Assembly (NCBI RefSeq): GCF_026000115.1
Contig: NZ_AP026867.1
Span: forward strand, 7,479,001 to 7,543,000
Length of the DNA stretch: 64,000 bases
Reading direction: 5' to 3'
From: Aureispira anguillae
Lineage (GTDB): Bacteria; Bacteroidota; Bacteroidia; Chitinophagales; Saprospiraceae
Below are positions 1-64,000 of this stretch, piece by piece. The position numbers and the translations under genes are program-made. Below the pieces are notes generated by a model. That model was not told the DNA's origin and ran no database searches. It saw only the letters and a list, made by a program, of their open reading frames with translations. The first letter of the stretch is position 1; the number at the start of each line of letters is the position of its first letter.

Positions 1-1769
1 TCTTGATTTTGGCGATTTTGGTTGTGGACAATAGATTCTAAGCCACTAAACAACATGCTAGGACGCATTAAATCTAGGTGTTGGTTAGAGGTGTTGTTGA
101 CATAAACCAAGCTATTTTCGTCCTGTGGCAAATATTTTTTGTAATATTCAGAACGAGTCATAGAGGTTGCCATCATCTCATTAAATCCAGAGCTAGTTAA
201 TAAATCTGCAATTAGATTTTTTACTTTGAATGGATTTGGGCTTGGTGCAAAAGAAAGCACAGAACTAACCGTGGTTGGTGTTTCTACCTTATTATACCCA
301 TAGATTCTCAAAATCTCCTCAATCACATCTGCATCTCTTGTCACATCCACCTTATTGGTAGGAATATCTACGGTCAATGCATCGGCTGTTTCTTCAAGGA
401 TGTTCATATCCAAATAGCCCAAAATCTTTTTAATGTCTTCTTTTGGAATATCTGCACCAATCAAATCCGTTACTTTTTCAAAACGAACGTTTACTTGAGC
501 ACGTTCTACAGGAGTTGGATACAAATCGATAACTTCTGAGGCAATCTTACCCCCTGCATATTCTTGAATCAATAAGGCAGCACGTTTTAAGGCATAAAGC
601 GTACCATTAGGATCTACTCCTTTTTCAAAACGAGTAGCCGCATCTGTACGCAATAAATGACGCATACTAGAGCGACGGATAGAAATGGCATTGAAGAAAG
701 CCGATTCTAAAAAGATATTAACGGTTTTATCCGTAACTCCTGATTGAATGCCTCCAAAAACCCCTGCAATACACATTCCATTGCCTTGACCATCACAAAT
801 CATCAAATCTTCGCTGCTCAATTCACGCTCTACTTCATCTAAGGTGGTAAATTTAGTTTTATCAGCTAAATTTTTGACAACAACAGATTGATCCGTTATT
901 TGATCATAATCAAAGGCGTGTAAGGGCTGTCCCAATTCATGCAACACGTAATTCGTAATGTCTACCACATTGTTTTTTGGCTCAATACCAATTGCTCTAA
1001 GGTGATTTTGCATCCATACAGGAGAATCCTTGATGGTTACTCCTTCTATACAAACACCTGAGTATCTAGGACAAGCTGCTGTGTTCTCAACGGCAACTTT
1101 AATTGCTAGATTGTTATTGTCGATTGTGAATTTGCTATTGTCAGGCTGTGTAAATGTACCTTGATCTTTGTAATTGGTTTTTAGCGCTGCTGCCAAATCA
1201 AAAGCAGTTCCTAGATGCCCTGTGGCATCAGAACGATTGGGCGTTAAGCCAATCTCATAAACAACATCACGAATGACTTGTTTGGAGAAATATTGAGCAG
1301 CAGGCATTCCTACCACTGCTTTTTCATCTTCTATAATAATAATACCATCGTGAGAAGTACCCAAACCGATTTCATCTTCTGCACAAATCATCCCTAAAGA
1401 TGCCTCTCCACGAATCTTGCCTTTTTTAATTTTGAAAGATTCCCCTTCAGGAGTGTACAGTAGGGTACCAACAGTAGCAACAACAACTTTTTTGCCAACT
1501 GCTTTTGGTGCATTAGGTGCGCCACAAACGATTTGCAAATGCTCATCTCCACCTACATTTACCGTGGTAACAGACAATTTATCCGCACCTGGGTGTTTTT
1601 GACACGTTAAGACTTCGCCAATCACTAAACCAGCAAGGCTACCTTTAATGGTTTCGTAGATTTCCATTCCTTCAACTTCCAATCCTATATTGGTCAGAAT
1701 ATCACTTACTTCGTCTTTTGATTCTTTTACGTCAACGTATTGTTTTAACCAATTTAGTGAAACTTTCAT
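1..1769 (-). CDS. pheT: Phenylalanine--tRNA ligase beta subunit (5' part; runs off the window)
   Basis: This is the beta chain of the cytoplasmic alpha2-beta2 phenylalanyl-tRNA synthetase, which helps charge tRNA-Phe and carries the editing site. The reading frame is open from the ATG at 1769 to the left edge, about 589 codons, against about 800 in the family, so the C-terminal part lies outside. The start MKVSLNWLKQYVDV is typical. An N-terminal EMAP/tRNA-binding-like domain follows (GADKLSVTTVNVG, IVCGAPN), then TPNRSDATGH, DITNYV and QPLHAFDYD of the B3/B4 region, and MCIAGVFGG. A B5-like stretch comes near the window edge. No pheS is visible here. Confidence 0.96.
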   Translation of the reverse strand, partial: MKVSLNWLKQYVDVKESKDEVSDILTNIGLEVEGMEIYETIKGSLAGLVIGEVLTCQKHPGADKLSVTTVNVGGDEHLQIVCGAPNAPKAVGKKVVVATVGTLLYTPEGESFKIKKGKIRGEASLGMICAEDEIGLGTSHDGIIIIEDEKAVVGMPAAQYFSKQVIRDVVYEIGLTPNRSDATGHLGTAFDLAAALKTNYKDQGTFTQPDNSKFTIDNNNLAIKVAVENTAACPRYSGVCIEGVTIKDSPVWMQNHLRAIGIEPKNNVVDITNYVLHELGQPLHAFDYDQITDQSVVVKNLADKTKFTTLDEVERELSSEDLMICDGQGNGMCIAGVFGGIQSGVTDKTVNIFLESAFFNAISIRRSSMRHLLRTDAATRFEKGVDPNGTLYALKRAALLIQEYAGGKIASEVIDLYPTPVERAQVNVRFEKVTDLIGADIPKEDIKKILGYLDMNILEETADALTVDIPTNKVDVTRDADVIEEILRIYGYNKVETPTTVSSVLSFAPSPNPFKVKNLIADLLTSSGFNEMMATSMTRSEYYKKYLPQDENSLVYVNNTSNQHLDLMRPSMLFSGLESIVHNQNRQNQ

Positions 1770-1869
1770 GGTCTATATTTATATTGTTAATAGTAGTTTC
1801 TAAAAATAAAAGCCAAAGATACAAATTTTCCTAGATTTTAATATTAGAAGTTGTTTAAAATAATCGTTA

Positions 1870-2056
1870 GTTCTATGTACAGGGCAAACTAAAAACAAAG
1901 TGCTCACGAGCAAAGCGAGCTAAAGTTTTTAGTATAAAATATAGAACCTTTGCTTAATGATGATTTGTATTTTAGGTCATGCTAATTCTTTGGTATGCTA
2001 TACCAAGCATACTTGTTCGCTTTGCTCATGAGCCAGCAAGCTGTGTCCTGTACTCA
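1870..2056. repeat. Nested intergenic palindrome
   Basis: The 17-bp arms 1902-1918 and 2017-2033 pair with one mismatch (GCTCACGAGCAAAGCGA against TCGCTTTGCTCATGAGC). They are enclosed by outer arms with GTACAGG and CCTGTAC. Near the centre is a hairpin, TTGGTAT-GCT-ATACCAA, at about 1990-2006. The element lies in the 820-bp space between pheT and the next gene and encodes no credible ORF. A similar TTGGTA/ATACCAA core is found near 31720. It is probably a dispersed non-autonomous element or a processed RNA structure; the function is unknown. Confidence 0.6.
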
Positions 2057-2187
2057 ATAGTTAGTTTGAACCTATCCATAAGAAAGCGTTTGTTTGCATT
2101 GTTTGTGAAGCTATTTTATTTTTTTTAACAGTTTATTAGCTGAATTGTACTGTTCATTAGAAAAAATGTCGCATTCGAAGAATGCAG

Positions 2188-2218
2188 TTGCGAGGTCTTT
2201 CTAAAAGGCCTATTTTTG
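2188..2218 (+). promoter_or_regulatory. Promoter of small-RNA-like unit 1
   Basis: TTG (2188-2190), a 20-bp spacer, then TATTTTTG (2211-2218) match the Bacteroidota consensus TTG-N19/20-TAnnTTTG. The 45 bp upstream (from about 2142) resemble the sequence before the promoters at 2473, 3797, 4095 and 4392. Confidence 0.6.
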
Positions 2219-2224
2219 TATTAA

Positions 2225-2361
2225 CAAATAAGGAAGTGAAGATGCTTGATTAAACAAAAACCTTTGAAATGATAAGCTAAACGTTAATACCCACAAAACA
2301 ATCCTAAATCCATGCAATCATGAAGAAGGTAGGCCAATCGATTTTCGATTGGCTTTTTTTT
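2225..2361 (+). ncRNA. Small-RNA-like unit 1
   Basis: The predicted transcript is about 137 nt. It starts about 7 nt after the TATTTTTG box and ends in an intrinsic terminator (stem GCCAATCGA/TCGATTGGC, loop TTT, eight T). Its 3' half (from AATCCTAAATCCATG, about 2299) is nearly the same as in the four other copies at 3575-4575, while its 5' half differs. No conserved ORF is present. That it is transcribed is inferred from the promoter and terminator alone. Confidence 0.55.
2333..2361 (+). terminator. Intrinsic terminator of unit 1
   Basis: A perfect 9-bp stem (2333-2341 with 2345-2353) with a TTT loop is followed by eight T. The same hairpin closes the units ending at 3684, 3981, 4278 and 4575. 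Confidence 0.8.
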
Positions 2362-2472
2362 GTGCTAAGGGGAGCGATATAACAAAGACTGTCCATCAAA
2401 AAACTTAAAAAAACGCTTTACTGGTTAAGTTGTGTTATTCATTAGAAAAATTGTAGCATTCAAAAAAAACAG

Positions 2473-2503
2473 TTGCAAAGGGAATGAAGAAGGGCTAGAT
2501 TTG
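2473..2503 (+). promoter_or_regulatory. Promoter of the cysteine-rich lipoprotein gene
   Basis: TTG at 2473-2475, a 20-bp spacer, then TAGATTTG at 2496-2503. The 50 bp before it (2424-2472, containing TTCATTAGAAAAA and GCATTCA) are a diverged copy of the module in front of the small-RNA-like units. The expected 5' leader to the ATG at 2590 is about 80 nt. Confidence 0.65.
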
Positions 2504-2589
2504 TGTTGTAAACAAAACCAATAAATATAAGTGTTTTGTAAAATAAATTTGTTTTAAATATTAAATTAAAAAATTAAACTCAGTTAAAC

Positions 2590-3276
2590 ATGAAGAATTT
2601 ATTTTTATTGCCTCTATGCTTTTTAAGCATATCTATTATAGCTTTTTCTTGCAAAAAAGATACTGTTGAAATTGATACATTAGAAAGCAGCGAAAGCAGT
2701 GAAAGGAGCGAATTAATAAGTACGCTATCAATTGATGGTCAGTTAATAGAGACAGAAGACGATATAAAAGCTGACCTTCAACTTTTCAAGGATGGGACAA
2801 TAGAGGGTTCACTGAATCTATATGGCCCCCAAACAGTAAAAGTTAAGGCAAAGGAAAGCGAAGAAACAGGAATTTCAAAAATTGAAGACAAGGGAAATTC
2901 AATGTATCATGTTACGAAAGATGGAATTATTCATATATTAAAAAACGTTAGTATTTCGAATGGCCTTATTACAGGTGATTACATGACAGAAAACAGTGAA
3001 GGAATCGCTTCTGTTAGTTTCAGAATGGCCTCTAGTCTTATAACTGAAGATATGAATATAGAATATGGCATCAATGAAGCTTTCCCGTGGTTAATTTTCC
3101 CTGCTATAGGTGGAGTTATCACAGTAGTAAATTGTGCTTATGAAAGAAGCGCAGCTCGTTCAGCTTGCCACAACTCATACAATCAGCAAATGTTCACTTG
3201 TGGATGTTCCTGTATAATGAACTTCAGTGCTGGCTTCTGTGGTGGGGACTGCGATATAGATTGTACTTACGAATAA
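2590..3276 (+). CDS. Cysteine-rich lipoprotein, unknown function
   Basis: A 228-residue protein with a lipoprotein signal (MKNLFLLPLCFLSISIIAFSC; lipid-modified Cys at about 21), then an acidic linker. The middle is predicted beta-rich, with a phrase like a repeated-strand domain (DGTIEGSLNLYG). The last 50 residues hold eight or more cysteines (CAYERSAARSAC, CGCSC, CGGDCDIDC), suggesting a disulfide-knotted or metal-binding tail outside the cytoplasm. I do not recognise the family. It is followed after 10 nt by a tiny membrane-protein ORF and then a terminator, so the two probably form one transcript. It shares its promoter module with the adjacent small-RNA-like units. Confidence 0.8.
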   Translation: MKNLFLLPLCFLSISIIAFSCKKDTVEIDTLESSESSERSELISTLSIDGQLIETEDDIKADLQLFKDGTIEGSLNLYGPQTVKVKAKESEETGISKIEDKGNSMYHVTKDGIIHILKNVSISNGLITGDYMTENSEGIASVSFRMASSLITEDMNIEYGINEAFPWLIFPAIGGVITVVNCAYERSAARSACHNSYNQQMFTCGCSCIMNFSAGFCGGDCDIDCTYE

Positions 3277-3286
3277 GTAAAACATT

Positions 3287-3409
3287 ATGATAAATCAAAA
3301 ACAAAATACAGAAAGAGAGCCTTTTATTAATAATAGCCTTTGGTGTTGGATTGCTCTTTTTACTGCTTTAGGTATTAGTGTATTAATTATGCTTTTTGAC
3401 AAAATATAG
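3287..3409 (+). CDS. Small single-span membrane protein (40 aa)
   Basis: The ATG at 3287 is 10 nt after the lipoprotein stop and the TAG is at 3407-3409. The protein begins MINQKQNTEREPFINN and continues with one hydrophobic segment of about 23 residues (WCWIALFTALG.. to ..IMLF), ending DKI. The charge pattern fits a single-span inner-membrane peptide. Position before the terminator at 3422 supports co-transcription with the lipoprotein. The function is unknown, and at this size a chance ORF cannot be excluded. Confidence 0.5.
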   Translation: MINQKQNTEREPFINNSLWCWIALFTALGISVLIMLFDKI

Positions 3410-3421
3410 TGATCTATAATC

Positions 3422-3455
3422 AGAGCGTAACATTTTTGGATGTTGCGCTCTTTTT
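3422..3455 (+). terminator. Intrinsic terminator after lipoprotein/mini-protein pair
   Basis: A 12-bp stem (AGAGCGTAACAT with ATGTTGCGCTCT, one G-U pair) with a short T/G loop is followed by a T run at 3451-3455. Confidence 0.8.
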
Positions 3456-3574
3456 CACTTTATTGCTCAGGCAAAAGACAAAATACATCATTGAACAACT
3501 AGCGATCTATTTTTAGAGAAATTGTTTACGTTTTAATTGACGACTTTTGGGGATCTAATACTTAGCTATGAAAG

Positions 3575-3684
3575 AGATGAATATGCCTTTTGAGTGATGT
3601 GCTAAACCTTAGCGCTCATAAAATAATCCTAAATCCATGCAATCATGAAGAAGGTAGACCAATCGATTTTCGATTGGCTTTTTT
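3575..3684 (+). ncRNA. Small-RNA-like unit 2 (5' part degraded)
   Basis: From about 3575 this matches units 3-5 (ATGAATATGCC, CTAAACCTTAGCGCTC, AATCCTAAATCCATG), and it ends with the same hairpin. One base change opens the outer stem pair (GACC for GGCC), and there are six T. Unlike the other copies there is no recognisable TTG-N20-TAnnTTTG upstream, so this copy may be silent or read from elsewhere. Confidence 0.4.
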
Positions 3685-3796
3685 ATGAATTTGGGGTTTA
3701 TATGCTAAAGAATCCTCGGCAAAAAAACTTGAAAAAACGCTTCGTTGGTTGAATTGTACCATTCATTAGAAAAACTGCATGATTCAGAGAAAATGG

Positions 3797-3827
3797 TTGC
3801 AAGGAGCCTCCAAAAGGCCTATATTTG
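3797..3827 (+). promoter_or_regulatory. Promoter of small-RNA-like unit 3
   Basis: TTG 3797-3799, a 20-bp spacer, TATATTTG 3820-3827. The conserved upstream module starts near 3720. Confidence 0.7.
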
Positions 3828-3833
3828 TATTAA

Positions 3834-3981
3834 AGAACTAAAACAACTAAGACGCATGAATATGCCTTCTGAATGACGAGCTAAATCCTAGTACCCTCTA
3901 AACCTTAGCGCTCATAAAATAATCCTAAATCCATGGAGTCATGAAGAAGGTAGGCCAATCGAAAATCGATTGGCTTTTTTT
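3834..3981 (+). ncRNA. Small-RNA-like unit 3
   Basis: The predicted RNA of about 148 nt is almost identical to units 4 and 5. Visible features are a GCAT-GAAT-ATGC mini-hairpin, a weak pairing of GAGCTAA with TTAGCGCTC, TCCATGGA, and the final hairpin GCCAATCGA-AAA-TCGATTGGC followed by seven T. The only in-frame ATGs give peptides of under 15 codons, and one of these overlaps the terminator, so an RNA product is more likely than a protein. Confidence 0.6.
3954..3981 (+). terminator. Intrinsic terminator of unit 3 (AAA loop)
   Basis: A 9-bp perfect stem, loop AAA (TTT in units 1, 2 and 5), seven T. Confidence 0.8.
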
Positions 3982-4094
3982 ATGAATTGTGGGGCTGTAT
4001 GGTAAAGACTGATTGGCAAAAAATCCTTAAAAAAACGCTTCATTGGTTGAATTGTACCATTCGTTAGAAAAACTGCATGATTCAGAGAAAACGA

Positions 4095-4125
4095 TTGCAA
4101 GGAGCCTCCAAAAGGCCTATATTTG
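4095..4125 (+). promoter_or_regulatory. Promoter of small-RNA-like unit 4
   Basis: TTG 4095-4097, a 20-bp spacer, TATATTTG 4118-4125. It lies 298 bp after the equivalent element of unit 3. Confidence 0.7.
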
Positions 4126-4131
4126 TATTAA

Positions 4132-4278
4132 GAACTAAAACAACTAAGACGCATGAATATGCCTTCTGAATGACGAGCTAAATCCTAGTACCCTCTAAAC
4201 CTTAGCGCTCATAAAATAATCCTAAATCCATGGAGTTATGAAGAAGGTAGGCCAATCGAAAATCGATTGGCTTTTTTT
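4132..4278 (+). ncRNA. Small-RNA-like unit 4
   Basis: A near-identical tandem copy of unit 3, predicted at about 147 nt. It ends in the hairpin at 4251-4271 (loop AAA) followed by seven T. The whole unit including its upstream module repeats with a period of 297-298 bp. Confidence 0.6.
4251..4278 (+). terminator. Intrinsic terminator of unit 4 (AAA loop)
   Basis: GCCAATCGA-AAA-TCGATTGGC plus seven T. Confidence 0.8.
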
Positions 4279-4391
4279 ATGAATTGTAGGGCTGTATGGT
4301 AAAGACTGATTGGCAAAAAATCCTTAAAAAAACGCTTCATTGGTTGAATTGTACCATTCATTAGAAAAACTGCATGATTCAGAGAAAACGA

Positions 4392-4422
4392 TTGCAAGGA
4401 GCCTCCAAAAGGCCTATATTTG
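4392..4422 (+). promoter_or_regulatory. Promoter of small-RNA-like unit 5
   Basis: TTG 4392-4394, a 20-bp spacer, TATATTTG 4415-4422. Confidence 0.7.
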
Positions 4423-4428
4423 TATTAA

Positions 4429-4575
4429 GAACTAAAACAACTAAGACGCATGAATATGCCTTCTGAATGACGAGCTAAATCCTAGTACCCTCTAAACCTT
4501 AGCACTCATAAAATAATCCTAAATCCATGGAGTCATGAAGAAGGTAGGCCAATCGATTTTCGATTGGCTTTTTTT
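4429..4575 (+). ncRNA. Small-RNA-like unit 5
   Basis: The last tandem copy, almost identical to units 3 and 4 (for example AGCACTC for AGCGCTC). The terminator loop is TTT, as in units 1 and 2. It faces the convergent small gene at 4624-4851. Confidence 0.6.
4548..4575 (+). terminator. Intrinsic terminator of unit 5 (TTT loop)
   Basis: GCCAATCGA-TTT-TCGATTGGC plus seven T. Confidence 0.8.
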
Positions 4576-4623
4576 ATTTTGAAATGATTTAATTAGGGAG
4601 AATCTGGGATTTATAGGATATCT

Positions 4624-4851
4624 TTATTCATCTTTATTGGAGACAGGAGGGGTCTTAGCTTTTACAATTTCACAATTTCCTTCTAATTCCTTATAGGCAA
4701 ACATATAAGTAGTGATGGCTTTTTTTGCATCTCTCTCAGAACCGTAAATTTTAGCTTGTTTTTTAGTACCTAAAATAGCATCGATTGTTGCAATTCTTCT
4801 ATTGCGAGTACGTTTGATATATCGATGCCCAAATTTTACATAGTAACCCAT
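4624..4851 (-). CDS. Small basic hypothetical protein (75 aa)
   Basis: MGYYVKFGHRYIKRTRNRR leads a basic, probably cytoplasmic protein without a signal peptide or membrane span. The middle (KKQAKIYGSERDAKKAITTYMFAYKELEGNC) reads as a helix-rich segment, and the tail is charged. I do not recognise a family. It is read toward the small-RNA-like array and is convergent with unit 5. The 327 bp upstream, to the stop of the response regulator, hold no other gene. The open frame and composition support a real gene, but there is no operon partner. Confidence 0.6.
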   Translation of the reverse strand: MGYYVKFGHRYIKRTRNRRIATIDAILGTKKQAKIYGSERDAKKAITTYMFAYKELEGNCEIVKAKTPPVSNKDE

Positions 4852-5178
4852 GTTTTTTTATTGTTAAAAATGAATAGAGTTGTTTTTTGGGATCTAGCCT
4901 AGGGCTAGAAGGCTAAAATACATTTTTTTGTTAAAAAATAGAAGTTTTATTTGATCTTAGCCGATAGGTGGTTACTAATTGATAAATAGGTCTAAATACA
5001 ACTGATTCGTTTAGTTGTTTGTAATGAGTGTTTTATATAATTTAAATATAATTATTTTATTGTTATATATTTGATAACTATGTCAAAATATCTTTTTATT
5101 ATGATAAAATTGAGATAAATGCCTTCAAGAATTAGGGATAGGATTTATGGAAATGGTTTTTGAGGTAAGCACAAACGT
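4852..5178. other. Intergenic space, no gene seen
   Basis: An AT-rich stretch between two minus-strand genes. It should contain the promoter of the 75-aa gene, but I could not identify a box with confidence. No palindrome of the families seen elsewhere is present. Confidence 0.5.
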
Positions 5179-5868
5179 TTATTGGGGAGGAACATTAAAA
5201 ATAAAACCAACTCCAAAAACATTTTCAATGCTTAAGTTTGAATCTGCCTTAAGGTATTTACGAATTTTCGAGATAAATACATCCAAACTCCTGCCCAAAA
5301 AGTAATCATTTTCTCCCCATAAATCAATTAACATATCTTCTCGTTTGATAAGGTGGTTTCGATGATCAAATAAATATTTAAGAATACTGCTTTCTTTTTC
5401 CGTCATTCGTTTGGTACAATTATTAATCGTTAAAGACTGGTTTTTGAAGTTAACAATATAGTTACCAATTGAAATAATCTCCAATTGAGTATCTTGCTTG
5501 TTTTGGAGCACTCTACGAGTAATGGCTTTAATTTTCCAAAGTAATTCTTCTTCGTCAAATGGTTTGGTGATATAATCGTCAGCTCCTAACTTATAGCCTT
5601 TTAATTTATCCTCTTTTAGTGATTTTGCAGTGATAAAGATGATAGGAACTTTTGTATTGTGTTTTCGAATTTGTTTTGCCAATGAAAACCCATCCATTTG
5701 AGGCATCATTATATCCAATAGACATAAGTCAAAATGATGCTTTTGAAATGCTTTTAATGCTAAAGCTCCGTCTTTGCAAAGCTTTACACTAAAACCTTCT
5801 GTTTCTAAATAATCGACCAAAAGAATTCCTAAATTAAGATCATCTTCAGCAAGTAGAATATTAAACAT
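5179..5868 (-). CDS. OmpR/PhoB-family response regulator
   Basis: A 229-residue DNA-binding response regulator. The receiver domain (about 1-120) has the acidic pair EDD near the start, the phospho-acceptor Asp in LLDIMMPQMDG (about 52), the Thr of FITAK and the Lys of ITKPFD. A winged-helix output domain (about 130-227) ends with DVFISKIRKYLKADSNLSIENVFGVGFIF, the usual recognition helix and wing. It starts 2 nt after the stop of the kinase gene, so the two are co-transcribed. The four 11-bp repeats at 7147-7190 in front of the divergent gene are a good candidate for its binding site. Confidence 0.95.
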   Translation of the reverse strand: MFNILLAEDDLNLGILLVDYLETEGFSVKLCKDGALALKAFQKHHFDLCLLDIMMPQMDGFSLAKQIRKHNTKVPIIFITAKSLKEDKLKGYKLGADDYITKPFDEEELLWKIKAITRRVLQNKQDTQLEIISIGNYIVNFKNQSLTINNCTKRMTEKESSILKYLFDHRNHLIKREDMLIDLWGENDYFLGRSLDVFISKIRKYLKADSNLSIENVFGVGFIFNVPPQ

Positions 5869-5870
5869 TT

Positions 5871-7097
5871 TTAGTTATTGGGTAATGTGATTGTAAATCT
5901 TGCTCCTTTTCCTTTTTCGCTCTGAAGCTCAATAGATCCTTGGTGCAATTCAATAATTTTTTTTAAGTAGGCTAGTCCCAGCCCAAACCCCTTTACATTA
6001 TGAACGTCTCCAGTTGGAATTCTAAAAAACGTATCAAATATTTTCTTTTGATACTCCTTTTCAATGCCAATCCCTTTGTCTGTGATTATAATGCTTAAAA
6101 ATTGCCCTTTATTAATGGTTTGGATCGATATTTCAGTTGTTTTTTTAGAATATTTAATGGCATTATCTATGAGGTTGTGTAATGCGTTGGTAAGGTGTGT
6201 TTTATCTGCTGTTATTATAGGGTTTTGAGCGTCTAAGTGCAAAGCAAGATTTCCTTTTTTGTGCTCAATTTGCAAGCGAATGCATTTGAGCGAACCAGAA
6301 ATTAGTTCGTGGACATTTAAGCGTGTCTTTTGTAAGGGAATTTCTCCTCGTTCAAGTCCAGTCATGCCTAAAACCTGTTCCACTTGGAGTCTTAACTTTT
6401 CATTCTCTTCCAATATAATTTCTGAATAGTGTCTGAGTTTATCTTCTTTTTTTAGCGCTATATTTTTTAAAATCATTTTTCCTGCCAGTGCAATATTGGT
6501 CAAGGGAGTTTTTAATTCATGGGTCATATTATTCATGAAGTCCGTTGTGTGTTCGGATATTTTCTTCTCCTTAAGAAGGGATAAAGTAGTTTGCCAAAAC
6601 ATAATCAAAACAACGAGAATTAAAATAACAGAAGTAATGAACATAGAACCCATTTCTGCTATGATAAATTGTTTTTTGTCAGAGAAACTTAACTTCAATT
6701 CAAACCGCTGCTGATTGGCTAATCTTTCCAAATGTTTATTGTAGACATAATTGGTGGATGCATTGGCGCTATAAGTTGTTGGTTTGGCGATAATGAAAGA
6801 ATAATCAATATGAAAATTATAAAAATTCATATAATGGGTAAATAAAGAATCTATTTTGTGCGCTACATTTTCTTCTAATTTGGAAATACCATCAGGACTG
6901 ACACAAGCTCCAATTTTTTGACAGGTTTCTTGGTCGGCTGAAATTGCTTCCGTTGTTTTAGAAAGGACTATATTGGCTTTTTCATTGAATAATTCTTCCT
7001 TGATATTGGCAGCTTGAAAGATCCAATTTACTTGAATAATCAATATAACGGATAAGGCAACTGAAGAAAGGGCAATGAATAAATAAGTTCTGTTCAT
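5871..7097 (-). CDS. Membrane sensor histidine kinase
   Basis: A 408-residue two-span sensor kinase. A first membrane helix (about 5-27) and a second (about 150-172) enclose a periplasmic sensor region with two cysteines (CQKIGAC) that could form a disulfide. Next are the dimerisation/phosphoacceptor box MTHELKTPLT (His about 194) and the ATP-binding domain with N box DNAIKYS, G1 DKGIGI and G2 GFGLGLAYL. Its partner is the response regulator immediately downstream. The gene is divergent from the secreted protein at 7260, which may be its target. The sensed signal cannot be told from the sequence. Confidence 0.95.
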   Translation of the reverse strand: MNRTYLFIALSSVALSVILIIQVNWIFQAANIKEELFNEKANIVLSKTTEAISADQETCQKIGACVSPDGISKLEENVAHKIDSLFTHYMNFYNFHIDYSFIIAKPTTYSANASTNYVYNKHLERLANQQRFELKLSFSDKKQFIIAEMGSMFITSVILILVVLIMFWQTTLSLLKEKKISEHTTDFMNNMTHELKTPLTNIALAGKMILKNIALKKEDKLRHYSEIILEENEKLRLQVEQVLGMTGLERGEIPLQKTRLNVHELISGSLKCIRLQIEHKKGNLALHLDAQNPIITADKTHLTNALHNLIDNAIKYSKKTTEISIQTINKGQFLSIIITDKGIGIEKEYQKKIFDTFFRIPTGDVHNVKGFGLGLAYLKKIIELHQGSIELQSEKGKGARFTITLPNN

Positions 7098-7146
7098 GTT
7101 TGTTGGATTGGATCAAATTTAGCTATTTTATACCATATATACTCAC

Positions 7147-7190
7147 TTATTAACAAGTTAATAACAAGTCAATAACGACTGAATAACAAG
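7147..7190. promoter_or_regulatory. Four adjacent 11-bp direct repeats, probable response-regulator operator
   Basis: The repeats TTATTAACAAG, TTAATAACAAG, TCAATAACGAC and TGAATAACAAG follow one another without gaps. They end 19 bp before the TATATTTG box of the divergent gene, where a TTG -33 box would normally sit. OmpR-family regulators bind direct repeats at one-helical-turn spacing, so this is a likely operator for the neighbouring regulator. The assignment is inferred from position and spacing. Confidence 0.6.
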
Positions 7191-7209
7191 GTCTATCCCG
7201 ATTCAAAAC

Positions 7210-7217
7210 TATATTTG
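7210..7217 (+). promoter_or_regulatory. -7 box of the secreted-protein gene
   Basis: TATATTTG lies 42 bp before the ATG at 7260. No TTG stands at the usual distance upstream, which fits an activator-dependent promoter. It also argues against the in-frame ATG-like start at 7215, which would overlap the box. Confidence 0.6.
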
Positions 7218-7259
7218 TTGTATCAATTTAGTAATGTAAATTATATAAACTACAACACA

Positions 7260-7997
7260 ATGAAAAATAGCATAATAACCTTGTTTTTAGCATTAGTTTT
7301 TACGCCTTGTTTTAGTCAGGACTTTTATGGTCAAAATTATTTCTATGGAACAACTTATCAAGCAGATTTAAAGGGAACGATTCGTGGTGTGTATTACCGT
7401 TCTGTTAGAAAAACAATACTGGATAAAGCTTTATTCATTGGAGACATTAGTACAGATTATCCAGCTTCTTGGGTCACTAATTATGAATCTACGCTGATTG
7501 TCGCAATTTGCGGGGGCAAGGTTAAAAAGGCAGTAGGGGAAAATGCAAGCTTGAGTCCTGCCCAAAAAAATATCTTAAAAAACGCAGATCTAAATACTGA
7601 TATTAGGATAGAGGTTCAGTATAAATCTGAAAATGCAGCAACTCGAATGCTTGAAACGAATAAAATGGATTTTACTTTGACTGTTGTTCCTGAAGTTGAA
7701 GCGGTGTATTCTGGTGGAGAAAAACAATTAACAGAATACTTAGCAGCAAATGTCATTGCTAAAATTTCGGACAAAATAGCAAAAAAAGATCAACAGGGGA
7801 TTATCTCTTTTGTTGTCAATAAAAAGGGCAGTGTTGTTGAAACTGAAGTACAAGAAACGTTTGGAGATTCAAAACTGGATCAGGTCTTATTGGATGCTCT
7901 ATATAAAATGCCTAAATGGAAACCTGCCCAAAGTTCAACAGGAGTGAATGTTGAACAGAAGTTTGAACTTATTGTTGGAAATAGGATGGGCTGTTAG
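7260..7997 (+). CDS. Secreted protein with TonB-like C-terminal domain
   Basis: A 245-residue exported protein. From the ATG at 7260 it begins with a clear signal peptide (MKNSIITLFLALVFTPCFSQ, cut after SQ). The upstream in-frame start at 7215 would add 15 residues that spoil the signal and overlap the promoter. The C-terminal 80 residues (IISFVVNKKGSVVETEVQET, then LDALYKMPKWKPAQ..GVNVEQKFEL) match the energy-transducer TonB C-terminal fold common in Bacteroidota periplasmic proteins. The N-terminal half is unknown. It is divergent from the two-component system and probably controlled by it. Confidence 0.8.
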   Translation: MKNSIITLFLALVFTPCFSQDFYGQNYFYGTTYQADLKGTIRGVYYRSVRKTILDKALFIGDISTDYPASWVTNYESTLIVAICGGKVKKAVGENASLSPAQKNILKNADLNTDIRIEVQYKSENAATRMLETNKMDFTLTVVPEVEAVYSGGEKQLTEYLAANVIAKISDKIAKKDQQGIISFVVNKKGSVVETEVQETFGDSKLDQVLLDALYKMPKWKPAQSSTGVNVEQKFELIVGNRMGC

Positions 7998-8279
7998 GTA
8001 TGGGGATGGGCTCCATAAAATTAAAGCTTATTGATGAAATACTATTTTTGTAAAAAATCAATAGGAAATGAAAGGGGAGGACATCGTTTAATTTTTCGTA
8101 ATGCTTTATGATTACTAATAAATACAGGTTGTTTTATTAAGAAAAAAATCTTATCTTGAACCTGAAAAAGTAAAAGGACGGTAGATGGAATTTTTCTATT
8201 GTAATTCATTATCTTTTATCCTTTTACATTCCCATAATGGTGACTCCAAAAGCCACTCCATAAATTTTAGCGCTTAATT

Positions 8280-11200
8280 ATGGCCTTCGAAGATGAGGAA
8301 GTACAAGAACAGCAATTTAGTCAAAATATTAACGACACAGAAAATACTGCTGTAGACCCTGTTGATGACAATAATAATACAGTTGATACTAATAGCCCAA
8401 TCCCCCCAGATGTAAATGATAAGGGAGAGGTTGTGCGCATACAAACCAAAACCATAGAAGTGGGCAATTCTGAGTGTTATGCACCAACTTCACATGAAGA
8501 GTTGGACGAGTTGATCTCTAAAGAGGTCATCAAAGAAAAACACAAAGACTTATTTGTATTCAAATATGAAACTTGGCACGGTGAATTACCAAAAACTGCT
8601 ACAGGCTCAGAAGAAGATGAAAAACAAAAAGAAAAAGTGGGGAATGGGCTTATTGATATTAATAGTTTGCTTCCTGAGTTGAATAATTCTGTTTCGCCAG
8701 ATCAAGATACTAGCCCTAAAATAGATCTAAATTCTTTGTTAGAAGAAGATCGTACGAAAACAACTAAGGGAACAACTCTAGAGAATGGTGGCAGTCTTGC
8801 TCCAAAAACGCTGAAAGAAGAAGTAGTGTTTAAGGATACCCCAGAAACTCAGACCAATTCGACCATTCCTAAAGCACTTAAAGAAAAGGTAGAACAACTT
8901 TCGGGAGTATTATTGGACGATGTAGTCGTTCATTATAACTCTTTAGAACCTTTTAAGTTTAATGCCAATGCAATTACTAGAGGGAATGAAATCTTTTTGG
9001 CGCCAGGGCAAGAGGCATGTCTAGAAGAGGAACTGTGGCATGTGGTTCAGCAAAAACAGGGATTGGTTAAACCTACTGGAACAGAAAATGGAGAACCCGT
9101 AAGTGAGTCGCCTAGTATGGAGCGTACGGCAAAAGCTGGACAGCCCCAACAAGGACAAACGAAACAGAACGATCAAGAACAAGAGTTGGTACAGAAAAAT
9201 GACGACAAACTAACCTTCTTGGTAAAAGTAAAAGGGAAGTTAACAGGTCGAGAATTGATCATTTTGATAGAAAACCAAATTTATGGCGAGACAATTGGCT
9301 CTAGTTGGAGCATCAATGCTGTAGATGTTGATCCTACGGCTACTTTTGGCAAGGAGGGACAAACAATTACTTATCATGTAAGTATCCCTGCCGCAAAATA
9401 TCAGTATTATAGATCCAAGAGTGCTACGGCTAAGGGCGTTGAATTGGATGAAAATGAAAAAGTTAAGGGTGCAGAAAAGAGATCTGCTGAATTAGAAAGT
9501 CTCCCCAAAGCAACGCAAGATGCCCTGATAGAAGAGATCAATCGTAGATTCCAAGAAGCTTCAGGGAAAACAAAGAAAGAGAAGGGGGATGAGGCGCTTT
9601 GGAATGTTTATCGAGACGAGGTGTTGGCCCAACGAGAAAAAGTGATGAATCTTTCCGATAAAGCTAAACAATTGGTGAAGACAGGAGAGGAAGGAGGATT
9701 GGTCATTGCTCCTAAAGACTATCCTAGGATGATTCAAATGCTAGAAAAAATAGAGCAAATGGACAGCAGTCTGGTGGCAGAATATGCTAGTAGAATTTCT
9801 GGAAAGGCGACTTCTATTGAACAGATGGAACAAAGCGTAGACGACTTTGTTAAAAAACAAGCAACACGAGTTGATAATAAAAAGGAGCGGACAGCTATAG
9901 AAAATGAGTTGTTTGCTACGGAGGGATTATTTGATGACCTTCAGACTTATCGTTCATTGGCGATAGGAGGGGGCATTTCAATGGGGAGTGGATTGGCTTC
10001 TCTAGAGTACTATAATGACTTAAGTAAGGAAGTCAAAAAGTATGGCTTTAAAGACTTAGATGATTATAGCAATAAAATTGACGATTACTTAGCTTCTTTT
10101 CAACAAGAATCTGTTGCTACAGGAATTGGTTTGTTACAAAAGTATGAGCACTTTTTGTACGAAGAAGAACAGCGTTATTTAAGTACGGCAGATGCCAAAC
10201 AACTAGGCGATGCTGTTGCTCAATCTGGGGCAAAAGAAAATTATGAAAAATCGCAGCAAAATGCTTCTAATGCTGCCATGGCAAGTATGGCTATGGGGAC
10301 AACGACTAGAACTAGTGATGCGGTTGAAAAAAATATTCAAGGTTACAGAGATAAATCTAAGGAGCAGAAAGAAGCTGCTGATAAAGCAATGAAAGGCTTT
10401 GGTAAGGATCATCCTTTGCTTAAGGATCCTGCTTTTAATCTCGAAAAATTGAGCCAACAATCGCCTGAAGATACCAAGGCTTTTTTACTTGCCTATATTC
10501 AAAAACAAAGAGAGAATATTGCACAAACGAAAGCCAAGATGGAAGGAGACAAAGAGTTTGTCTTTACGTTAGATAATTTGATGCAACATATGTATCAGCA
10601 GGAGGGGATAACCAAAGGTTCTATCCAAGACAAGGCGCTACAGGATCATATTGGGGGGATAAAACTCAAGGATACGTTGATTAGCGTTGGAATTGCTTTA
10701 TTGGCCATTGGTTTGGGATTGGTTAGTGGAGGTGGTGGCACTGTTGGGGTGATGGCTGCTGTTGGTGGTGCTGCATTGAGTGTTTATGATGTGACCAGAG
10801 AATTTGGTAAATACGCCGATGAAAAAGCAGCTCATGATGTCGGCTTGCTGTCCAAAGATCCAAGTTTTGCTTGGGTAATCTTAGCTATGGTCGGCGCTGG
10901 ATTGGATTTTGCTGCAGTTGCCAAATTGCTTACTCCGCTCAAAGTTCCAGTGGAAGGCTTTAATGAATTGGTCAAAACAGATCCAGTAAAAGCCTTGTCT
11001 GAGTTGGATAAGAAGTTAAATGATATTGCTGAGATAGATGCTAAGTTAAAGGCTAATATTCTAAAACGAGCAGAGAATAAGGCAGCTTACAAAAAGGCAA
11101 AAGCTGAATTAAAAGGAATAACAAGAGTAGAACTAATCCCTTATTCCACGGAATTGTTTACTTGGGCAGTTTATGCGGTAAAGGATGGTATAACTCGTGT

Positions 11201-12008
11201 GGATGATTTCTTTCGTTGGCTGAAAAAGGAAGAAATTATCAAAAGCATTAGCAAAGAGGGGTTAAGCACAGATGAACTTAAAGCATTGCAAATATCTCTA
11301 AAACAGGCACAAGATAATATAGCATTTGTAGATAATGTACTGACTCCTAACTTAGCCAAACGACTTTCAGCAGAGCCTCAGCGTTTTGTATCTTTAGGTG
11401 AAAAATTCAATGAAGAAGAGGTACTAAAATTGGTTAATGCAGGGAAAGGTGCTAATTTGACGGATTTAGAAATAGAAGATATTATTCTAAATGCTTGCCG
11501 TAAAAACAAGGACTTTGATGTCAATGAAGTAATTCAGCAAATGTCTACTTGGGCAAAAGTACAAAAACAAGGCTTCCCAACAATTTTTGAAAATTTAGAA
11601 GACTTTCAAAAATTTAGTGCAACAGTAAAGAGTTTGGCTAAAAAGTGGGATCTTCCTGCTGATAGTATTATTATTCAAGGGAGCTCTTTGCGAGTAGAAG
11701 ATGTTAGCAAAATAGGAGATTTGGATGTATCAATTATCGTAGATCAAAAAACGTTTGATGAATTGGTAGAAAGATTTAAAAATAATGTTAAAAGTGGGAA
11801 AGTAGAGAAAAGAATAGGTAATAATGGAAAAATAGGAGGGAATGATATGTTTAATGGAGGACCTTCTCTAGTTCGTGATTTTTATGATTCTTTTAAAACA
11901 GTTTTTGGTGTTGAATTTCCAGTAAAATTGGGCGTTCCTAAAATCCAGATTTCTGTAATCGAAAAAGGTTCAAAATTAGGTGTTAGTCCTTTCTTAGAGT
12001 TAAAATAA
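8280..12008 (+). CDS. DUF4157 (eCIS-core-like) polymorphic toxin with nucleotidyltransferase-like tip
   Basis: A 1242-residue protein without a signal peptide. Residues 1-190 are acidic and low-complexity, with two IDxNSLL motifs. About 195-262 is a DUF4157 domain (DVVVHYNS, NEIFLAPGQE, EEELWHVVQQKQ). The usual HExxH of this family is EExxH here, so zinc protease activity is doubtful. A long helical region follows (about 380-790), then a glycine-rich hydrophobic stretch (about 800-836), more helix, and a C-terminal domain (about 1110-1242). That last domain has IIQGSSLR..IGDLDVSIIVD, the GS-x(n)-DxD pattern of the pol-beta nucleotidyltransferase fold. DUF4157 proteins are known cargo or associates of contractile injection systems. 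The variable tip and adjacent small gene point to a toxin/immunity pair. Confidence 0.8.
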   Translation: MAFEDEEVQEQQFSQNINDTENTAVDPVDDNNNTVDTNSPIPPDVNDKGEVVRIQTKTIEVGNSECYAPTSHEELDELISKEVIKEKHKDLFVFKYETWHGELPKTATGSEEDEKQKEKVGNGLIDINSLLPELNNSVSPDQDTSPKIDLNSLLEEDRTKTTKGTTLENGGSLAPKTLKEEVVFKDTPETQTNSTIPKALKEKVEQLSGVLLDDVVVHYNSLEPFKFNANAITRGNEIFLAPGQEACLEEELWHVVQQKQGLVKPTGTENGEPVSESPSMERTAKAGQPQQGQTKQNDQEQELVQKNDDKLTFLVKVKGKLTGRELIILIENQIYGETIGSSWSINAVDVDPTATFGKEGQTITYHVSIPAAKYQYYRSKSATAKGVELDENEKVKGAEKRSAELESLPKATQDALIEEINRRFQEASGKTKKEKGDEALWNVYRDEVLAQREKVMNLSDKAKQLVKTGEEGGLVIAPKDYPRMIQMLEKIEQMDSSLVAEYASRISGKATSIEQMEQSVDDFVKKQATRVDNKKERTAIENELFATEGLFDDLQTYRSLAIGGGISMGSGLASLEYYNDLSKEVKKYGFKDLDDYSNKIDDYLASFQQESVATGIGLLQKYEHFLYEEEQRYLSTADAKQLGDAVAQSGAKENYEKSQQNASNAAMASMAMGTTTRTSDAVEKNIQGYRDKSKEQKEAADKAMKGFGKDHPLLKDPAFNLEKLSQQSPEDTKAFLLAYIQKQRENIAQTKAKMEGDKEFVFTLDNLMQHMYQQEGITKGSIQDKALQDHIGGIKLKDTLISVGIALLAIGLGLVSGGGGTVGVMAAVGGAALSVYDVTREFGKYADEKAAHDVGLLSKDPSFAWVILAMVGAGLDFAAVAKLLTPLKVPVEGFNELVKTDPVKALSELDKKLNDIAEIDAKLKANILKRAENKAAYKKAKAELKGITRVELIPYSTELFTWAVYAVKDGITRVDDFFRWLKKEEIIKSISKEGLSTDELKALQISLKQAQDNIAFVDNVLTPNLAKRLSAEPQRFVSLGEKFNEEEVLKLVNAGKGANLTDLEIEDIILNACRKNKDFDVNEVIQQMSTWAKVQKQGFPTIFENLEDFQKFSATVKSLAKKWDLPADSIIIQGSSLRVEDVSKIGDLDVSIIVDQKTFDELVERFKNNVKSGKVEKRIGNNGKIGGNDMFNGGPSLVRDFYDSFKTVFGVEFPVKLGVPKIQISVIEKGSKLGVSPFLELK

Positions 12009-12013
12009 AAAAT

Positions 12014-12493
12014 ATGATAAATGTAAAAGAGTATAGAAGTGTTTTTTTTCAAGATGAGAAAAGTAGATTGCCTCAAAATCACAACGAAAAGAGGTTTTTT
12101 AGGAGTTACATTAGTGATGTTCTTGATATAAAAATTACAGAACGTTTATCAAATGGTAAGCTGATAGAAGTTTATTATCATGAAACATACATACTAGAAA
12201 AAGTTAAAGATTTTCATCAAACGCATTATGCAGAAATTCCATTAGTCTTATTTCAGACGAAATCAAAAAACACTATCTTTATAGAAACGTATAAAAATTA
12301 TGAGTTTCAATTATTGGAGATTTTTAGGTTTGATGAATTTAGGAGAGAGAAAGAATCTTTACGATTTCTTGATGATTATAGTTTGTCCCAATACAATGAA
12401 TCTATATATGCCAATGAACAAGCTGAATTTCCGATAAAAGAAAAGTTATTTTATCCTAGTCTTTGGCAAATACATGAAGAAGATATGGACTGA
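12014..12493 (+). CDS. Candidate immunity protein for the DUF4157 toxin
   Basis: A 159-residue, AT-rich gene starting 5 nt after the toxin stop (ATG at 12014). The product is cytoplasmic, aromatic and charged (MINVKEYRSVFFQDEK.., ..EEDMD at the end), without signal or membrane span. I do not recognise a family from the sequence. The inference of immunity rests on size, tight spacing behind the toxin tip and the following terminator at 12556-12587. An alternative is a small modifying or chaperone protein. Confidence 0.6.
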   Translation: MINVKEYRSVFFQDEKSRLPQNHNEKRFFRSYISDVLDIKITERLSNGKLIEVYYHETYILEKVKDFHQTHYAEIPLVLFQTKSKNTIFIETYKNYEFQLLEIFRFDEFRREKESLRFLDDYSLSQYNESIYANEQAEFPIKEKLFYPSLWQIHEEDMD

Positions 12494-12555
12494 TGAATGT
12501 TGTCATGGAAATGTTTTTTAGAAAGAGCTATTTTAATAGTTTGTAAAGATAGAGA

Positions 12556-12587
12556 AAGGTAATAACAGAAAGTTGTTGCCTTTTTTT
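12556..12587 (+). terminator. Intrinsic terminator after toxin/immunity pair
   Basis: The stem AGGTAATAAC with GTTGTTGCCT (two G-U pairs), loop AGAAA, is followed by seven T. Confidence 0.75.
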
Positions 12588-12591
12588 GTTT

Positions 12592-12791
12592 ATGATTACC
12601 TTTACTGAAGTTAAGGCATGGAAGCATTATCCAAAAATGGATTTAAAAATAATCTAAAGAAGGCCATTAGCCAAGTTAAAGAGCAAATGAATTCTACTGG
12701 AGAGGCATATTGATATATAGGAATAGATGCAGCTCTAAAACAAAAGGCAACAACACTTACTCAAGATGGTGTTTTAAATATTGTAAAATAA
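12592..12791 (+). pseudogene. Broken C-terminal tip of a second toxin (PD-(D/E)xK-like)
   Basis: No intact start is present. Frame 1 from 12592 reads ITFTEVKAWKHYPKMDLKII and stops at 12655. A 1-bp frame change then continues as AISQVKEQMNSTGEAY, a TGA (most simply from TGG), then YIGIDAALKQKA..NIVK, ending in the TAA at 12789-12791. Joined, this reads like the tail of a nuclease toxin with an ExK motif (EVK). The stop overlaps the ATG of the next gene (TAATG), the coupling expected of a toxin tip and its immunity gene. Two lesions and no N-terminus make it a displaced remnant. The nuclease assignment rests on the short motif only. Confidence 0.6.
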
Positions 12792-13414
12792 TGGATGTGT
12801 ATACGGGATATATACAGGATACATGGCGTTTTAGTGGAGATGCTCCATATTGGGCAATTGGCGATATTGTAAAATATTCTGTCATGCATTCTAAAGAGCG
12901 GTATCAAGAACTTCTAAAACAGACATTTAAAAGTTTTGAGGGATTAATTTTTCCTTTGAAAACAACTATTGTGCCTCATCATACAGAGAATAATAAACTT
13001 CCTGTAGTAATCAATGGAGTAGATAAGTCTTTGGATATGAATTTGAAAGATATTCAGAGGGCTATAGAAGATTTTGGAGGCGATATTTATGAACTTCAAA
13101 TAGAGGTAGCTATTCGAGTTTATTGTAAAGAAAAAGATACGCAAGAAAAAATAACCAGAGTCTGGCTTAATTTAAACGATGAGATTACCATTAGTGCAGG
13201 AAAAGAAGACCCTAGTCCTAGTGTGATGTTTGCCTTATCACATTTGTTATTTAATCCAGATGTTTCTGAAATAAGTAGCCATAACTTAGAGCTTTACTAT
13301 AAGAATCAACCATTGCTAGAGACAGCTTTAAGAAACTGGGAGGAAAGATTGGGGACAATTAATGAATATGGTGGCTATGGTGCTGTTGCTCAATATGGCA
13401 TTTTAGAAGAGTAA
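12791..13414 (+). CDS. Candidate immunity protein of the decayed second toxin module
   Basis: A 207-residue cytoplasmic protein starting MDVYTGYIQDTWRFSGDAPY. The ATG at 12791 overlaps the stop of the broken toxin tip (TAATG). A longer in-frame reading from 12710 only crosses the remnant in the wrong frame and is not real. The protein is acidic, with a central segment of alternating strands (YELQIEVAIRVYCKEKD) and no signal or membrane span. The family is not recognised. Retention of an intact gene beside a broken toxin fits an orphan immunity gene that still protects against relatives. Confidence 0.65.
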   Translation: MDVYTGYIQDTWRFSGDAPYWAIGDIVKYSVMHSKERYQELLKQTFKSFEGLIFPLKTTIVPHHTENNKLPVVINGVDKSLDMNLKDIQRAIEDFGGDIYELQIEVAIRVYCKEKDTQEKITRVWLNLNDEITISAGKEDPSPSVMFALSHLLFNPDVSEISSHNLELYYKNQPLLETALRNWEERLGTINEYGGYGAVAQYGILEE

Positions 13415-13539
13415 ATGGTAAGTTGATGCCTACGAAAAACTTGTATTAGTCTAAAATGAAGAAGCTTTTTTATTGTGTTAGGGGCAATAAATGTGGGGGA
13501 TGGTATCGCTTGTGTTTTATCTAGGATAAAATGTTTAAA

Positions 13540-13580
13540 TTCCCTCAAAAAACATCACATCGCTATTATTTTTGAGGGAA
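13540..13580. terminator. Bidirectional hairpin terminator
   Basis: A perfect 12-bp stem TTCCCTCAAAAA / TTTTTGAGGGAA sits between the convergent second immunity gene and the lipoprotein fragment. Confidence 0.6.
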
Positions 13581-13607
13581 TCTAAACCTAGAGGTCTAAG
13601 CCTGCTT

Positions 13608-13949
13608 TTAATTCAAAACAGTATAAGGTAAATCTGAAAAACTACCTGTCATATGTACGGGTTGAGCCGTTGGCTGGAAGAAATCTTTTACTTTAAAATC
13701 AAAGGTTCCAGAGATCGTCTTATCTGTCGTATTATTTTGAGAAATGGTTATCGTTCCAAAAGGTTCGTTAAGCATTTTCTCAGAGACGAGGTTTTTTCCA
13801 TTTGTTGTATAGGTAGCTAAAGCACCGTCGCAATAGGTGATGGATTGGTTGGTAACGCAGGTTTTATGTTGACCTGAAGCGCCATCGGTATTGGTTTCGT
13901 AAATTTTTGTAATTTTTTTATGCTGAAAATGAATTTTTTTTGGCAACAA
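13608..13949 (-). pseudogene. C-terminal fragment of a secreted/lipoprotein-type protein
   Basis: The open frame has no ATG near its start (the first possible start is TTG at 13949), no signal peptide and no promoter. The readable part (from KIHFQHKKITKIYETN) holds two cysteines and a beta-rich end (GTITISQNNTTDKTISGTFDFKVKD..MTGSFSDLPY). That resembles the end of the DUF6252-type lipoproteins common in Bacteroidota. It is most likely the remnant of a longer gene whose 5' part was lost next to the toxin locus. Confidence 0.5.
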
Positions 13950-14147
13950 AATTAGAAATAATTTTTGATCTAATTATGCTTATGAATAGGGGAAATAGTT
14001 GTAGGATTGTTGACACTTTTTTGTAGTTTCTTTCTTTTTTTTCGATATAAAAAGTAATTTTAATTGATTATCAGTATTTTATGATTAAAAGGTACAAATA
14101 AGGTACAATGAAACTCCAAAATAGAGTTTTGAAACTTATCAATAGGA

Positions 14148-14498
14148 TTAGTTATTTCTTTCCATAAGATAATGATATACATTTTGGTTATTTACTGTTA
14201 TTGCATAGGCTGATACAAATTTATATCCAAAATTAGCCATAAAATTCATAGCTTCAACCATTGAATTAAAAACTTTAGGTTTACCGTTTTTATCTAAAAT
14301 CTTGGTATCGTTATTATCAAACATTTTATTATGTTGACCAAACTCAATGTCCACTACAACTTTAGTTGAAAGAAATTTAGCAGTTCCAACAATTCTAATA
14401 TACTTTGCATCAATATCTTCAATCTTTTTACCACTTACTGTTTGAGCATTGCATATTGATACTGAAATCATAAAAAAGAGTATAGTTACATATTTCAT
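14148..14498 (-). CDS. Small secreted protein, unknown function
   Basis: A 116-residue protein with a clean signal peptide (MKYVTILFFMISVSICNAQ, cleavage after NAQ) and a mature part of about 97 residues. The mature part has a strand-rich start (KYIRIVGTAKFLSTKVVVDIEFG) and a helix (SMVEAMNFMANFGYKFVSAYAI). Similar small proteins with the pattern FNSMVEAMNFMxxxGYKF occur in Bacteroidota, but no function is known to me. It is monocistronic, with its promoter probably in the 166-bp gap to 14665. Confidence 0.7.
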   Translation of the reverse strand: MKYVTILFFMISVSICNAQTVSGKKIEDIDAKYIRIVGTAKFLSTKVVVDIEFGQHNKMFDNNDTKILDKNGKPKVFNSMVEAMNFMANFGYKFVSAYAITVNNQNVYHYLMERNN

Positions 14499-14664
14499 AA
14501 TTCAATAGTTTTTTTATTTATTTAATAATTGCAAATGTATTATTTTTTGTTGATATAAAAAACAAAGTCTGAATCTAACACCTAAAATGAAAATATGCCC
14601 CCAAAAAGTTGTATTTTGTGTATAAAGGTACATTGCCTTTTAAGTCAATAAAAAACAATAATAC

Positions 14665-15276
14665 ATGGGCAGAATAAGCAGTTTTAAGCCCTCTTACGAA
14701 GGTTGCCAAACACTAGACATAAGAAGCTTAAACTCTTCTAAAAGCTTTGCTCAAAACAAGAATTTAAGCGCAACCTTGCAAGTATCCGAATATTGGGAAT
14801 TTACAGAAAATGTAATTTGTCTTAGATACAAAGCAGAAACCCACATTTTAGAGCTGTGCTTCTTTAGAGAGGGCAAACGTTACGATCAAAAAATAAGGAT
14901 CACAAGACTAGAAACGAACTTAAAGAATGGATATAGGTATTTCTTTGTTTGTGGGTATACTGGGAAACGTTGCACTAAATTAATACGCCCTTTTGGGAAT
15001 GGTTGTTTTATACATCGTACAGGATGGAAAAATCTCTATTATGCGAAACAGAGAGAATCGAAATTATACAGGGCTATTAGCAATAGTTCCTTTGGTATAA
15101 GTTGCCGTTTGGATAATCTACGAGAAGAATTGTATTATAAACGTCCTAAGTATCAAAAAACACATTATAGAGGCAAGCCCACTCCCAAATATAAGAAGAT
15201 CAAGAAACTAGAAGAGAAGTGTTATAATGCGAATAATGATGCTATTAGACATTTAAAAGGTTTTAGAGTGGACTAA
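14665..15276 (+). CDS. Zn-ribbon-like hypothetical protein
   Basis: A 203-residue basic cytoplasmic protein. After a beta-rich N-terminal half there is a pattern YFFVCGYTGKRCTKLIRP followed by a second segment, CFIHRTGWKNLYYAKQRESK. This layout (C-x5-C, then a conserved LYYAxQ) resembles a family of hypothetical proteins, common in mobile and accessory DNA, in which the first part is a zinc ribbon and the second reads CRxCxxLxYxSQ. Here only some of the cysteines are kept. The C-terminus is lysine-rich (PKYKKIKKLEEKC). It starts the accessory island and is convergent with the DUF3037/HipA pair. Confidence 0.65.
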   Translation: MGRISSFKPSYEGCQTLDIRSLNSSKSFAQNKNLSATLQVSEYWEFTENVICLRYKAETHILELCFFREGKRYDQKIRITRLETNLKNGYRYFFVCGYTGKRCTKLIRPFGNGCFIHRTGWKNLYYAKQRESKLYRAISNSSFGISCRLDNLREELYYKRPKYQKTHYRGKPTPKYKKIKKLEEKCYNANNDAIRHLKGFRVD

Positions 15277-15321
15277 ATTAGTAAAACAAAATTGTTTAAA
15301 ATCTGGAGAACTAAAACAACC

Positions 15322-15394
15322 ACGTGTAAAGAAAATGGCGTTTTTTATACACGTTCTGATTTCATGTTAAAAAAATCGCTTTTTCTTTACACGT
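15322..15394. repeat. Imperfect palindrome between convergent genes
   Basis: ACGTGTAAAGAAAA near 15322 pairs with TTTTCTTTACACGT ending at 15394, with partly matched inner arms carrying T and A runs. It may serve as a two-way terminator. Confidence 0.5.
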
Positions 15395-15422
15395 TATTCT
15401 AAAAAGGATAGAAAAGGAAAAA

Positions 15423-16301
15423 TTATTTTAAATGTTTTTGGTTCTCAAGTAAAGCACGATTTGTAAATGGCTTAACCGTTTCAGTTGCTTTTAAGACATA
15501 GTCTTTTAATTGATTCTCTTCTATAATCGCTTTATTGGTTGGAATCCCTTCTAAGACTTGCAAAACATCATCATAAGAAGAAAAGAGTGCCTTGTTTTGT
15601 GGTTTGGTTAGTAACAAGTCAAGTTTTAGATTATCATTTTGCGCCTGTTCCTCTAATTGAGAAAATTCTCCGTACCATCTAAAAGACTTATCCTGCAAAT
15701 TGCCCTTGTCGGCTAAATCGAAACTTAAGAACTTAACTAAATTTGTTGTACCGTTTTGCCAGCCGTAATCAAATTCTGTACGACCAATTTTATTTTTGAT
15801 TATTAATGAAGATTTAAACAGATTTATTCTTTCTTTGTCATTTATAAGGATCTGTTCTAAGGTGCTTTTGAAAGTTCCACGAAGATAGGCTTCGTCTTTT
15901 TTGTTTTGTTTAGCTTTTCCCTCATAAGCACTAAAATAAAGCTTATTGTAATGCTCAATAATCGGAGAGGTAGATTTATAAACACCATTTTTGACAGGAC
16001 TAAAGTATAAATTACTAGCATCTTTTGCTAAGAAATTAGCTTCGATAAAATGACTGAAATTATCGTTTATAAAAGGAACATCTAATTTATTGCCTTTTTG
16101 CTCAAACAAATGAAGGTAATGCTTGAGGTTCTTTAGGTTCGTGTTAGGATAGAATTGAGTTAAGCGTCTTAATTTTTTAGGGTAGATAAAGGATATTTTA
16201 TTATCATCCAAGAACAAGAACAACAAACCAATATTAACCTGTTCCTCCAATAAATAGGAAGGACGGTATTTTAAAACGCTGTATTTGAATGTTTTTGTCA
16301 T
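15423..16301 (-). CDS. DUF3037 protein, partner of the HipA-like kinase
   Basis: A 292-residue protein beginning MTKTFKYSVLKYRPSYLLEEQVNIGLLF. The pattern YSVLxYxPxxxxEExVNIG is the signature of DUF3037. It overlaps the stop of the upstream kinase gene by 4 bp (ATGA), so the two are translationally coupled. DUF3037 genes are commonly found directly beside HipA-like kinase genes, and the pair is thought to act together as a toxin-antitoxin-like or defence module. The biochemical role of DUF3037 is not known to me. The protein is cytoplasmic, without a signal or membrane helix. Confidence 0.85.
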   Translation of the reverse strand: MTKTFKYSVLKYRPSYLLEEQVNIGLLFLFLDDNKISFIYPKKLRRLTQFYPNTNLKNLKHYLHLFEQKGNKLDVPFINDNFSHFIEANFLAKDASNLYFSPVKNGVYKSTSPIIEHYNKLYFSAYEGKAKQNKKDEAYLRGTFKSTLEQILINDKERINLFKSSLIIKNKIGRTEFDYGWQNGTTNLVKFLSFDLADKGNLQDKSFRWYGEFSQLEEQAQNDNLKLDLLLTKPQNKALFSSYDDVLQVLEGIPTNKAIIEENQLKDYVLKATETVKPFTNRALLENQKHLK

Positions 16302-17152
16302 GCTATCAAGTCCTTTAATAATTGTTGAAAATCAGTTGAGTTTTTCTGTATCTCTTCTAAATAATTAACAATTGGCTGGAAATCATTATGGGGTTCTTCA
16401 AAAGGATCTTTATTTAAAGTGTCTATCTGTTCATTACAACTGTTGAGTTGAGCAAAATCTAAAAGGCGTAAACTCTCTATAAACCAATCGAACGTAAAGT
16501 TATTACTTTCATTTAATTTTTTCAAGTGAGGTAAGAAAATGTGTTGACCTTTTACTCCATCAATAACATTACGATAGCTGTCTATGGCTTTGTATTCTAT
16601 ATACGTTTTACGAATATCTAAGCTTAAATCGTGGTCAATTAAGTAAACTTCTTTGTCTTTAAGCAATACATTAGGCTTTCCTATTTCCACTTTCTCATTG
16701 TTTCCCTCTTTGCCTCTTCTTCTATCAAAATTTCTTATTAAAACGTCAAAAGCAAAAACTTGTTCCATTATATCTTTATCAAAATAACTAGCTTTTAAAT
16801 CTTTAGTATAAGCTGTATGGTTGTTAATTAGCCTAGAGCCATAATAAACGCCTGCTTTTAGCTCTATATTTTGATAATTAGGATTTTCGTTTAATTCATT
16901 AATCAAAGGTTGTTTAACAAGAATTAAAGCAGCTTGAGGAACACTAAGGTCAAATTCTTGTGCTAAAATATTAGCAAAGACTTCCTTTTTTGTTGGATTA
17001 TATTGTTTGATATGTTTTTGACCAAATACTTTTACTACATATTGTCCTATTGGAATATAATTGTCATCAACTACGGTCATTATACAAGGCAATGTTGTAC
17101 CTCCTAAAACAGCAGTTTGCTCAATGGTTGTAGCAGTGTATAATGATAACAT
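16298..17152 (-). CDS. HipA-like kinase domain protein
   Basis: A 284-residue protein with a compact HipA-type kinase fold. An N-terminal lobe carries VVKVFGQKH (a possible ATP-contact Lys about 41). The catalytic-loop-like NFDRRRGKEGNN follows at 141-152, then NVLL at 161-164, and LIDHDLSL at 171-178 in place of the DFG metal site. It is shorter than full HipA (about 440) and has no HipB antitoxin beside it. It is paired with DUF3037 through a 4-bp overlap. Together with the nearby RadC and HNH/ATPase genes this suggests an accessory defence or stress island. Its substrate is unknown. Confidence 0.8.
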   Translation of the reverse strand: MLSLYTATTIEQTAVLGGTTLPCIMTVVDDNYIPIGQYVVKVFGQKHIKQYNPTKKEVFANILAQEFDLSVPQAALILVKQPLINELNENPNYQNIELKAGVYYGSRLINNHTAYTKDLKASYFDKDIMEQVFAFDVLIRNFDRRRGKEGNNEKVEIGKPNVLLKDKEVYLIDHDLSLDIRKTYIEYKAIDSYRNVIDGVKGQHIFLPHLKKLNESNNFTFDWFIESLRLLDFAQLNSCNEQIDTLNKDPFEEPHNDFQPIVNYLEEIQKNSTDFQQLLKDLIA

Positions 17153-17237
17153 AGGTTTTGAAATATTGATTTATCCGTTTAAAATAACCTAAATCTTTAG
17201 GAGAAAACACTAAAAACAGAATGTTTATAGGCAAAAA

Positions 17238-17864
17238 CTACTTATGCCTACGAACCCTCAAGGCGTTAATTTCCTCTACTGTTAAGCTTGTAATTTCTGC
17301 AATAGCATCAATCGGCATATTACGGCGTTTGAGTTCTTTAGCGATTTCAATTTTTTCTTCCCTTTTAGCAATTTTAGAAGCTTCTGCCTTTATCTTATCG
17401 ACCAACTCATAAGGAGGAACATATTTAATACTCTTAGCGAGTTCATCCATTAGCCCCATATTACCAAAGCTTACATAACTTTTGTCAGATATGATAAGGT
17501 GGTCAAGAACAGGCGTATTTACAATGCGTCCAACTTGAATCATTCTATCCGTAGTGTCCTTGTCTGCATCAGAGGGTTTTAGTTCGCCGCTTGGGTGGTT
17601 GTGGCAAAGCATGATTTGTACGGCTCGTTTTTGCAAGGCAAAAGAAAACACCTCCATAGGATTGACCAAAACTTGGTTGACGGTTCCCAAGCCAATCAAT
17701 TCGATAAACAATAGGCGTAAATTACTTGCCAAGCCAATAATCCAAAAATGTTCTCTATCTTGATCGATCTTTTGTTCACGCAAAAGAATTTTTTGCATAA
17801 TGCCATAAATATCATCAGAGGTAAGGATTTTGATTTTCTCTGCTTCTGTTAATTCTATGTTCAT
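17238..17864 (-). CDS. RadC-family JAB/MPN metalloprotein
   Basis: A 208-residue protein. The JAMM motif is visible: Glu at about 55 (FIELIG), HNHPSGELKPSDAD at 88-101. This is the RadC/JAB core without the N-terminal HhH region of classical RadC. The last 40 residues (AKREEKIEIAKELKRRNMPIDAIAEITSLTVEEINAL) resemble the C-terminal helical tail seen on Rpn-type putative transposases and some phage proteins. Short RadC proteins of this kind are frequent on mobile or defence islands. Despite the name, a DNA-repair role is not supported for the family. It has its own promoter region in the 408-bp space upstream. Confidence 0.85.
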   Translation of the reverse strand: MNIELTEAEKIKILTSDDIYGIMQKILLREQKIDQDREHFWIIGLASNLRLLFIELIGLGTVNQVLVNPMEVFSFALQKRAVQIMLCHNHPSGELKPSDADKDTTDRMIQVGRIVNTPVLDHLIISDKSYVSFGNMGLMDELAKSIKYVPPYELVDKIKAEASKIAKREEKIEIAKELKRRNMPIDAIAEITSLTVEEINALRVRRHK

Positions 17865-18272
17865 GATAAGGATGCTTAGTGATAAGGTGCTAACGAACTA
17901 TGATTCAATAAAAGTAAAGTTTTTATAGGAGTTATCCTAATGTTAGCAAGCAGGGGAATTGGACAGTAAAAAGCTTAACGTACTGGTTTTTAAAAATAAA
18001 AGCCTTTTAAGTTAGGCGAAACTACTCGATAAGGGGGCTAAAATGTCTTTTTTGCACGACCTAATGGTAGCTTTAAAAATAGGTCTTAATATAAAAGAAA
18101 GGAGCTTTAAAGCCCTGTTGATACAGCTTTGAGCTTGTTGGGTACTTGTGTTGAAATAATTTATTAAACGAATTAAAACATAAATTGTAATTTGAAATTA
18201 GTTATTCGCTTAATTTTATATATCCAACAAAAAATAACTGTAAAATTATTAGATACTTATTTTACAGAGCAA
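17865..18272. other. 408-bp intergenic space with local dyads
   Basis: No credible ORF was found. Visible are short inverted repeats (GACCTA..TAGGTC around 18058-18090) and GCTTTAAAGC. It must contain the promoter of the RadC-like gene. A structured leader or small RNA cannot be excluded but is not demonstrated. Confidence 0.4.
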
Positions 18273-19253
18273 TTAGATCAAATCAAGCCCCTCTACAACA
18301 TCTCTAGTCAATTTAGCCAAAGGACGTTTTCCCAAATCCTGTTCCTCTATGTAATTAGAAGCAATGAATCGCAAAATATCTTCTCGATTTTTAAATAACG
18401 TGCCTTCATATTGTTGATACAAGCTATTGATATAATCTTCGTTATAGACAATGTTTTTATGGATCAACTCTAACGCATAATCTTTGTGGTTTTGATACCG
18501 TTCTTTTAGCTTTAAATCATCAATGTTTTGTTGTATTCGTTTTCCTTTTGCAGTATTTTTAATTTCTTCTTTTACATTTAAATTTAAAGCAATAGATTCT
18601 TTATTTCCTATTATAAAGTTTACATCTTTTACCTTGATAGTGAATTTACACTCATTACCAAACCCTTCTTTATATGGGTTAATATGGCTGTTAGGAGTAA
18701 AGTTTTTAGTTCCTTTACAGGAAGAATTGCATATCTTACAACTTGGTATTAAATTAAATAAGGATAGAGAAAAATAAGGATAGGTTGCTTTATCTAAAAA
18801 GTGGTCAAAATCAAAATAAAGTTTAATAATTTCTTTTGCATTGTGTTTTTCAGTTCTTATAACATGAGTGTAATTTTCATTGCAATAAGGGCAAACTTTT
18901 ATATCCAACCATTGGGCGAGTTGTTGGCATTTTTTAGATTGCCTAAAGTTATCATAACCAAATACTTTTAGAACAGTGTTTTTAGAAATATTTGCTACTA
19001 AAAAGCGCTTTTCAAGTTCTTCTATATGTGTTTGTAATGACTCTAGCTTGCTAGTCAATAGACTTTCTAAGTTGTCTATTATATACTGCCAAAAATTAGC
19101 TTCATGAGCATTGTTACAGGTATCTAATTGCTTTTTTATACGAGGGATTAAGGCTTCATTTTTATGATAAGAACCATCTTGATTAACTGGGTTTATCAGT
19201 TGAAAGTACTTACTTTTTGCCAACTGGATATTTTTAGGATTTATTGCGATCAT
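18273..19253 (-). CDS. HNH endonuclease, PtuB-like
   Basis: A 326-residue protein whose central part is a treble-clef HNH nuclease. CPYC (121-124) and CKIC (172-175) supply the structural zinc, and DFDHFLDK (148-155) supplies the catalytic His. YPYFSLSLFNLIPSCKICN matches the beta-turn and second knuckle. The N-terminal 110 residues are helical. Its start lies 20 bp inside the end of the ATPase gene, a strict operon. An overlapping AAA ATPase/HNH nuclease pair is the gene composition of Septu (PtuA/PtuB). The exact subtype would need comparison. Confidence 0.85.
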   Translation of the reverse strand: MIAINPKNIQLAKSKYFQLINPVNQDGSYHKNEALIPRIKKQLDTCNNAHEANFWQYIIDNLESLLTSKLESLQTHIEELEKRFLVANISKNTVLKVFGYDNFRQSKKCQQLAQWLDIKVCPYCNENYTHVIRTEKHNAKEIIKLYFDFDHFLDKATYPYFSLSLFNLIPSCKICNSSCKGTKNFTPNSHINPYKEGFGNECKFTIKVKDVNFIIGNKESIALNLNVKEEIKNTAKGKRIQQNIDDLKLKERYQNHKDYALELIHKNIVYNEDYINSLYQQYEGTLFKNREDILRFIASNYIEEQDLGKRPLAKLTRDVVEGLDLI

Positions 19254-21180
19254 TGTCCAAAGGTTTAATTCGTTTTTCTAATTCAGCAACTTGTTGTTTT
19301 AAAAAATCTAACTGGCCTCTCATGGTATCAATATCCTTTTTATTATTGTCAACCTTAGTTAATCTACGGCTATCCAACATCTTTTGGAGCTGTCGTTTTA
19401 CAATAGGCTCTCCAATGAGATTGATATATTGTTGTGCTTGTTCGTTCGTTTTGACTGGATTTACTTGGGAAGGACCTTCATTTAAATACGTAATCACAGC
19501 ATTGATTTTTTCTTTGGCAAAGTCGCCCATCAAACCACCATCCATAAAGAAGGCATCGGTAAACAGCGTATGTATATTAGCTCCAAAGGTTTCTTTTTGT
19601 TTTAAACCATCGACTACTTTAGCATTGTTCTGTTCATCTGTATCTAAGAAGATGATGTTTTCTTTGGGTAAGTCGGATACAATAAAAGGGGAGTGGGAGG
19701 TGAGTATAATTTGAAGGGGGATGTTTTTAAATATTAAGGGGAGAGTTTGGGTTAATCGTTTGATGTATTGTTTTTGCCATTGTGGGTGTAGGCTTGTTTC
19801 TCCTTCATCTATTAGGATTAATAAATATGGGCTATTCTTTAATCCTTGTTTTAATCTGTAAAAACGTTCAAATAATTGGAAAACATGTCTTTCTCCAGAA
19901 CTTAATCCTCGCATAGTGATTCTTGTAAAAGCAAATTTAGGCATGGATTTAATTTCTGAGGAGTGGCAATTGAGTGAGGCTAATTGTTCCTTTATTAAAC
20001 CATAAAACTCTTCTTCTTTTGCATATATACTTAAAGCTTCTTCTTGTGTTATGCGTAAATAGGAATGTGTATCTTTTTGTATTATTTTATGAAAAAAATC
20101 AACAATTGACTGGATTTTATTAGAGAGAAGCTCTATTAAATAAGTAAGTAGTATCTCAGTATATTCTTGAATACTAATATTAGGAGTTTTATCACTGTGG
20201 GAATTGGTAGGGAGATTGTAACTAAAACTATCACTAATGAGATGGTTATTAATGTTATTTATATCAGACAGTCCCCAACTGAACGATTCATAAGCGCTAA
20301 TAATCATACTTGTTAAACATAAACAAAATATTGTTTCTTTATGAGTAGCTTTGAATTTGTAAACAAATGAAGATGTAATTAGGTTGAAAAAATCTAAATC
20401 TTGAGACCTGACAAATTCAGATGTTTCTAAACGTTGTTGTAATTTTGATACTTGCTCTTCATAATAAGTAATAGTTGGCACAAAGAATTGTAATGATATT
20501 TGAGAATCTAAAACTTTAAATGGGAATGTCTCTTCTTTATAAAGATCAGAATCTAAAAAGTTAATTGTATCTCTAGTTTGATAATGAAAATATGCTTGAG
20601 CGTAATTGTTATAGTAATCGGAATTGAATACAGATTTTTTAGTTGTTATATCATAGTATTGGTGTTTGAAATTTGATTTAGTTATAAATGGAGAATAAAA
20701 GATACTTGCAGGTTTTAGTGATCGAGGTGAATTACCAATTTGCGTAACTATATTACTATTCGAAAAAGATAATTTATTAATTTTAATAGAGGATAAATGT
20801 TTAATATTTAATAAATTTTCTTTGCCCTCTATTACAAAAAAGAAAAAAGAGTAGGGGGCATAAGGGCGATCTATAATAGGAACATAGGTTACTATATTTT
20901 TTGAGAAATTATGAGAATATAGCTGTTGATAAGTTTCATTATCATTAGAAAACAACTCATTATAAATAAACTCCAAAACACTAGTTTTGCCACAGCCATT
21001 TGCCCCAACCAAAGCAGTAAGATTGACAATATCCTCCCCAAAAAAATTATCAATAGTAATAGGGCGTTCCTCAACAGAAAGTTGTTCATTTTGATAATCA
21101 AATTTCCATTTAGAGCTAAAATTAAAACCTTGATGTTGAATATTTCGATAGTTTTCAATCCAAAGATATAATAATTCCAT
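19234..21180 (-). CDS. AAA/ABC-type ATPase, PtuA-like
   Basis: A 648-residue ATPase of the overcoming-lysogeny/SMC-like type. Walker A is GANGCGKTS (59-67). A long helical insertion (about 180-410) is followed by a signature-like LSSGER (about 427), Walker B LLILIDEGETSLHP (about 452-466) and the switch His of ILTSHSPF (about 496). The C-terminal 130 residues contain a coiled coil (DTMRGQLDFLKQQVAELEKRI). The gene is directly upstream of and overlaps the HNH nuclease gene, which suggests one antiphage complex in which the ATPase senses or gates and the nuclease cuts. Promoter presumably lies in 21181-21370. Confidence 0.85.
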   Translation of the reverse strand: MELLYLWIENYRNIQHQGFNFSSKWKFDYQNEQLSVEERPITIDNFFGEDIVNLTALVGANGCGKTSVLEFIYNELFSNDNETYQQLYSHNFSKNIVTYVPIIDRPYAPYSFFFFVIEGKENLLNIKHLSSIKINKLSFSNSNIVTQIGNSPRSLKPASIFYSPFITKSNFKHQYYDITTKKSVFNSDYYNNYAQAYFHYQTRDTINFLDSDLYKEETFPFKVLDSQISLQFFVPTITYYEEQVSKLQQRLETSEFVRSQDLDFFNLITSSFVYKFKATHKETIFCLCLTSMIISAYESFSWGLSDINNINNHLISDSFSYNLPTNSHSDKTPNISIQEYTEILLTYLIELLSNKIQSIVDFFHKIIQKDTHSYLRITQEEALSIYAKEEEFYGLIKEQLASLNCHSSEIKSMPKFAFTRITMRGLSSGERHVFQLFERFYRLKQGLKNSPYLLILIDEGETSLHPQWQKQYIKRLTQTLPLIFKNIPLQIILTSHSPFIVSDLPKENIIFLDTDEQNNAKVVDGLKQKETFGANIHTLFTDAFFMDGGLMGDFAKEKINAVITYLNEGPSQVNPVKTNEQAQQYINLIGEPIVKRQLQKMLDSRRLTKVDNNKKDIDTMRGQLDFLKQQVAELEKRIKPLDNDRNKS

Positions 21181-21370
21181 TGGGTGTGTATTTAGGAGTT
21201 AAATAACGTACATACACAAAATACAATAATATTTTGATTGTTATTCTGGAAAATAAAATACTCGGAAATAAAGATGGAGTAGTGCTATCTGGCTTATGGG
21301 ATCGGAATTGCTTTTATCAAGTCCAAAGGTTATTATTCAAATGATACCCGTTAATAATATTGCCTATTAT

Positions 21371-21395
21371 AAAAAAGCCCTTAAAATAGGGCTTT
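21371..21395 (-). terminator. Intrinsic terminator of mnmE
   Basis: Read on the minus strand: TAAAGCCCTA-TTT-TAAGGGCTTTTTT, a GC-rich stem followed by T, 40 bp after the mnmE stop. Confidence 0.8.
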
Positions 21396-21434
21396 AGATA
21401 CGAACGTATAAATTTATGTTGTGGCAGTTGCTTT

Positions 21435-22865
21435 TTACTTTCCGATACAGAAACTAGAAAAGATATTACCCAGCAAATCATCTGTTGAAATCTGTCCTGT
21501 AATTTCCCCCAAATAATTTAGAGCATGGCGAATGTCCATGGCTAGGAAATCGCCAGAAATTCCAACCTCTAGTCCGTGCATAACAGCATCCAGAGATTCT
21601 AGAGCAGATTTGAGCGCTTCATAATGACGAGAATTAGAGACAATGCTATTGTCTTGATTGATTTCATTGGAAGAAAACAGCTCAAAGAGTTGTTTTTTTA
21701 GTTGATCAATTTGAGTTTTATCTTTTGCCGAGAGATGAACTGTGATGTATTGTTTTTCGAGTGCCTGTGTGATGGCAAATAATTGACGATCTTCAATAAA
21801 AGGATTGGGGCGACCATCATCTTGTTGATTGTTGTAAATATCTGTTTTGTTGGCAACTACAATGATGTTCATTTTTTCGTTGTCCAACTTTTGGAGATCA
21901 GCTTGTACTTCAATCGGACTAAGGGAATTTCGATCGTAAACATAGACTAAAATGGAAGATTTAGCGACCTGTTCCATTGTTTTTTGCACCCCGATTGCTT
22001 CTATTTGGTCGGTTGCTTCTCGGATACCTGCGGTATCAATTAAGCGGTATTGAACCCCCTGAATATTTAAAATGCCCTCAATTGTATCCCTAGTGGTACC
22101 TGCAATATCAGATACAATGGCTCGTTCTTCATTCAACAAAGCATTTAACAAGGTTGATTTTCCAGCATTGGGACGACCAGCTAAAACAGTATTTACGCCA
22201 TGCTTGATGGCATTTCCCAATTGGAAAGAATCCAATAAACGCTTGATAATCGTAAGAATTTTAGCGACTAAGTCTTTGAGGTCATTTCTGTTGGCAAACT
22301 CCACATCTTCCTCGCCAAAATCCAATTCCAACTCAATCAAAGAGGCAAAATGAATTAATTCATCACGCAAATTTTTGATCTCATCAGAAAAACCACCACG
22401 CATCTGTGACAGTGCGATTTGGTGAGCAGATTCAGATTCTGCGGCGATCAAATCGGCAACCGCCTCAGCTTGTGACAAATCCATTTGTCCGTTAAGGAAC
22501 GCCCGTAAGGTAAATTCTCCTTCTCTTGCAATTCTAGCTCCTTTTCGGATGAATAATTCAATTAATTGCTGTTGTATATAGCGAGAACCATGGCAAGATA
22601 CTTCAATGACATTCTCTTTGGTGTAAGAATGGGGCATTTTAAAAACAGAAACCAGAGCTTGGTCAATAATTTTTTGTTGTTCATTACGTATATATCCCAA
22701 ATGGATCGTATGAGAATCTACTTCTTCTAAGTTTTTGGCGCTAAATACTTCATTTGCAATAGAAATGGCATGAGTGCCAGAAAGGCGGACAATACCAATT
22801 GCACCACTTCCAGCAGGAGTAGCTAAGGCAACAATGGTATCTTGGAGGTCAATAAAATTGTACAC
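21435..22865 (-). CDS. mnmE: tRNA modification GTPase MnmE
   Basis: MnmE works with MnmG to add the carboxymethylaminomethyl group at U34 of certain tRNAs. The N-terminal formyl-THF-binding domain (DTIVALATPAGSGAIGIVRLSG, FTLRAFLNGQMDLSQAEAVADLI), the G domain (GRPNAGKSTLLNAL, DTAG, NKTD) and the family's C-terminal FCIGK are all present. No ATG exists near the expected start. GTG at 22865 gives 476 residues beginning VYNFIDLQDTIVALATP, close to the family's 450-470. A TTG at 22946 would add 27 unusual residues directly at the upstream gene's stop. I prefer the GTG but this is not certain. Confidence 0.93.
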   Translation of the reverse strand: MYNFIDLQDTIVALATPAGSGAIGIVRLSGTHAISIANEVFSAKNLEEVDSHTIHLGYIRNEQQKIIDQALVSVFKMPHSYTKENVIEVSCHGSRYIQQQLIELFIRKGARIAREGEFTLRAFLNGQMDLSQAEAVADLIAAESESAHQIALSQMRGGFSDEIKNLRDELIHFASLIELELDFGEEDVEFANRNDLKDLVAKILTIIKRLLDSFQLGNAIKHGVNTVLAGRPNAGKSTLLNALLNEERAIVSDIAGTTRDTIEGILNIQGVQYRLIDTAGIREATDQIEAIGVQKTMEQVAKSSILVYVYDRNSLSPIEVQADLQKLDNEKMNIIVVANKTDIYNNQQDDGRPNPFIEDRQLFAITQALEKQYITVHLSAKDKTQIDQLKKQLFELFSSNEINQDNSIVSNSRHYEALKSALESLDAVMHGLEVGISGDFLAMDIRHALNYLGEITGQISTDDLLGNIFSSFCIGK

Positions 22866-22946
22866 AGGATGATTAATATAACAGTTAACGCTAAATATTT
22901 CACTATCAGAAGTTGCAAGGTAGAATTTAAAATTGTAAATATACAA

Positions 22947-23291
22947 TTATTCCTTCCACTCAATATAAGTTGCCTTTAAGTTTTCTATTCGGATTTGTAC
23001 CCAAGCTTGACGGTTTGTGCCATCTGCTTCCTGAAAAGAAATCTTACGATAGACGGTTTCATGAGCTTGATACCCTAAATTTTGATAGAGATTATCGCCT
23101 TGGTGGTCATAGTATTCATCTTTGAAAGGACCTGAATTGTTGGGGCGATCAATTGTTACTAATAAGCCATTTTTTTTTGCTAAAAAATCCTTAATAATAT
23201 TATTGACAATATTCTTTTTTTGACCATTTCTATACAATGAAAAAATACCCAAAACGGCAATCAAGCCTAACACAAAAAATCCTATTTCCAT
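22947..23291 (-). CDS. Small membrane-anchored hypothetical protein
   Basis: A 114-residue protein with an N-terminal membrane helix (MEIGFFVLGLIAVLGIFSLY) and a cytoplasmic or periplasmic domain (KKNGLLVTIDRPNNSGPF..AWVQIRIENLKATYIEWKE). The domain is predicted beta-rich. The family is not recognised. It lies 6 bp after the stop of the secreted protein gene 23298-23789 and directly before mnmE, so the three genes are probably co-transcribed. A functional link to tRNA modification is not implied. Confidence 0.7.
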   Translation of the reverse strand: MEIGFFVLGLIAVLGIFSLYRNGQKKNIVNNIIKDFLAKKNGLLVTIDRPNNSGPFKDEYYDHQGDNLYQNLGYQAHETVYRKISFQEADGTNRQAWVQIRIENLKATYIEWKE

Positions 23292-23297
23292 CCCTAT

Positions 23298-23789
23298 TTA
23301 TATCGGTTTAATACTTTTGATAATTTTATCCAACGCTTTGTTGTATTGCTGCAAAGCCTTTTTGTGCCCCATTCCCAATACCAACAAGACATTTTGAGGG
23401 CTATCAATAATAAATACGCCAAGTTGCACCAAATTGCCATCTAGCGTACCATTTAATTCAGCAACAACTCCCATCATACCATTTAATTCTATAATTTCAG
23501 GCTCTGTCGTAATCGTAGGATTTGTGAGTTGGGTTTGCATAATGGATTCCAATTCAATCAAAGCCTCCTCTATCTTTTCTGCCTCCATAATAGAAAAAGT
23601 AATGGACAAGGACTGATCAATATTTTGTAATACCGTTACCCTTTCCGCCTCTTCCACTTGCCATTCGTTGGGGTACCAAAATTCTACTTGCGCAGCTTGA
23701 TAGGTATATAGATTGCGTTTAGCCTGAGCTTGAACAGTTGTGCTAATTAATATAAAATTAAACAAAAAGATACAAAAAAATGTTTTCAT
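23298..23789 (-). CDS. Secreted PsbP-like hypothetical protein
   Basis: A 163-residue protein with a signal peptide (MKTFFCIFLFNFILISTTVQAQA) and a mature domain of about 140 residues. The pattern QAAQVEFWYPNEWQVEE is followed by alternating strands and helices. It resembles the PsbP-like fold used by many small bacterial secreted proteins, in which YxxxxxxFxxPxxWxxxE opens the domain. Probable location is the periplasm. It begins the transcript that continues into 22947-23291 and mnmE. No specific function can be assigned. Confidence 0.7.
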   Translation of the reverse strand: MKTFFCIFLFNFILISTTVQAQAKRNLYTYQAAQVEFWYPNEWQVEEAERVTVLQNIDQSLSITFSIMEAEKIEEALIELESIMQTQLTNPTITTEPEIIELNGMMGVVAELNGTLDGNLVQLGVFIIDSPQNVLLVLGMGHKKALQQYNKALDKIIKSIKPI

Positions 23790-23926
23790 TAGCGTTTTTA
23801 TAAAAAAGGTTGGCTAATAATAGGGGATAGACAATATTTTGAATAGAGACCATATAAAAATGCTGATAATTGGAACCCTCAAAGCACCTAATTAACAACA
23901 GAAAGGTATTTGTAAAGCTGTTTAGC

Positions 23927-24958
23927 TTATTTTTGTGCCAATTGATAACCCTTTTGATACCATTTCCACGCCGACGCTAGAATTTCGTCAACCGTATATT
24001 GAGGAGACCAGCCCAATTGTTGTTTGGCTTTGGAATAGTCAGAATAAATAGAAGAAACATCCCCCGATCGGCGAGGACCAATATTGTACTTTAATTCTTG
24101 CCCTGTTGCCTTGTTAAAAGCTGTAATCAGTTCTAAAACAGAAACCCCTTGACCAATACCAACATTAAAGGCTTCGCAGTTGTTTTGGTTTGCTTGGCGC
24201 AATAGATATTGTAGTGATTTGGTATGGGCATTGCCTACGTCCATCACATGAATATAGTCTCGAATACAGCTACCATCACGAGTAGGGTGATCATCTCCTG
24301 TAACCACAAATGTACCTCGTACGCCCGTTAGCGATTCTAACAAAATAGGAATAACATTGTAGGCACCATTTTGTGGAATTTCTCCAATAAGCCCACTAGG
24401 ATGCGCACCAGCAGGGTTAAAATAACGCAACAAAAGACTGTTGGTCGAAGGATGGGCAGCAGAAAAATCTTGGATAATTCGTTCTGCCATTTGTTTGGTA
24501 CTGGCATAAGGACTTTCAGCCTTAGACATTGGTGTATCTTCTGTTACAGGTAATACTTCAGGATTGCCATAAATAGAACAAGAAGAAGAAAAAATAAAAT
24601 TGGGAATGTGATAATCGGATATGCAGGTCAGTATATTGAGTAAGCTATTCAAATTATTTTGATAGTACTTGATGGGATATTGAACCGATTCTGGAACACT
24701 TTTGTAGGCTGCAAAATGGATAATGCCAGCAATGTCTTTATGTTCCTCAAAAATTGCTTTGAGCGCATCTAATTCGCAAAGGTCGGTTGCATAATGTGGA
24801 ATAGAGCAACCCGTAATTTCTTTTACAGCATGTAAGATATTAGCATTGGATCTAATGTTATTATCAACACAAATAACCTCAAATCCATTTTCTATCAAAT
24901 CAATAATGGTGTGGCTTCCAATATAACCACAACCGCCAGTTACAAGTATCTTGGACAT
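23927..24958 (-). CDS. galE: UDP-glucose 4-epimerase
   Basis: A 343-residue NAD-dependent extended short-chain dehydrogenase that interconverts UDP-glucose and UDP-galactose for Leloir metabolism and surface polysaccharides. Features are the Rossmann motif GGCGYIGSHT (about 8-17), HFAAYKSV, SSSCSIYG, the catalytic YASTK (about 152-156), RYFNPAGAHPSG and DGSCIRDYIHVMDV. Length matches the family (330-345). It is monocistronic; upstream lies the palindromic region 25078-25226. Confidence 0.96.
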   Translation of the reverse strand: MSKILVTGGCGYIGSHTIIDLIENGFEVICVDNNIRSNANILHAVKEITGCSIPHYATDLCELDALKAIFEEHKDIAGIIHFAAYKSVPESVQYPIKYYQNNLNSLLNILTCISDYHIPNFIFSSSCSIYGNPEVLPVTEDTPMSKAESPYASTKQMAERIIQDFSAAHPSTNSLLLRYFNPAGAHPSGLIGEIPQNGAYNVIPILLESLTGVRGTFVVTGDDHPTRDGSCIRDYIHVMDVGNAHTKSLQYLLRQANQNNCEAFNVGIGQGVSVLELITAFNKATGQELKYNIGPRRSGDVSSIYSDYSKAKQQLGWSPQYTVDEILASAWKWYQKGYQLAQK

Positions 24959-25077
24959 TTAAAAAATGTATGTTTAGTAGATTTATTTAAATAAAAGCAA
25001 GTAGATGGTCAGACCTGCCAATCCAACTACTGTTTTTAATAGACGTTTTAATGCAGTGGAAAGTTACGAACTATTAA

Positions 25078-25162
25078 GCTTTATCACGAATTTTAGCATA
25101 AGAAGAAATTATTACATGTATTTTACTAACTTATGTGGTGGTTGCACCGTTCGTGATAAAGC
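25078..25162. repeat. Inverted repeat GCTTTATCACGAA/TTCGTGATAAAGC
   Basis: Perfect 13-bp arms at 25078-25090 and 25150-25162, 59 bp apart. It is followed 13 bp later by the palindrome at 25176-25226. A weak plus-strand ORF (25005-25208) that crosses both is taken as chance. Confidence 0.6.
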
Positions 25163-25175
25163 CTATTTATATAAA

Positions 25176-25226
25176 CAATACTCCGTTAATTTTTTGCTTT
25201 TTTCGTAAAAAATTAACGGAGTATTG
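25176..25226. repeat. Palindrome, TACTCCGTT family (minimal member)
   Basis: A perfect 20-bp stem (25176-25195 with 25207-25226) with an 11-nt loop. The ends are CAATACTCCGTTAA / TTAACGGAGTATTG. Longer relatives with the same ends and the right-hand part GCTTTTTT..AAAAAATTAACGGAGTATT are found at 43557-43677 and 46700-46970. Confidence 0.75.
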
Positions 25227-25274
25227 ATAAAATAACTACTAATTGTATTTGGATCGAATCAATCAGAAGTTTCG

Positions 25275-25397
25275 TTACTTCCCAATTTCAAGCGAAAAAT
25301 TATTAGGACATCCTTGTTGAGTTCTGCAGCTGCTCACCCCTGCTAAAAGAACGGCTATTAATACCATTGCAACTACCTTTTTTACGGCTAATTTCAT
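25275..25397 (-). CDS. Small lipoprotein (40 aa)
   Basis: From the ATG at 25397 the protein starts MKLAVKKVVAMVLIAVLLAG and has the lipobox VSSC (Cys about 24). A mature tail of only 17 residues follows, RTQQGCPNNFSLEIGK, with one further Cys. A longer frame from 25505 adds an implausible leader. Similar minimal lipoproteins are common in Bacteroidota with unknown role. It follows another tiny lipoprotein gene (25484-25582) with an 86-bp gap. Confidence 0.6.
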   Translation of the reverse strand: MKLAVKKVVAMVLIAVLLAGVSSCRTQQGCPNNFSLEIGK

Positions 25398-25483
25398 CGT
25401 TGTAATATTTTTGTTTTGTAGAATTGATTTGTTTGGGAAATGTCTATCAATTGAGTCTTTATTGGGCAGCAAAAGATTAGAAT

Positions 25484-25582
25484 TTACCAATGAGGACATC
25501 CACAACCTGCTTTACAGCCAGTCATACCAACTACGATTACCAATGCAACAAGTAAGACTAAAATTTTTTTTGTGTTTTTCAT
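25484..25582 (-). CDS. Small cysteine-rich lipoprotein (32 aa)
   Basis: The ATG at 25582 and TAA at 25484-25486 give MKNTKKILVLLVALVIVVGM, then the lipobox MTGC and a mature peptide of ten residues, CKAGCGCPHW. The hydrophobic core, positive N-terminus and lipobox are those of a genuine lipoprotein signal, so the gene is likely real despite its size. The CxxxCxCPH tail could bind metal. It pairs with the 40-aa lipoprotein downstream. Confidence 0.6.
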   Translation of the reverse strand: MKNTKKILVLLVALVIVVGMTGCKAGCGCPHW

Positions 25583-25714
25583 AATCTTTTATTTTTATTA
25601 AATATGCGTACAGAATAAAAGTAGTGATAACCAAAAGCATTATAAACCTCTTAGGTTGGCAATAGTTTTTTGTTCTGAATTATTGTAGTAAATAATTACT
25701 AAGTTAATCGTTTT

Positions 25715-26923
25715 TTGCGAAAAATTATTCATTTGTATACTGAAAACAAACCACTGCTACAAAAATTAGATGCTGTTAGTATAATTTCTACAAAAAGTGA
25801 CCCATCTTTATTGGTTAGAAGATTATTGCACTATTTTAAGCAAAAAAAACAATTGAAATCTCAAAAAAACATACTAATTGCCGTCTTAAATTGGGGCTTA
25901 GGTCATGCTACCCGTTGTATTCCAATTATTGATGAATTTATAAAACAGAGAGCTAACGTTGTTTTAGCCTCTGATGGCGATGCCTTGTTGTTGCTTCAAC
26001 AAAAATACCCTAACCTAACAAGGATTGAATTACCAGCTTATGGTATTCATTATAAGGGAGATAATATGTTGTTGAATATCCTGCCCCAAGTCCCTAAAAT
26101 TATAAATGCTATATGTTTAGAACGCAAAAAATTAAATTCTATTATCCAAGATCATCAAATTACAACCATAATTTCTGATAACCGTTTTGGTATGTACCAT
26201 AAAAAAATACCTTCTATTTTTTTGACGCACCAATTGAATATACAAATTCCCTATCCATGGTTGGAGTCTATTGTGGCTAAATTCAATCATTATTTTATAC
26301 GTAAGTTTGACGAGTGTTGGGTTCCTGATGTTGAAGCAGAACCTAGTTTGGCAGGGCTGTTATCGCATCAAAAAAAATTAAAAAATGTTCGGTATATAGG
26401 GGTCTTATCAAGGATGTCTATCCCAACTCAACTATCGCTCAAATGGGATGTTTTGGTTGTGCTTTCTGGACCAGAACCACAGCGAACCTATTTAGAACAA
26501 AAAATAATAGCACAAGCGAAAAATTTACCTTTTCAATTTTTGATTGTTGCAGGCCGTCCTAGTGTAAGAGAAGAACGGGAAATCGGGAAAAACATTTTTT
26601 GGCGATCATTTATGAATCAGAAGGAGCTAGAACAAGCAATGGCACAAAGTAGAGTGCTTGTTACTCGTTCGGGATACAGTACCATTATGGATTTGGTGGC
26701 GATGGAATGTCATAAAGTATTGTTGATTCCTACACCAGGACAGACAGAACAGGAGTATTTGGCCAATCGGTTTGCTGAAGCAGGTACCTTTTTGTGTCAA
26801 CCGCAAAATGCATTAAATTTAGAAAAAGGGATTGGTTATTTGATGCAACATGAAATGAAGCAGCTTGCAAAACCCATAGCTATTTCTTTGAAGGATGCAA
26901 TTTTAAGTTGTTTGAGTCGCTGA
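25715..26923 (+). CDS. MurG-like (GT28-type) glycosyltransferase
   Basis: A protein of about 402 residues with the GT-B fold. NILIAVLNWGLGHATRCIPI (about 52-71) is the nucleotide-sugar transferase N-terminal motif. A C-terminal domain contains VVLSGPEPQRTYLE, LIVAGRP, and the acceptor/donor loop RSGYSTIMDLVAMECHKVLLIPTPGQTEQEYLANR. The last resembles the MurG/glycosyltransferase-28 C-terminal domain. The protein is longer than usual by about 50 residues at the N-terminus. No ATG precedes the domain, so TTG at 25715 is the start used here. It is not MurG itself (low similarity, no peptidoglycan genes nearby). The sugar and acceptor are unknown. Confidence 0.8.
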   Translation: MRKIIHLYTENKPLLQKLDAVSIISTKSDPSLLVRRLLHYFKQKKQLKSQKNILIAVLNWGLGHATRCIPIIDEFIKQRANVVLASDGDALLLLQQKYPNLTRIELPAYGIHYKGDNMLLNILPQVPKIINAICLERKKLNSIIQDHQITTIISDNRFGMYHKKIPSIFLTHQLNIQIPYPWLESIVAKFNHYFIRKFDECWVPDVEAEPSLAGLLSHQKKLKNVRYIGVLSRMSIPTQLSLKWDVLVVLSGPEPQRTYLEQKIIAQAKNLPFQFLIVAGRPSVREEREIGKNIFWRSFMNQKELEQAMAQSRVLVTRSGYSTIMDLVAMECHKVLLIPTPGQTEQEYLANRFAEAGTFLCQPQNALNLEKGIGYLMQHEMKQLAKPIAISLKDAILSCLSR

Positions 26924-27127
26924 TACCCTAGCTTTGTTCGCTCCTGTAATAATCAATGGCGTAGCACGCACAAAATAATTGAGGATAAGGCATTTTTTAT
27001 AAAACATCAATGGACTATTACAAGAATAGTACTATAAACTTTGTACAAGTTGCTATTATTTAATAATAATTTTATCTTAGAATAATAGATCGATCATCCC
27101 TACCCTCCAACAAACAAAATCAACGAG

Positions 27128-27871
27128 ATGAAAGCATTACTGTTGTTATTGTCCATCCTTCCTGGTTTTTTAATTGTCTTATATATTTATTGGCGAGATA
27201 GGCATTATAAAGAACCCATTTGGTATTTGACGGTCTGTTTTGTGTTTGGAATGCTAAGCACCTATCCTGCGATCAAAATGGAAGAGTTTGGAATTCGAGA
27301 TTTGGGAATTTTTAATACGGTGGGAGATCCTTTTATGACTTTTACCTTTACCTTTGCGGTAGTAGCCTTTAGTGAAGAATTTGTCAAGTATATTTTTTTA
27401 AGGTATTATATATTTCCAAAAGAAGAGTTTGACGAACCCATGGATGGAATTGTTTATTCTGTAATGATTAGTATGGGGTTTGCGACCTTAGAGAACATCC
27501 TTTATATTGTCGTACGAACGACTGATTTTGATGTGGCTTTCCAAATTGGCTTGTTGCGTATGATTACAGCGGTACCTGCTCATGCTATTTTTGCCATTTT
27601 GATGGGCTATTTTGTGGGGCTTGCCAAATTTTCAGAGAATCGGAAAGATTTCTTTCTATTGCTCGGTTTGGTTAGTGCTATTCTCTTGCATGGAACCTAT
27701 GATTTTTTCATTTTTATGCAAATGAAAGAATTTCTCATTTGGTTTACCTTAATCTTTGGAGCATTATGTTCATGGATTTTTCTAAAAAGACATACGCCGA
27801 AACTTCCAGAAGGAACCCCAAGAAGTACAGAAATAGAATTGGACAATTGGGAGCATAAGGAAGAACAATAG
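27128..27871 (+). CDS. PrsW-family intramembrane metalloprotease
   Basis: A 247-residue multi-span protein (7-8 hydrophobic segments). The conserved PrsW pieces are present: SEEFVKY (paired Glu about 86-87), GFATLENILY (Glu), PAHAIFAILMG (His) and a C-terminal HGTYDFF. PrsW of Bacillus cuts anti-sigma factor RsiW inside the membrane. In Bacteroidota the substrate is unknown. The gene stands alone and is convergent with the lipoprotein at 27956, separated by a strong two-way terminator. Confidence 0.9.
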   Translation: MKALLLLLSILPGFLIVLYIYWRDRHYKEPIWYLTVCFVFGMLSTYPAIKMEEFGIRDLGIFNTVGDPFMTFTFTFAVVAFSEEFVKYIFLRYYIFPKEEFDEPMDGIVYSVMISMGFATLENILYIVVRTTDFDVAFQIGLLRMITAVPAHAIFAILMGYFVGLAKFSENRKDFFLLLGLVSAILLHGTYDFFIFMQMKEFLIWFTLIFGALCSWIFLKRHTPKLPEGTPRSTEIELDNWEHKEEQ

Positions 27872-27880
27872 CGCAAAATT

Positions 27881-27924
27881 AAAAGGTTTGAAAAGATGGC
27901 TAAACGCCTCTTTTCAAACCTTTT
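27881..27924. terminator. Bidirectional terminator
   Basis: A perfect 16-bp stem AAAAGGTTTGAAAAGA / TCTTTTCAAACCTTTT with a 12-nt loop between convergent genes gives a T run on both strands. Confidence 0.85.
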
Positions 27925-27955
27925 AATGGAGGAATTAAACGTACCGCTATACTAT

Positions 27956-28615
27956 CTAATGAATTGTTGCATCAACAATAGTTTGGGCATTTCCAGTGGT
28001 TGCATCAATAACAACAGGGTAAATTCCTGCTTTTAGTTCGATATTTTGCTTGCGGAGAATGCTTGCCATTTGATCGGTTAAAAAGACATCTTTCTTGATT
28101 TGTAAATTGCCATTGTCTACAAAATAATCCTTGTCTTTAAAATCAAACATAATTTTTTCCGCTCCTGTTTGGCGATGGCGAACTAGGGTTAGGCTATATA
28201 ACCTATATCCATTGTTATATCTTGAAACAGACACCACTCCTGAACCATTTGCAGTACCAGAAATAATACTTTTTCCTAATATATTGGTACCTCTTGTACA
28301 GAATCCAAGACAAGGACCACAAACACCTCCGCCCGTACATGGAGAAATGTATGTGCCTTCATAGTTTGGAGGTGGTAAATCAGGTTCGCCAGATAATCCC
28401 TCAAAATGATACAATGGATACATTTTTTGCCAATCAGACATGTTTTGATAACGACCATTTGCATTCACTTGATTCAGAATGTTTTCAATGTCGCTTTGGT
28501 CATGTGTTTGGAGGCTAGTTGTCTGGTCTTTTGAGTTGGTCAGCAGTTCTGTTTCATCATCACAACTAACAGCAAAAATACTGATGAAAAGGGCAACAAA
28601 TAATAAGTACTTCAT
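27956..28615 (-). CDS. Lipoprotein with cysteine cluster, unknown function
   Basis: A 219-residue lipoprotein (MKYLLFVALFISIFAVSC, Cys 18). A proline/glycine-rich stretch, LPPPNYEGTYISPCTGGGVCGPCLGFCTRG, carries four cysteines. The C-terminal part (VVSVSRYNNGYRLYSLTLV.. and ..LKAGIYPVVIDATTGNAQTIVDATIH) reads as a beta-sandwich. Family not recognised. It is monocistronic, with a 543-bp region without genes upstream. Confidence 0.75.
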   Translation of the reverse strand: MKYLLFVALFISIFAVSCDDETELLTNSKDQTTSLQTHDQSDIENILNQVNANGRYQNMSDWQKMYPLYHFEGLSGEPDLPPPNYEGTYISPCTGGGVCGPCLGFCTRGTNILGKSIISGTANGSGVVSVSRYNNGYRLYSLTLVRHRQTGAEKIMFDFKDKDYFVDNGNLQIKKDVFLTDQMASILRKQNIELKAGIYPVVIDATTGNAQTIVDATIH

Positions 28616-29158
28616 TTGAATTAAATAATTAAGATAATCCCGCTTTTATTTAGAGTAGATTAGGGAATGCCTACTGTTTTATGGCTATACAGGAGCTGGT
28701 GTAATAAGCGAACTGTAAAATTTAAATTTGGGGGTATAAGTTCCTTATCTATTACCTTTAGCAGGCAAAGATGAGTAAGATATACGGCGGTTGTTCAGTC
28801 TGTTTTGTTTGTTCTAAAGCATAAGAATTCTAGGCTATATTCTATTTATAGCTTTAAACTTTAGTTAAAAAGGTTGATTTGTTTTTATTCTTAAGCTAGA
28901 CGATCTATTATGAATACTAGATATAGTATTTATTGTGATGATTACAGAAACAAATATAGAGCAGTAGATTGGTTTGTGCAAAAGAAAAAATAGCCGCTAA
29001 TAAAGGGTTTAACGAGGTTGAAGGCTAGTGTGAGGAGTGTTATTTTGTTGAAATTTAGTGGGTTAGATTAGAAGGTTGGTTAATGATTTGAGCGTTTGTT
29101 GCTAGGGGTTTCATTTGTTTTCATCCGTTTTTTGACAAATTAAAAAATATAAGTGTAG
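28616..29158. other. 543-bp intergenic space
   Basis: Two divergent promoters are expected here. A 27-codon ORF (28910-28993) is present but lacks any supporting feature. No palindrome or terminator of note was seen. Confidence 0.4.
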
Positions 29159-30637
29159 ATGAAAAAGGCACCTGATTCTATTTTTAAGTTGATAAAAGCG
29201 ATGACAGTAGCAGAAAAAAGATATGTTAAACGAGATTTGAATAAATATACTGCCAATACTGAAAACTATAATTCTCTGTTATTCGACGCTCTGAATGCTT
29301 TAGATGTTTATGATGAAACTAAATTGCTAAAAAAAATTAAATCATCTAAGCTCAAAAAAAATTTTAGGGTTCAAAAGCAATATCTATTTGATGCTATTTT
29401 AGAACGATTGAGATCTTATGAAGCGTTGACGGATATGGAAACTCAGCTTCGAAATAAAATGGAGAACTGTAGAATATTAATCAAGAAAGGATTATTAGGA
29501 GAGGCATTGGTAGAGGTAGATGGTATACTTGAAAAAAGCAGAGCGTACGAACTTTATTTAATTTGGTTAGATGCATTGTGGTTGAAACATGATGCTATGC
29601 AGGGGGTTGAGAGAAATAGGGATTATAAGGAAGAAACCAGAAAAATATTTAAAGAATTAAACGAACTTGCTCAGTTGAATGGACAGTTTATAAAAGGCAG
29701 AGCATGTAATGCAGAGTTCTTTTTTTTGAGGTCTCATCCTACTATGGGAAAAGAAATAGACCCCAAAATCTATGAGGTCAAAAGACAAAATGATGAAAAT
29801 AGCAAGGTGCAATCGGATAAGATCAGACAGTTGTATCTAACCAATCAAATTCAATTTTGTGGATTGACCAAAGATTATGTAGAATTTACCAAAGTCGGCA
29901 AAATTGCTCTTGAAAACATCGAAAATTCTTACCTAAAAAAGACAGCCCCCGTAGCTTATTTTATTGCATTAGCAAATTATGCCTATGGTTTGAATGAGAC
30001 AAGTCAACATCTAGAATTGGCAACCCTTTTAAAAAAATGGGAAGAGGAGTTAACAAAGGACTATTGGGGAAAAGTGACCAAAGCGAGATCGATCGCTATT
30101 ATACGCCGTTATAGCCGAATGCTAAAATTATTGGGTCTACTTCCTACTGCTTTAGGGGATGAATTTAAGTTTGACCTAAAAGAGACAACGTTGTATGAAT
30201 GTGTTTATGCTGAGTATAATAGTTTGATTGAATATGAGTTTATTCAGGGAAATTTTGATCGGGTATTGCAAGTTATTTTTGAGCAAGAGACTTTTGCCTC
30301 AAGAGGATTGCGTGTATTGGATAAAAGGAGGAATAAATTATTGGAGGTGATTATTGGCTATGAACAAGGGAATCTAATTACCTTGACTAGTGCTGTTGAT
30401 AAAGCCAAATATTTCCACAAAAAAAATAAACTATATACAGATTTAGAGATGTTCTTTTTAAATCGATTTAACAAATATTATCCAACGGAAATAGAACAGT
30501 TTTTGCCTGTTTATGAAAAGTGGAAAGAGCAAAATAAAGAAGACTTTTTGATACAGCTTTGGCTAGAGGCAAAGGGAACAAAACGTAGATTAATAGATTG
30601 TTATAGAGCGAAGATAAGAGCGGTCGCTTGTTCTTGA
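29159..30637 (+). CDS. Helical-repeat cytoplasmic protein, unknown function
   Basis: A 492-residue, helix-rich protein without a signal peptide, starting MKKAPDSIFKLIKAMTVAEKRYVKRDLNKYT. The pattern of paired amphipathic helices across the length suggests a TPR-like solenoid. The N-terminal segment (LIKAMTVAEKRYVKR) resembles a conserved motif seen in Saprospiraceae-type proteins. The gene at 34635 (485 residues) has the same size and overall helical character and may be a distant relative. The function is unknown. Confidence 0.65.
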   Translation: MKKAPDSIFKLIKAMTVAEKRYVKRDLNKYTANTENYNSLLFDALNALDVYDETKLLKKIKSSKLKKNFRVQKQYLFDAILERLRSYEALTDMETQLRNKMENCRILIKKGLLGEALVEVDGILEKSRAYELYLIWLDALWLKHDAMQGVERNRDYKEETRKIFKELNELAQLNGQFIKGRACNAEFFFLRSHPTMGKEIDPKIYEVKRQNDENSKVQSDKIRQLYLTNQIQFCGLTKDYVEFTKVGKIALENIENSYLKKTAPVAYFIALANYAYGLNETSQHLELATLLKKWEEELTKDYWGKVTKARSIAIIRRYSRMLKLLGLLPTALGDEFKFDLKETTLYECVYAEYNSLIEYEFIQGNFDRVLQVIFEQETFASRGLRVLDKRRNKLLEVIIGYEQGNLITLTSAVDKAKYFHKKNKLYTDLEMFFLNRFNKYYPTEIEQFLPVYEKWKEQNKEDFLIQLWLEAKGTKRRLIDCYRAKIRAVACS

Positions 30638-30644
30638 TGTTTGT

Positions 30645-31508
30645 TTAATGCGTCTTAGGGATTTTTAGTGTTTCCCCAACTTTAATCGTATCTCCATCAA
30701 TGCCATTAACTCGTTTGATAACAGCAACGGGAACGTTATAGTGTTGGCTAATTGCCCAGAGCGTTTCTCCTGCTGTACGGATGGCGTGCAAATGAAAAGC
30801 TTGTGTATCAGGGATTGGAATTTTGAGGCTATCTCCAATGAAAATAAAATCGTTGGGCAGTTGATTTAGTGCTTTGATGGCTGAAACAGTAGTCTGGTAT
30901 TTATTGGCTAATGCCCATAGGCTTTGTCCTTCTTTTTTTATAACATGGGTAAAATGACTATTGGCAGGATAGTTACGGTTATTCCATTGTAGCAAATAAT
31001 CACTTTCACTAGTATTGATTTTTGAGGCCTTGTAAGTTTCTATTTTGACGATGCTATCTCCTTGCAAAACATAACGTTCTTTGAGCCATTTTTGGTGCCC
31101 CGTTACAGAGTCCTTGACATTGGTTTGTAAGAGAATGGATAACTTGCCCTTCCACAATTCTGTATGAAGATAATCTCCATTGCCAACTTCTTGGGTTCTT
31201 ACAAAGTGGTTTTTATCAAAAGTGATAAAAGAATAACTATTGCCACAGCAGTTGCCCCCACAACCATGAATGTGACCTAATAGAAGATCTAAATATCCAT
31301 TGTTGTTGAAATCTTTTTGTGCAACTATTGCCCAACATTCTCCTACTGAACTATCTTGAAGGGTATAAATTTGATTTCCAATTTGAGCATAGACATCCAT
31401 TAGGATATAACTGCTACTGTCAGAAGAAAAATACTGTATCTCTTGACCATAAGAAATTAAAATACCAGCCCATAGCTGCAAAATTACCCAACTAATTTGC
31501 TTTTTCAT
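30645..31508 (-). CDS. Secreted LysM-repeat protein
   Basis: A 287-residue exported protein with a signal peptide (MKKQISWVILQLWAGILISYGQ). The N-terminal half includes DFNNNGYLDLLLGHIHGCGGNCCGNSY, an FG-GAP/VCBS-like calcium loop followed by a cysteine cluster. Two LysM domains occupy about 184-233 (HVIKKEGQSLWALANKYQT..IFIGDSLKIP) and 238-287 (HAIRTAGETLWAISQHYNV..IKVGETLKIPKTH) and should bind peptidoglycan. No catalytic domain is visible, so it is likely a periplasmic wall-binding protein. It is convergent with 29159-30637 (7-bp gap). Confidence 0.85.
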   Translation of the reverse strand: MKKQISWVILQLWAGILISYGQEIQYFSSDSSSYILMDVYAQIGNQIYTLQDSSVGECWAIVAQKDFNNNGYLDLLLGHIHGCGGNCCGNSYSFITFDKNHFVRTQEVGNGDYLHTELWKGKLSILLQTNVKDSVTGHQKWLKERYVLQGDSIVKIETYKASKINTSESDYLLQWNNRNYPANSHFTHVIKKEGQSLWALANKYQTTVSAIKALNQLPNDFIFIGDSLKIPIPDTQAFHLHAIRTAGETLWAISQHYNVPVAVIKRVNGIDGDTIKVGETLKIPKTH

Positions 31509-31632
31509 GTTGTTTTAAATGGCACATCTTCAACTGTCTATGTTGGGAACAAGGGGAAAAGAGTAACAGCCTAATGATTGGTGAACAATAATTTGGGGGC
31601 AATTTTAGGAGGGGGATGTTGTATTAAATATC

Positions 31633-31897
31633 GTTCTTTGACAAATTGTGTGACAAGCACTAACAAAGGGTAAACTTTCTGCTACTTTTAGCTTCGCTGC
31701 TAGGCATCCCCGTTGGTACACCATACCAAACTGCTCGTGCACTACGTTTATGTGGTTTAGAAGAAAGTTTATAGGTCGTAAGTCGTAAGTCCTGTATTAA
31801 CAGAGACTAAACATACGACTTACGACCTATAACTTATAACAAAAGTAGTAATAAGAGAGCTGGGTTGTTTAATATTCCACACGATATGTCAAAGAAC
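31633..31897. repeat. Composite palindromic region (nested inverted repeats)
   Basis: The outermost arms are GTTCTTTGACA (31633-31643) and TGTCAAAGAAC (31887-31897). Inside lie AAACTTTCT/AGAAAGTTT around a hairpin with TTGGTA..ATACCAA, and then a 19-bp perfect repeat TTATAGGTCGTAAGTCGTA / TACGACTTACGACCTATAA (31769-31787 with 31814-31832). The last, and its right flank AACAAAA-TAGTAATAA, resemble the element at 49346-49400. No gene is present. Confidence 0.65.
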
Positions 31898-31941
31898 CTT
31901 AAATATAAACATAAATCATGTGAAAATTGACAATTGAGCAT

Positions 31942-31975
31942 AAAAAAGCCCCACTTAGAGCAAGTGGGGACTTTT
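31942..31975 (-). terminator. Terminator of the large T9SS-secreted protein
   Basis: On the minus strand: AGTCCCCACTT-GCTCT-AAGTGGGGCTTTTTT, about 30 bp after the stop. Confidence 0.85.
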
Positions 31976-32003
31976 AAAGTCAACCTAAATGAGCTAAAAC
32001 ATA

Positions 32004-34397
32004 TTATCGAGTAATTTGCACTTTTTGAGTGCTTGTATGCTGTGCTGTCTGAACCTTTAAGATATAAATGCCTGCGGGTAAATTTTGTATGTCCAATGTA
32101 GCATTAGACTGTTTAGGAGTATTCGCAACAACGATCTGACCAGCTAAATTATAGAGTGAAAGTTGTTGAAGTTGGTCATTGGTCTGAACTTGAATTTTGG
32201 TTTTAGCAGGATTAGGAAATACATTGACATAATGATCCGTTGCCTGCAATTGATCCGTTGGCGTAATGAGCGTAACAAGAATGCCTGTAGGAGGGGTAGA
32301 GGCAGCGCTTTCGGTTTCTATATTACTAATCATTCGAACATCAGAGATTACCAAATCAAGACGTTGCGTTGTTGCTTTTTTGAGAATATCATCTTTGATG
32401 GTTAGGTTGAAGCTGCCAATTTGACCCATGCCATCTCTATTGGTTTGATCTGTTCTAACAACAGCAACATCAATTTTTCCTTGATAATAAAAATCTTTTT
32501 GAACCGAAATCATATCCGAATGAATGGTTCCTAACCAAGAAGTATTAAAATCTACAAATACAGAGTTCGTATCTACCATGGTTTCATCATAGTTGATCGT
32601 AAAGGCAATCCCATAGATGCTATCTGCCAAAATCGTTGAGTCGCCTAACATAATAGGAACTTGGAGCATTTGTCCTGCTAATCCCGTTTCATGTTCTACA
32701 TAAAAAGGAATGGCATTGGAAGAGGAGGAACTGCCATTTTTAGCATGGATTTGCCCCCAATTAAGTACAATGGCCATGGTATCATTATCATCCACAAGAC
32801 CATCTCCATTGGTATCAGAATGTTTGTAATTAGTTCCTGTAACAGGAGTACTATTTACAAAATTGAGTGCAGGCTCACAGTCGTAATCAATCCCTGCATT
32901 GGGGCGAATGGGCCCCGTTTGACCATACCCCAAACCCAAAGGCAATAAATCAAAATGATTGACGATCTTGTTGGTGTCTGCATCTCCTGCCCAAACGCAA
33001 GAAGTTGTTGTAACATCCACCCAAACGGAATCTATGGTTGGTCCATTGTTGACTGAGAGATAAGCCCAAAAAGATTCTTGTACTTGAATCGTAGAGCCTG
33101 CGGTATATAGCAATAAATTCTGAATGCTATCGATGCTCAAGGTACCATAGGTCGTTGTGGTTGGCGATACGGTATTAATTAGGCTATTGGGATCATAGGC
33201 ACAAATACTGAGTATCGAATCCGCTGCAATAACTGCCTGTACCGAGTCTGGTATACAATTGTCATAATGCTTAATGGCAAAACCAAAGTATTGACCTCCA
33301 GCAGCAAGAGGGGAGCAGTTATTGTCTACTATACTAACGGTAAATTCTTGGATCAGTGGAATCGATTTTGGCCAAGTAAAACTAGCAGTAGCAGGGTTGG
33401 TTCCTGAGCTAGTAAACGAGCCTCCAATCGCAGCTATATCACTGCTAAATGTTAACGTATCATTGGGATGAGTGGTATCGGTTGCCACAATATCAAAGCT
33501 TAGTTGGCTTGGGTCGGTCACGTGAAAAACATTATCTTCTAAATAGCCTCCTTGCACATTAGAAACGGTAAAGTCAGGATTATTATTTGCGCCATTAAAT
33601 ACAACAACATAGATGTCTTTGTTGGCGGATGAAATTAATACGCCATTTCTATATTCTTCTACTTGTAATCCCACAATAAAAGAACCTTGTATATTGGCGG
33701 TAAAGGTTAACTTTCCCGTTTGAGGATCAAAGGTAGTTGGGCTGTTCATCCCCAAAGGATTGCTGACGGCATAACCTGGAGAATAGGATAGAGGAATGGC
33801 ACCACTGGACAAAGGGTTGCTAAGGCTAAATACCAAAGAATCTCCATCTAAATCATAGGCATGACTATAGTAAGATTGCGTTTGACCTAAAAAGGCATAA
33901 ACGTACCCTGTTCCTGTGAATTTTGCAGCATTATTGTACTGTGAGCTATTGTCAAGAGATGTATAGACATAGTTGGAAGAACTAGAAGTGGCTAGATTAA
34001 CAATGGATGCACCTCTACAGCAGTTGGTATAAGAAAAAATCCAATCGGAGCAAGAGACAATATTAATGGTATCGGAGTAGAGGACTCGATAAGTGCCATA
34101 ACCGCCAGTTAAACAGGGACTCGTTCCTCCAGGACAAACGGGGGTAATATCAATTAGGGCAGTTTGGGGTAGACTGATATTTTGAGAGATAGCACAGGAG
34201 GTAGAGGCTATATTGATAGAGGCTGAGGACGTCGGGGCTATTGCGCCACAATCTTGAAAGAGTTCGAGCTCAATAATATATTGATTGTTTCCTATGCATT
34301 GATAGGTGATTTCTGCACCATAGACATGGGTTGCATTGGCATGATGTATACCCAGAAGTAAGGTAAAAAAACATAGTATAAGTTGGTGGAGTGTCAT
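32004..34397 (-). CDS. Large surface/secreted protein with type IX sorting domain
   Basis: A protein of about 797 residues. I use the ATG at 34397 (MTLHQLILCFFTLLLGIHHANA, signal peptide); the ATG at 34427 adds ten residues before the signal. The mature N-terminus (THVYGAEITYQCIGNNQYIIELELFQDCG) is a domain often seen in gliding-associated surface proteins. The middle contains Ig-like beta domains. A dockerin-like DTNGDGLVDDNDT pair with GDADTNKIVNHFDLLPLG follows. The end has the Por secretion sorting domain (VFPNPAKTKIQV..GIYILKV, about 725-797). It should be exported by Sec and then by the type IX system to the surface. Confidence 0.9.
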   Translation of the reverse strand: MTLHQLILCFFTLLLGIHHANATHVYGAEITYQCIGNNQYIIELELFQDCGAIAPTSSASINIASTSCAISQNISLPQTALIDITPVCPGGTSPCLTGGYGTYRVLYSDTINIVSCSDWIFSYTNCCRGASIVNLATSSSSNYVYTSLDNSSQYNNAAKFTGTGYVYAFLGQTQSYYSHAYDLDGDSLVFSLSNPLSSGAIPLSYSPGYAVSNPLGMNSPTTFDPQTGKLTFTANIQGSFIVGLQVEEYRNGVLISSANKDIYVVVFNGANNNPDFTVSNVQGGYLEDNVFHVTDPSQLSFDIVATDTTHPNDTLTFSSDIAAIGGSFTSSGTNPATASFTWPKSIPLIQEFTVSIVDNNCSPLAAGGQYFGFAIKHYDNCIPDSVQAVIAADSILSICAYDPNSLINTVSPTTTTYGTLSIDSIQNLLLYTAGSTIQVQESFWAYLSVNNGPTIDSVWVDVTTTSCVWAGDADTNKIVNHFDLLPLGLGYGQTGPIRPNAGIDYDCEPALNFVNSTPVTGTNYKHSDTNGDGLVDDNDTMAIVLNWGQIHAKNGSSSSSNAIPFYVEHETGLAGQMLQVPIMLGDSTILADSIYGIAFTINYDETMVDTNSVFVDFNTSWLGTIHSDMISVQKDFYYQGKIDVAVVRTDQTNRDGMGQIGSFNLTIKDDILKKATTQRLDLVISDVRMISNIETESAASTPPTGILVTLITPTDQLQATDHYVNVFPNPAKTKIQVQTNDQLQQLSLYNLAGQIVVANTPKQSNATLDIQNLPAGIYILKVQTAQHTSTQKVQITR

Positions 34398-34634
34398 AAT
34401 TATTTTATTTAGTGTTGGAGGATACATTATTTAGATATTATTAGGTTTTAATTGAAGGACTTTAAGGTGTTTATGGATGATCTATTTTGATAATACAAAC
34501 ATAGGGCATTTGGTTTTTCTAAAAAAGTACTTTTTTATGCTAAAATAATATTTGAATAATCCTATTTAATCTTATATTTGTTGAAAATCAGTTGTTTAAA
34601 ATTTTATTTTGAATAAATTATAATTATTTTTGTT

Positions 34635-36092
34635 TTGAATAGAAGTAAACTAATAACCGTTTTAAGCCAATTATCTACTCGGAATCTAGCGAATTTCAAA
34701 GAATACGTGCACAGTCCTTTTTTTAATAAGCACAAAGCCACGACTACCTTATTAGATTGTTTGTTGGAGTATGGTGTTGATTTTCAAGAAACTGGTATTG
34801 ATAAGCGAAAGATTTTTAGTGTTGTATTTCCTAAGCTGGCATTTAACGAAGTAAAATTTAATTATGTCGTTTCTAAATTATTGGAGCTATTGAGTAATTT
34901 TTTGGCTTATCAGGAATATGAGCAAAATGAATTTAGAAAAAAATATTATGCGCTAAAAGCTGTTCATCAATTAGGAGTCCCCAAACAAGCGGCTAGTCAT
35001 ATTAGGCAACACCGATTATTGCAAGAACACTATCCTTTTCAGACCGCTAATTTGTACTATGAAAAATATCTTTATTATGAAATGCTCAATCAAATTCATT
35101 TAGATAAAAATCAGCGTTTGTACGATGAAAATTTGCAATTACAGAACGACCAATTAGATGCTTTCTATTTTGCTCAAAAGTTAAAAATGGCTTGCGATAT
35201 GTTGAGTAGAAACATCGTTATTCAGGCTAATTATAAAGTAAGTTATATTGAACAATTATTGGTTGAGGTAAAGCAAGGGAGTTTTGAATTAGAAAAACAT
35301 CCTATTGTACATATTTATTATCAAATTTTGCAAACATTACGAGACAGTAAGGATGCAGATTATCAGGCGTTAAAAGTCTTGGTTGAGCGGTATGCTACGT
35401 TTTTTTTACCAGAAGAATTACTATTGATTTATGATTATGCCGAAAACTTTTGCATTCGAAAAATTAACAATGGGGCGACTCGTTATTACAATGAGTTTTT
35501 GAATATTTACAAGCAAAAGTTAGCCAAAAAATTGCTTTTTGAAGAAGGTTATCTATCCGAAAGCGATTACAAGAATATTGTAACGGCTGGCGTGCGCACC
35601 AAAGATTATGCTTGGACAGAGCAATTTATTCATACCAACAAACGAAAACTACGCTCCGAGGTGCAAGAAAATGCCTTTAATTATAATCTAGCCGTTTTTT
35701 ATTACGCTACCAAGCAATATACAAAGGCCTTGCAATTATTGATGACCATTAGTGTTACTGATATATCGTATGGAGTAGGAGCTAAAACCGTACAACTTCA
35801 AAGTTATTATGAATTACAAGAGTTTGAGCCATTGATTAATTTGATCGATACCTTTAGATTATATGTAATGCGGCACAAAACACAGTCTGATTATCGAAAA
35901 AAGGCAACCTTAAATATGTTAAGAATTGTCAAAAAAGCAGCAAAGTTAAAGGAAAAGTCAACTTTTTTATCCCAAAACAAGTTAGACAAGGAATACACTA
36001 AGTTAAAAGATTTATATACCCAAACAACTCCTTTATCTAATGCAGATTGGATCAAAGAAATTATAGAAGAACTAGTGCCGTCTGGTTCTTGA
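34635..36092 (+). CDS. Helical-repeat cytoplasmic protein, unknown function
   Basis: A 485-residue, all-helical protein, MNRSKLITVLSQLSTRNLANFKEYVHSPFFNKH at the start. The N-terminal L-xx-LSxxxLxxFxxYxxSPFFN motif recurs in a family of unknown function seen in Saprospiraceae-like genomes. The rest looks like TPR/HAT-type helix pairs. The start codon is TTG (34635); no ATG is available nearby, but the N-terminal motif supports it. The next gene starts 26 bp later and encodes a membrane protein; the two may be co-transcribed. Confidence 0.7.
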   Translation: MNRSKLITVLSQLSTRNLANFKEYVHSPFFNKHKATTTLLDCLLEYGVDFQETGIDKRKIFSVVFPKLAFNEVKFNYVVSKLLELLSNFLAYQEYEQNEFRKKYYALKAVHQLGVPKQAASHIRQHRLLQEHYPFQTANLYYEKYLYYEMLNQIHLDKNQRLYDENLQLQNDQLDAFYFAQKLKMACDMLSRNIVIQANYKVSYIEQLLVEVKQGSFELEKHPIVHIYYQILQTLRDSKDADYQALKVLVERYATFFLPEELLLIYDYAENFCIRKINNGATRYYNEFLNIYKQKLAKKLLFEEGYLSESDYKNIVTAGVRTKDYAWTEQFIHTNKRKLRSEVQENAFNYNLAVFYYATKQYTKALQLLMTISVTDISYGVGAKTVQLQSYYELQEFEPLINLIDTFRLYVMRHKTQSDYRKKATLNMLRIVKKAAKLKEKSTFLSQNKLDKEYTKLKDLYTQTTPLSNADWIKEIIEELVPSGS

Positions 36093-36117
36093 TTGTTCAC
36101 GAAACATATTCTTATTC

Positions 36118-36576
36118 ATGCGGTACTTGTTGCACTTTTTTCTTCTTCTTTATTGTACCAGTTTCTTTTTTCCTTTCGCTAATGGCTGGTTGGGCTATGA
36201 ATTGGAATTTGAGATGTGGAATGATATGCTAAACGACAACATTCCTGATATGAATATAGCGACCATTTGGAGCATCAGGTGGCTTGTGAATGTATTGCTC
36301 TTGGGGATATATTGGCTCAGAATCCCTGAAATACATACTTGGATCAGTCTTCATGCCGATAAAAATTTCTTGAATAAATTGTTGATGGCGCTAATTCTGT
36401 TATTGGTTGCTTATCCCTTTGTGTTTGAAGCAATTCCTTGGAATTGGGGAGGAATACTGTGGGCTAGTACTGCAATCTTGGCTGGAGGAGCTTATCTTAT
36501 TTCCGAAATTCCCGTGCAGCCAGAAGTGTTTTATAGCTTGGAAGAACACTTGGTTGAATTAAAAGAAGAACATTAA
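36118..36576 (+). CDS. Multi-span membrane protein, unknown function
   Basis: A 152-residue protein with four hydrophobic segments (MRYLLHFFLLLYCTSFFFPFANGWLG; WSIRWLVNVLLLGIYWL; LLMALILLLVAYPFVFEAIP; WGGILWASTAILAGGAYLI) and an acidic C-terminal tail (EEHLVELKEEH). Family not recognised. The spacing of 25 bp to the helical-repeat gene suggests a short operon. Confidence 0.7.
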   Translation: MRYLLHFFLLLYCTSFFFPFANGWLGYELEFEMWNDMLNDNIPDMNIATIWSIRWLVNVLLLGIYWLRIPEIHTWISLHADKNFLNKLLMALILLLVAYPFVFEAIPWNWGGILWASTAILAGGAYLISEIPVQPEVFYSLEEHLVELKEEH

Positions 36577-36882
36577 ATCTAGCTTTTAGGGAGTCTTGTA
36601 TGTAATAAATAATTTAACAAGTGAAACTATTTGTTAACACAAATTACCACTTTGGTTGGCAATGTTTAGTTTCATGGTGATCATTTAATTAAAAATGGAG
36701 GCTTTGATTTATAGCGTTTTAGATGTTTTTTACTTGCGGAATATTGCTAAAACATGAATAAAATACATTAAGAGTTAATAACTTGCCTTTAAGTTTTCCT
36801 TGACAAAAAAGTGGAACCAATTGTTTTTTAGAAGGCGTTTTAGGAATGATTTTGAAGTATTAAACTAAAACATCTTCTGATT

Positions 36883-37851
36883 ATGAAAAAGCTTTTTTCT
36901 ATTCCCTCTATTCGAAGAAAACGCTATGATCTAAAAGTAGCTAAATTAGTAATGGCTGCTGCTGCTGATCCCTATCGCCCTTTGGTCGCTCATTTCTTGA
37001 TTACCAAACGCTGCAATTTATCTTGTGGTTATTGTTTTGAATATGACAATGTATCGCCACCGATTCCCTTGGATACGCTCAAAGCACGCATTGACGAATT
37101 TAAGCGGTTGAAAGTGGTTTTTGTTACGCTTAATGGCGGAGAGCCATTGATGCATCCCAATATCGTAGAACTCGTACGCTATATTTATGATGCTGGAATG
37201 GTTCCGATGATGAATTCTAATGGATTTCTATTAAAGCCAGCACTTATACAGCAGCTTAACGATGCAGGGCTCTATGCCATACAGATTTCCTGTGATGGAA
37301 TGAAAAAAAATAAGGTTTCTCGAAAAACCATGGACATTTTGCGCCCCAAGTTGGATTTATTGGCAGAATTAGCTGAATTTAAGGTACGAATCAATACTGT
37401 TTTGGGAGCCTGTCCTCCACAAGAGGCAATAGCAGTAACTCAAATCGTTTTGGATTTAGGATTTGATGCTCAATGTTCTTTGCTTCGAGATGCTAATGGG
37501 GCCGCAATTCCACTCAATAAGGAGAACCAAGACGCTTATTTTGCCATTCGAAAGATGCGTGGTCGGCTTCCTGCTATTTTGAATGATGGTTTCCAATTGC
37601 CTTTAGTGAATGGAGAAGAAAATGATTGGAAATGCCGTTCTGGGGCTCGTTATTTTCACATTGATGAACATGGGCTGGTTCACTTGTGCCAACCTAGAAG
37701 CGGTTTTCCCGCAAAGCATATTAGTGATTATAATAAGGAAACAATCAAAGCCTGTTTTCATATGTACAAATCTTGCTCTAAGCGTTGTGCGCATGCTTAT
37801 GCCCATATCGGCAGTCGGCTAGATACCTTTCGGCACCAAGAAGATTTTTAA
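36883..37851 (+). CDS. Radical SAM enzyme with C-terminal SPASM-like cysteines
   Basis: A 322-residue enzyme. The cluster-binding motif CNLSCGYC at about 45-52 uses the radical SAM CxxxCxxC pattern. VFVTLNGGEPLMHP (GGE motif) and MMNSNGF follow. At the C-terminus are WKCRSGARYFHIDEHGLVHLCQP and CSKRCAHAYAHIG, which give several cysteines for an auxiliary iron-sulfur cluster. The downstream gene at 37926 is a family-2 glycosyltransferase with a 74-bp gap. It may modify a peptide or lipid-linked sugar. No precursor peptide was found beside it. HpnH-like hopanoid enzymes are similar in outline but not identical. Confidence 0.85.
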   Translation: MKKLFSIPSIRRKRYDLKVAKLVMAAAADPYRPLVAHFLITKRCNLSCGYCFEYDNVSPPIPLDTLKARIDEFKRLKVVFVTLNGGEPLMHPNIVELVRYIYDAGMVPMMNSNGFLLKPALIQQLNDAGLYAIQISCDGMKKNKVSRKTMDILRPKLDLLAELAEFKVRINTVLGACPPQEAIAVTQIVLDLGFDAQCSLLRDANGAAIPLNKENQDAYFAIRKMRGRLPAILNDGFQLPLVNGEENDWKCRSGARYFHIDEHGLVHLCQPRSGFPAKHISDYNKETIKACFHMYKSCSKRCAHAYAHIGSRLDTFRHQEDF

Positions 37852-37925
37852 CTACTTAATTGCTTCTTAAATACCATCAAGCGTAACAACAACGCTTCGT
37901 TTTCTCACCACCAATCAAAATCAAA

Positions 37926-38660
37926 ATGAAAGATATAAGCATTATTTTCCCTGCCTACAATGAAGTAGAACGAATTGAACCCACTATTGTATCCTATTAT
38001 GAAGCGCTAGAAGAAATGAACTTTAGCTACGAACTGCTTGTTGTGGATGATGGGTCTACTGACGATACGGTGCTATTGATCCAACAGCTTTGTACTAGAA
38101 TTCCTAACTTGAGACTTATTCAATGCCCAGAAAATAAAGGAAAGGGCGCAGCGGTACGAGTAGGAATGTTAAATGCACTAGGAGAAATTCGGATTATGAC
38201 CGATGCGGATGGCTCTGTAGAGGCTGATCAATTGGATAAGTTGCTTCACCCTATTCTTTTTGAAAAGGCTGATGTGTCTATTGGTTCTCGTTATATAGAG
38301 GGCGCAGTAGTTAGTAATCCCCAGCCTTTGTATCGCCGTTGGTGGAGTCGATTTGCTAATGTTATTATTCAAAAAATACTCTTGCCAGGGATATTGGATA
38401 CGCAGTGTGGTTTTAAGGCATTCAAAGCATCTGTAGCTACTGCTGTTTTTGGAGATACGGCCACAAATGGTTGGTCTTTTGACTTGGAAGCCTTAGCTTT
38501 AGCACAACTAAAAGGTTTTCAAATTCAAGAAATTCCAGTATGTTGGGCTGATGATGCTCGAAGCAAGGGGCATTTGGGACAATTGCCCAAAACCATTGCA
38601 GAATTGTTTCGCATTCGAAAACAAATCAAACATAAACAATTAGCCTTAGAAAAAATCTAA
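37926..38660 (+). CDS. Family-2 glycosyltransferase (polyprenyl-phosphate hexosyltransferase-like)
   Basis: A 244-residue GT-A enzyme: MKDISIIFPAYNEVERI, VVDDGSTDDT (about 40-49), MTDADGSVEADQ (nucleotide/metal site), then SIGSRY and the LDTQCGFKAFKA segment typical of dolichyl-phosphate glucosyl/mannosyltransferases. No C-terminal membrane helices, so it is a soluble or peripheral enzyme. It shares the transcript direction with the radical SAM gene before it. The sugar donor is not determined by sequence. Confidence 0.9.
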   Translation: MKDISIIFPAYNEVERIEPTIVSYYEALEEMNFSYELLVVDDGSTDDTVLLIQQLCTRIPNLRLIQCPENKGKGAAVRVGMLNALGEIRIMTDADGSVEADQLDKLLHPILFEKADVSIGSRYIEGAVVSNPQPLYRRWWSRFANVIIQKILLPGILDTQCGFKAFKASVATAVFGDTATNGWSFDLEALALAQLKGFQIQEIPVCWADDARSKGHLGQLPKTIAELFRIRKQIKHKQLALEKI

Positions 38661-38678
38661 AGAATTGAAATTACAGAA

Positions 38679-38739
38679 TAGACGTTATCCTGAACTGGAG
38701 AACAAGCAGATCCATAAACAAAGTTTGTGATAACGTCTA
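38679..38739. repeat. Inverted repeat before the AraC gene
   Basis: Perfect 11-bp arms TAGACGTTATC (38679-38689) and GATAACGTCTA (38729-38739) lie 21 bp before the start of the AraC-type regulator. It may be a regulatory site or one of the intergenic palindromes. Confidence 0.5.
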
Positions 38740-38760
38740 ATCAATAAATGATTAAAGGGG

Positions 38761-39582
38761 ATGAAGTTTAATACTAAAATAGATGAAACGCTTTTTATTT
38801 CGACGATAGCATCTCAACAAGACGATCAATTTTGTAGGAGGCTAGACGAGGGCTTAAGTGTCATCTGGAATGTAGGAAACGATGCCCAATTTAAAGTTGA
38901 CAATAAGGAAATTAGGATAAAAAAAAATTGTGTTATTTTTTTGACAGAATTTTATAATGTTGATAGCTTTGAATTTCAACAACTGAATGTGATTCAATTT
39001 TCTAGGCAATTTTATTGCGTAGAGAGCAACGATGAGCTGGGCTGTAGAGGCTTGCTTTTTTTTGGAGAACAACATGTGCCTAAAATTATTTTGCCAGCAG
39101 ATACCATCAAGCAGTTTAAGTTATTGTGGGAGGTATTTATGATGGAAATGGAAGAGGAGGATGACTTTAAATTAGAGATGTTGAGAAGTTTACTCAAGCG
39201 ATTTTTGATTTTATGCCTTAGAGTTTATAAAAAGCAAAATAATAACCTACCTACTGATAATAGCAATGTCGCTCTAATTAGAAAATTCAATTATCTTGTT
39301 GAAAAAAACTATAAAACCCATTCAAAGGTATCCGATTACGCCCAATTACTGCACAAGTCCCCCAAAACGCTTTCTAATATCTTTAGTAAGTATATTAATA
39401 GAACACCGCTTCAAATTATTAATGAACGTCGATTTTTAGAGGCAAAGAGAATGCTGTTATACACCGATCAATTGATTTATGAAATAGCTGAAGAACTAAA
39501 TTTTAAAGACGTTCAATCTTTTAGCCACTTTTTTAGTGTTCGAGCGGGAGTTGCTCCTTCCTCTTTTCGAGCGACTTTGTGA
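38761..39582 (+). CDS. AraC-family transcriptional regulator
   Basis: A 273-residue regulator. The N-terminal part (about 1-150) is a cupin-like sensing domain with the turn NKEIRIKKNCVIFL. The C-terminal 100 residues are the double helix-turn-helix of the AraC family (RKFNYLVEKNYKTHSKVSDYAQ.., INRTPLQIINERRFLEAKRMLLYT, IYEIAEELNFKDVQSFSHFFSVRAGVAPSSFR). It stands directly upstream of the redox-repair genes and may regulate them. The 320-bp gap to msrA should carry the target promoter. The effector is unknown. Confidence 0.93.
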   Translation: MKFNTKIDETLFISTIASQQDDQFCRRLDEGLSVIWNVGNDAQFKVDNKEIRIKKNCVIFLTEFYNVDSFEFQQLNVIQFSRQFYCVESNDELGCRGLLFFGEQHVPKIILPADTIKQFKLLWEVFMMEMEEEDDFKLEMLRSLLKRFLILCLRVYKKQNNNLPTDNSNVALIRKFNYLVEKNYKTHSKVSDYAQLLHKSPKTLSNIFSKYINRTPLQIINERRFLEAKRMLLYTDQLIYEIAEELNFKDVQSFSHFFSVRAGVAPSSFRATL

Positions 39583-39909
39583 AAAGTCATTTAAAAGCCC
39601 ATCCAAACGACAACTTCCTTTATCTCTACAACTCCTAGATGGAGTCCTTCTATCTTATTTAAAGAAATAGTTATTTTTTATTGGTGTCGGGAAGAATAAA
39701 CAAATTGTAGGGAATTTTAAAAAAGGATAAAAATGATCTTTTAGACTACCTTTGTAATGTTTTTAGCCTGTCTTTTTGAAAAAATGTTCATTTGTATTTT
39801 GAGGTAAAATTCACAAAACAGCGGGAAGAATACCTAACAAGATAATAGGCACTTCCTCTTATCTTTGTACCAGTAATAATTTTATTTCCTTGGCTAAAAA
39901 ACAAAGAAA
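39583..39909. other. Upstream region of the redox-repair genes
   Basis: About 327 bp without a gene. The element TATCTTTG (39860-39867) is a candidate -7 box 43 bp before the msrA ATG; TACCTTTG at 39747-39754 is a second. No TTG is at the right distance, which again suggests an activator. Confidence 0.4.
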
Positions 39910-40443
39910 ATGAAAAACAAACAAATTGCTACTTTTGGCGGCGGTTGCTTCTGGTGTATAGAAGCAGTTGTTCAACAATTAAAAGGAGTTGAGAAGGTGG
40001 TTTCGGGATATGCTGGTGGTAAGGAGACTACTCCCAATTATCGTTCGGTTTGTTCTGGTCAAACAGGACACGCAGAAGTGGTACAAGTTACCTTTGATGG
40101 AGCAGTGATTTCTTATGAAGATTTGTTATTGATTTTTATGACCAGTCATGACCCAACCACATTAAATAGGCAAGGGGCAGATAAGGGGACGCAATATCGA
40201 TCAATCATTTTATATCACAATGAAGAACAGAAAGCTATTGCAGAAAAAACAATCGATGCGCTTAAGGAGCTTTTTCCAAATCCAATTGTAACTGAATTGG
40301 TAGCATTGGAAAAATTTTATCCTGCGGAATTGTATCATCAAAATTATTACAACAATAATTCCCATGCTGGTTATTGCCAGATTGTTATCAATCCTAAAAT
40401 TAAAAAATTGAAACAGTATTATGCGGAATGGCTAAAGAAATAA
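39910..40443 (+). CDS. msrA: Peptide-methionine (S)-S-oxide reductase
   Basis: A 177-residue enzyme that repairs S-methionine sulfoxide. The active-site motif GGGCFWC is at 10-16 with catalytic Cys 13. YAGG, TGHAEVV and YHQNYYNN follow at their family positions. No signal peptide, so it is cytoplasmic. It begins a group of redox genes: a CPGC thioredoxin-fold protein, selO, a second CPGC protein and msrB. They are separated by repeat-rich gaps of 100-220 bp, so the group need not be one operon. Confidence 0.96.
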   Translation: MKNKQIATFGGGCFWCIEAVVQQLKGVEKVVSGYAGGKETTPNYRSVCSGQTGHAEVVQVTFDGAVISYEDLLLIFMTSHDPTTLNRQGADKGTQYRSIILYHNEEQKAIAEKTIDALKELFPNPIVTELVALEKFYPAELYHQNYYNNNSHAGYCQIVINPKIKKLKQYYAEWLKK

Positions 40444-40626
40444 CAGTGCATTTATTTAGTTGTTGTTTAGTTTTGATTATCAGTGTTGTGTGTAGAAAAA
40501 TACACAAACTATTCTCATGACTCAACTTCCTCATAAGCGATAATGCACTAAAGGAGTAAGTAACACCATAAGCAGCACATAGTCACAGCGAACCAATGGA
40601 GTATTCTCAATATAAACAAGTTAAAA
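40444..40626. repeat. Repeat-bearing gap
   Basis: Contains CTCATAAGCGATAATGCACTA (about 40530) and AATGGAGTATT (about 40595). Both resemble parts of the palindromes at 43557 and 46700. This looks like a decayed member; no left arm is clear. Confidence 0.4.
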
Positions 40627-41127
40627 ATGGCGAACAGAACAAATAAATATGGGCTAGAAGGTAATCAAGCTCCTGAATTAAGTGTTCCAAGGTGGATCAA
40701 TGAAAAGGGAGAAGAATCCGACTCAATATTCTTAGCAGATTATGAAGGAAAATTTAAAATTATTTATTGTTTTCAGGCTTGGTGCCCAGGCTGTCACAGT
40801 CAAGGTTTACCTGCATTAAAAAAAATGGTAGAAGCACTAAAAGAGAATGATAAGGTAGCTTTTATAGCGATTCAAACTGTCTTTGAAGGGCAGCATGAAA
40901 ATACATTTGCAAAAGTAAAAGAGATTCAAAAACAATATGAGTTAGCAATCCCTTTTGGGCATGATGTAGGAACAGAAGCAACACAAAATATTTCTTCAAC
41001 CATGTATCACTATCGAACAGGAGGGACACCTTGGTTTATTCTAATTGATCAAAAAGGAAGGGTCATTTTTAATGATTTTCATCTGAATACAGAAAAAGCA
41101 ATTGAATTTTTAAAGACAATTTGCTAG
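40627..41127 (+). CDS. Thioredoxin-fold protein with CPGC motif
   Basis: A 166-residue cytoplasmic protein of the TlpA/AhpC-TSA (redoxin) group. YCFQAWCPGCHSQGLPALKKM contains the CxxC redox site, and the cis-Pro loop is GGTPWFILIDQKGRVIF. No signal peptide. Neighbours are msrA and selO, so it probably serves as an electron donor or peroxidatic partner in the repair of oxidised thiols. It resembles the second CPGC protein at 42986 (161 residues), probably by an old duplication. Confidence 0.85.
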   Translation: MANRTNKYGLEGNQAPELSVPRWINEKGEESDSIFLADYEGKFKIIYCFQAWCPGCHSQGLPALKKMVEALKENDKVAFIAIQTVFEGQHENTFAKVKEIQKQYELAIPFGHDVGTEATQNISSTMYHYRTGGTPWFILIDQKGRVIFNDFHLNTEKAIEFLKTIC

Positions 41128-41226
41128 AGATAAACTATTTTGCCCCTAGTAGATCGATTGTAGTGAAGGTGATTTCCTGCAACGAGCAATCGCTCAATCT
41201 CTAATTAAAGATTTTAACATAGACCA

Positions 41227-42807
41227 ATGAAATTAACCATAAACGATACCTTTAATACAGAACTGCCAGCGGATAAGAATCGAAATAATGTTCCAAGGCA
41301 AGTTTATGATGCTTGTTTTTCTTATGTCGATCCCATTGCGCCTCAAAAAGCAACACTGATTCATGTTTCTGATGAAATGTTGAATGCAATAGGGTTAAAA
41401 GAAGAGGATAAGCATTCAGATGAATTCTTAGCAATCTTTTCGGGAGCAAAAAAAATGGAAGGAACAAGTCCTTATGCAATGTGTTACGGAGGGCATCAGT
41501 TTGGGCATTGGGCAGGACAGTTAGGTGATGGTAGAGCCATCAATTTAGCAGAAGTAAGGCATAATGCCCAGCAATGGGCATTACAACTTAAAGGAGCTGG
41601 CAGAACACCATATTCTCGTTCAGCCGATGGACTAGCAGTGTTGCGATCATCCGTAAGGGAGCATTTGTGTAGTGAAGCAATGCATCATTTGGGCATTCCA
41701 ACAACTCGATCTTTGTCATTGGCACTGACTGGGGATCAAGTTTGGCGAGATATGCTTTATGATGGTAATGCTGCTTACGAAAAGGGGGCGGTTGTTTGTC
41801 GGGTAGCTCCTTCCTTTATTCGTTTTGGTAATTTTCAATTATTGACCGCTAGGCAAGATATAAAGAATCTAAAGATACTTGCAGATTATACGATTCGGCA
41901 TTTTTTTCCAGAGATTAAGGAAGGAAAGGGAACAAAACAAGCCTATATTCAATTTTTTCAAGAAGTGGCTACTAAAACGCTGGATATGATTATCCATTGG
42001 CAGCGAGTAGGCTTTGTACATGGCGTAATGAATACAGACAATTTTTCTATTTTGGGACTGACAATAGATTATGGCCCTTATGGGTGGTTAGAAGGTTATG
42101 ACCACAATTGGACGCCTAATACAACCGATAAAGATTATCGACGCTATAGATTTGGCAATCAACCTGGAGTTGCGTTGTGGAATCTGGCTCAGTTGGGCAA
42201 TGCACTTTACCCATTAGTAGAAGAAACGGAACCTTTGGAAGCTATTTTACAGCAATTTAGAGTGGATTATGCAAAAAAGTATTTAAGCATGATGCTCAAT
42301 AAGTTGGGATTAGAATCTGTAGAAGAAGGAGACGAAAAACTAATCCATGATTTAACCGATTTATTGCAACAGTCAGAAGTTGATATGACGTTATTTTTCC
42401 GAAACTTTTTTTATTTTGTAAAGGATACGTCCATTACTGGGGGGATAAAAACATTGGATTTTATAATGGATGCTTTTTATAAACCTGAAGAATTGAATGA
42501 TAGCGTATTGGGATTGTGGCAGGATTGGCTGTTTAAATTTAAAATGAGATTACAAAAAGACAAAAAAACAGACCAAGAACGCCAAGTGTTTATGAATCGC
42601 ATCAACCCTAAATATGTATTGCGGAACTATATGGCACAATTAGCCATTGACCAAGCCAATTCAGGAGATTATTCCTTAATTGAAGAACTCTACCAAATGC
42701 TTAAAAAGCCTTATGAGGAGCAACCTGAATATCAACGATGGTTTGCAAAACGTCCAGAATGGGCAAGGAATAAAGTGGGGTGTTCTATGTTGTCTTGCAG
42801 TTCTTAA
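41227..42807 (+). CDS. selO: Protein adenylyltransferase SelO
   Basis: A 526-residue pseudokinase-fold enzyme of the SelO/YdiU (UPF0061) family, which transfers AMP to Ser/Thr/Tyr of target proteins and is linked to the response to oxidative stress. Motifs are GDGRAINLAEV, LKGAGRTPYSRSADGLAVLRSSVRE, HGVMNTDNFSILGLTIDYGP and a C-terminal end GCSMLSCSS with two cysteines, where other members have a CxxC/CxxU redox pair. Length and order are normal. It is flanked by CPGC thioredoxin-like genes and methionine-sulfoxide reductases, which fits the redox role. Confidence 0.96.
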   Translation: MKLTINDTFNTELPADKNRNNVPRQVYDACFSYVDPIAPQKATLIHVSDEMLNAIGLKEEDKHSDEFLAIFSGAKKMEGTSPYAMCYGGHQFGHWAGQLGDGRAINLAEVRHNAQQWALQLKGAGRTPYSRSADGLAVLRSSVREHLCSEAMHHLGIPTTRSLSLALTGDQVWRDMLYDGNAAYEKGAVVCRVAPSFIRFGNFQLLTARQDIKNLKILADYTIRHFFPEIKEGKGTKQAYIQFFQEVATKTLDMIIHWQRVGFVHGVMNTDNFSILGLTIDYGPYGWLEGYDHNWTPNTTDKDYRRYRFGNQPGVALWNLAQLGNALYPLVEETEPLEAILQQFRVDYAKKYLSMMLNKLGLESVEEGDEKLIHDLTDLLQQSEVDMTLFFRNFFYFVKDTSITGGIKTLDFIMDAFYKPEELNDSVLGLWQDWLFKFKMRLQKDKKTDQERQVFMNRINPKYVLRNYMAQLAIDQANSGDYSLIEELYQMLKKPYEEQPEYQRWFAKRPEWARNKVGCSMLSCSS

Positions 42808-42921
42808 AAAAGAAGAACGGGATGTTTTTAACAATATACCCTTAAGTTGGTTGCCTACGACGGAGAGATTAAAATTTAGCAACCACCCATTCATTTTGCC
42901 TACTTATTTGTAATAACATTT

Positions 42922-42971
42922 CTTCGTGAATTTTTTAATTTTCCTACACAAAACATAAAAAATCCACGAAG
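42922..42971. repeat. Palindrome CTTCGTG/CACGAAG upstream of the second CPGC gene
   Basis: The arms CTTCGTGAATTTTTT (42922-42936) and AAAAAATCCACGAAG (42957-42971) have one mismatch. The right end is followed by GTATTATAATAA. The architecture is as in the TACTCCGTT family but with a different end sequence. It ends 14 bp before the ATG. Confidence 0.6.
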
Positions 42972-42985
42972 TATTATAATAAAAA

Positions 42986-43471
42986 ATGATGAACAATAGA
43001 CTTAATATCAGTTTAATAGAAATTGGTGCGCCCTTGCCCGATTGGTTGCTTGAACCAATTAACGAGGGGCAAACGCTTCCTACCCCTAAAGATTACCAAG
43101 GGACACCTTTATTAATTCTTTTTTTTAGTCTTGGATGCCCAGGTTGCTTGGGTAGAGCAATTCCTTATGCTAATCGGGTGGTCTATGAAAACGGGGAACG
43201 TATCAATGTCTTGGGAATTCATACCAATTTTGAAGGAGTTGATTTTGATGCGGCTTATTTTGAAAAGGCTAAAGAGGAGTTTTATATTCGTTTTCCGATC
43301 TTTAAAGATTATAATTACGATACGACCTGTCTCAATTATGGCGCAGGAGGAACCCCCCATTGGATTTTGGTTGACGAGGAAGGGAAGGTGGTTTATTCTA
43401 TTTTTGGATCTGATCCCAACAACGGGTTACTTCGCCTAGATTTAAAAATTAGTGAACTTCTAAATACCTGA
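42986..43471 (+). CDS. Thioredoxin-fold protein with CPGC motif (second copy)
   Basis: A 161-residue redoxin. FFSLGCPGCLGRAIPYANRV holds the CxxC site, and GAGGTPHWILVDEEGKVVYSIFG gives the cis-Pro loop. No signal peptide. It is a relative of the 166-residue protein at 40627. It lies between selO and msrB and likely supplies electrons to this repair group. Confidence 0.85.
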   Translation: MMNNRLNISLIEIGAPLPDWLLEPINEGQTLPTPKDYQGTPLLILFFSLGCPGCLGRAIPYANRVVYENGERINVLGIHTNFEGVDFDAAYFEKAKEEFYIRFPIFKDYNYDTTCLNYGAGGTPHWILVDEEGKVVYSIFGSDPNNGLLRLDLKISELLNT

Positions 43472-43556
43472 TAACAACTTAACAATTAATTGTATTTCTT
43501 CATGTACTTATACCGTAAGATAGCAACTTCTTATAGTGTATGCTTATAAAAATCAT

Positions 43557-43677
43557 TACTCCGCTAGAAACCAGAACTGGCTCACGAGTGATAACGAACC
43601 GACCTCAGGGAGCTCATAAGCGATAGCGCACTAGCTACCTAGCAACGTAGTTACCACGTAGTTAAATCAGCGGAGTA
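43557..43677. repeat. Palindrome, TACTCCGCT/AGCGGAGTA ends
   Basis: The outer arms (43557-43565 with 43669-43677) enclose GGCTCACGAGTGATAACG and GCTCATAAGCGATAGCGCAC (about 43612-43631), the latter shared with the member at 46700-46970. It ends 13 bp before the msrB ATG. It may be a mobile palindromic element or an mRNA leader structure. Confidence 0.6.
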
Positions 43678-43690
43678 TTAAAAAAATATA

Positions 43691-44137
43691 ATGATGCTTA
43701 AATGGATTGATGTACTCAAACTGGCTAATAATGGAAACCCCAAACCAGATAGAAGAGTCGAAAAAACAGAAGAAGAATGGAAAGCTATTCTCAGCCCTGA
43801 AGAATTTAGAGTAACAAGGCAGAAAGGAACAGAAAGAGCACATAGTTCCGACTTGTGCAATCTTTTTGAGCCAGGAAAATATGCCTGTGTTTGTTGCGAA
43901 ACACCGTTGTTTGATAGCGAAGAAAAATTTCAAAGTGGGACAGGCTGGCCTTCATTTACACAAGCCCTTCAAGCGAATGCACTGGCTTATCACAAGGATA
44001 AAGGTTTTGGGATGTATCGAATAGAAACGGTTTGCAATACTTGTGATGCGCATCTTGGACATGTGTTTCAAGACGGTCCTCCTCCTAGTGGTTTACGTTA
44101 TTGTATCAATGCTGTTGCATTAAAAAAATTACCCTAA
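43691..44137 (+). CDS. msrB: Peptide-methionine (R)-S-oxide reductase
   Basis: A 148-residue enzyme that repairs R-methionine sulfoxide. Zinc ligands are in KYACVCCETPLFD and VCNTCDAHLGHVF. The substrate loop is GTGWPSF, and the catalytic Cys is in RYCINAVAL (about 138). Compared with free MsrB it has the usual 140-150 length. It is separated from msrA by four redox genes, unlike MsrA-MsrB fusions. The potassium-channel reading frame overlaps its 3' end. Confidence 0.95.
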   Translation: MMLKWIDVLKLANNGNPKPDRRVEKTEEEWKAILSPEEFRVTRQKGTERAHSSDLCNLFEPGKYACVCCETPLFDSEEKFQSGTGWPSFTQALQANALAYHKDKGFGMYRIETVCNTCDAHLGHVFQDGPPPSGLRYCINAVALKKLP

Positions 44138-44787
44138 ACAAAAGCAAGAAAAATGAATGCTCTGAAAAAAAAAATGAAATTTACCTGCTAAGCCTTCTTG
44201 TTCTTTTATTTGGGCAGGTTTTTATGCCGCATGGTTTTGAAGGCTTTTGGCAACATGCGATTGTTCTTCAAAATGTTTTAATAGGTCTACTTTTATTTAG
44301 AAATGCGAGAAAATGGGTCTATATCCTTGCTTTAATCTTAAGTGCGATTCTTTTGATAGAGTGTTTGTTATTTTGGTGGTTTGATGATTTGCTAATACGA
44401 TTTACAATAGGAGGGCTGTTTATGATTTATTTTCTATTGGCTTCCGTCAAGGTCTACAAAGATATTTTGATGGCTAAAGAGGTCGGCAATGAAACAATTG
44501 CAGCAGCTTTTTCAGGCTTTATTATGTTGGGCTTTATTGGGGCTTTTTTGTTTACTTTAGTAGAACTATCAACGCCCAATTCTTTTAGCAATTTAGGAGT
44601 GGGAGAAAACCGCTTTCAGAATCTCAATTATTTTAGCTTTGTCAGTTTATTAACAATTGGTTATGGCGATATTGCTCCCTTGACCCCAGTAGCAAAAAAG
44701 ATGGCTGTTTTTCTAGGTTTGGTTGGAAACTTTTACCTTACTTTTATTACAGCAATAGTTATCGGAAAATACCTAAGTGATAAATAA
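44101..44787 (+). CDS. Potassium channel-like membrane protein
   Basis: Five or six hydrophobic segments end with a pore loop and the K+ selectivity filter TIGYGD (about 185-190) between the last two helices. The protein is thus a small voltage-gated-type or two-pore-like K+ channel subunit. The frame has no ATG near its start. TTG at 44101, inside msrB, gives 228 residues with an odd cysteine-rich leader. An ATG at 44153 would give MNALKKK and then the channel frame only if the A10 run at 44165-44174 had one more A. The true start is therefore uncertain (see findings). Confidence 0.8.
   Translation: MYQCCCIKKITLNKSKKNECSEKKNEIYLLSLLVLLFGQVFMPHGFEGFWQHAIVLQNVLIGLLLFRNARKWVYILALILSAILLIECLLFWWFDDLLIRFTIGGLFMIYFLLASVKVYKDILMAKEVGNETIAAAFSGFIMLGFIGAFLFTLVELSTPNSFSNLGVGENRFQNLNYFSFVSLLTIGYGDIAPLTPVAKKMAVFLGLVGNFYLTFITAIVIGKYLSDK
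44165..44174 (+). other. A10 homopolymer run at the likely channel start
   Basis: Ten A in a row, 12 bp after the ATG at 44153. With ten the frame from that ATG stops after 12 codons (TAA); with eleven it runs into the channel. Confidence 0.7.
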
Positions 44788-45071
44788 TATTAGTTCGTTG
44801 GGAAGCTGTATTTGATGGATTATCAGTAGCTTGTTTGTTTTAAGTAAGCGAGCATAAAAAAGTATAGGTAAAAAAAGAATTATTTTTAGTGCTAATCAAA
44901 GAAAAAAGTTGAAGTCTTAGCGAGCTAAGACGAAATTTTTTGATGAAGAGTAGTGCAAAAAGATTTATTTTTTCCTGTAAATTATTGTGAACGATTACTT
45001 AAGTGTTGGTTAATTAAAGCATTCCTAATCAACGAACGATTAAACGTTTATTTTAATTAAATTCAATAATT
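44788..45071. repeat. 284-bp intergenic space with nested palindrome
   Basis: Near 44912-44929 is GTCTTAGC-GA-GCTAAGAC, flanked by ATCAAAGAAAAAAGTT and AAATTTTTTGAT, which also pair. No gene is present. Confidence 0.5.
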
Positions 45072-45377
45072 ATGAGTCTAATACAATCTCTTTTAAATTA
45101 TTTAAAGAAAAAAAACACTGCTGAGGAACAAAAGTATCCAGAAGGCTATTGTCCTAATTGTTGGGGGAGATATGAATATGGAGACCACCTCTATGAGGCC
45201 GTTCAAAAAGAAAACCTCGATATAAATACTAATGAGTCCGATGTGGGGTGGGTACAATCTTATGCCAACAAACACTTTGCGGGGATTGCCTTAAAACGAC
45301 AAGGAAATGGGGAAGAACTGATTTGCCCAAAATGCAAAACAAGCTATCAACATTCAGATGAACACACCAATTCGTAA
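45072..45377 (+). CDS. Small zinc-ribbon protein
   Basis: A 101-residue cytoplasmic protein. CPNC (residues about 27-30) and a second CPKC (about 86-89) frame a region with GDHLYEAVQKENL and GWVQSYANKHF. Two CxxC knuckles suggest one structural zinc. The family is not recognised. The downstream gene (45358) overlaps its end by 20 bp, so the two are co-translated. Confidence 0.65.
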   Translation: MSLIQSLLNYLKKKNTAEEQKYPEGYCPNCWGRYEYGDHLYEAVQKENLDINTNESDVGWVQSYANKHFAGIALKRQGNGEELICPKCKTSYQHSDEHTNS

Positions 45378-45570
45378 GGTAAATATGGAGGAATATTCGG
45401 CGGATTCTTGTCGTTATGAACTTCGTTCTGGAGGGGAGGAAGCAGCCCCCTCTTGCCCTTATGGGAATCGATATCAATGGATTGGTTTTGACCTAGAAAG
45501 AGAGGAATATGTGAGGTTCTCTAAATCGGTGTTTAAACAATTAATTCAACAAGACGAATTACAAGAATAG
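45358..45570 (+). CDS. Small hypothetical protein (70 aa)
   Basis: A 70-residue acidic protein, MNTPIRKVNMEEYSADSCRYELRS at the start, then RYQWIGFDLEREEYVRFSKSVFKQLI. A start at 45385 (M10) would avoid the overlap with the zinc-ribbon gene. No domain recognised. The end (LIQQDELQE) is followed by the start of a membrane protein gene 103 bp later. Confidence 0.5.
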   Translation: MNTPIRKVNMEEYSADSCRYELRSGGEEAAPSCPYGNRYQWIGFDLEREEYVRFSKSVFKQLIQQDELQE

Positions 45571-45672
45571 TTTCATTCTTTGATGGTCACTCTTAATCAA
45601 TAGAATAAACTGCTTAGGGGAGTAGTAGTCAAAGGATCTTCATTTTTTCAGAATAGCATCAAACTTAAAAAC

Positions 45673-46062
45673 ATGGAATGGTATCTACCGATTACAATTT
45701 TACCTGCCATCGGATTAATAATTATGTCAACAGTTACACAGACCATAGCAATTAGTGCTGAAATAAATGATTTGCTATCTAACAAGTGTAGCCCTTTTCA
45801 ACACATGGTTTCTGATATAAAAATCAAGCAATTGGGATTGCTGACTCGATCTACCGCATTGTTGTACCTCTCAGCAGGATGTTTTGTCTTATCAGGTGTA
45901 ATAGGTAGAGTATCTGAGTCGGTCCATTTTATGGAGTTGCCGAGTATCATTTTGTATGTGGGGACAATTTTTGTTTTTATTGCATTGGGTTTTCTAAATC
46001 TTTATGGATTCAGAGCGGTGAAGGTTCGAAGAATCCAGCATGAACATAACCATAACTTATAA
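45673..46062 (+). CDS. DUF2721-like membrane protein
   Basis: A 129-residue integral membrane protein with three hydrophobic segments (LPITILPAIGLIIMSTVTQTIAISAEI; LTRSTALLYLSAGCFVLSGVIG; SIILYVGTIFVFIALGFLNLYGF). The first segment followed by NDLL and a region with KIKQLGLLTRS resembles DUF2721. The function is unknown. It ends with a His-rich tail (QHEHNHNL). Confidence 0.6.
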   Translation: MEWYLPITILPAIGLIIMSTVTQTIAISAEINDLLSNKCSPFQHMVSDIKIKQLGLLTRSTALLYLSAGCFVLSGVIGRVSESVHFMELPSIILYVGTIFVFIALGFLNLYGFRAVKVRRIQHEHNHNL

Positions 46063-46073
46063 AAAAATATAGC

Positions 46074-46490
46074 CTAGCGACTCGCAATGGTGTCGTGGAC
46101 AAATTGGGTTGTTTCTGGAACATAAACGACATACCCAATTTCTTCTTTTATTTCTTCTCCCTTAATGGTGATAATATCCTTGATTTTTTTTGAGTTTAGC
46201 ACTAAGGTGTGTTGGTTATCATCAAATTTCTTTTCTAAATCGTATCGCCCACCTGCGGCAATAAATTCTAACAAACGGCTGTTGTTGGACGAAATCTTAA
46301 TGAGCATTTCAACAACAATACGAGAACCTTTAATGGTTTTGATGGTGATGTTATCGCTATCAACATTCATATTTATTTTGTCTGCATTCATTGAGGCAAA
46401 AGTCTGATGAAATTTTAGCGTAGCTTGAGCATAATTATTAGTGATACTAATTAGGCAAAAAATGAGGATATAATAAATTCGTTGTTTCAT
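46074..46490 (-). CDS. Small secreted protein, paralogue of 61806-62243
   Basis: A 138-residue exported protein with a signal peptide (MKQRIYYILIFCLISITNNYAQA). The mature part is beta-rich and ends with VYVPETTQFVHDTIASR. NSRLLEFIAAGGRYDLE is matched by KGILEYLKKSGRYQLEV in the second small secreted protein at 61806. The pattern of short strands (ITIKTIKGSRIVVEMLIKIS) resembles the start of DUF4097-like adhesin domains. The function is unknown. Confidence 0.7.
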   Translation of the reverse strand: MKQRIYYILIFCLISITNNYAQATLKFHQTFASMNADKINMNVDSDNITIKTIKGSRIVVEMLIKISSNNSRLLEFIAAGGRYDLEKKFDDNQHTLVLNSKKIKDIITIKGEEIKEEIGYVVYVPETTQFVHDTIASR

Positions 46491-46699
46491 GTTGAGGCGT
46501 CTTTCGGTTTGGGAATATATTTCAATAAACCTTATTCTATAATGGTGCCAAAAATTATTATTATAGCTAGATGATTGGTTGTAATGGCGGCAAATTGGTT
46601 TTTGTGAGAAGCCCCCAAAGGCTTATTGGAGTCTTCAAATGGATTGATTTATAGGAGGGTTTTGCGCCTAGGTTTTAAAATGACTATTTATACAAACAT

Positions 46700-46970
46700 T
46701 ACTCCGTTGAAAACCCGAACCCAGCTATGCTGGCTCATAAGCGATAGCGCATAACACCACACAGTAGCAGCGCAGCTAAACAGAGTGAGTAACAAGGCTC
46801 ACGTAGTAGCAGCGAAGCTAATCGTATTCAATTATTATATGAGTGCTACGCAGTTGATTATCAAAACGATGTGATTTTGCTGCTCAAAGTGTTAGTTGTT
46901 TGATAATCAATCGGATACAAGATGTTTTTTTGCTTTTTTGCAAAAAAAAGCAAAAAATTAACGGAGTATT
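46700..46970. repeat. Long palindromic element, TACTCCGTT family
   Basis: The outer ends TACTCCGTT (46700-46708) and AACGGAGTA (46960-46968) carry nested arms. Inside are GGCTCATAAGCGATAGCGC, GTAGCAGCG repeated, and TTGATTATCAAA / TTTGATAATCAA (46854-46865 with 46899-46910). The right end GCTTTTTTGC..AAAAAATTAACGGAGTATT matches the minimal member at 25176-25226. The element is in the 594-bp gap before the DUF6495 gene. Confidence 0.65.
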
Positions 46971-47084
46971 AACAAAAAGATGTTCAATAAAAATGAGTAT
47001 TTTTGGCTATTAATATATTTTGGCATCATGTGTTCAAGTCTAAAAGAAGACAAATTTGCCATAGAGAACCGATAAGTAGTTAAG

Positions 47085-47573
47085 ATGAGATTTAGACGAT
47101 TAACAACAGAAGAATTAGAATCTTTAGAAGAAGATTTTATCCAATTTTTAGCCTCCAACCAGATTACTGCTGATGAGTGGGTTGCCTTGAAGGAAAAGAA
47201 TGCGGAACGAGTACATGAATTAATTGAATTGTTTAGTGATATTGTATTAGAAAAAGTATTTTCTAATATAGAATGTTTGCAACATAGAACAAAAGACACC
47301 ATCCGAGTGTTTTATTGCCAAGCTGATAAAATTACCATGACTGGGCTACAAATAACAGATCCTTCTAAGGATTTGACCAACCCCGAACATCTAGCAATTT
47401 TAGCAAATCCAGAGACCTTAACGGGTAGTGTAAAGGTCTTTCAAATGGATAAAGCCTATGAAAAAGAGCGACCTGACGAGGTGTTTAGCATGATGTATAA
47501 GGATGGTTGTCAGACGGCTAGCAAATCAATGTTTGACGCTTTGGTTAAAATGTATGCCGCATCAAATCACTAA
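47085..47573 (+). CDS. DUF6495-like protein
   Basis: A 162-residue cytoplasmic protein starting MRFRRLTTEELESLEEDFIQFLASNQITADEW. The pattern M-F-x-L-T-EEL-xx-LE-xxF-xxFLAxNGITADEW followed by ELIELFSDIV and FYCxxDKI is the pattern I associate with DUF6495, common in Bacteroidota. The role is unknown. It precedes nrnA in the same direction with a 114-bp gap. Confidence 0.7.
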   Translation: MRFRRLTTEELESLEEDFIQFLASNQITADEWVALKEKNAERVHELIELFSDIVLEKVFSNIECLQHRTKDTIRVFYCQADKITMTGLQITDPSKDLTNPEHLAILANPETLTGSVKVFQMDKAYEKERPDEVFSMMYKDGCQTASKSMFDALVKMYAASNH

Positions 47574-47600
47574 AAAGTATTAATAAATTGCAATAATTTG

Positions 47601-47608
47601 TATGTTTG
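47601..47608 (+). promoter_or_regulatory. Candidate -7 box of nrnA
   Basis: TATGTTTG, 80 bp before the nrnA ATG. There is no TTG at the standard spacing, so this is a weak call. Confidence 0.3.
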
Positions 47609-47687
47609 TATACAACTATAAAACCGAGGAAAACCATTAGACAGATTTCCCCCCATCAATAAACAGATAAGAACTTTAATTCCTATT

Positions 47688-48713
47688 ATGCAAAATTTTG
47701 AACAATTAAGAGACTTATTAACAAGCCCGAAGCGGATTGTAATCACCTCTCATGCCAACCCTGATGGCGATGCTCTAGGAGCTTCTTTAGGGCTTTACCA
47801 TTACTTAAAAAAACAAGGACATCGAATTACCGTCATTATGCCAACGGAAATGCCTCAATTTCTAAATTGGATGAAGGATTTTGATAAGGTATTAGTTTAT
47901 GAAAATACCCGAATGTTTTCGGCTCAAATACTAAAAGAGGCAGAAGTGATTTTTGCTTTGGATTATAATGATTTGGGGAGAATCGAAGGAATGAGTTCCT
48001 TGGTCGGAAATAGCAATGCCTATAAGGTAATGATCGATCACCATATAGAGCCCAAAGACTTTTGTAATGCTGTTTTATCAGATGTTACAGCGAGTTCAAC
48101 ATGCCAATTGATTTATGAGTTTATAGAAATGATGGATGGTATTGATCAATTGGATGAATCCATTCTTAATGCACTATATGTTGGTATTTTAACCGATACT
48201 GGAGGGTTTCGATATGCGACTTCTGCCCGTTTGTTTCGAATTGTTGCCAATATGTTAGAAAATGGAATAGATAACAATAAATTGACAGACTTAGTTTTTA
48301 ATTCTTATACCGTTAAGAGTTTTAACTTATTGGCCTATTGTATTTCTGATTGTTTGGAATTGATGGAGGAGTATAATACGGGGATTATTACCATTTCTCA
48401 AGCCGACCATAAAAAGTATAATATACAGCGAGGGGATTTAGAAGGTGTGGTGAATTTTATTCTTAAAATAAGAAAAATGCGCTGTGCAGCGCTGATTACC
48501 GAGCGCCGTGATATTGTAAAGCTTTCTTTGCGTTCTAAAGGTGATTTTTCAGTTCAAAAAATTTGCTCAGAACATTTTAATGGAGGAGGGCATAAAAATG
48601 CTTCTGGTGGAGCCATTAAAAAGCCGTTTAAAGACGTAATTGCACAATTTAAGGAGGTGATTACACAACAATATAAGGAAGAATTAACCAAGGAATTGGT
48701 CGTGGAACTCTAG
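47688..48713 (+). CDS. nrnA: Bifunctional oligoribonuclease/pAp phosphatase
   Basis: A 341-residue DHH/DHHA1 phosphoesterase that degrades short RNA (nanoRNA) and 3'-phosphoadenosine-5'-phosphate. Metal-binding motifs are SHANPDGDALG (about 18-28), DYND, and MIDHHIEPKDF for the DHH site. GTLTDTGGFRYATS-type sequence follows, and the DHHA1 motif is FNGGGHKNASGG near the end. Length fits. The next gene follows after 15 bp. Confidence 0.95.
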   Translation: MQNFEQLRDLLTSPKRIVITSHANPDGDALGASLGLYHYLKKQGHRITVIMPTEMPQFLNWMKDFDKVLVYENTRMFSAQILKEAEVIFALDYNDLGRIEGMSSLVGNSNAYKVMIDHHIEPKDFCNAVLSDVTASSTCQLIYEFIEMMDGIDQLDESILNALYVGILTDTGGFRYATSARLFRIVANMLENGIDNNKLTDLVFNSYTVKSFNLLAYCISDCLELMEEYNTGIITISQADHKKYNIQRGDLEGVVNFILKIRKMRCAALITERRDIVKLSLRSKGDFSVQKICSEHFNGGGHKNASGGAIKKPFKDVIAQFKEVITQQYKEELTKELVVEL

Positions 48714-48728
48714 AAAATACAGGTATTA

Positions 48729-49271
48729 ATGTTCTCAATATTCAATAAAAAACAGAAAAAAAATCACCTGCTATTTGGCGAATTGGTCTACCGAAAAAAT
48801 CGAGGAGCCAATAAAAAGCAACTTCCAGGTTTTTGGGAAGGCTTGTTACAGTTGGAGGAGAAACAGCCCACTCAGCTTATCCTTTGGGGCGACAAAAAAG
48901 CAACCCCACATCCTAAGCAAGAGGCTTTGTTCAATCGAATTGTCAACAAGATGGATTATTACATTCAGCTTTCCAAAGAAGGATTGTATCAACATATTCG
49001 AGAAGAAGAAGCACAGATTGGGCATACAGATGATGCTTTGCCAATTGATTTGGACGGTCCAGATGTAACATGGACGTTAGAGCAGTTGTATTTCCAAGCT
49101 TATCCAATGAGTGAGCGTTTGCAAGAGGATTTAGAAACGGATTTGGACGGGGTAGCTTGGGGTTTTCGGTTTAAGGTGAGCGGGTTTTACAATGGAGGTG
49201 GAGCGATTACTGCGTATTCTGCTTTTGTTAATTTGAATTTGCATCCTAAATTTCCCTTTACCTACCAATAA
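48729..49271 (+). CDS. Hypothetical protein (180 aa) downstream of nrnA
   Basis: A 180-residue cytoplasmic protein starting MFSIFNKKQKKNHLLFGELVYRK, with a helix-rich middle (NRIVNKMDYYIQLSKEGLYQHIREEE) and an aromatic end (AWGFRFKVSGFYNGGGAITAYSAFVNLNLHP). No known domain recognised. The 15-bp spacing to nrnA implies co-transcription. A two-way terminator at 49346 follows. Confidence 0.65.
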   Translation: MFSIFNKKQKKNHLLFGELVYRKNRGANKKQLPGFWEGLLQLEEKQPTQLILWGDKKATPHPKQEALFNRIVNKMDYYIQLSKEGLYQHIREEEAQIGHTDDALPIDLDGPDVTWTLEQLYFQAYPMSERLQEDLETDLDGVAWGFRFKVSGFYNGGGAITAYSAFVNLNLHPKFPFTYQ

Positions 49272-49345
49272 TTGACCTTTGGTTCTGAGGAAGGTGAAAA
49301 TTTTAATAACTGGTTAGATTAACATTTATTGTTTTCTAAAAAAAT

Positions 49346-49400
49346 AGTAGTAAGTCGTATGCTTGTATCCTTTTAAATACAAAGCTTACGACTTACTACT
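49346..49400. terminator. Hairpin of the CGTAAGTCGTA family between convergent genes
   Basis: AGTAGTAAGTCGTA (49346-49359) pairs with TACGACTTACTACT (49387-49400), with largely paired inner arms. It resembles the repeat at 31769-31832 and has the same right flank (AACAAAA-TAGTAATAA). It probably stops transcription from both sides. Confidence 0.55.
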
Positions 49401-49437
49401 TAGAACAAAATAGTAATAAAGGACAGAAGAATTTAAA

Positions 49438-50682
49438 CTACATCGTTGCTCCTTGTACTTTTACTTTGGTACTGGTATCAATTCCTTTTAAGATTTCAAT
49501 GTTAATACCGTCAGAAAGACCAACTTCTATATATTTCTTTTGAAATTCTTGTTCGGCAATCTCCTCTTCGACATAGACCTTACCATTGTCCTCAAACATC
49601 AAGTCACGTTCTAGTATCGCCAGCACATTCTCACGTTTGTCCAAGATAATATCCGCACTAGCACTATAACCTGCACGCAAGAAAACGCCTTCACGTTGTA
49701 CCAAATCGGCAATGATCTCAAATTTGACAGAGCCCGATTCTTCGACCCCTTTGGGCGAAATATAATCCAATACTGCCTCAAATTTTTCTTTTTCAATCGC
49801 ACCAACGGTCAACTCTAGACGCATTCCTTTTTTGAGTTGCCCAACGTCAGACTCGTCAATATTGCCCTCAAAAACTAAGTCTTTCATATTGGCAACTTCT
49901 GCAATAATGGTACCTTCATTAAAGGTATTTCGTTCTGTCACAGCATCTCCAACTTCTACACTGACATCCAAGACCATTCCATCTACAGTAGAACGTACCA
50001 TATTGGCAACTTGACCCGATTTACTAGCGACTCCCTTTTGCAACAACTGTACATTGCTAATAGCAGATTCCAATTCTTGCGAAAGAACATCTACATTTGA
50101 AGCAAGCTCTTTGATGGAACTACTAGCGCCTATTTTTGCATTTTCGAGTGCTGTTTGAGCGACCTCCAAAGCCGTTTTGTAGTTCAGGTAATCAAGTTCA
50201 GCAATCGTTCCATTTTCAAATAGTTGTTTATATTTTTCTTCTTGAACTTTTGCTCTATTAAATTCTGTTTCTGCCTGTTGAACATCGTATTTATTGGTGT
50301 TGATGCCTTTTTGTTGAGCATAACGACGTTTGGCTTCTGCCAAGCGAATACGAGCCAGTTCAACATTGGCTTTGGCATTATTGAGTGCTGTAGGGCTAGG
50401 AACCAGACGCAATCGAGCAATTGGATCGCCTTTTTTGACAATGTCTCCGCCTTTTACAAATAGCTCATCTACGATTCCCGAAACTTGGGAAGTAATCACA
50501 ATTTCTATTCTTGGCTTTACGGTACCTGTAGCAACAGATTTGAGCGTAATAGAGGTCTGATAAGGGCTAGTAATTTCATAACTAGCATCGCCAGTACCCG
50601 AACCACTATAAAAATAAGAAATTAGCCAAATGGATAAAAATACAAACAGGGTTAAAACAACTCCGAGTATTATGTTTTTCAT
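49438..50682 (-). CDS. MacA/HlyD-type periplasmic adaptor
   Basis: About 414 residues from the ATG at 50682 (MKNIILGVVLTLFVFLSIWLISYF, membrane anchor). The membrane-fusion protein has a barrel/lipoyl segment (VVDELFVKGGDIVKKGDPIARL-type, VSGIVDELFVKG), a long coiled coil (about 90-230) and the second lipoyl half (VDGMVLDVSVEVGDAV). A beta-barrel domain follows. It couples an inner-membrane transporter to an outer-membrane channel. The upstream gene is a MacB-type permease. No ATPase or TolC-like gene is adjacent. Confidence 0.9.
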   Translation of the reverse strand: MKNIILGVVLTLFVFLSIWLISYFYSGSGTGDASYEITSPYQTSITLKSVATGTVKPRIEIVITSQVSGIVDELFVKGGDIVKKGDPIARLRLVPSPTALNNAKANVELARIRLAEAKRRYAQQKGINTNKYDVQQAETEFNRAKVQEEKYKQLFENGTIAELDYLNYKTALEVAQTALENAKIGASSSIKELASNVDVLSQELESAISNVQLLQKGVASKSGQVANMVRSTVDGMVLDVSVEVGDAVTERNTFNEGTIIAEVANMKDLVFEGNIDESDVGQLKKGMRLELTVGAIEKEKFEAVLDYISPKGVEESGSVKFEIIADLVQREGVFLRAGYSASADIILDKRENVLAILERDLMFEDNGKVYVEEEIAEQEFQKKYIEVGLSDGINIEILKGIDTSTKVKVQGATM

Positions 50683-50753
50683 TATAAGTAACTGTGTATG
50701 TGAATTAACAAACAACTTAGATTAGATCAAAACCTAAGTCTTGAAATTTTTTT

Positions 50754-52001
50754 TTAATCTGAACGCAAGGCTTCTACAGGATTGATTCGGGCAGCATGCA
50801 AGGCAGGAAGTAGCCCCGCTAATAAACCGGAAAACACTAAAACAACAAGCGACCCTATACTGACCCCTAAGTTGACCTCTGGATTCATAAACATTTGCCC
50901 ACTCATATCCATTCCCGAAACAAAGTAATCAATAAAGGATATAATTCCTGTGCCAAGCAACAACCCAAGATAGCCAGATAAAGTGGTAATGAATACAGAT
51001 TCTAGCAAAATCAAACTAATGATAGACCAAGGAGTTGCCCCAATTGCTTTGCGGACACCAATCTCTCTAGTACGGTCTTTTACGGTAATCAGCATCACAT
51101 TACTAACGCTCACAACACCTGCCATTAAGGTACCGATTCCTACAATCCACAAAAACCAGCGAATTCCACTAAATAAGCCTGTTATCTTTCTATATTCTTT
51201 CTCTAGGTTAAAACAACCAATGGCTTGTTGATCCTCAGGCGAAATTCTATGCCTTGATTTTAATACCTGAATAATATCGTCTTCTACATCACTTACTCTT
51301 GTATTGCCATCAATGGTACAAACAAACCAAGAAATATCTTCTCCATTACCAAACAGACGCAAAGAAGTACTTAGCGGAATAAAAATAGTTTCTTCTGCTT
51401 CTTGCAACCTTCTGGATTCGCCATCAAACTTGATAACGCCCACCACCTGAAAAGGTATTCCTTTGACAATAAGATATTTCCCAATGGGGTTTTCATTGCC
51501 AAATACTTCTTCTTGAACCGTTCGACCAATTACCGCAACTTTTCGAACCTCTTCTTCATCCTTGTAATTGAGCACTCGCCCTTGCGTTGGAATTAATGAC
51601 TCTACCTGAAAGATTCCCTCCCATTCACCACGAAGCCCAAAATTGTTGGATTGCGTTTTGTAGGAAGCAACAACATTGTTCGTAACATGGCGAGGGGCTA
51701 AAATATCCAGAAAGGGCAGTTGCTCTCGAAGTGCTCTAATGTCGCTCACATTAAACGACTCCCAGCGACCAACAGGCATTCCCTTGTACGCTATGCTTGT
51801 TTCTTCGGGCCAAATGTATAAACTATTGGTAGAACGTCCTCCAAATTCATTGAGAATCCCCTTTTCTAAACCATCTCCCATGCCCAACATAAAAATAAGC
51901 ATAAAAATACCCCAAAATACTCCCGCAGCAGTGAGTCCTGTACGTAGTTTATTTTGTCGGATTGTTCCGAAAATTTCCTGCCATATATCTCTATCAAACA
52001 C
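50754..52001 (-). CDS. ABC transporter permease (MacB/FtsX type)
   Basis: A 415-residue permease: an N-terminal membrane helix (TGLTAAGVFWGIFMLIFMLGM), a large periplasmic MacB-core domain, and three C-terminal helices with the FtsX motif (TREIGVRKAIGATPWSIISLILLESVFI) and PALHAARINPVEALRSD at the end. It is upstream of the adaptor gene (71-bp gap). The ATP-binding partner must be encoded elsewhere, because none is beside it. Likely an efflux or lipoprotein-type exporter; substrate unknown. Confidence 0.93.
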   Translation of the reverse strand: MFDRDIWQEIFGTIRQNKLRTGLTAAGVFWGIFMLIFMLGMGDGLEKGILNEFGGRSTNSLYIWPEETSIAYKGMPVGRWESFNVSDIRALREQLPFLDILAPRHVTNNVVASYKTQSNNFGLRGEWEGIFQVESLIPTQGRVLNYKDEEEVRKVAVIGRTVQEEVFGNENPIGKYLIVKGIPFQVVGVIKFDGESRRLQEAEETIFIPLSTSLRLFGNGEDISWFVCTIDGNTRVSDVEDDIIQVLKSRHRISPEDQQAIGCFNLEKEYRKITGLFSGIRWFLWIVGIGTLMAGVVSVSNVMLITVKDRTREIGVRKAIGATPWSIISLILLESVFITTLSGYLGLLLGTGIISFIDYFVSGMDMSGQMFMNPEVNLGVSIGSLVVLVFSGLLAGLLPALHAARINPVEALRSD

Positions 52002-52365
52002 TTATGAGAATTTTTTGGAATTAATTATTCATGAAGCAAGTGGTTAGAGGCTTGTTCTATGAATAATATTGAAAGGAATTAAATGAAAAAATAGTTTAGG
52101 ATAGAACAAAAAAAAAGCCAATACAACATGATTTGCCTACCGTGAATGGTTTAAGGCTACAAAAGTAAGATAAAATTCAAAAGCCCAAAAATTAAAAAGG
52201 CGAATACCTCTATTTTTAACGATTCATTTTGGATTCATACTACTCTATAAAAAAAACTTCCCGTCTGTGTCACAAAAAAATAGAAAGGACAGTCTTCTAT
52301 TAAAATTTGTTCATCACAGGCTACCTATTTTATCGTGTACCAAGTAGCTTCTTTAAGTATTAAAT
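52002..52365. other. Divergent promoter region
   Basis: A 364-bp AT-rich space between the permease and the cytochrome-like gene. I saw no strong palindrome or confident promoter box. Confidence 0.4.
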
Positions 52366-52977
52366 ATGAAAAAAATACATCAGATATCAGGGATTGTATT
52401 GAGTTTGTTTGTCAGTCTACATTTTTGCAACCACCTTATGGCGCTTAGCAGTGTCCAAATGCACATAGACTGGATGAATCGATTTCGTTTGATTTATCAA
52501 AACCCTTTTATTGAGCCTTTTTTATTGTTTGCCATCTTAGCACAAATTGTATCGGGCATTCAATTGGTTCGAAACCGAGGATGGAGGCAGGTAGATATTT
52601 ATAATAAAATACAGGTTTATTCAGGAATCTACCTAGGCTTCTTCTTGCTGATGCATACTTCAGCTACTTTAGTAGGGCGTTTTTTATTGTTGGTAGATAC
52701 CAATTTTTATTATGCAGCTATGGTCGTTAACATCAAGCCGATTGCCTTCTTTTATGTTCCTTATTATATGTTGGGAACCTTGTCTTTTTTTGCCCATATA
52801 GCCTGTGTGCTAAGGCTTAAAAGCATGCGCAGCAACGGTCGAAAAAAAGCATCTAGGTTAGCCAATGGAATCATGGTCTTGGGGCTTGTTGTTACACTAC
52901 TCATTATTTTTGCTTTTACTTACCAAATTACATTACCACAAGAATATGTGGATTTGGTCAATCGTTTTATAGGATAA
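52366..52977 (+). CDS. Cytochrome b-like membrane protein
   Basis: A 203-residue protein with five hydrophobic segments. Histidines sit inside or at the ends of the helices: MKKIHQISGIVL, VSLHFCNHL, LMHTSATLVGR and FFAHIACVLRL. This layout resembles the succinate dehydrogenase cytochrome b-type fold and other small heme-b proteins. It is not part of a sdh operon. A heme role is inferred; it may bind something else. A terminator follows. Confidence 0.6.
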   Translation: MKKIHQISGIVLSLFVSLHFCNHLMALSSVQMHIDWMNRFRLIYQNPFIEPFLLFAILAQIVSGIQLVRNRGWRQVDIYNKIQVYSGIYLGFFLLMHTSATLVGRFLLLVDTNFYYAAMVVNIKPIAFFYVPYYMLGTLSFFAHIACVLRLKSMRSNGRKKASRLANGIMVLGLVVTLLIIFAFTYQITLPQEYVDLVNRFIG

Positions 52978-53016
52978 TAAGGTTGTTTTTTTGACAGTGG
53001 GAGAGATTAAAAAATT

Positions 53017-53052
53017 AAGGTGGTTTAAGTACAGTTTTAAACCACCTTTTTT
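53017..53052 (+). terminator. Intrinsic terminator
   Basis: A 12-bp stem AAGGTGGTTTAA / TTAAACCACCTT followed by TTTT, 40 bp after the cytochrome-like gene. Confidence 0.85.
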
Positions 53053-53141
53053 ATAGCTATTGGTGTGTTTATTCTTACTAAAAAATAAAAAAAGTGAACT
53101 TATTAAATGCTGTAAACTTGCATTTTTGAAATTTTAGATCT

Positions 53142-53180
53142 ATTATTGTTGATAAATCAATAATTGATAATGTGAAATAT
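53142..53180. promoter_or_regulatory. Candidate MarR operator upstream of its own gene
   Basis: ATTATTG (53142-53148) and CAATAAT (53158-53164) form an inverted repeat. CAATAATTGATAATGTGAAA follows, ending at the start codon. A near copy precedes the next gene (53651-53687). Confidence 0.45.
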
Positions 53181-53616
53181 GAGTGAAGATTTACGATTAG
53201 ATGATGTTTATATTTTCTTATTAGAACGAGTTTCTAAGCGGTTTAAAAAATATGCCAAGGCAGAATTGGGGACTATTGGGGTGAAACTTTCTAGCGACCA
53301 ATGGGTGGTTTTAAAACGAGTAAGTGAGCGTCCTGGAACAACCCAGCGAGAAATTGCTACATCAACGTACAAAGATCCTGCTTCTATTACTCGAATTTTA
53401 GATTTGTTGCAAAAAGAAAACTTAATTAAACGGGAAGGGGGCAATGACCGCCGTTCCTTTGGAATTTATCTTACGGATAAAGGAGCAGCACTCGTGCAAA
53501 AAATATTGCCAACAGCTGTTGAAATTAGGGCAAAAGGCTTAGAGGGGATTAGCGAAGATGAAAAATTGTTACTGAATCGTTTGTTAAAAAAGATTCATGA
53601 CAATTTTGATAAATAG
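53179..53616 (+). CDS. MarR-family transcriptional regulator
   Basis: A 145-residue winged-helix regulator. Helices (about 5-35), the helix-turn-helix (PGTTQREIATSTYKDPASITRILDLLQKENLIKREGG, about 52-88) and the wing (DRRSFGIYLTDKG) are typical. It has dimerisation helices at both ends. Palindromic CAATAAT/ATTATTG sites stand before this gene and before the downstream secreted protein gene, so it may repress both. The ligand is unknown. Confidence 0.9.
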   Translation: MSEDLRLDDVYIFLLERVSKRFKKYAKAELGTIGVKLSSDQWVVLKRVSERPGTTQREIATSTYKDPASITRILDLLQKENLIKREGGNDRRSFGIYLTDKGAALVQKILPTAVEIRAKGLEGISEDEKLLLNRLLKKIHDNFDK

Positions 53617-53650
53617 CAGGGCTATTTTTTTGTGTATATTGTTGATGTGT

Positions 53651-53687
53651 CAATAATATAAAGATCAATTATTGAAAGTGAAATATT
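53651..53687. promoter_or_regulatory. Candidate MarR operator before the NTF2-like gene
   Basis: CAATAAT (53651-53657) with ATTATTG (53668-53674), then a CAATTATTGAAAGTGAAATA stretch similar to the site at 53158-53177. Confidence 0.45.
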
Positions 53688-53723
53688 TAATACCATTTCT
53701 ATAACTTTATAAAATTAAAAAGA

Positions 53724-54161
53724 ATGAAAAATTTACTATTAGGAAGCATTTTATGTTTTGCCATTTCGGTTGATAGCGCAGTAGCGAACACCAATCCTAT
53801 TAAAGCAATTGTTGAAGCAGTCGAAAACTTTGCCAGTAATGCCGATCAACAAAATGTTGCTAAAATGGAAAAAACCTTGCACAAAGATTTTCGTGCGGTG
53901 CTGAACCAGCTATTTGGGAGCAAAGAAGTTAGCATTACCAATAAGGAGAGTTACCTTGAACTATTGAAGGCTAAAAAAATTGGAGGAGATACCCGAATCG
54001 TTACAATTAATAGTGTTGATATACAAGGAAAAAATGCTTTTGTAAAAGCTACTTTTAAGGGCAAAAAATTAAATTTTAATACCTATTTGTTGTTGGTTGA
54101 AGAAGAAAAAGGACTGTGGAAAATAATTAGTGACACACCACTTATAACAACAGTAGAGTAA
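53724..54161 (+). CDS. Secreted NTF2-like (lumazine-binding-type) protein
   Basis: A 145-residue protein with a signal peptide (MKNLLLGSILCFAISVDSAVA), then an NTF2-fold domain: NFASNADQQNVAKMEKTLHKDFRAV, TNKESYLELLKAKKIGG, FVKATFKGKKLNFNTYLLLVEEEKGLWKIISDTP. This is the putative-lumazine-binding/DUF4440 layout. It is downstream of the MarR gene and shares an operator-like motif with it, so it may belong to the same regulon. The function is not known. Confidence 0.75.
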   Translation: MKNLLLGSILCFAISVDSAVANTNPIKAIVEAVENFASNADQQNVAKMEKTLHKDFRAVLNQLFGSKEVSITNKESYLELLKAKKIGGDTRIVTINSVDIQGKNAFVKATFKGKKLNFNTYLLLVEEEKGLWKIISDTPLITTVE

Positions 54162-54190
54162 TGATGATTAACGTTCCGTGGAGAAACAAA

Positions 54191-54232
54191 GATTTGAAAG
54201 AGATGGCAGTTTTGACACCTCTTTCAATCTTT
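54191..54232. terminator. Bidirectional terminator
   Basis: AGATTTGAAAGAGAT and CCTCTTTCAATCTTT pair around a GCAGTTTTGACA loop between the convergent NTF2-like and enolase genes. Confidence 0.7.
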
Positions 54233-54281
54233 ATATTAATAACAGTTAAAATAGCCTAAGGCACTCTAACCGATTGATGTA

Positions 54282-55601
<1,320 letters not shown>

Positions 55602-55912
55602 TTAGTTGTCTCAATAGTTCGTTAACCTTTAAATAATTTTTGTTCTTTGGCAAGGCCCTCTAGCAGTAAATTGTATGCTATCCCATTTTAAAATTTTATG
55701 CGATTAGCTGCACGACTATTGGGTTACCAAGAAACCATAGTTTTTATCTAAAAAACTAATGAACTATTATTCTCTAATAATGAGGCAAAGATAAGGGAAT
55801 TTAATTCCTAACCATCAATTCTTAATTAAATTTTATTCTTTGAATAAATCTGCAAAAAAAGAAAGCTAAAATGCGTTCTTGATGAGGAGAAAACGTAGCC
55901 GTTTAAGCCCTG

Positions 55913-55965
55913 AAAATTTGATGATTGAGCAGACTAATTAAGCAGCCATACAATCATCAAATTTT
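55913..55965. terminator. Hairpin after the RidA gene
   Basis: A perfect 15-bp stem AAAATTTGATGATTG / CAATCATCAAATTTT with a 23-nt loop, 29 bp after the RidA stop on the minus strand. It has no T run, so it may work as an attenuator or mRNA end. Confidence 0.6.
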
Positions 55966-55993
55966 GAAGCTAGAAGAAGATTAGAATAAGTTT

Positions 55994-56374
55994 TTAGACC
56001 GTAGCAATACAAGAAATTTCTACATTGACATATTTGGGCAAGTTAGCCACCTCTACCGCTTCACGAGCAGGAGCAGTATCATCATTAAAATAACGAGAAT
56101 AAACCTCATTTATAGCGGCATAATTCCCCATGTCAGACATAAAAATGGTGCACTTAATCACATTTTCAAAGGTAGTATTGGCTTCGGCTAAAACCCCTGC
56201 AAGGTTTTGCATTACTCGTTCGGTCTCAGATTTGATTCCACCTTGTTCCAATTCGCCAGTTGCTGGATCAATGGCAATTTGACCCGATACATATAAAATA
56301 CCATTGGCAATAACAGCTTGGTTGTAAGGACCTACAGGAGCAGGAGCATTGTTCGTTTGGATGATTTGTTTCAT
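55994..56374 (-). CDS. RidA-family enamine/imine deaminase
   Basis: A 126-residue homotrimeric RidA/YjgF protein that hydrolyses reactive enamines from pyridoxal-phosphate enzymes. Family motifs are NAPAPVGPYNQAVIANGILYVSGQI, LEQGGIKSETERVMQNL, KCTIFMSDMGNYAAINEVYSRYF and the conserved Arg in PAREAVEVANLPKYVNVEI. It is cytoplasmic. Upstream lies the RluB-like gene at 56473 (98-bp gap). Confidence 0.95.
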   Translation of the reverse strand: MKQIIQTNNAPAPVGPYNQAVIANGILYVSGQIAIDPATGELEQGGIKSETERVMQNLAGVLAEANTTFENVIKCTIFMSDMGNYAAINEVYSRYFNDDTAPAREAVEVANLPKYVNVEISCIATV

Positions 56375-56472
56375 AATGTTATTGTGTTAAAGAGATGTCG
56401 TGGTTGGATAAAAGACTCCAATGGTTAAATTTAAGTGCTAGAATTGATACCTCAAAATAGAAGTACTAAATT

Positions 56473-57423
56473 CTATGATAAATGTTTTAATATAATAATC
56501 TCTTGTTTGGTCAAAAATCGAGATTTTCCAATCGGAATGTTTTTCTTGGTTAGCGAGGCATAGCGAACACGATCTAGTTTGACGACCTCGTAGCCCAAGT
56601 GCTCAAAAATACGTCGAACAATACGATTTCGACCAATGTGAATTTCTATACCAATCGTCTTGTTGTTGTCTCCATATTCAATGGCATCAACAGGAGCAGG
56701 GCCATCTTCTAACTGTAACGTCTGACGTATTTTTTCTAGATCTTGAGGAAGCAAAGCCTTGTCCAGTTTTGCCTTATACACCTTTTTTACCCCAAAACTA
56801 GGATGCGATAATTTTTGTGCAAACGTTCCATCATTGGTTAAGAGCAATAACCCTGTTGTATTTCGATCCAAGCGACCAACGGGATAAATGCGTTCTTTGG
56901 TGAGATCAGATACAAAATCCAAGACGGTTTTTCTACCATTTTCATCGTGAAGGGTTGTGATGACGTTTTTAGGCTTGTTGAGTAGGATGTAAACATGATT
57001 TCGAGTCGGTTGGACAATCTCATCCTGAAACTTAACGACATCCGCTGCCTGAACCTTGTATCCCATTTCCAACATGACAACATCGTTGACAGTAACCAAG
57101 CCGTTTTGAATGTGTTCACTGGCTTTTCGGCGAGAGCAAATACCTGCATGAGCAATGTATTTGTTTAAGCGCATATTTTCTTCTACAGGCGCTTCGTGGC
57201 TAGTGGGAACTTCCTTTTTTTTGAATTTAGACTGTTTGTTTGCAAATTTTTTCTTGCCAAAACCTTTTTTATCAAAATTCTTCTTATTAGACTGCTTTTT
57301 AGGGCGTTTTTCCTTTTCGGCATCTGCATAATAAGATACCTCATCATAGGGATCTTCAGTTGCTTTTTTCTTATAAAATTTACTGAATGGCTTATCGTTG
57401 TCTCTATTCGGTTTACGCTTCAT
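56473..57423 (-). CDS. RluB/RsuA-family rRNA pseudouridine synthase
   Basis: A 316-residue protein. The first 95 residues are a lysine-rich low-complexity extension common in Bacteroidota. An S4 RNA-binding domain follows (MRLNKYIAHAGICSRRKASEHIQNGLVTVND). The synthase domain has the active-site motif GRLDRNTTGLLLLTNDG, with the catalytic Asp, and ends with VRRIFEHLGYEVVKLDRVRYASL. It should modify a uridine in 23S or 16S rRNA. Confidence 0.93.
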   Translation of the reverse strand: MKRKPNRDNDKPFSKFYKKKATEDPYDEVSYYADAEKEKRPKKQSNKKNFDKKGFGKKKFANKQSKFKKKEVPTSHEAPVEENMRLNKYIAHAGICSRRKASEHIQNGLVTVNDVVMLEMGYKVQAADVVKFQDEIVQPTRNHVYILLNKPKNVITTLHDENGRKTVLDFVSDLTKERIYPVGRLDRNTTGLLLLTNDGTFAQKLSHPSFGVKKVYKAKLDKALLPQDLEKIRQTLQLEDGPAPVDAIEYGDNNKTIGIEIHIGRNRIVRRIFEHLGYEVVKLDRVRYASLTKKNIPIGKSRFLTKQEIIILKHLS

Positions 57424-57554
57424 GTATTGGATATATAAGTAAGCATTTAAAACATTAGTCTGATTCTTAATGGTATAAAACTTACTTTAAATGAAAATAT
57501 GAGACAAAGTTAAGCTATTTACTGCTGTTACCCAAACAAAAGCAAAGAGAGGAC

Positions 57555-58091
57555 TTATAAAATATCTTCATTGGAGGGAGGGAGTTGAATATCCTCTGGG
57601 GGTGATTTCCTTTCTATTCTAGTGGGAATCACTTTAGTTGGAGACGAGCTACTTCTTTTATGAGGTGTTGTCTCGGTTTCTTTGGGCTCTTTGTCTGAAG
57701 CAGAACGGTTTTCTAATCCCCATGTTTCAGGGCTTCTTAGTGTTTCAGACATAATTTTAAAAACTGGCGCTTCTATGTATTTTTCTTTATGTTTTAAGAT
57801 ATAATAAGCGACACTAAGCAGTACAATAGCAATCAATAAAAAACTCAAAACATAAGCAAAAGAACTCATGAAGAAAGAAAAAATCCAGCCTAATAATAAA
57901 GCCAATGCAATAGAAACAAACATTAGACAAACAATCGCTAACGTCCAAATCGCAATTAAACCAGCTAAGGAGGCCAATCCTCTAGCTAGATCCAGTGCAA
58001 TTTGACCACGATAATCGTCAAATTTGGTATCTAGATACTCTGTTAGTGTCTCTTTGACTCGATCTGTAATTGTTTTCTTGCTGCCAAACAT
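57555..58091 (-). CDS. Holin-X/phage-holin-3_6-like membrane protein
   Basis: A 178-residue protein: an N-terminal helix (KKTITDRVKETLTEYLDTKFDDYRGQ), two hydrophobic segments (GLASLAGLIAIWTLAIVCLMFVSIALALLLGW and FMSSFAYVLSFLLIAIVLLSVAYYIL) and an acidic-basic disordered tail ending SNEDIL. It resembles the superfamily of small bacterial proteins called Holin-X, which are not phage holins. The role in the envelope is unknown. Confidence 0.65.
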   Translation of the reverse strand: MFGSKKTITDRVKETLTEYLDTKFDDYRGQIALDLARGLASLAGLIAIWTLAIVCLMFVSIALALLLGWIFSFFMSSFAYVLSFLLIAIVLLSVAYYILKHKEKYIEAPVFKIMSETLRSPETWGLENRSASDKEPKETETTPHKRSSSSPTKVIPTRIERKSPPEDIQLPPSNEDIL

Positions 58092-58417
58092 TGATTTTGG
58101 TTTAAATGAAGTACTAGTGTTTAAAGAACCGAAAAAAAAATAAAAATGTTCAAAATTTACTTTACAATGTACTTAGAACTTTGTGATTTAAAAATAGACT
58201 ACAAAAATAAAGGTAAAAACCAAGTGTATAAAGCAGGGGGCAAACTTAATCAAAAAGTAAAAAGAAAAATCATAGATAGCCAAGATTCAGCGCTATAAAA
58301 TTAATTAAAAATCAAATCATAATTTGAAAAAAAAATAGTACATTTATGAGTTAATGAAAGCCAAGCTTTTGAGCTAATAGGTCTTTTTGGCAGATCAATA
58401 AATGACGCATTACCAAC
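58092..58417. other. Divergent promoter region
   Basis: About 326 bp. On the minus strand TATTTTTG occurs at 58202-58209, a possible -7 box of the Holin-X-like gene, without a TTG at normal spacing. No gene. Confidence 0.35.
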
Positions 58418-60112
58418 ATGAAAAATATCATCTACTTATCTTTATTTGTCCTAAGTTGTGCCTTCCAATCCATTGCTCAAACACCCATGTTAAGCAATCA
58501 AGGGGCACTTATTTCTGTCAAGGGAAATGCCTTTGTTGCTGTGCATGGTGATGTACAGAATGATAAAGATGGTACCTTCCACAATAGCAATGCATTGCAC
58601 CTTTGGGGAGACTGGGAAAATAACGCCAATAATGAGGCTTTTACGAGTATAGGGGAAGGAGTAGTTCACCTTCGGGGAAGCAACCAAACCATAACAGGAA
58701 CTTCTATTACTCGGTTTTATGATTTAAGGCTAGAAAACTTAGGAATAAAGCATGCCACAATAGATGTCTATGTAGATGGTTTTTTGCGTTTGAATGATAG
58801 AGAATTTGATGTAGATAGCAATGTTGTACACGTTTTTAATACAAATTTGACGGCAGTTGAACATCTACAAGTCGCCAATAACTGGGGATTTGTAAGTAGC
58901 TTAAAAGATGGAGGCTTATTGCGCCATACCAATACTACAGCGGCTTATTTTTATCCTGTGGGATCAACACAGGGGACGGCACGTTTTCGTCCCGTTAATA
59001 TTCACCCTACTTCAACGGCTCCTGCTGCATTTAAGGTTAGAATGGCAAATGTAGATGCAAGCCTTGAGGGTTGGGATCGCAATTTAAGAGCCTATCGTAT
59101 TTGCGAATTAAATCCTAATTTTTATCATAGAATAAGCCGAACGATGGGGACAGAGGAGGCGAATGTAGAGTTGTTTTTTGATGCTGCTCAAGATGGAAAT
59201 TTTGCAGATATAGGGCAATGGACAACCGCTAATATTTGGGACGTAGCAGCTAGTGGAGTGTTGGGAACAAACACAACGTATAATTTAGATACTAGAACTA
59301 GCCAGCAAGCCATTTCTAGTTTTACACCCAATCCTTTTATTTTGACTCGTTTAAGTCCAACAGTAAATCTTACTGTAGATCCTAGTTCCATCTGTTCAAC
59401 AGATACCACATTACTAACGGCGAGTTCAAGTGGTGCTGCATTCAGTAATTACGATTTTTATGTAGATACTTTTTTGGTACAATCAGGGAGTTTAGATTAC
59501 TATAATTTAGCTTCACCAAGACTTGGAGAGGTGCCAATTTGGGTGGTTGGATCATTCCCAGATTGTGGTGATGTTAGTGATACTACTTTGTTGACTGTTT
59601 ATCAAGGAGTAACTGCTACAGCTTATTCTGATACCATTATTATAGCAGGAACCAGTGCTAGTTTAACGGCTACAGGAGGCGACTTTTATAATTGGTTGCC
59701 TGATACTGCCTTAAGTTGCAATATGTGTGCAACAACAATAGCGTCACCTTTGCAAACAACAACCTATTGGGTAGAGGTGGAAAATATTGATGGATGTAAG
59801 GACACAGCAAGCGTTTTGGTTGATGTGCGAGAAGATATTAATCAGGTTGTTTTTATCCCCAATGTATTAACTCCTAACAACGATGGTTTTAATGATACTT
59901 GGCGAATTAAAAATATACAATTGTTTCCTAAAAATGCGGTTAGGATTGTCAATAGATGGGGAGATATTGTTTTTAGAACAGACAATTATCAGAACGATTG
60001 GGAAGGGACTTATAGTGGTGGACAATTACCAGCAGGAACCTATTATTATGTATTAGATATTGGTGGTCAATGGGGAGTATTAAAAGGAGATGTAACTATT
60101 ATTCGAGAGTAA
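58418..60112 (+). CDS. Type IX-secreted surface protein with gliding-type (type B) C-terminus
   Basis: A 564-residue protein with a signal peptide (MKNIIYLSLFVLSCAFQSIAQ). A long beta-rich region follows (including the HLRGSNQTITGTS.. repeat-like strands). Then come an Ig-like domain (ATAYSDTIIIAGTSASLTATGG) and the gliding-motility-associated C-terminal domain (VFIPNVLTPNNDGFNDTWRI..NRWGDIVFRTDNYQNDWEGTY..GTYYYVLDI, about 480-564). This marks export by the type IX system and surface attachment. A PorP/SprF-like gene follows after 12 bp, the usual partner. Confidence 0.92.
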   Translation: MKNIIYLSLFVLSCAFQSIAQTPMLSNQGALISVKGNAFVAVHGDVQNDKDGTFHNSNALHLWGDWENNANNEAFTSIGEGVVHLRGSNQTITGTSITRFYDLRLENLGIKHATIDVYVDGFLRLNDREFDVDSNVVHVFNTNLTAVEHLQVANNWGFVSSLKDGGLLRHTNTTAAYFYPVGSTQGTARFRPVNIHPTSTAPAAFKVRMANVDASLEGWDRNLRAYRICELNPNFYHRISRTMGTEEANVELFFDAAQDGNFADIGQWTTANIWDVAASGVLGTNTTYNLDTRTSQQAISSFTPNPFILTRLSPTVNLTVDPSSICSTDTTLLTASSSGAAFSNYDFYVDTFLVQSGSLDYYNLASPRLGEVPIWVVGSFPDCGDVSDTTLLTVYQGVTATAYSDTIIIAGTSASLTATGGDFYNWLPDTALSCNMCATTIASPLQTTTYWVEVENIDGCKDTASVLVDVREDINQVVFIPNVLTPNNDGFNDTWRIKNIQLFPKNAVRIVNRWGDIVFRTDNYQNDWEGTYSGGQLPAGTYYYVLDIGGQWGVLKGDVTIIRE

Positions 60113-60124
60113 AGTGCTTTGAAA

Positions 60125-61165
60125 ATGAAAAAAATCTACAGTTTTATTGTTGGTATAATGTGCTGCATAGGAACGAGTAAGGCACAGCAAATGCCCTTAC
60201 TAAGTGAATTTATGCACAGCCCTGCATTGATTAATCCTGCTATGGTAGGTTGGGAAGACCTAACCGCCATCACTGCTGCCTATCGTCACCAATGGACAGG
60301 AGTAAAGAATAACCCCATTACTTTTATGCTTAATTTTCGTCATTTTGATGAAAAAAGAAACATGGCATTTGGTGGGGGATTGACACATGACCAAACAGGA
60401 CCTACTTCATTTACAGGGTTAAATTTTCAATATGCTTATCATCTTAAGTTTGGATCTGAGAAAAAGCGGCAAGAAAAACGGCATCGCCTATCACTTGGTT
60501 TGTCACTTTCTGCGAACCAATACCGCCTAGATGGATCTAAATTGGCTTATAACGATGCCAATGATCCTTTGATTATAGGAAATAACGACTTCAAAATATT
60601 GCCAGATGCTAGTTTAGGGCTTTTTTATTATAGCGACCTCTATTATGTAGGATTTTCTGTACCACAGCTCATTTCTATGAATGTAAAATTTGACAGTGAT
60701 AATGCCTTGTCTAATATCCAGCGAGTAGCACATTTTTATATTAATGCAGGGGTGAAAATTGATTTGCGAAGCAAAAAAGATGGTCTGACTAGAAAGTCGC
60801 TCAAGGAAAAATCAAAACATATGCTAATCCCATCTATTTGGTTTAGATATGCGCCTTCAAGCCCTATGAACTTAAATTTGCACTTGCGTTATGTCTGGCA
60901 TCAGATGTTAGGCATAGGTTTTGGAGGTTCTACAGATGGAACCATATCTTTTGATATCAATGTGCATATCAAAAAACGATTTCGGGTGGGCTATGCTTTT
61001 AGTTTGCCTGTTAATGGCTTAACCAATCATTTGGGAACGAATCATGAAATTATGTTGACTTATGTATTGGGAAGCAATGGGAATGGATGGACATTTGAGC
61101 AAGCAGAGCAACAATTAAAATTTAAAAAGAAACCCAAAAAAAAGATAGGGGAAAAACAAGAATAA
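60125..61165 (+). CDS. PorP/SprF-family type IX secretion membrane protein
   Basis: A protein of about 346 residues from the ATG at 60125 (MKKIYSFIVGIMCCIGTSKAQQ, signal peptide). The mature part begins PLLSEFMHSPALINPAMVGWEDLTAITAAYRHQWTG, the typical opening of PorP/SprF, an outer-membrane beta-barrel. It ends with a lysine-rich tail (LKFKKKPKKKIGEK). Such proteins are encoded right after type-B sorting-domain proteins and are thought to anchor them on the surface. Confidence 0.93.
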   Translation: MKKIYSFIVGIMCCIGTSKAQQMPLLSEFMHSPALINPAMVGWEDLTAITAAYRHQWTGVKNNPITFMLNFRHFDEKRNMAFGGGLTHDQTGPTSFTGLNFQYAYHLKFGSEKKRQEKRHRLSLGLSLSANQYRLDGSKLAYNDANDPLIIGNNDFKILPDASLGLFYYSDLYYVGFSVPQLISMNVKFDSDNALSNIQRVAHFYINAGVKIDLRSKKDGLTRKSLKEKSKHMLIPSIWFRYAPSSPMNLNLHLRYVWHQMLGIGFGGSTDGTISFDINVHIKKRFRVGYAFSLPVNGLTNHLGTNHEIMLTYVLGSNGNGWTFEQAEQQLKFKKKPKKKIGEKQE

Positions 61166-61198
61166 GAGTGTTGTAAACTTAGGCTAAACATAAACTAC

Positions 61199-61723
61199 AT
61201 GGAACATTATAGGGTTAATAAATTACTACTAATTTTATTGTTGGCAATTAGTTTTAACGCCTGTAAGAACATTTTATCCTATCAGCAAATGGAAAAAAAA
61301 CTAAAAAAATTGGAACAGTTTACGTATCAATTTGGAGATGCTTCTGTTCCTCCTCCTTTTCATAGAAGTTATACAATTGTTGCTAATAAAGATAGCATCC
61401 TGTTGACCGTAGATAGTTATGGAGATACGCTGGTTCAAAAAAAATACCAAATGCCTGAGGATGGTTTGACAAGGATCGGACAAGCACTTATCAAAAATAA
61501 AATTCACAAACGCCGTCAAAAAAAAGAAGCCAATGGTTGTACAGGCGGCACTACTCAGTCTATTGCTTATCGTTGTCATGAGGATGCTAAGCCTTTTTCT
61601 GCTTCAAGATATAATTGTGGTGGCGAGCATTATGGAACCTTGATGGGGGACATCGATAGTTTTTTAGTTGATATTTACCCTTTAACACCCGATCTAAAGG
61701 AGGTACTCCGTTCTACCCAATAA
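61199..61723 (+). CDS. Lipoprotein, unknown function
   Basis: A 174-residue lipoprotein starting MEHYRVNKLLLILLLAISFNAC (Cys 22). A beta-rich part (SYTIVANKDSILLTVDSYGDTLVQKKY) is followed by CTGGTTQSIAYRC and ASRYNCGGEHYGTL, with three cysteines. It is in the operon of the type-B surface protein and PorP/SprF (33-bp gap), so it may be an accessory of that surface system. Family not recognised. Confidence 0.65.
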   Translation: MEHYRVNKLLLILLLAISFNACKNILSYQQMEKKLKKLEQFTYQFGDASVPPPFHRSYTIVANKDSILLTVDSYGDTLVQKKYQMPEDGLTRIGQALIKNKIHKRRQKKEANGCTGGTTQSIAYRCHEDAKPFSASRYNCGGEHYGTLMGDIDSFLVDIYPLTPDLKEVLRSTQ

Positions 61724-61726
61724 AAG

Positions 61727-61763
61727 AGGGAGCAGTACAGAGCTTATCCTGTACCAACTCCCT
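61727..61763. terminator. Hairpin between convergent genes
   Basis: AGGGAG-CA-GTACAG / CTGTAC-CAA-CTCCCT around AGCTTATC. No T run. It may end both transcripts. Confidence 0.5.
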
Positions 61764-61805
61764 AATCAAGTCAAATTTAGTTTTATGTTATGATGCAAAG
61801 GGTTG

Positions 61806-62243
61806 TTATCTGATCGCTAGCGTTTCTTTTTGTGATGAAGTCCTAATTTCATAATCCAATTCTTTGGGGATATGCAAGGTATAAGTTACCACCTCTCTAA
61901 GTTTATTTCCATTGATGAAAACATCAAGGGGTTTATTTTTAATTCTTAATACGCTACTGTATAATTGAGGCGGAGCGTATACTTCTAACTGGTACCTACC
62001 TGATTTTTTTAAATATTCTAATATTCCTTTTTTGCCAGCAGCACTTTGAACGGTGATGTCAATACCTAATGTATTCGTTGTTGCTTCTTTAGTTTTGATA
62101 ACTAGATGTTTAGAAGTGTCTAGAAAAATGATTAAATGATCATTTTCTATTGAAATATTGCTCTGTGAATACTGAATAGAGTGTTGACCTAATAGAATAC
62201 TAGCTGTTAGTAAAGTGAAAAATATGAGGATTAACTTTTTCAT
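61806..62243 (-). CDS. Small secreted protein, paralogue of 46074-46490
   Basis: A 145-residue exported protein (signal peptide MKKLILIFFTLLTASILLGQ). The mature part is beta-rich, with GILEYLKKSGRYQLEVYAPP matching the RLLEFIAAGGRYDLEKK of the gene at 46074, and the ends VVTYTLHIPKELDYEIRTSS and IGYVVYVPETTQFVHDTIAS also align. The pair are distant paralogues of unknown function, perhaps adhesin-like. Confidence 0.7.
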   Translation of the reverse strand: MKKLILIFFTLLTASILLGQHSIQYSQSNISIENDHLIIFLDTSKHLVIKTKEATTNTLGIDITVQSAAGKKGILEYLKKSGRYQLEVYAPPQLYSSVLRIKNKPLDVFINGNKLREVVTYTLHIPKELDYEIRTSSQKETLAIR

Positions 62244-62319
62244 AACTATAAGGTTTTATATATTTATAATAAATATTATTTTTAAGTAGGCTAATATCCT
62301 ATAAATAAATAGGTGTAGT

Positions 62320-62478
62320 AAGTAGATGGACAAAAATAATTAACATTAAATGGGGCATCTTTTGTCCGCTAAGCTTCCTTGAAAAGCCTCGCTTTAGCCC
62401 GCTAAAGCTACGTTTTGCAAGTCGTTAGCGAAAAAAATATACTCCAATTTTTAAACTACTAATTTTGTCCATCTACTT
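62320..62478. repeat. Palindromic intergenic element AAGTAGATGGACAAAA
   Basis: Perfect 16-bp arms (62320-62335 with 62463-62478). Between them are AGCCTCGCTTTAGCCCGCTAAAG and GTCGTTAGCGAAAA, which look like the inner parts of other palindromes in the window. It ends about 256 bp before the sigma-54 regulator. Confidence 0.65.
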
Positions 62479-62733
62479 AATTAAGAGGGGAGATAAGGTT
62501 AGTCCTTAATATACAAGGGGTTACTATTGAGAGTAGTTAAAAGTAAGCCAATGCTTAACTTATTGATTAATAGAGATTTATGATTTTTATTTTTTATATT
62601 ATTTCCATATTTTAGACTTTTTCCTTTTTTGGGATGTTTTTTTTGGAAAATGCGAAAATATTCCTTATATTTCTTAATGCATTTTATTAATTACTAATGG
62701 ACAACGTACAGTACAAACTAAATTAATAGCATC

Positions 62734-64000
62734 ATGAAGCGATATAATTATAAAAGGAGGCAAGCAATAAGGATATTTGTAGTAGAAGATGAACCAATGT
62801 ATTGTAAAATGGTCAAATATACTATGGAATTAAACCCTGATCATGAAGTTTATGTCTTTGAAACAGGGCAAGCTTGTATAGAACAATTGCATTTAAATCC
62901 AACGATTGTATCTATTGATTATAGCCTGCCTGATATGAATGGTGAGGAGTTATTGAAAAAAATCCATAATTATGATAAAAATATACGAGTAATTGTTTTG
63001 TCTGGACAGGGAGATATTGCAACAGCAATCAACTTACTTAGACAAGGAGCTTCTGACTATTTGACCAAGGATAACGAAACGCAAGAACGTTTATTGAATA
63101 GCGTTAATCTATTAAAGGAAAATTCTTCATTGATAGAAGAGGTATCCCAACTGAAGGAAGAGCTGTCTGAAAAATACCAGTTTGGAAATATGTTGATTGG
63201 TACTAGTGATGCTATGAAGCATATTTTTAATTTATTAGAACGTGCTGTAGAAAATGAAATAACGGTTTCGATAACAGGAGAGACTGGAACAGGGAAGGAA
63301 GTAGTTGCCAAAACAATTCATTACAATTCATCTCGAAAAAAGGCAAAATTTGTAGCCGTCAATATGAGTGCTATTCCTAGAGATTTGCTAGAAAGTGAAT
63401 TGTTTGGACATGAGAAAGGGGCGTTTACTGGAGCGATTGCCCGAAAACAAGGAAAGTTTGAATTGGCAGACAAGGGAACGCTTTTTTTGGATGAAATTGG
63501 CGATATGGACATCAGTTTGCAAGCCAAATTATTAAGAGCTATCCAAGAACGAGAGATTGTTCGTGTTGGGGGAGCAGAGCCTGTCAAATTTAATGCACGA
63601 ATTATTGTTGCTACGCACAAAAACTTAGCTGAAGAGGTGCAAAAAGGCAATTTCAGAGAAGATCTATATTATAGAATACTGGGCTTACCCATTGAATTAC
63701 CACCATTAAAAGAACGAGAAGGAGATATTCTAATCTTGGCGCAATATTTTTTAGAAAACTTTAAAAAGGCCAATCCTAAGCGCAATACACTTCAATTGTC
63801 ATCAGAGGCAAAAAACAAGTTGATGAATTATAATTATCCTGGAAATGTAAGAGAATTAAAATCTATTATTGAATTGGCTGCTGTGCTAACCGTTGGTAAA
63901 CGAATAGAGGGCAGCAGTATTCAGTTTAGAAGCCCTCAGAAAACAATGGATTTACTAGATGGGGAATTAACCATCAAAGAATACGTTAATAAAATTGTCT
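62734..64000 (+). CDS. Sigma-54-dependent response regulator (NtrC type; incomplete)
   Basis: The frame is open to the right edge (about 422 codons). It starts MKRYNYKRRQAIRIFVVEDEP, a receiver domain with the phospho-Asp in TIVSIDYSLPDMNG and ITVSITGETGTGKEVVAK (Walker A of the AAA+ sigma-54 activator). ESELFGHEKGAFTGA (the sigma-54 contact GAFTGA loop), GTLFLDEIGDMD (Walker B) and the sensor VNLNVRELK-type sequence NYNYPGNVREL follow. The C-terminal HTH lies outside. It should drive promoters of RpoN-dependent genes in response to a sensor kinase not in this window. Confidence 0.95.
   Translation, partial: MKRYNYKRRQAIRIFVVEDEPMYCKMVKYTMELNPDHEVYVFETGQACIEQLHLNPTIVSIDYSLPDMNGEELLKKIHNYDKNIRVIVLSGQGDIATAINLLRQGASDYLTKDNETQERLLNSVNLLKENSSLIEEVSQLKEELSEKYQFGNMLIGTSDAMKHIFNLLERAVENEITVSITGETGTGKEVVAKTIHYNSSRKKAKFVAVNMSAIPRDLLESELFGHEKGAFTGAIARKQGKFELADKGTLFLDEIGDMDISLQAKLLRAIQEREIVRVGGAEPVKFNARIIVATHKNLAEEVQKGNFREDLYYRILGLPIELPPLKEREGDILILAQYFLENFKKANPKRNTLQLSSEAKNKLMNYNYPGNVRELKSIIELAAVLTVGKRIEGSSIQFRSPQKTMDLLDGELTIKEYVNKIV

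Follow-up and report, generated by a model that had tools for sequence, protein, structure and literature searches.

In a 64-kb stretch of Aureispira anguillae DNA (hereafter the window), five neighbouring copies of a short unit look like a new structured small RNA in this marine genus, and the best explanation of the units is that they are genes for an Aureispira-genus family of such RNAs. A sequence-only reading of this DNA had proposed a multicopy, independently transcribed regulatory RNA; the proposal is supported and remains the best reading, with both the covariance search and the compensatory-change test favourable. Judging from the sequence, we think it fairly probable that the units encode LytTR-controlled multicopy sRNAs that act in trans through repeated short motifs.

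All five units (u1 to u5), with the common terminator previously ascribed to them, were recovered by a terminator scan of 1800-4700, which placed the stems at 2331-2355, 3659-3677, 3952-3976, 4249-4273, and 4546-4570 respectively. Each of the five ends in CCAATCGA, TTT or AAA, TCGATTGG, and a T run, and the scanned region contains 10 terminator-like sites vs. 1.5 (sd 1.3) in shuffles. The four promoters of the form TTG-N20-TAnnTTTG (TAnnTTTG being what we take to be the sigma-ABfr type) are also in place on the forward strand, at 2188-2218 for u1 (TTG-N20-TATTTTTG), 3797-3827 for u3 (TTG-N20-TATATTTG), 4095-4125 for u4, and 4392-4422 for u5, with an additional one (TTG-N20-TAGATTTG, 2473-2503, forward strand) upstream of a lipoprotein gene. 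There are 13 promoter-like sites with N19-21 spacing on both strands of the whole window; a sigma-70-type promoter scan of 1800-4700 was uninformative (8 sites vs. 10.5 in shuffles). If transcription starts directly 3' of the TATATTTG box, the RNAs of u1, u3, u4, and u5 would span 2222-2362, 3828-3982, 4126-4279, and 4423-4576 on the forward strand, with predicted lengths of about 141-155 nt. The portion of u2 comprising the helix P1 and the terminator lies at 3576-3687 on the same strand, with no recognisable promoter of the TTG-N20-TAnnTTTG type. The 297-298 bp period of u3-u5 is borne out by repeat spacings, and these three units are 97-99% identical to one another.

Two reverse-strand genes serve as syntenic markers, pheT (phenylalanyl-tRNA synthetase beta, 3-1769, cut by the window edge) and a 75-aa ORF (4624-4851), the latter 90-92% identical to counterparts that adjoin the units of three other genus genomes (G003, G008, and G006). 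Between u1 and u2 there is indeed a gene with its own terminator: a 228-aa lipoprotein-like, Cys-rich protein is encoded at 2590-3276 (forward strand) and a 40-aa ORF at 3287-3409, and behind both stands a terminator stem (3422-3451, forward strand). The lipoprotein has no Pfam match at E<=1 and one partial homologue besides itself among nine genus genomes, and PADLOC gave no match for it or for the 75-aa protein. A response regulator and histidine kinase pair at 5179-7097 was rejected as a candidate, the G003 relative of its response regulator being located elsewhere in the G003 genome.

A test for conserved structure by compensatory changes had been proposed, and it revealed a long-range helix, P1, that is kept by such changes. 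P1 closes each RNA just 5' of the terminator and consists of P1a, a small internal loop, and P1b (2259-2266/2324-2331 and 2269-2273/2317-2321 in u1, terminator from 2331; 3863-3870/3945-3952 and 3873-3877/3938-3942 in u3, terminator from 3952). In an alignment fitted to the structure, with seven distinct rows of which three are near-identical (u3-u5), 97.3% of P1 cells are paired vs. 90.8% when shuffled, and both-side changes occur in 7 of 21 pairs vs. 2.4 shuffled (5/8 in P1a, 2/5 in P1b, and 0/8 in the terminator). The covariation score of P1 is 0.302 vs. 0.160 in shuffles (reached in 0 of 500) and at most 0.109 when the arms are slid. The best partner of each 5' region is its own 3' arm in 5/5 rows (u1 and u2 share an arm; u4, u5, and the G008 copies were not entered). 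Two MAFFT alignments that put portions of the RNAs in the wrong place were excluded from the counts, and folding z-scores are weak (u1 -0.9, u2 -1.6, u4 -1.9). This pattern of changes indicates that P1 is under structural constraint.

The covariance-model search that had likewise been suggested found units in four of the nine Aureispira genomes, our own included: G003 and G008 have two units each at the same locus (E at most 7.4e-8), while G006 has one weak match there, cut by the contig start (E 0.0013). In a fifth genus genome, G001, the control element described below and the opening bases of a unit lie beside pheT at a contig start. The searches of our own genome found units at this one locus only, and off-locus matches in the genus search all have E>=0.066. 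On the reverse strand, matches to the units' own palindromic terminators reach E 0.033 and 0.064. By eye, no unit was seen within about 1.5 kb on either side of the 75-aa homologue in the distant G004, G005, and G007. In a DNA search of 40 relatives, 31 had some match at E<=1; those outside the genus are short, and the best of them (G013 and G032) span the terminator only. A family-wide covariance search gave 9 of 120 genomes at E<=0.01, our own included, and the eight other matches were rejected as units, their alignments reading as ordinary terminators.

The promoters of u1, u3, u4, u5, and the lipoprotein gene share a control element made of 21-bp-spaced repeats at -56, -35, and -14 from the TTG box. 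The repeats read TTT/TTC/TTC upstream of u1 (2132-2187) and the lipoprotein gene (2417-2472), and TTC at all three places upstream of u3 (3741-3796), u4 (4039-4094), and u5 (4336-4391), all on the forward strand. The upstream region is common to the lipoprotein gene and the units (D2 repeat copy at 2397-2509, 73%); in the 260 nt upstream of the G008 lipoprotein homologue the element was not seen by eye. Within the window, TTC occurs at two or three of these positions in 5 of the 13 promoter-like sites, and these five are precisely the promoters just named. Across all DNA examined, 15 of 83 promoter-like sites carry the element, vs. 0-2 for 18 other registers; a looser repeat pattern gives chance matches (14 vs. 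6 control in G002, where no unit was found).

LytTR sites are described as repeats of 9-11 nt with spacers of 11-13 nt that lack a shared consensus; YpdB, a LytTR regulator, binds GGCATTTCAT repeats (PMC4847170). In the layout described, the repeats lie directly 5' of the -35 box (PMC4847170, PMC6193735). The 21-bp-period repeats at -56/-35/-14 have this layout. The element also precedes LamG surface protein genes, a sensor-kinase gene, and a second sRNA-like locus (locus 2), which is flanked by a pssA-like gene and an M61 peptidase gene and has the same element and motifs as the array (locus 1). The kinase gene, which carries the element in G006, has relatives of 73-83% identity in G000, G003, and G001, each with a response regulator after it, and the response regulators of G000 and G001 match Pfam LytTR. 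The one in G000 lies at about 5670492-5671244 of C1, on the complementary strand. The repeats at the kinase promoter are in register at 3/3 places in G006, 2/3 in G003, 2/3 in G001, and 1/3 in G000. From site layout and gene position, this LytTR-type response regulator is most likely the binder of the element. The sequence-only reading had noted neither the phased repeats nor the control shared by the lipoprotein gene, and it likewise lacked the second sRNA-like locus and the probable LytTR regulator.

The RNA bodies are rich in A and poor in G, with an excess of CUAAAC and CAUGAA. CTAAAC occurs 18 times vs. 1.7 in shuffles and CCATG 18 times vs. 1.1 (0 of 1000 shuffles as high in either case), and CATGAA 15 times vs. 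0.9, counts that are not independent because the motifs were picked after viewing the sequences and the G006 unit is internally duplicated. CATGAA is present in all nine RNAs, as is CTAAA (2-9 copies per RNA); the full CCATGAA is found in 5/9 and is missing from u1-u3 and from locus 2 of G000. The idea of a RiPP leader with CTAAAC as Leu-Asn codons was rejected, since by eye the frame is not kept in locus 2 of G000.

Rfam 15 gave no match at the gathering threshold in the 64-kb window, and a permissive search of 1800-4700 gave nothing. Qrr (RF00378), multicopy sRNAs under two-component control such as is proposed for the units, was the best Rfam match to a unit (21.7 bits vs. a gathering score of 50), and its matches to all five units are at chance level (17.3-21.7 bits, E 0.78-8.5). 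LhrC RNAs each have several short unpaired CU-rich motifs and LisR is an OmpR-type regulator, whereas the motifs here are CUAAAC and CAUGAA and the candidate regulator is LytTR-type. By description, the array resembles LhrC1-5 of Listeria, a five-member sRNA family under LisRK whose targets include OppA and an adhesin (PMC7602753), in its five copies, putative two-component control, and several short motifs per RNA. Both the copies and the control element are present here; a pairing search of the window, less than 1% of the genome, gave nothing. AgrA-, VirR-, and FasA-type systems usually have one RNA gene, not tandem copies, and VirR is a LytTR protein. A LytTR-type regulator driving a regulatory RNA, as proposed here, has parallels in AgrA-RNAIII, VirR-VR-RNA, and FasA-FasX, described as AgrA-like regulators with their RNAs (PMC3673130). 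These systems are Gram-positive with two repeats, whereas three repeats are found here.

CsrB and RsmZ titrate through a short motif, GGA in loops, of which each RNA has many copies in variable number. CsrB/CsrC (under BarA-UvrY) and RsmY/RsmZ (under GacS-GacA) are presented as redundant two-component-controlled RNAs that titrate a protein (PMC7602753). Several copies of a short motif per RNA occur here as well, but the motif is not GGA, and no GGA-containing hexamer is among the 24 top enriched rows. Within the phylum, the units share multicopy occurrence, intrinsic terminators, and what we take to be promoter type with FopS/GibS of Bacteroides thetaiotaomicron. Those sRNAs are multicopy, terminate intrinsically, and have promoters of the sigma-ABfr type; FopS comprises 14 paralogues with the RRM protein RbpB as binding partner, and its structure is described as a single-stranded 5' stretch plus terminator (PMC11697453), whereas the units have a closing P1. 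RRM_1 at E<=1e-5 was found in one of nine genus genomes (G002, where no unit was found), and in no unit-bearing Aureispira genome. Among literature matches judged by title, we found nothing related on small RNAs of Aureispira and, among the matches listed, nothing relevant for Saprospiraceae, sRNAs, or riboswitches.

In the scheme that we infer, from transcription to the LytTR binder, the action in trans, and the partner, each RNA would start at its Bacteroidota-type promoter and form an A-rich, G-poor body enclosed by P1, with the intrinsic terminator directly 3' of P1. A LytTR-type regulator on the three repeats of 21-bp spacing that directly precede the -33 box would turn transcription on, and it would likewise activate its own sensor-kinase gene, the second sRNA gene, secreted surface proteins, and the lipoprotein gene that separates u1 from u2. 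The RNAs may then act in trans, the several CUAAAC- or CAUGAA-type motifs of each capturing a shared partner. As to the partner, we tentatively prefer titration of an RNA-binding protein, with multi-site pairing with mRNAs nearly as likely. More speculatively, the whole might be a global switch of the Gac/Rsm or agr kind assembled from unrelated components, in which an autoregulated LytTR two-component system and the redundant RNAs that it makes at two loci toggle surface-attachment or predation programmes. The CUAAAC/CAUGAA motifs of these RNAs would then titrate an RNA-binding protein of a type for which titration by RNA is not yet known.

The units might alternatively be LhrC-like or FopS-like antisense sRNAs whose unpaired body pairs with mRNAs, probably near the start codons of envelope-protein genes, a reading to which we give a real though minor chance. 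Multicopy two-component-controlled sRNAs acting on envelope mRNAs are known in LhrC1-5 under LisRK (PMC7602753), and FopS is described as acting on susC-like mRNAs (PMC11697453). The reading gains from a stretch of about 11 nt 5' of P1b, CCUAA-N1/2-YC(A/G)UG, which is kept in 6/6 locus-1 RNAs entered and could be a seed, although it is absent from 3/3 locus-2 RNAs. The idea of start-codon pairing was rejected: GTTTAG and TTCATGG both occur 0 times (1.16 and 0.16 expected) from -60 to +30 around the starts of the 46 ORFs in the window that reach 150 aa. Of the six best window pairings of u3, the four that were compared with shuffles were equalled by 7, 18, 1, and 13 of 100 shuffled RNAs, and among 54 window ORFs the lipoprotein mRNA ranks 37, 47, and 48 as a target of u1, u2, and u3. 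These searches weigh little against antisense pairing because the window is less than 1% of the genome.

It is unlikely that the units are dual-function RNA/small-protein genes encoding tiny peptides. The CATGAA of every RNA would be a start codon in good context, and by eye there are short ATG-started frames in the bodies (MNMPSE/MNMPFE in u3 and u2; at locus 2, frames of 8 residues in G006 and 10 in G003), but these frames differ between copies in length and sequence and overlap the apparently constrained P1. Slightly less probable still are decaying tandem duplicates of a promoter-terminator cassette, with an RNA of little function: u2 lacks a promoter of the usual type and, at 97-99% identity, recent duplication alone accounts for the likeness of u3-u5, yet other species have the same locus with compensatory P1 changes, and a second sRNA-like locus has the same element and motifs. 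Ends of a mobile element, which the repeated units with identical inverted repeats might suggest, or a leader that attenuates a protein gene, two of the outcomes that the sequence-only reading named as fatal to it, are very improbable, as units were found in our own genome at one locus and not at several unrelated sites, the locus is common to other species, and u1, u3, u4, and u5 each stop at a terminator of their own, ahead of a new promoter or a gene in convergent orientation.

To our knowledge, small RNAs have been little studied in Bacteroidota outside gut species, and Hfq and CsrA are mostly absent from the phylum. LytTR-controlled multicopy RNAs at this locus would give a marine genus an sRNA family that is backed by covariation and has both a candidate regulator and a candidate regulon named, which makes expression, control, and partner directly testable. 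If the repeated motifs bind a protein, the family would bring to light an RNA-binding regulator in a phylum mostly without Hfq and CsrA.

Re-examination of the window bore out both the coordinates and the period of the tandem array of five small-RNA-like units (u1 to u5, at about 2188 to 4576; locus 1) that a sequence-only reading had described in this 7.8-Mb Aureispira anguillae genome (G000). The promoter assigned to them, TTG-N20-TAnnTTTG, is present at four of the five units (u2 has no recognisable promoter), and also precedes the lipoprotein gene at 2590, together with upstream sequence related to that of the units. This gene (2590-3276), between u1 and u2, encodes a protein that resembles lipoproteins and has a Cys-rich C terminus. 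It matches nothing in Pfam or PADLOC and has a single partial homologue in the genus (36% over 77 aa, in G008). An imperfect inverted repeat (arms of 40 nt, 73% complementary) lies between pheT and u1 at 1902-2033, and 8280-12008 encodes a 1242-aa protein with an eCIS_core domain (PF13699, 25.8 bits).

Upstream of the TTG box are TTCATTAG-like repeats spaced by 21 bp (referred to as the control element). In 12 promoters compared, which were picked for carrying the repeats, a fixed distance to TTG being no criterion of the pattern, TTC is found at -35 and -14 (counted from TTG) in all 12 and at -56 in 10, with TTT at the latter position in u1 and the lipoprotein gene. Across all DNA examined, with near-identical species counted apart, 15 of 83 distinct sites show the TTC register, and the other 18 registers tried give 0-2. 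Part of this DNA was selected for the element; therefore, the unbiased count is that of the window, where five of 13 promoter-like sites (u1, lipoprotein, u3, u4, and u5) have at least two TTC in register. The strict form occurs in three stretches of the GTDB r220 collection (the A. anguillae genome itself possibly lying outside that set), all from Aureispira. For a looser pattern in the genus, matches and reversed controls numbered 15/8 in G000, 20/7 in G008, 21/10 in G003, 14/6 in G002, 9/7 in G006, 8/6 in G001, 5/3 in G005, and 1/4 in both G004 and G007, so that many single matches are chance.

In minimum-energy folds of u1-u5 and both units of G003, another Aureispira genome, a helix (P1) forms between the 5' part of the body and the bases that directly precede the terminator. 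In u3, P1a (UGCCUUCU/AGAAGGUA) and P1b (AUGAC/GUCAU) flank a small internal loop. One G003 unit has UUACCUUU/AAAGGUAA and AUAGCCA/UGGUUAU as arms; the other has UUGCCUUUG/CAAAGGCAA as well as AUAAUCA/UGAUUAU, so that pairing is kept despite the letter changes. The compensatory changes that the sequence-only reading had named as a check were found: in nine aligned matches (seven distinct), in an alignment fitted to the structure, 7 of 21 pairs are changed on both sides (2.4 in shuffles), all of them in P1 (P1a 5/8, P1b 2/5; terminator 0/8), and 97.3% of cells pair (90.8% in shuffles). The covariation score is 0.302 (0.160 in shuffles), is reached by none of 500 shuffles, and falls to at most 0.109 when the partner is slid by 1-3 columns. 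Because of this fitting, arm pairing was examined independently, and the own 3' arm was the best partner of the 5' region in 5/5 rows, u1 and u2 having one common arm and one G003 unit a margin of 0.7 kcal/mol. Body folding energy is below that of 95% of shuffles in 7 of 10 RNAs, the exceptions being u1, u2, and u4.

A covariance model of the units recovered five in G000, two in each of G003 and G008 (E no higher than 7.4e-8), and one in G006 (E 0.0013), all at locus 1, and no unit in G002, G004, G005, or G007; every other match in the genus has E>=0.066, except reverse-strand matches on unit terminators. The G003 and G008 units lie between pheT (named by likeness to the window) and the orthologue of a 75-aa ORF, an interval that also holds other ORFs. 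A G006 contig starts with a unit end adjoining this orthologue, the 5' arm of P1 not being on the contig, and a G001 contig starts with the control element plus the initial bases of a unit, adjoining pheT. Within the G006 unit (L046 1-180), about 83 nt that include the CCCATGAA hairpin and CTAAACCC are repeated in tandem in near-identical form. In the search of the Saprospiraceae that the sequence-only reading had proposed, eight of 120 family genomes besides G000 pass E 0.01, and their alignments read as ordinary terminators.

Another sRNA-like gene (locus 2) has the control element in front of it as well. Its neighbours in G000 and G006 are a pssA-like CDP-alcohol phosphatidyltransferase gene, itself behind glyA, on one side and an M61 peptidase gene on the other; in G003 it lies 3' of the same glyA/pssA-like pair with a different ORF next (neighbours identified by Pfam on G003 and G000 proteins), and a homologue is found in G008. 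Insertion-like stretches with inverted ends resembling one another are found behind G008 locus 2 (L105) and 5' of a G008 OmpH-like gene (L134, contig C17), and the G003 copy of locus 2 is without such a stretch (all by eye). Further genes behind the element encode a LamG-domain protein in G006 (TTC 3/3), a 670-aa secreted-looking protein without a Pfam match, and two OmpH-like proteins, named by eye (3/3 in G003, 2/3 in G008). Two G003 LamG-domain genes, one encoding a T9SS sorting domain, and another in G006 have TTC 2/3 in register with the -7 box within one base, and no TTG. The element likewise precedes a propeller-type sensor kinase gene (3/3 in G006, where the contig ends within the gene, 2/3 in G003 and G001, 1/3 in G000). 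Relatives of this kinase in G000, G003, and G001 are followed by a 250-aa response regulator. The regulators of G000 and G001 match LytTR (1.9e-15 and 3.7e-15), and that of G003 was assigned by likeness. LytTR sites have been described as a pair of 9-11-nt repeats, 11-13 nt apart, without a common consensus, GGCATTTCAT repeats being the binding sites of YpdB (PMC4847170), and as direct repeats next to the -35 box, spaced mostly by 12 bp (PMC6193735). Repeat layout and gene position thus suggest a LytTR regulator as a candidate for the element.

Another sRNA-like transcript (L011 4641-4813, C1 about 593640-593812 in G000; L043 4553-4716, minus strand; L047 1936-2109; L048 4558-4723, minus strand) is far more conserved, with 91% mean column identity in four genomes, and G008 also has a match to its promoter. 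It has a TATATTTG promoter region with about 33 nt common to the window units, a CTAGCAG...CTGCTAG terminator, both-side changes at three pairs, and no Rfam match at E<=0.1. A further copy of its start in G000 (L011 3260-4440) lies 5' of the genes for two paralogous secreted-looking proteins of 123-126 aa.

Motif counts cover 1884 nt in nine RNAs of the two loci; as near-duplicates, u4, u5, and the copies from G008 were excluded. CTAAAC and CCATG each occur 18 times (1.7 and 1.1 in shuffles, respectively), in 8/9 RNAs and with 0/1000 shuffles reaching this, and CATGAA 15 times (0.9 in shuffles) in all nine. The full CCATGAA is found in five of the nine, in several of them within a hairpin loop (by eye), and is absent from the units of the window. 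CTAAA has two to nine copies per RNA, and the tandem duplication within the G006 unit involves this part. Such multiplicity agrees with a shared partner captured at several sites. Pairing with mRNA is rated nearly level with such titration, because CCTAA-N1/2-YCRTG, which could be an antisense seed, is kept directly before P1b in 6/6 locus-1 RNAs (0/3 at locus 2); no pairing signal was found for the units within the window. Membership in FopS/RbpB was rejected, as no RRM protein was found in the unit-bearing genomes.

No Rfam family fits the units, and none of the titles screened in a mainly open-access literature collection pointed to such an RNA having been described from Aureispira. In mode of working, they most resemble the two-component-controlled multicopy sRNAs LhrC1-5, CsrB/C, and RsmY/Z (PMC7602753), and likewise RNAs driven by AgrA-like regulators (PMC3673130). 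As predicted from sequence, the units most likely form a genuine new family of sRNAs belonging to a known kind, and this family would come with an unusually complete candidate circuit.
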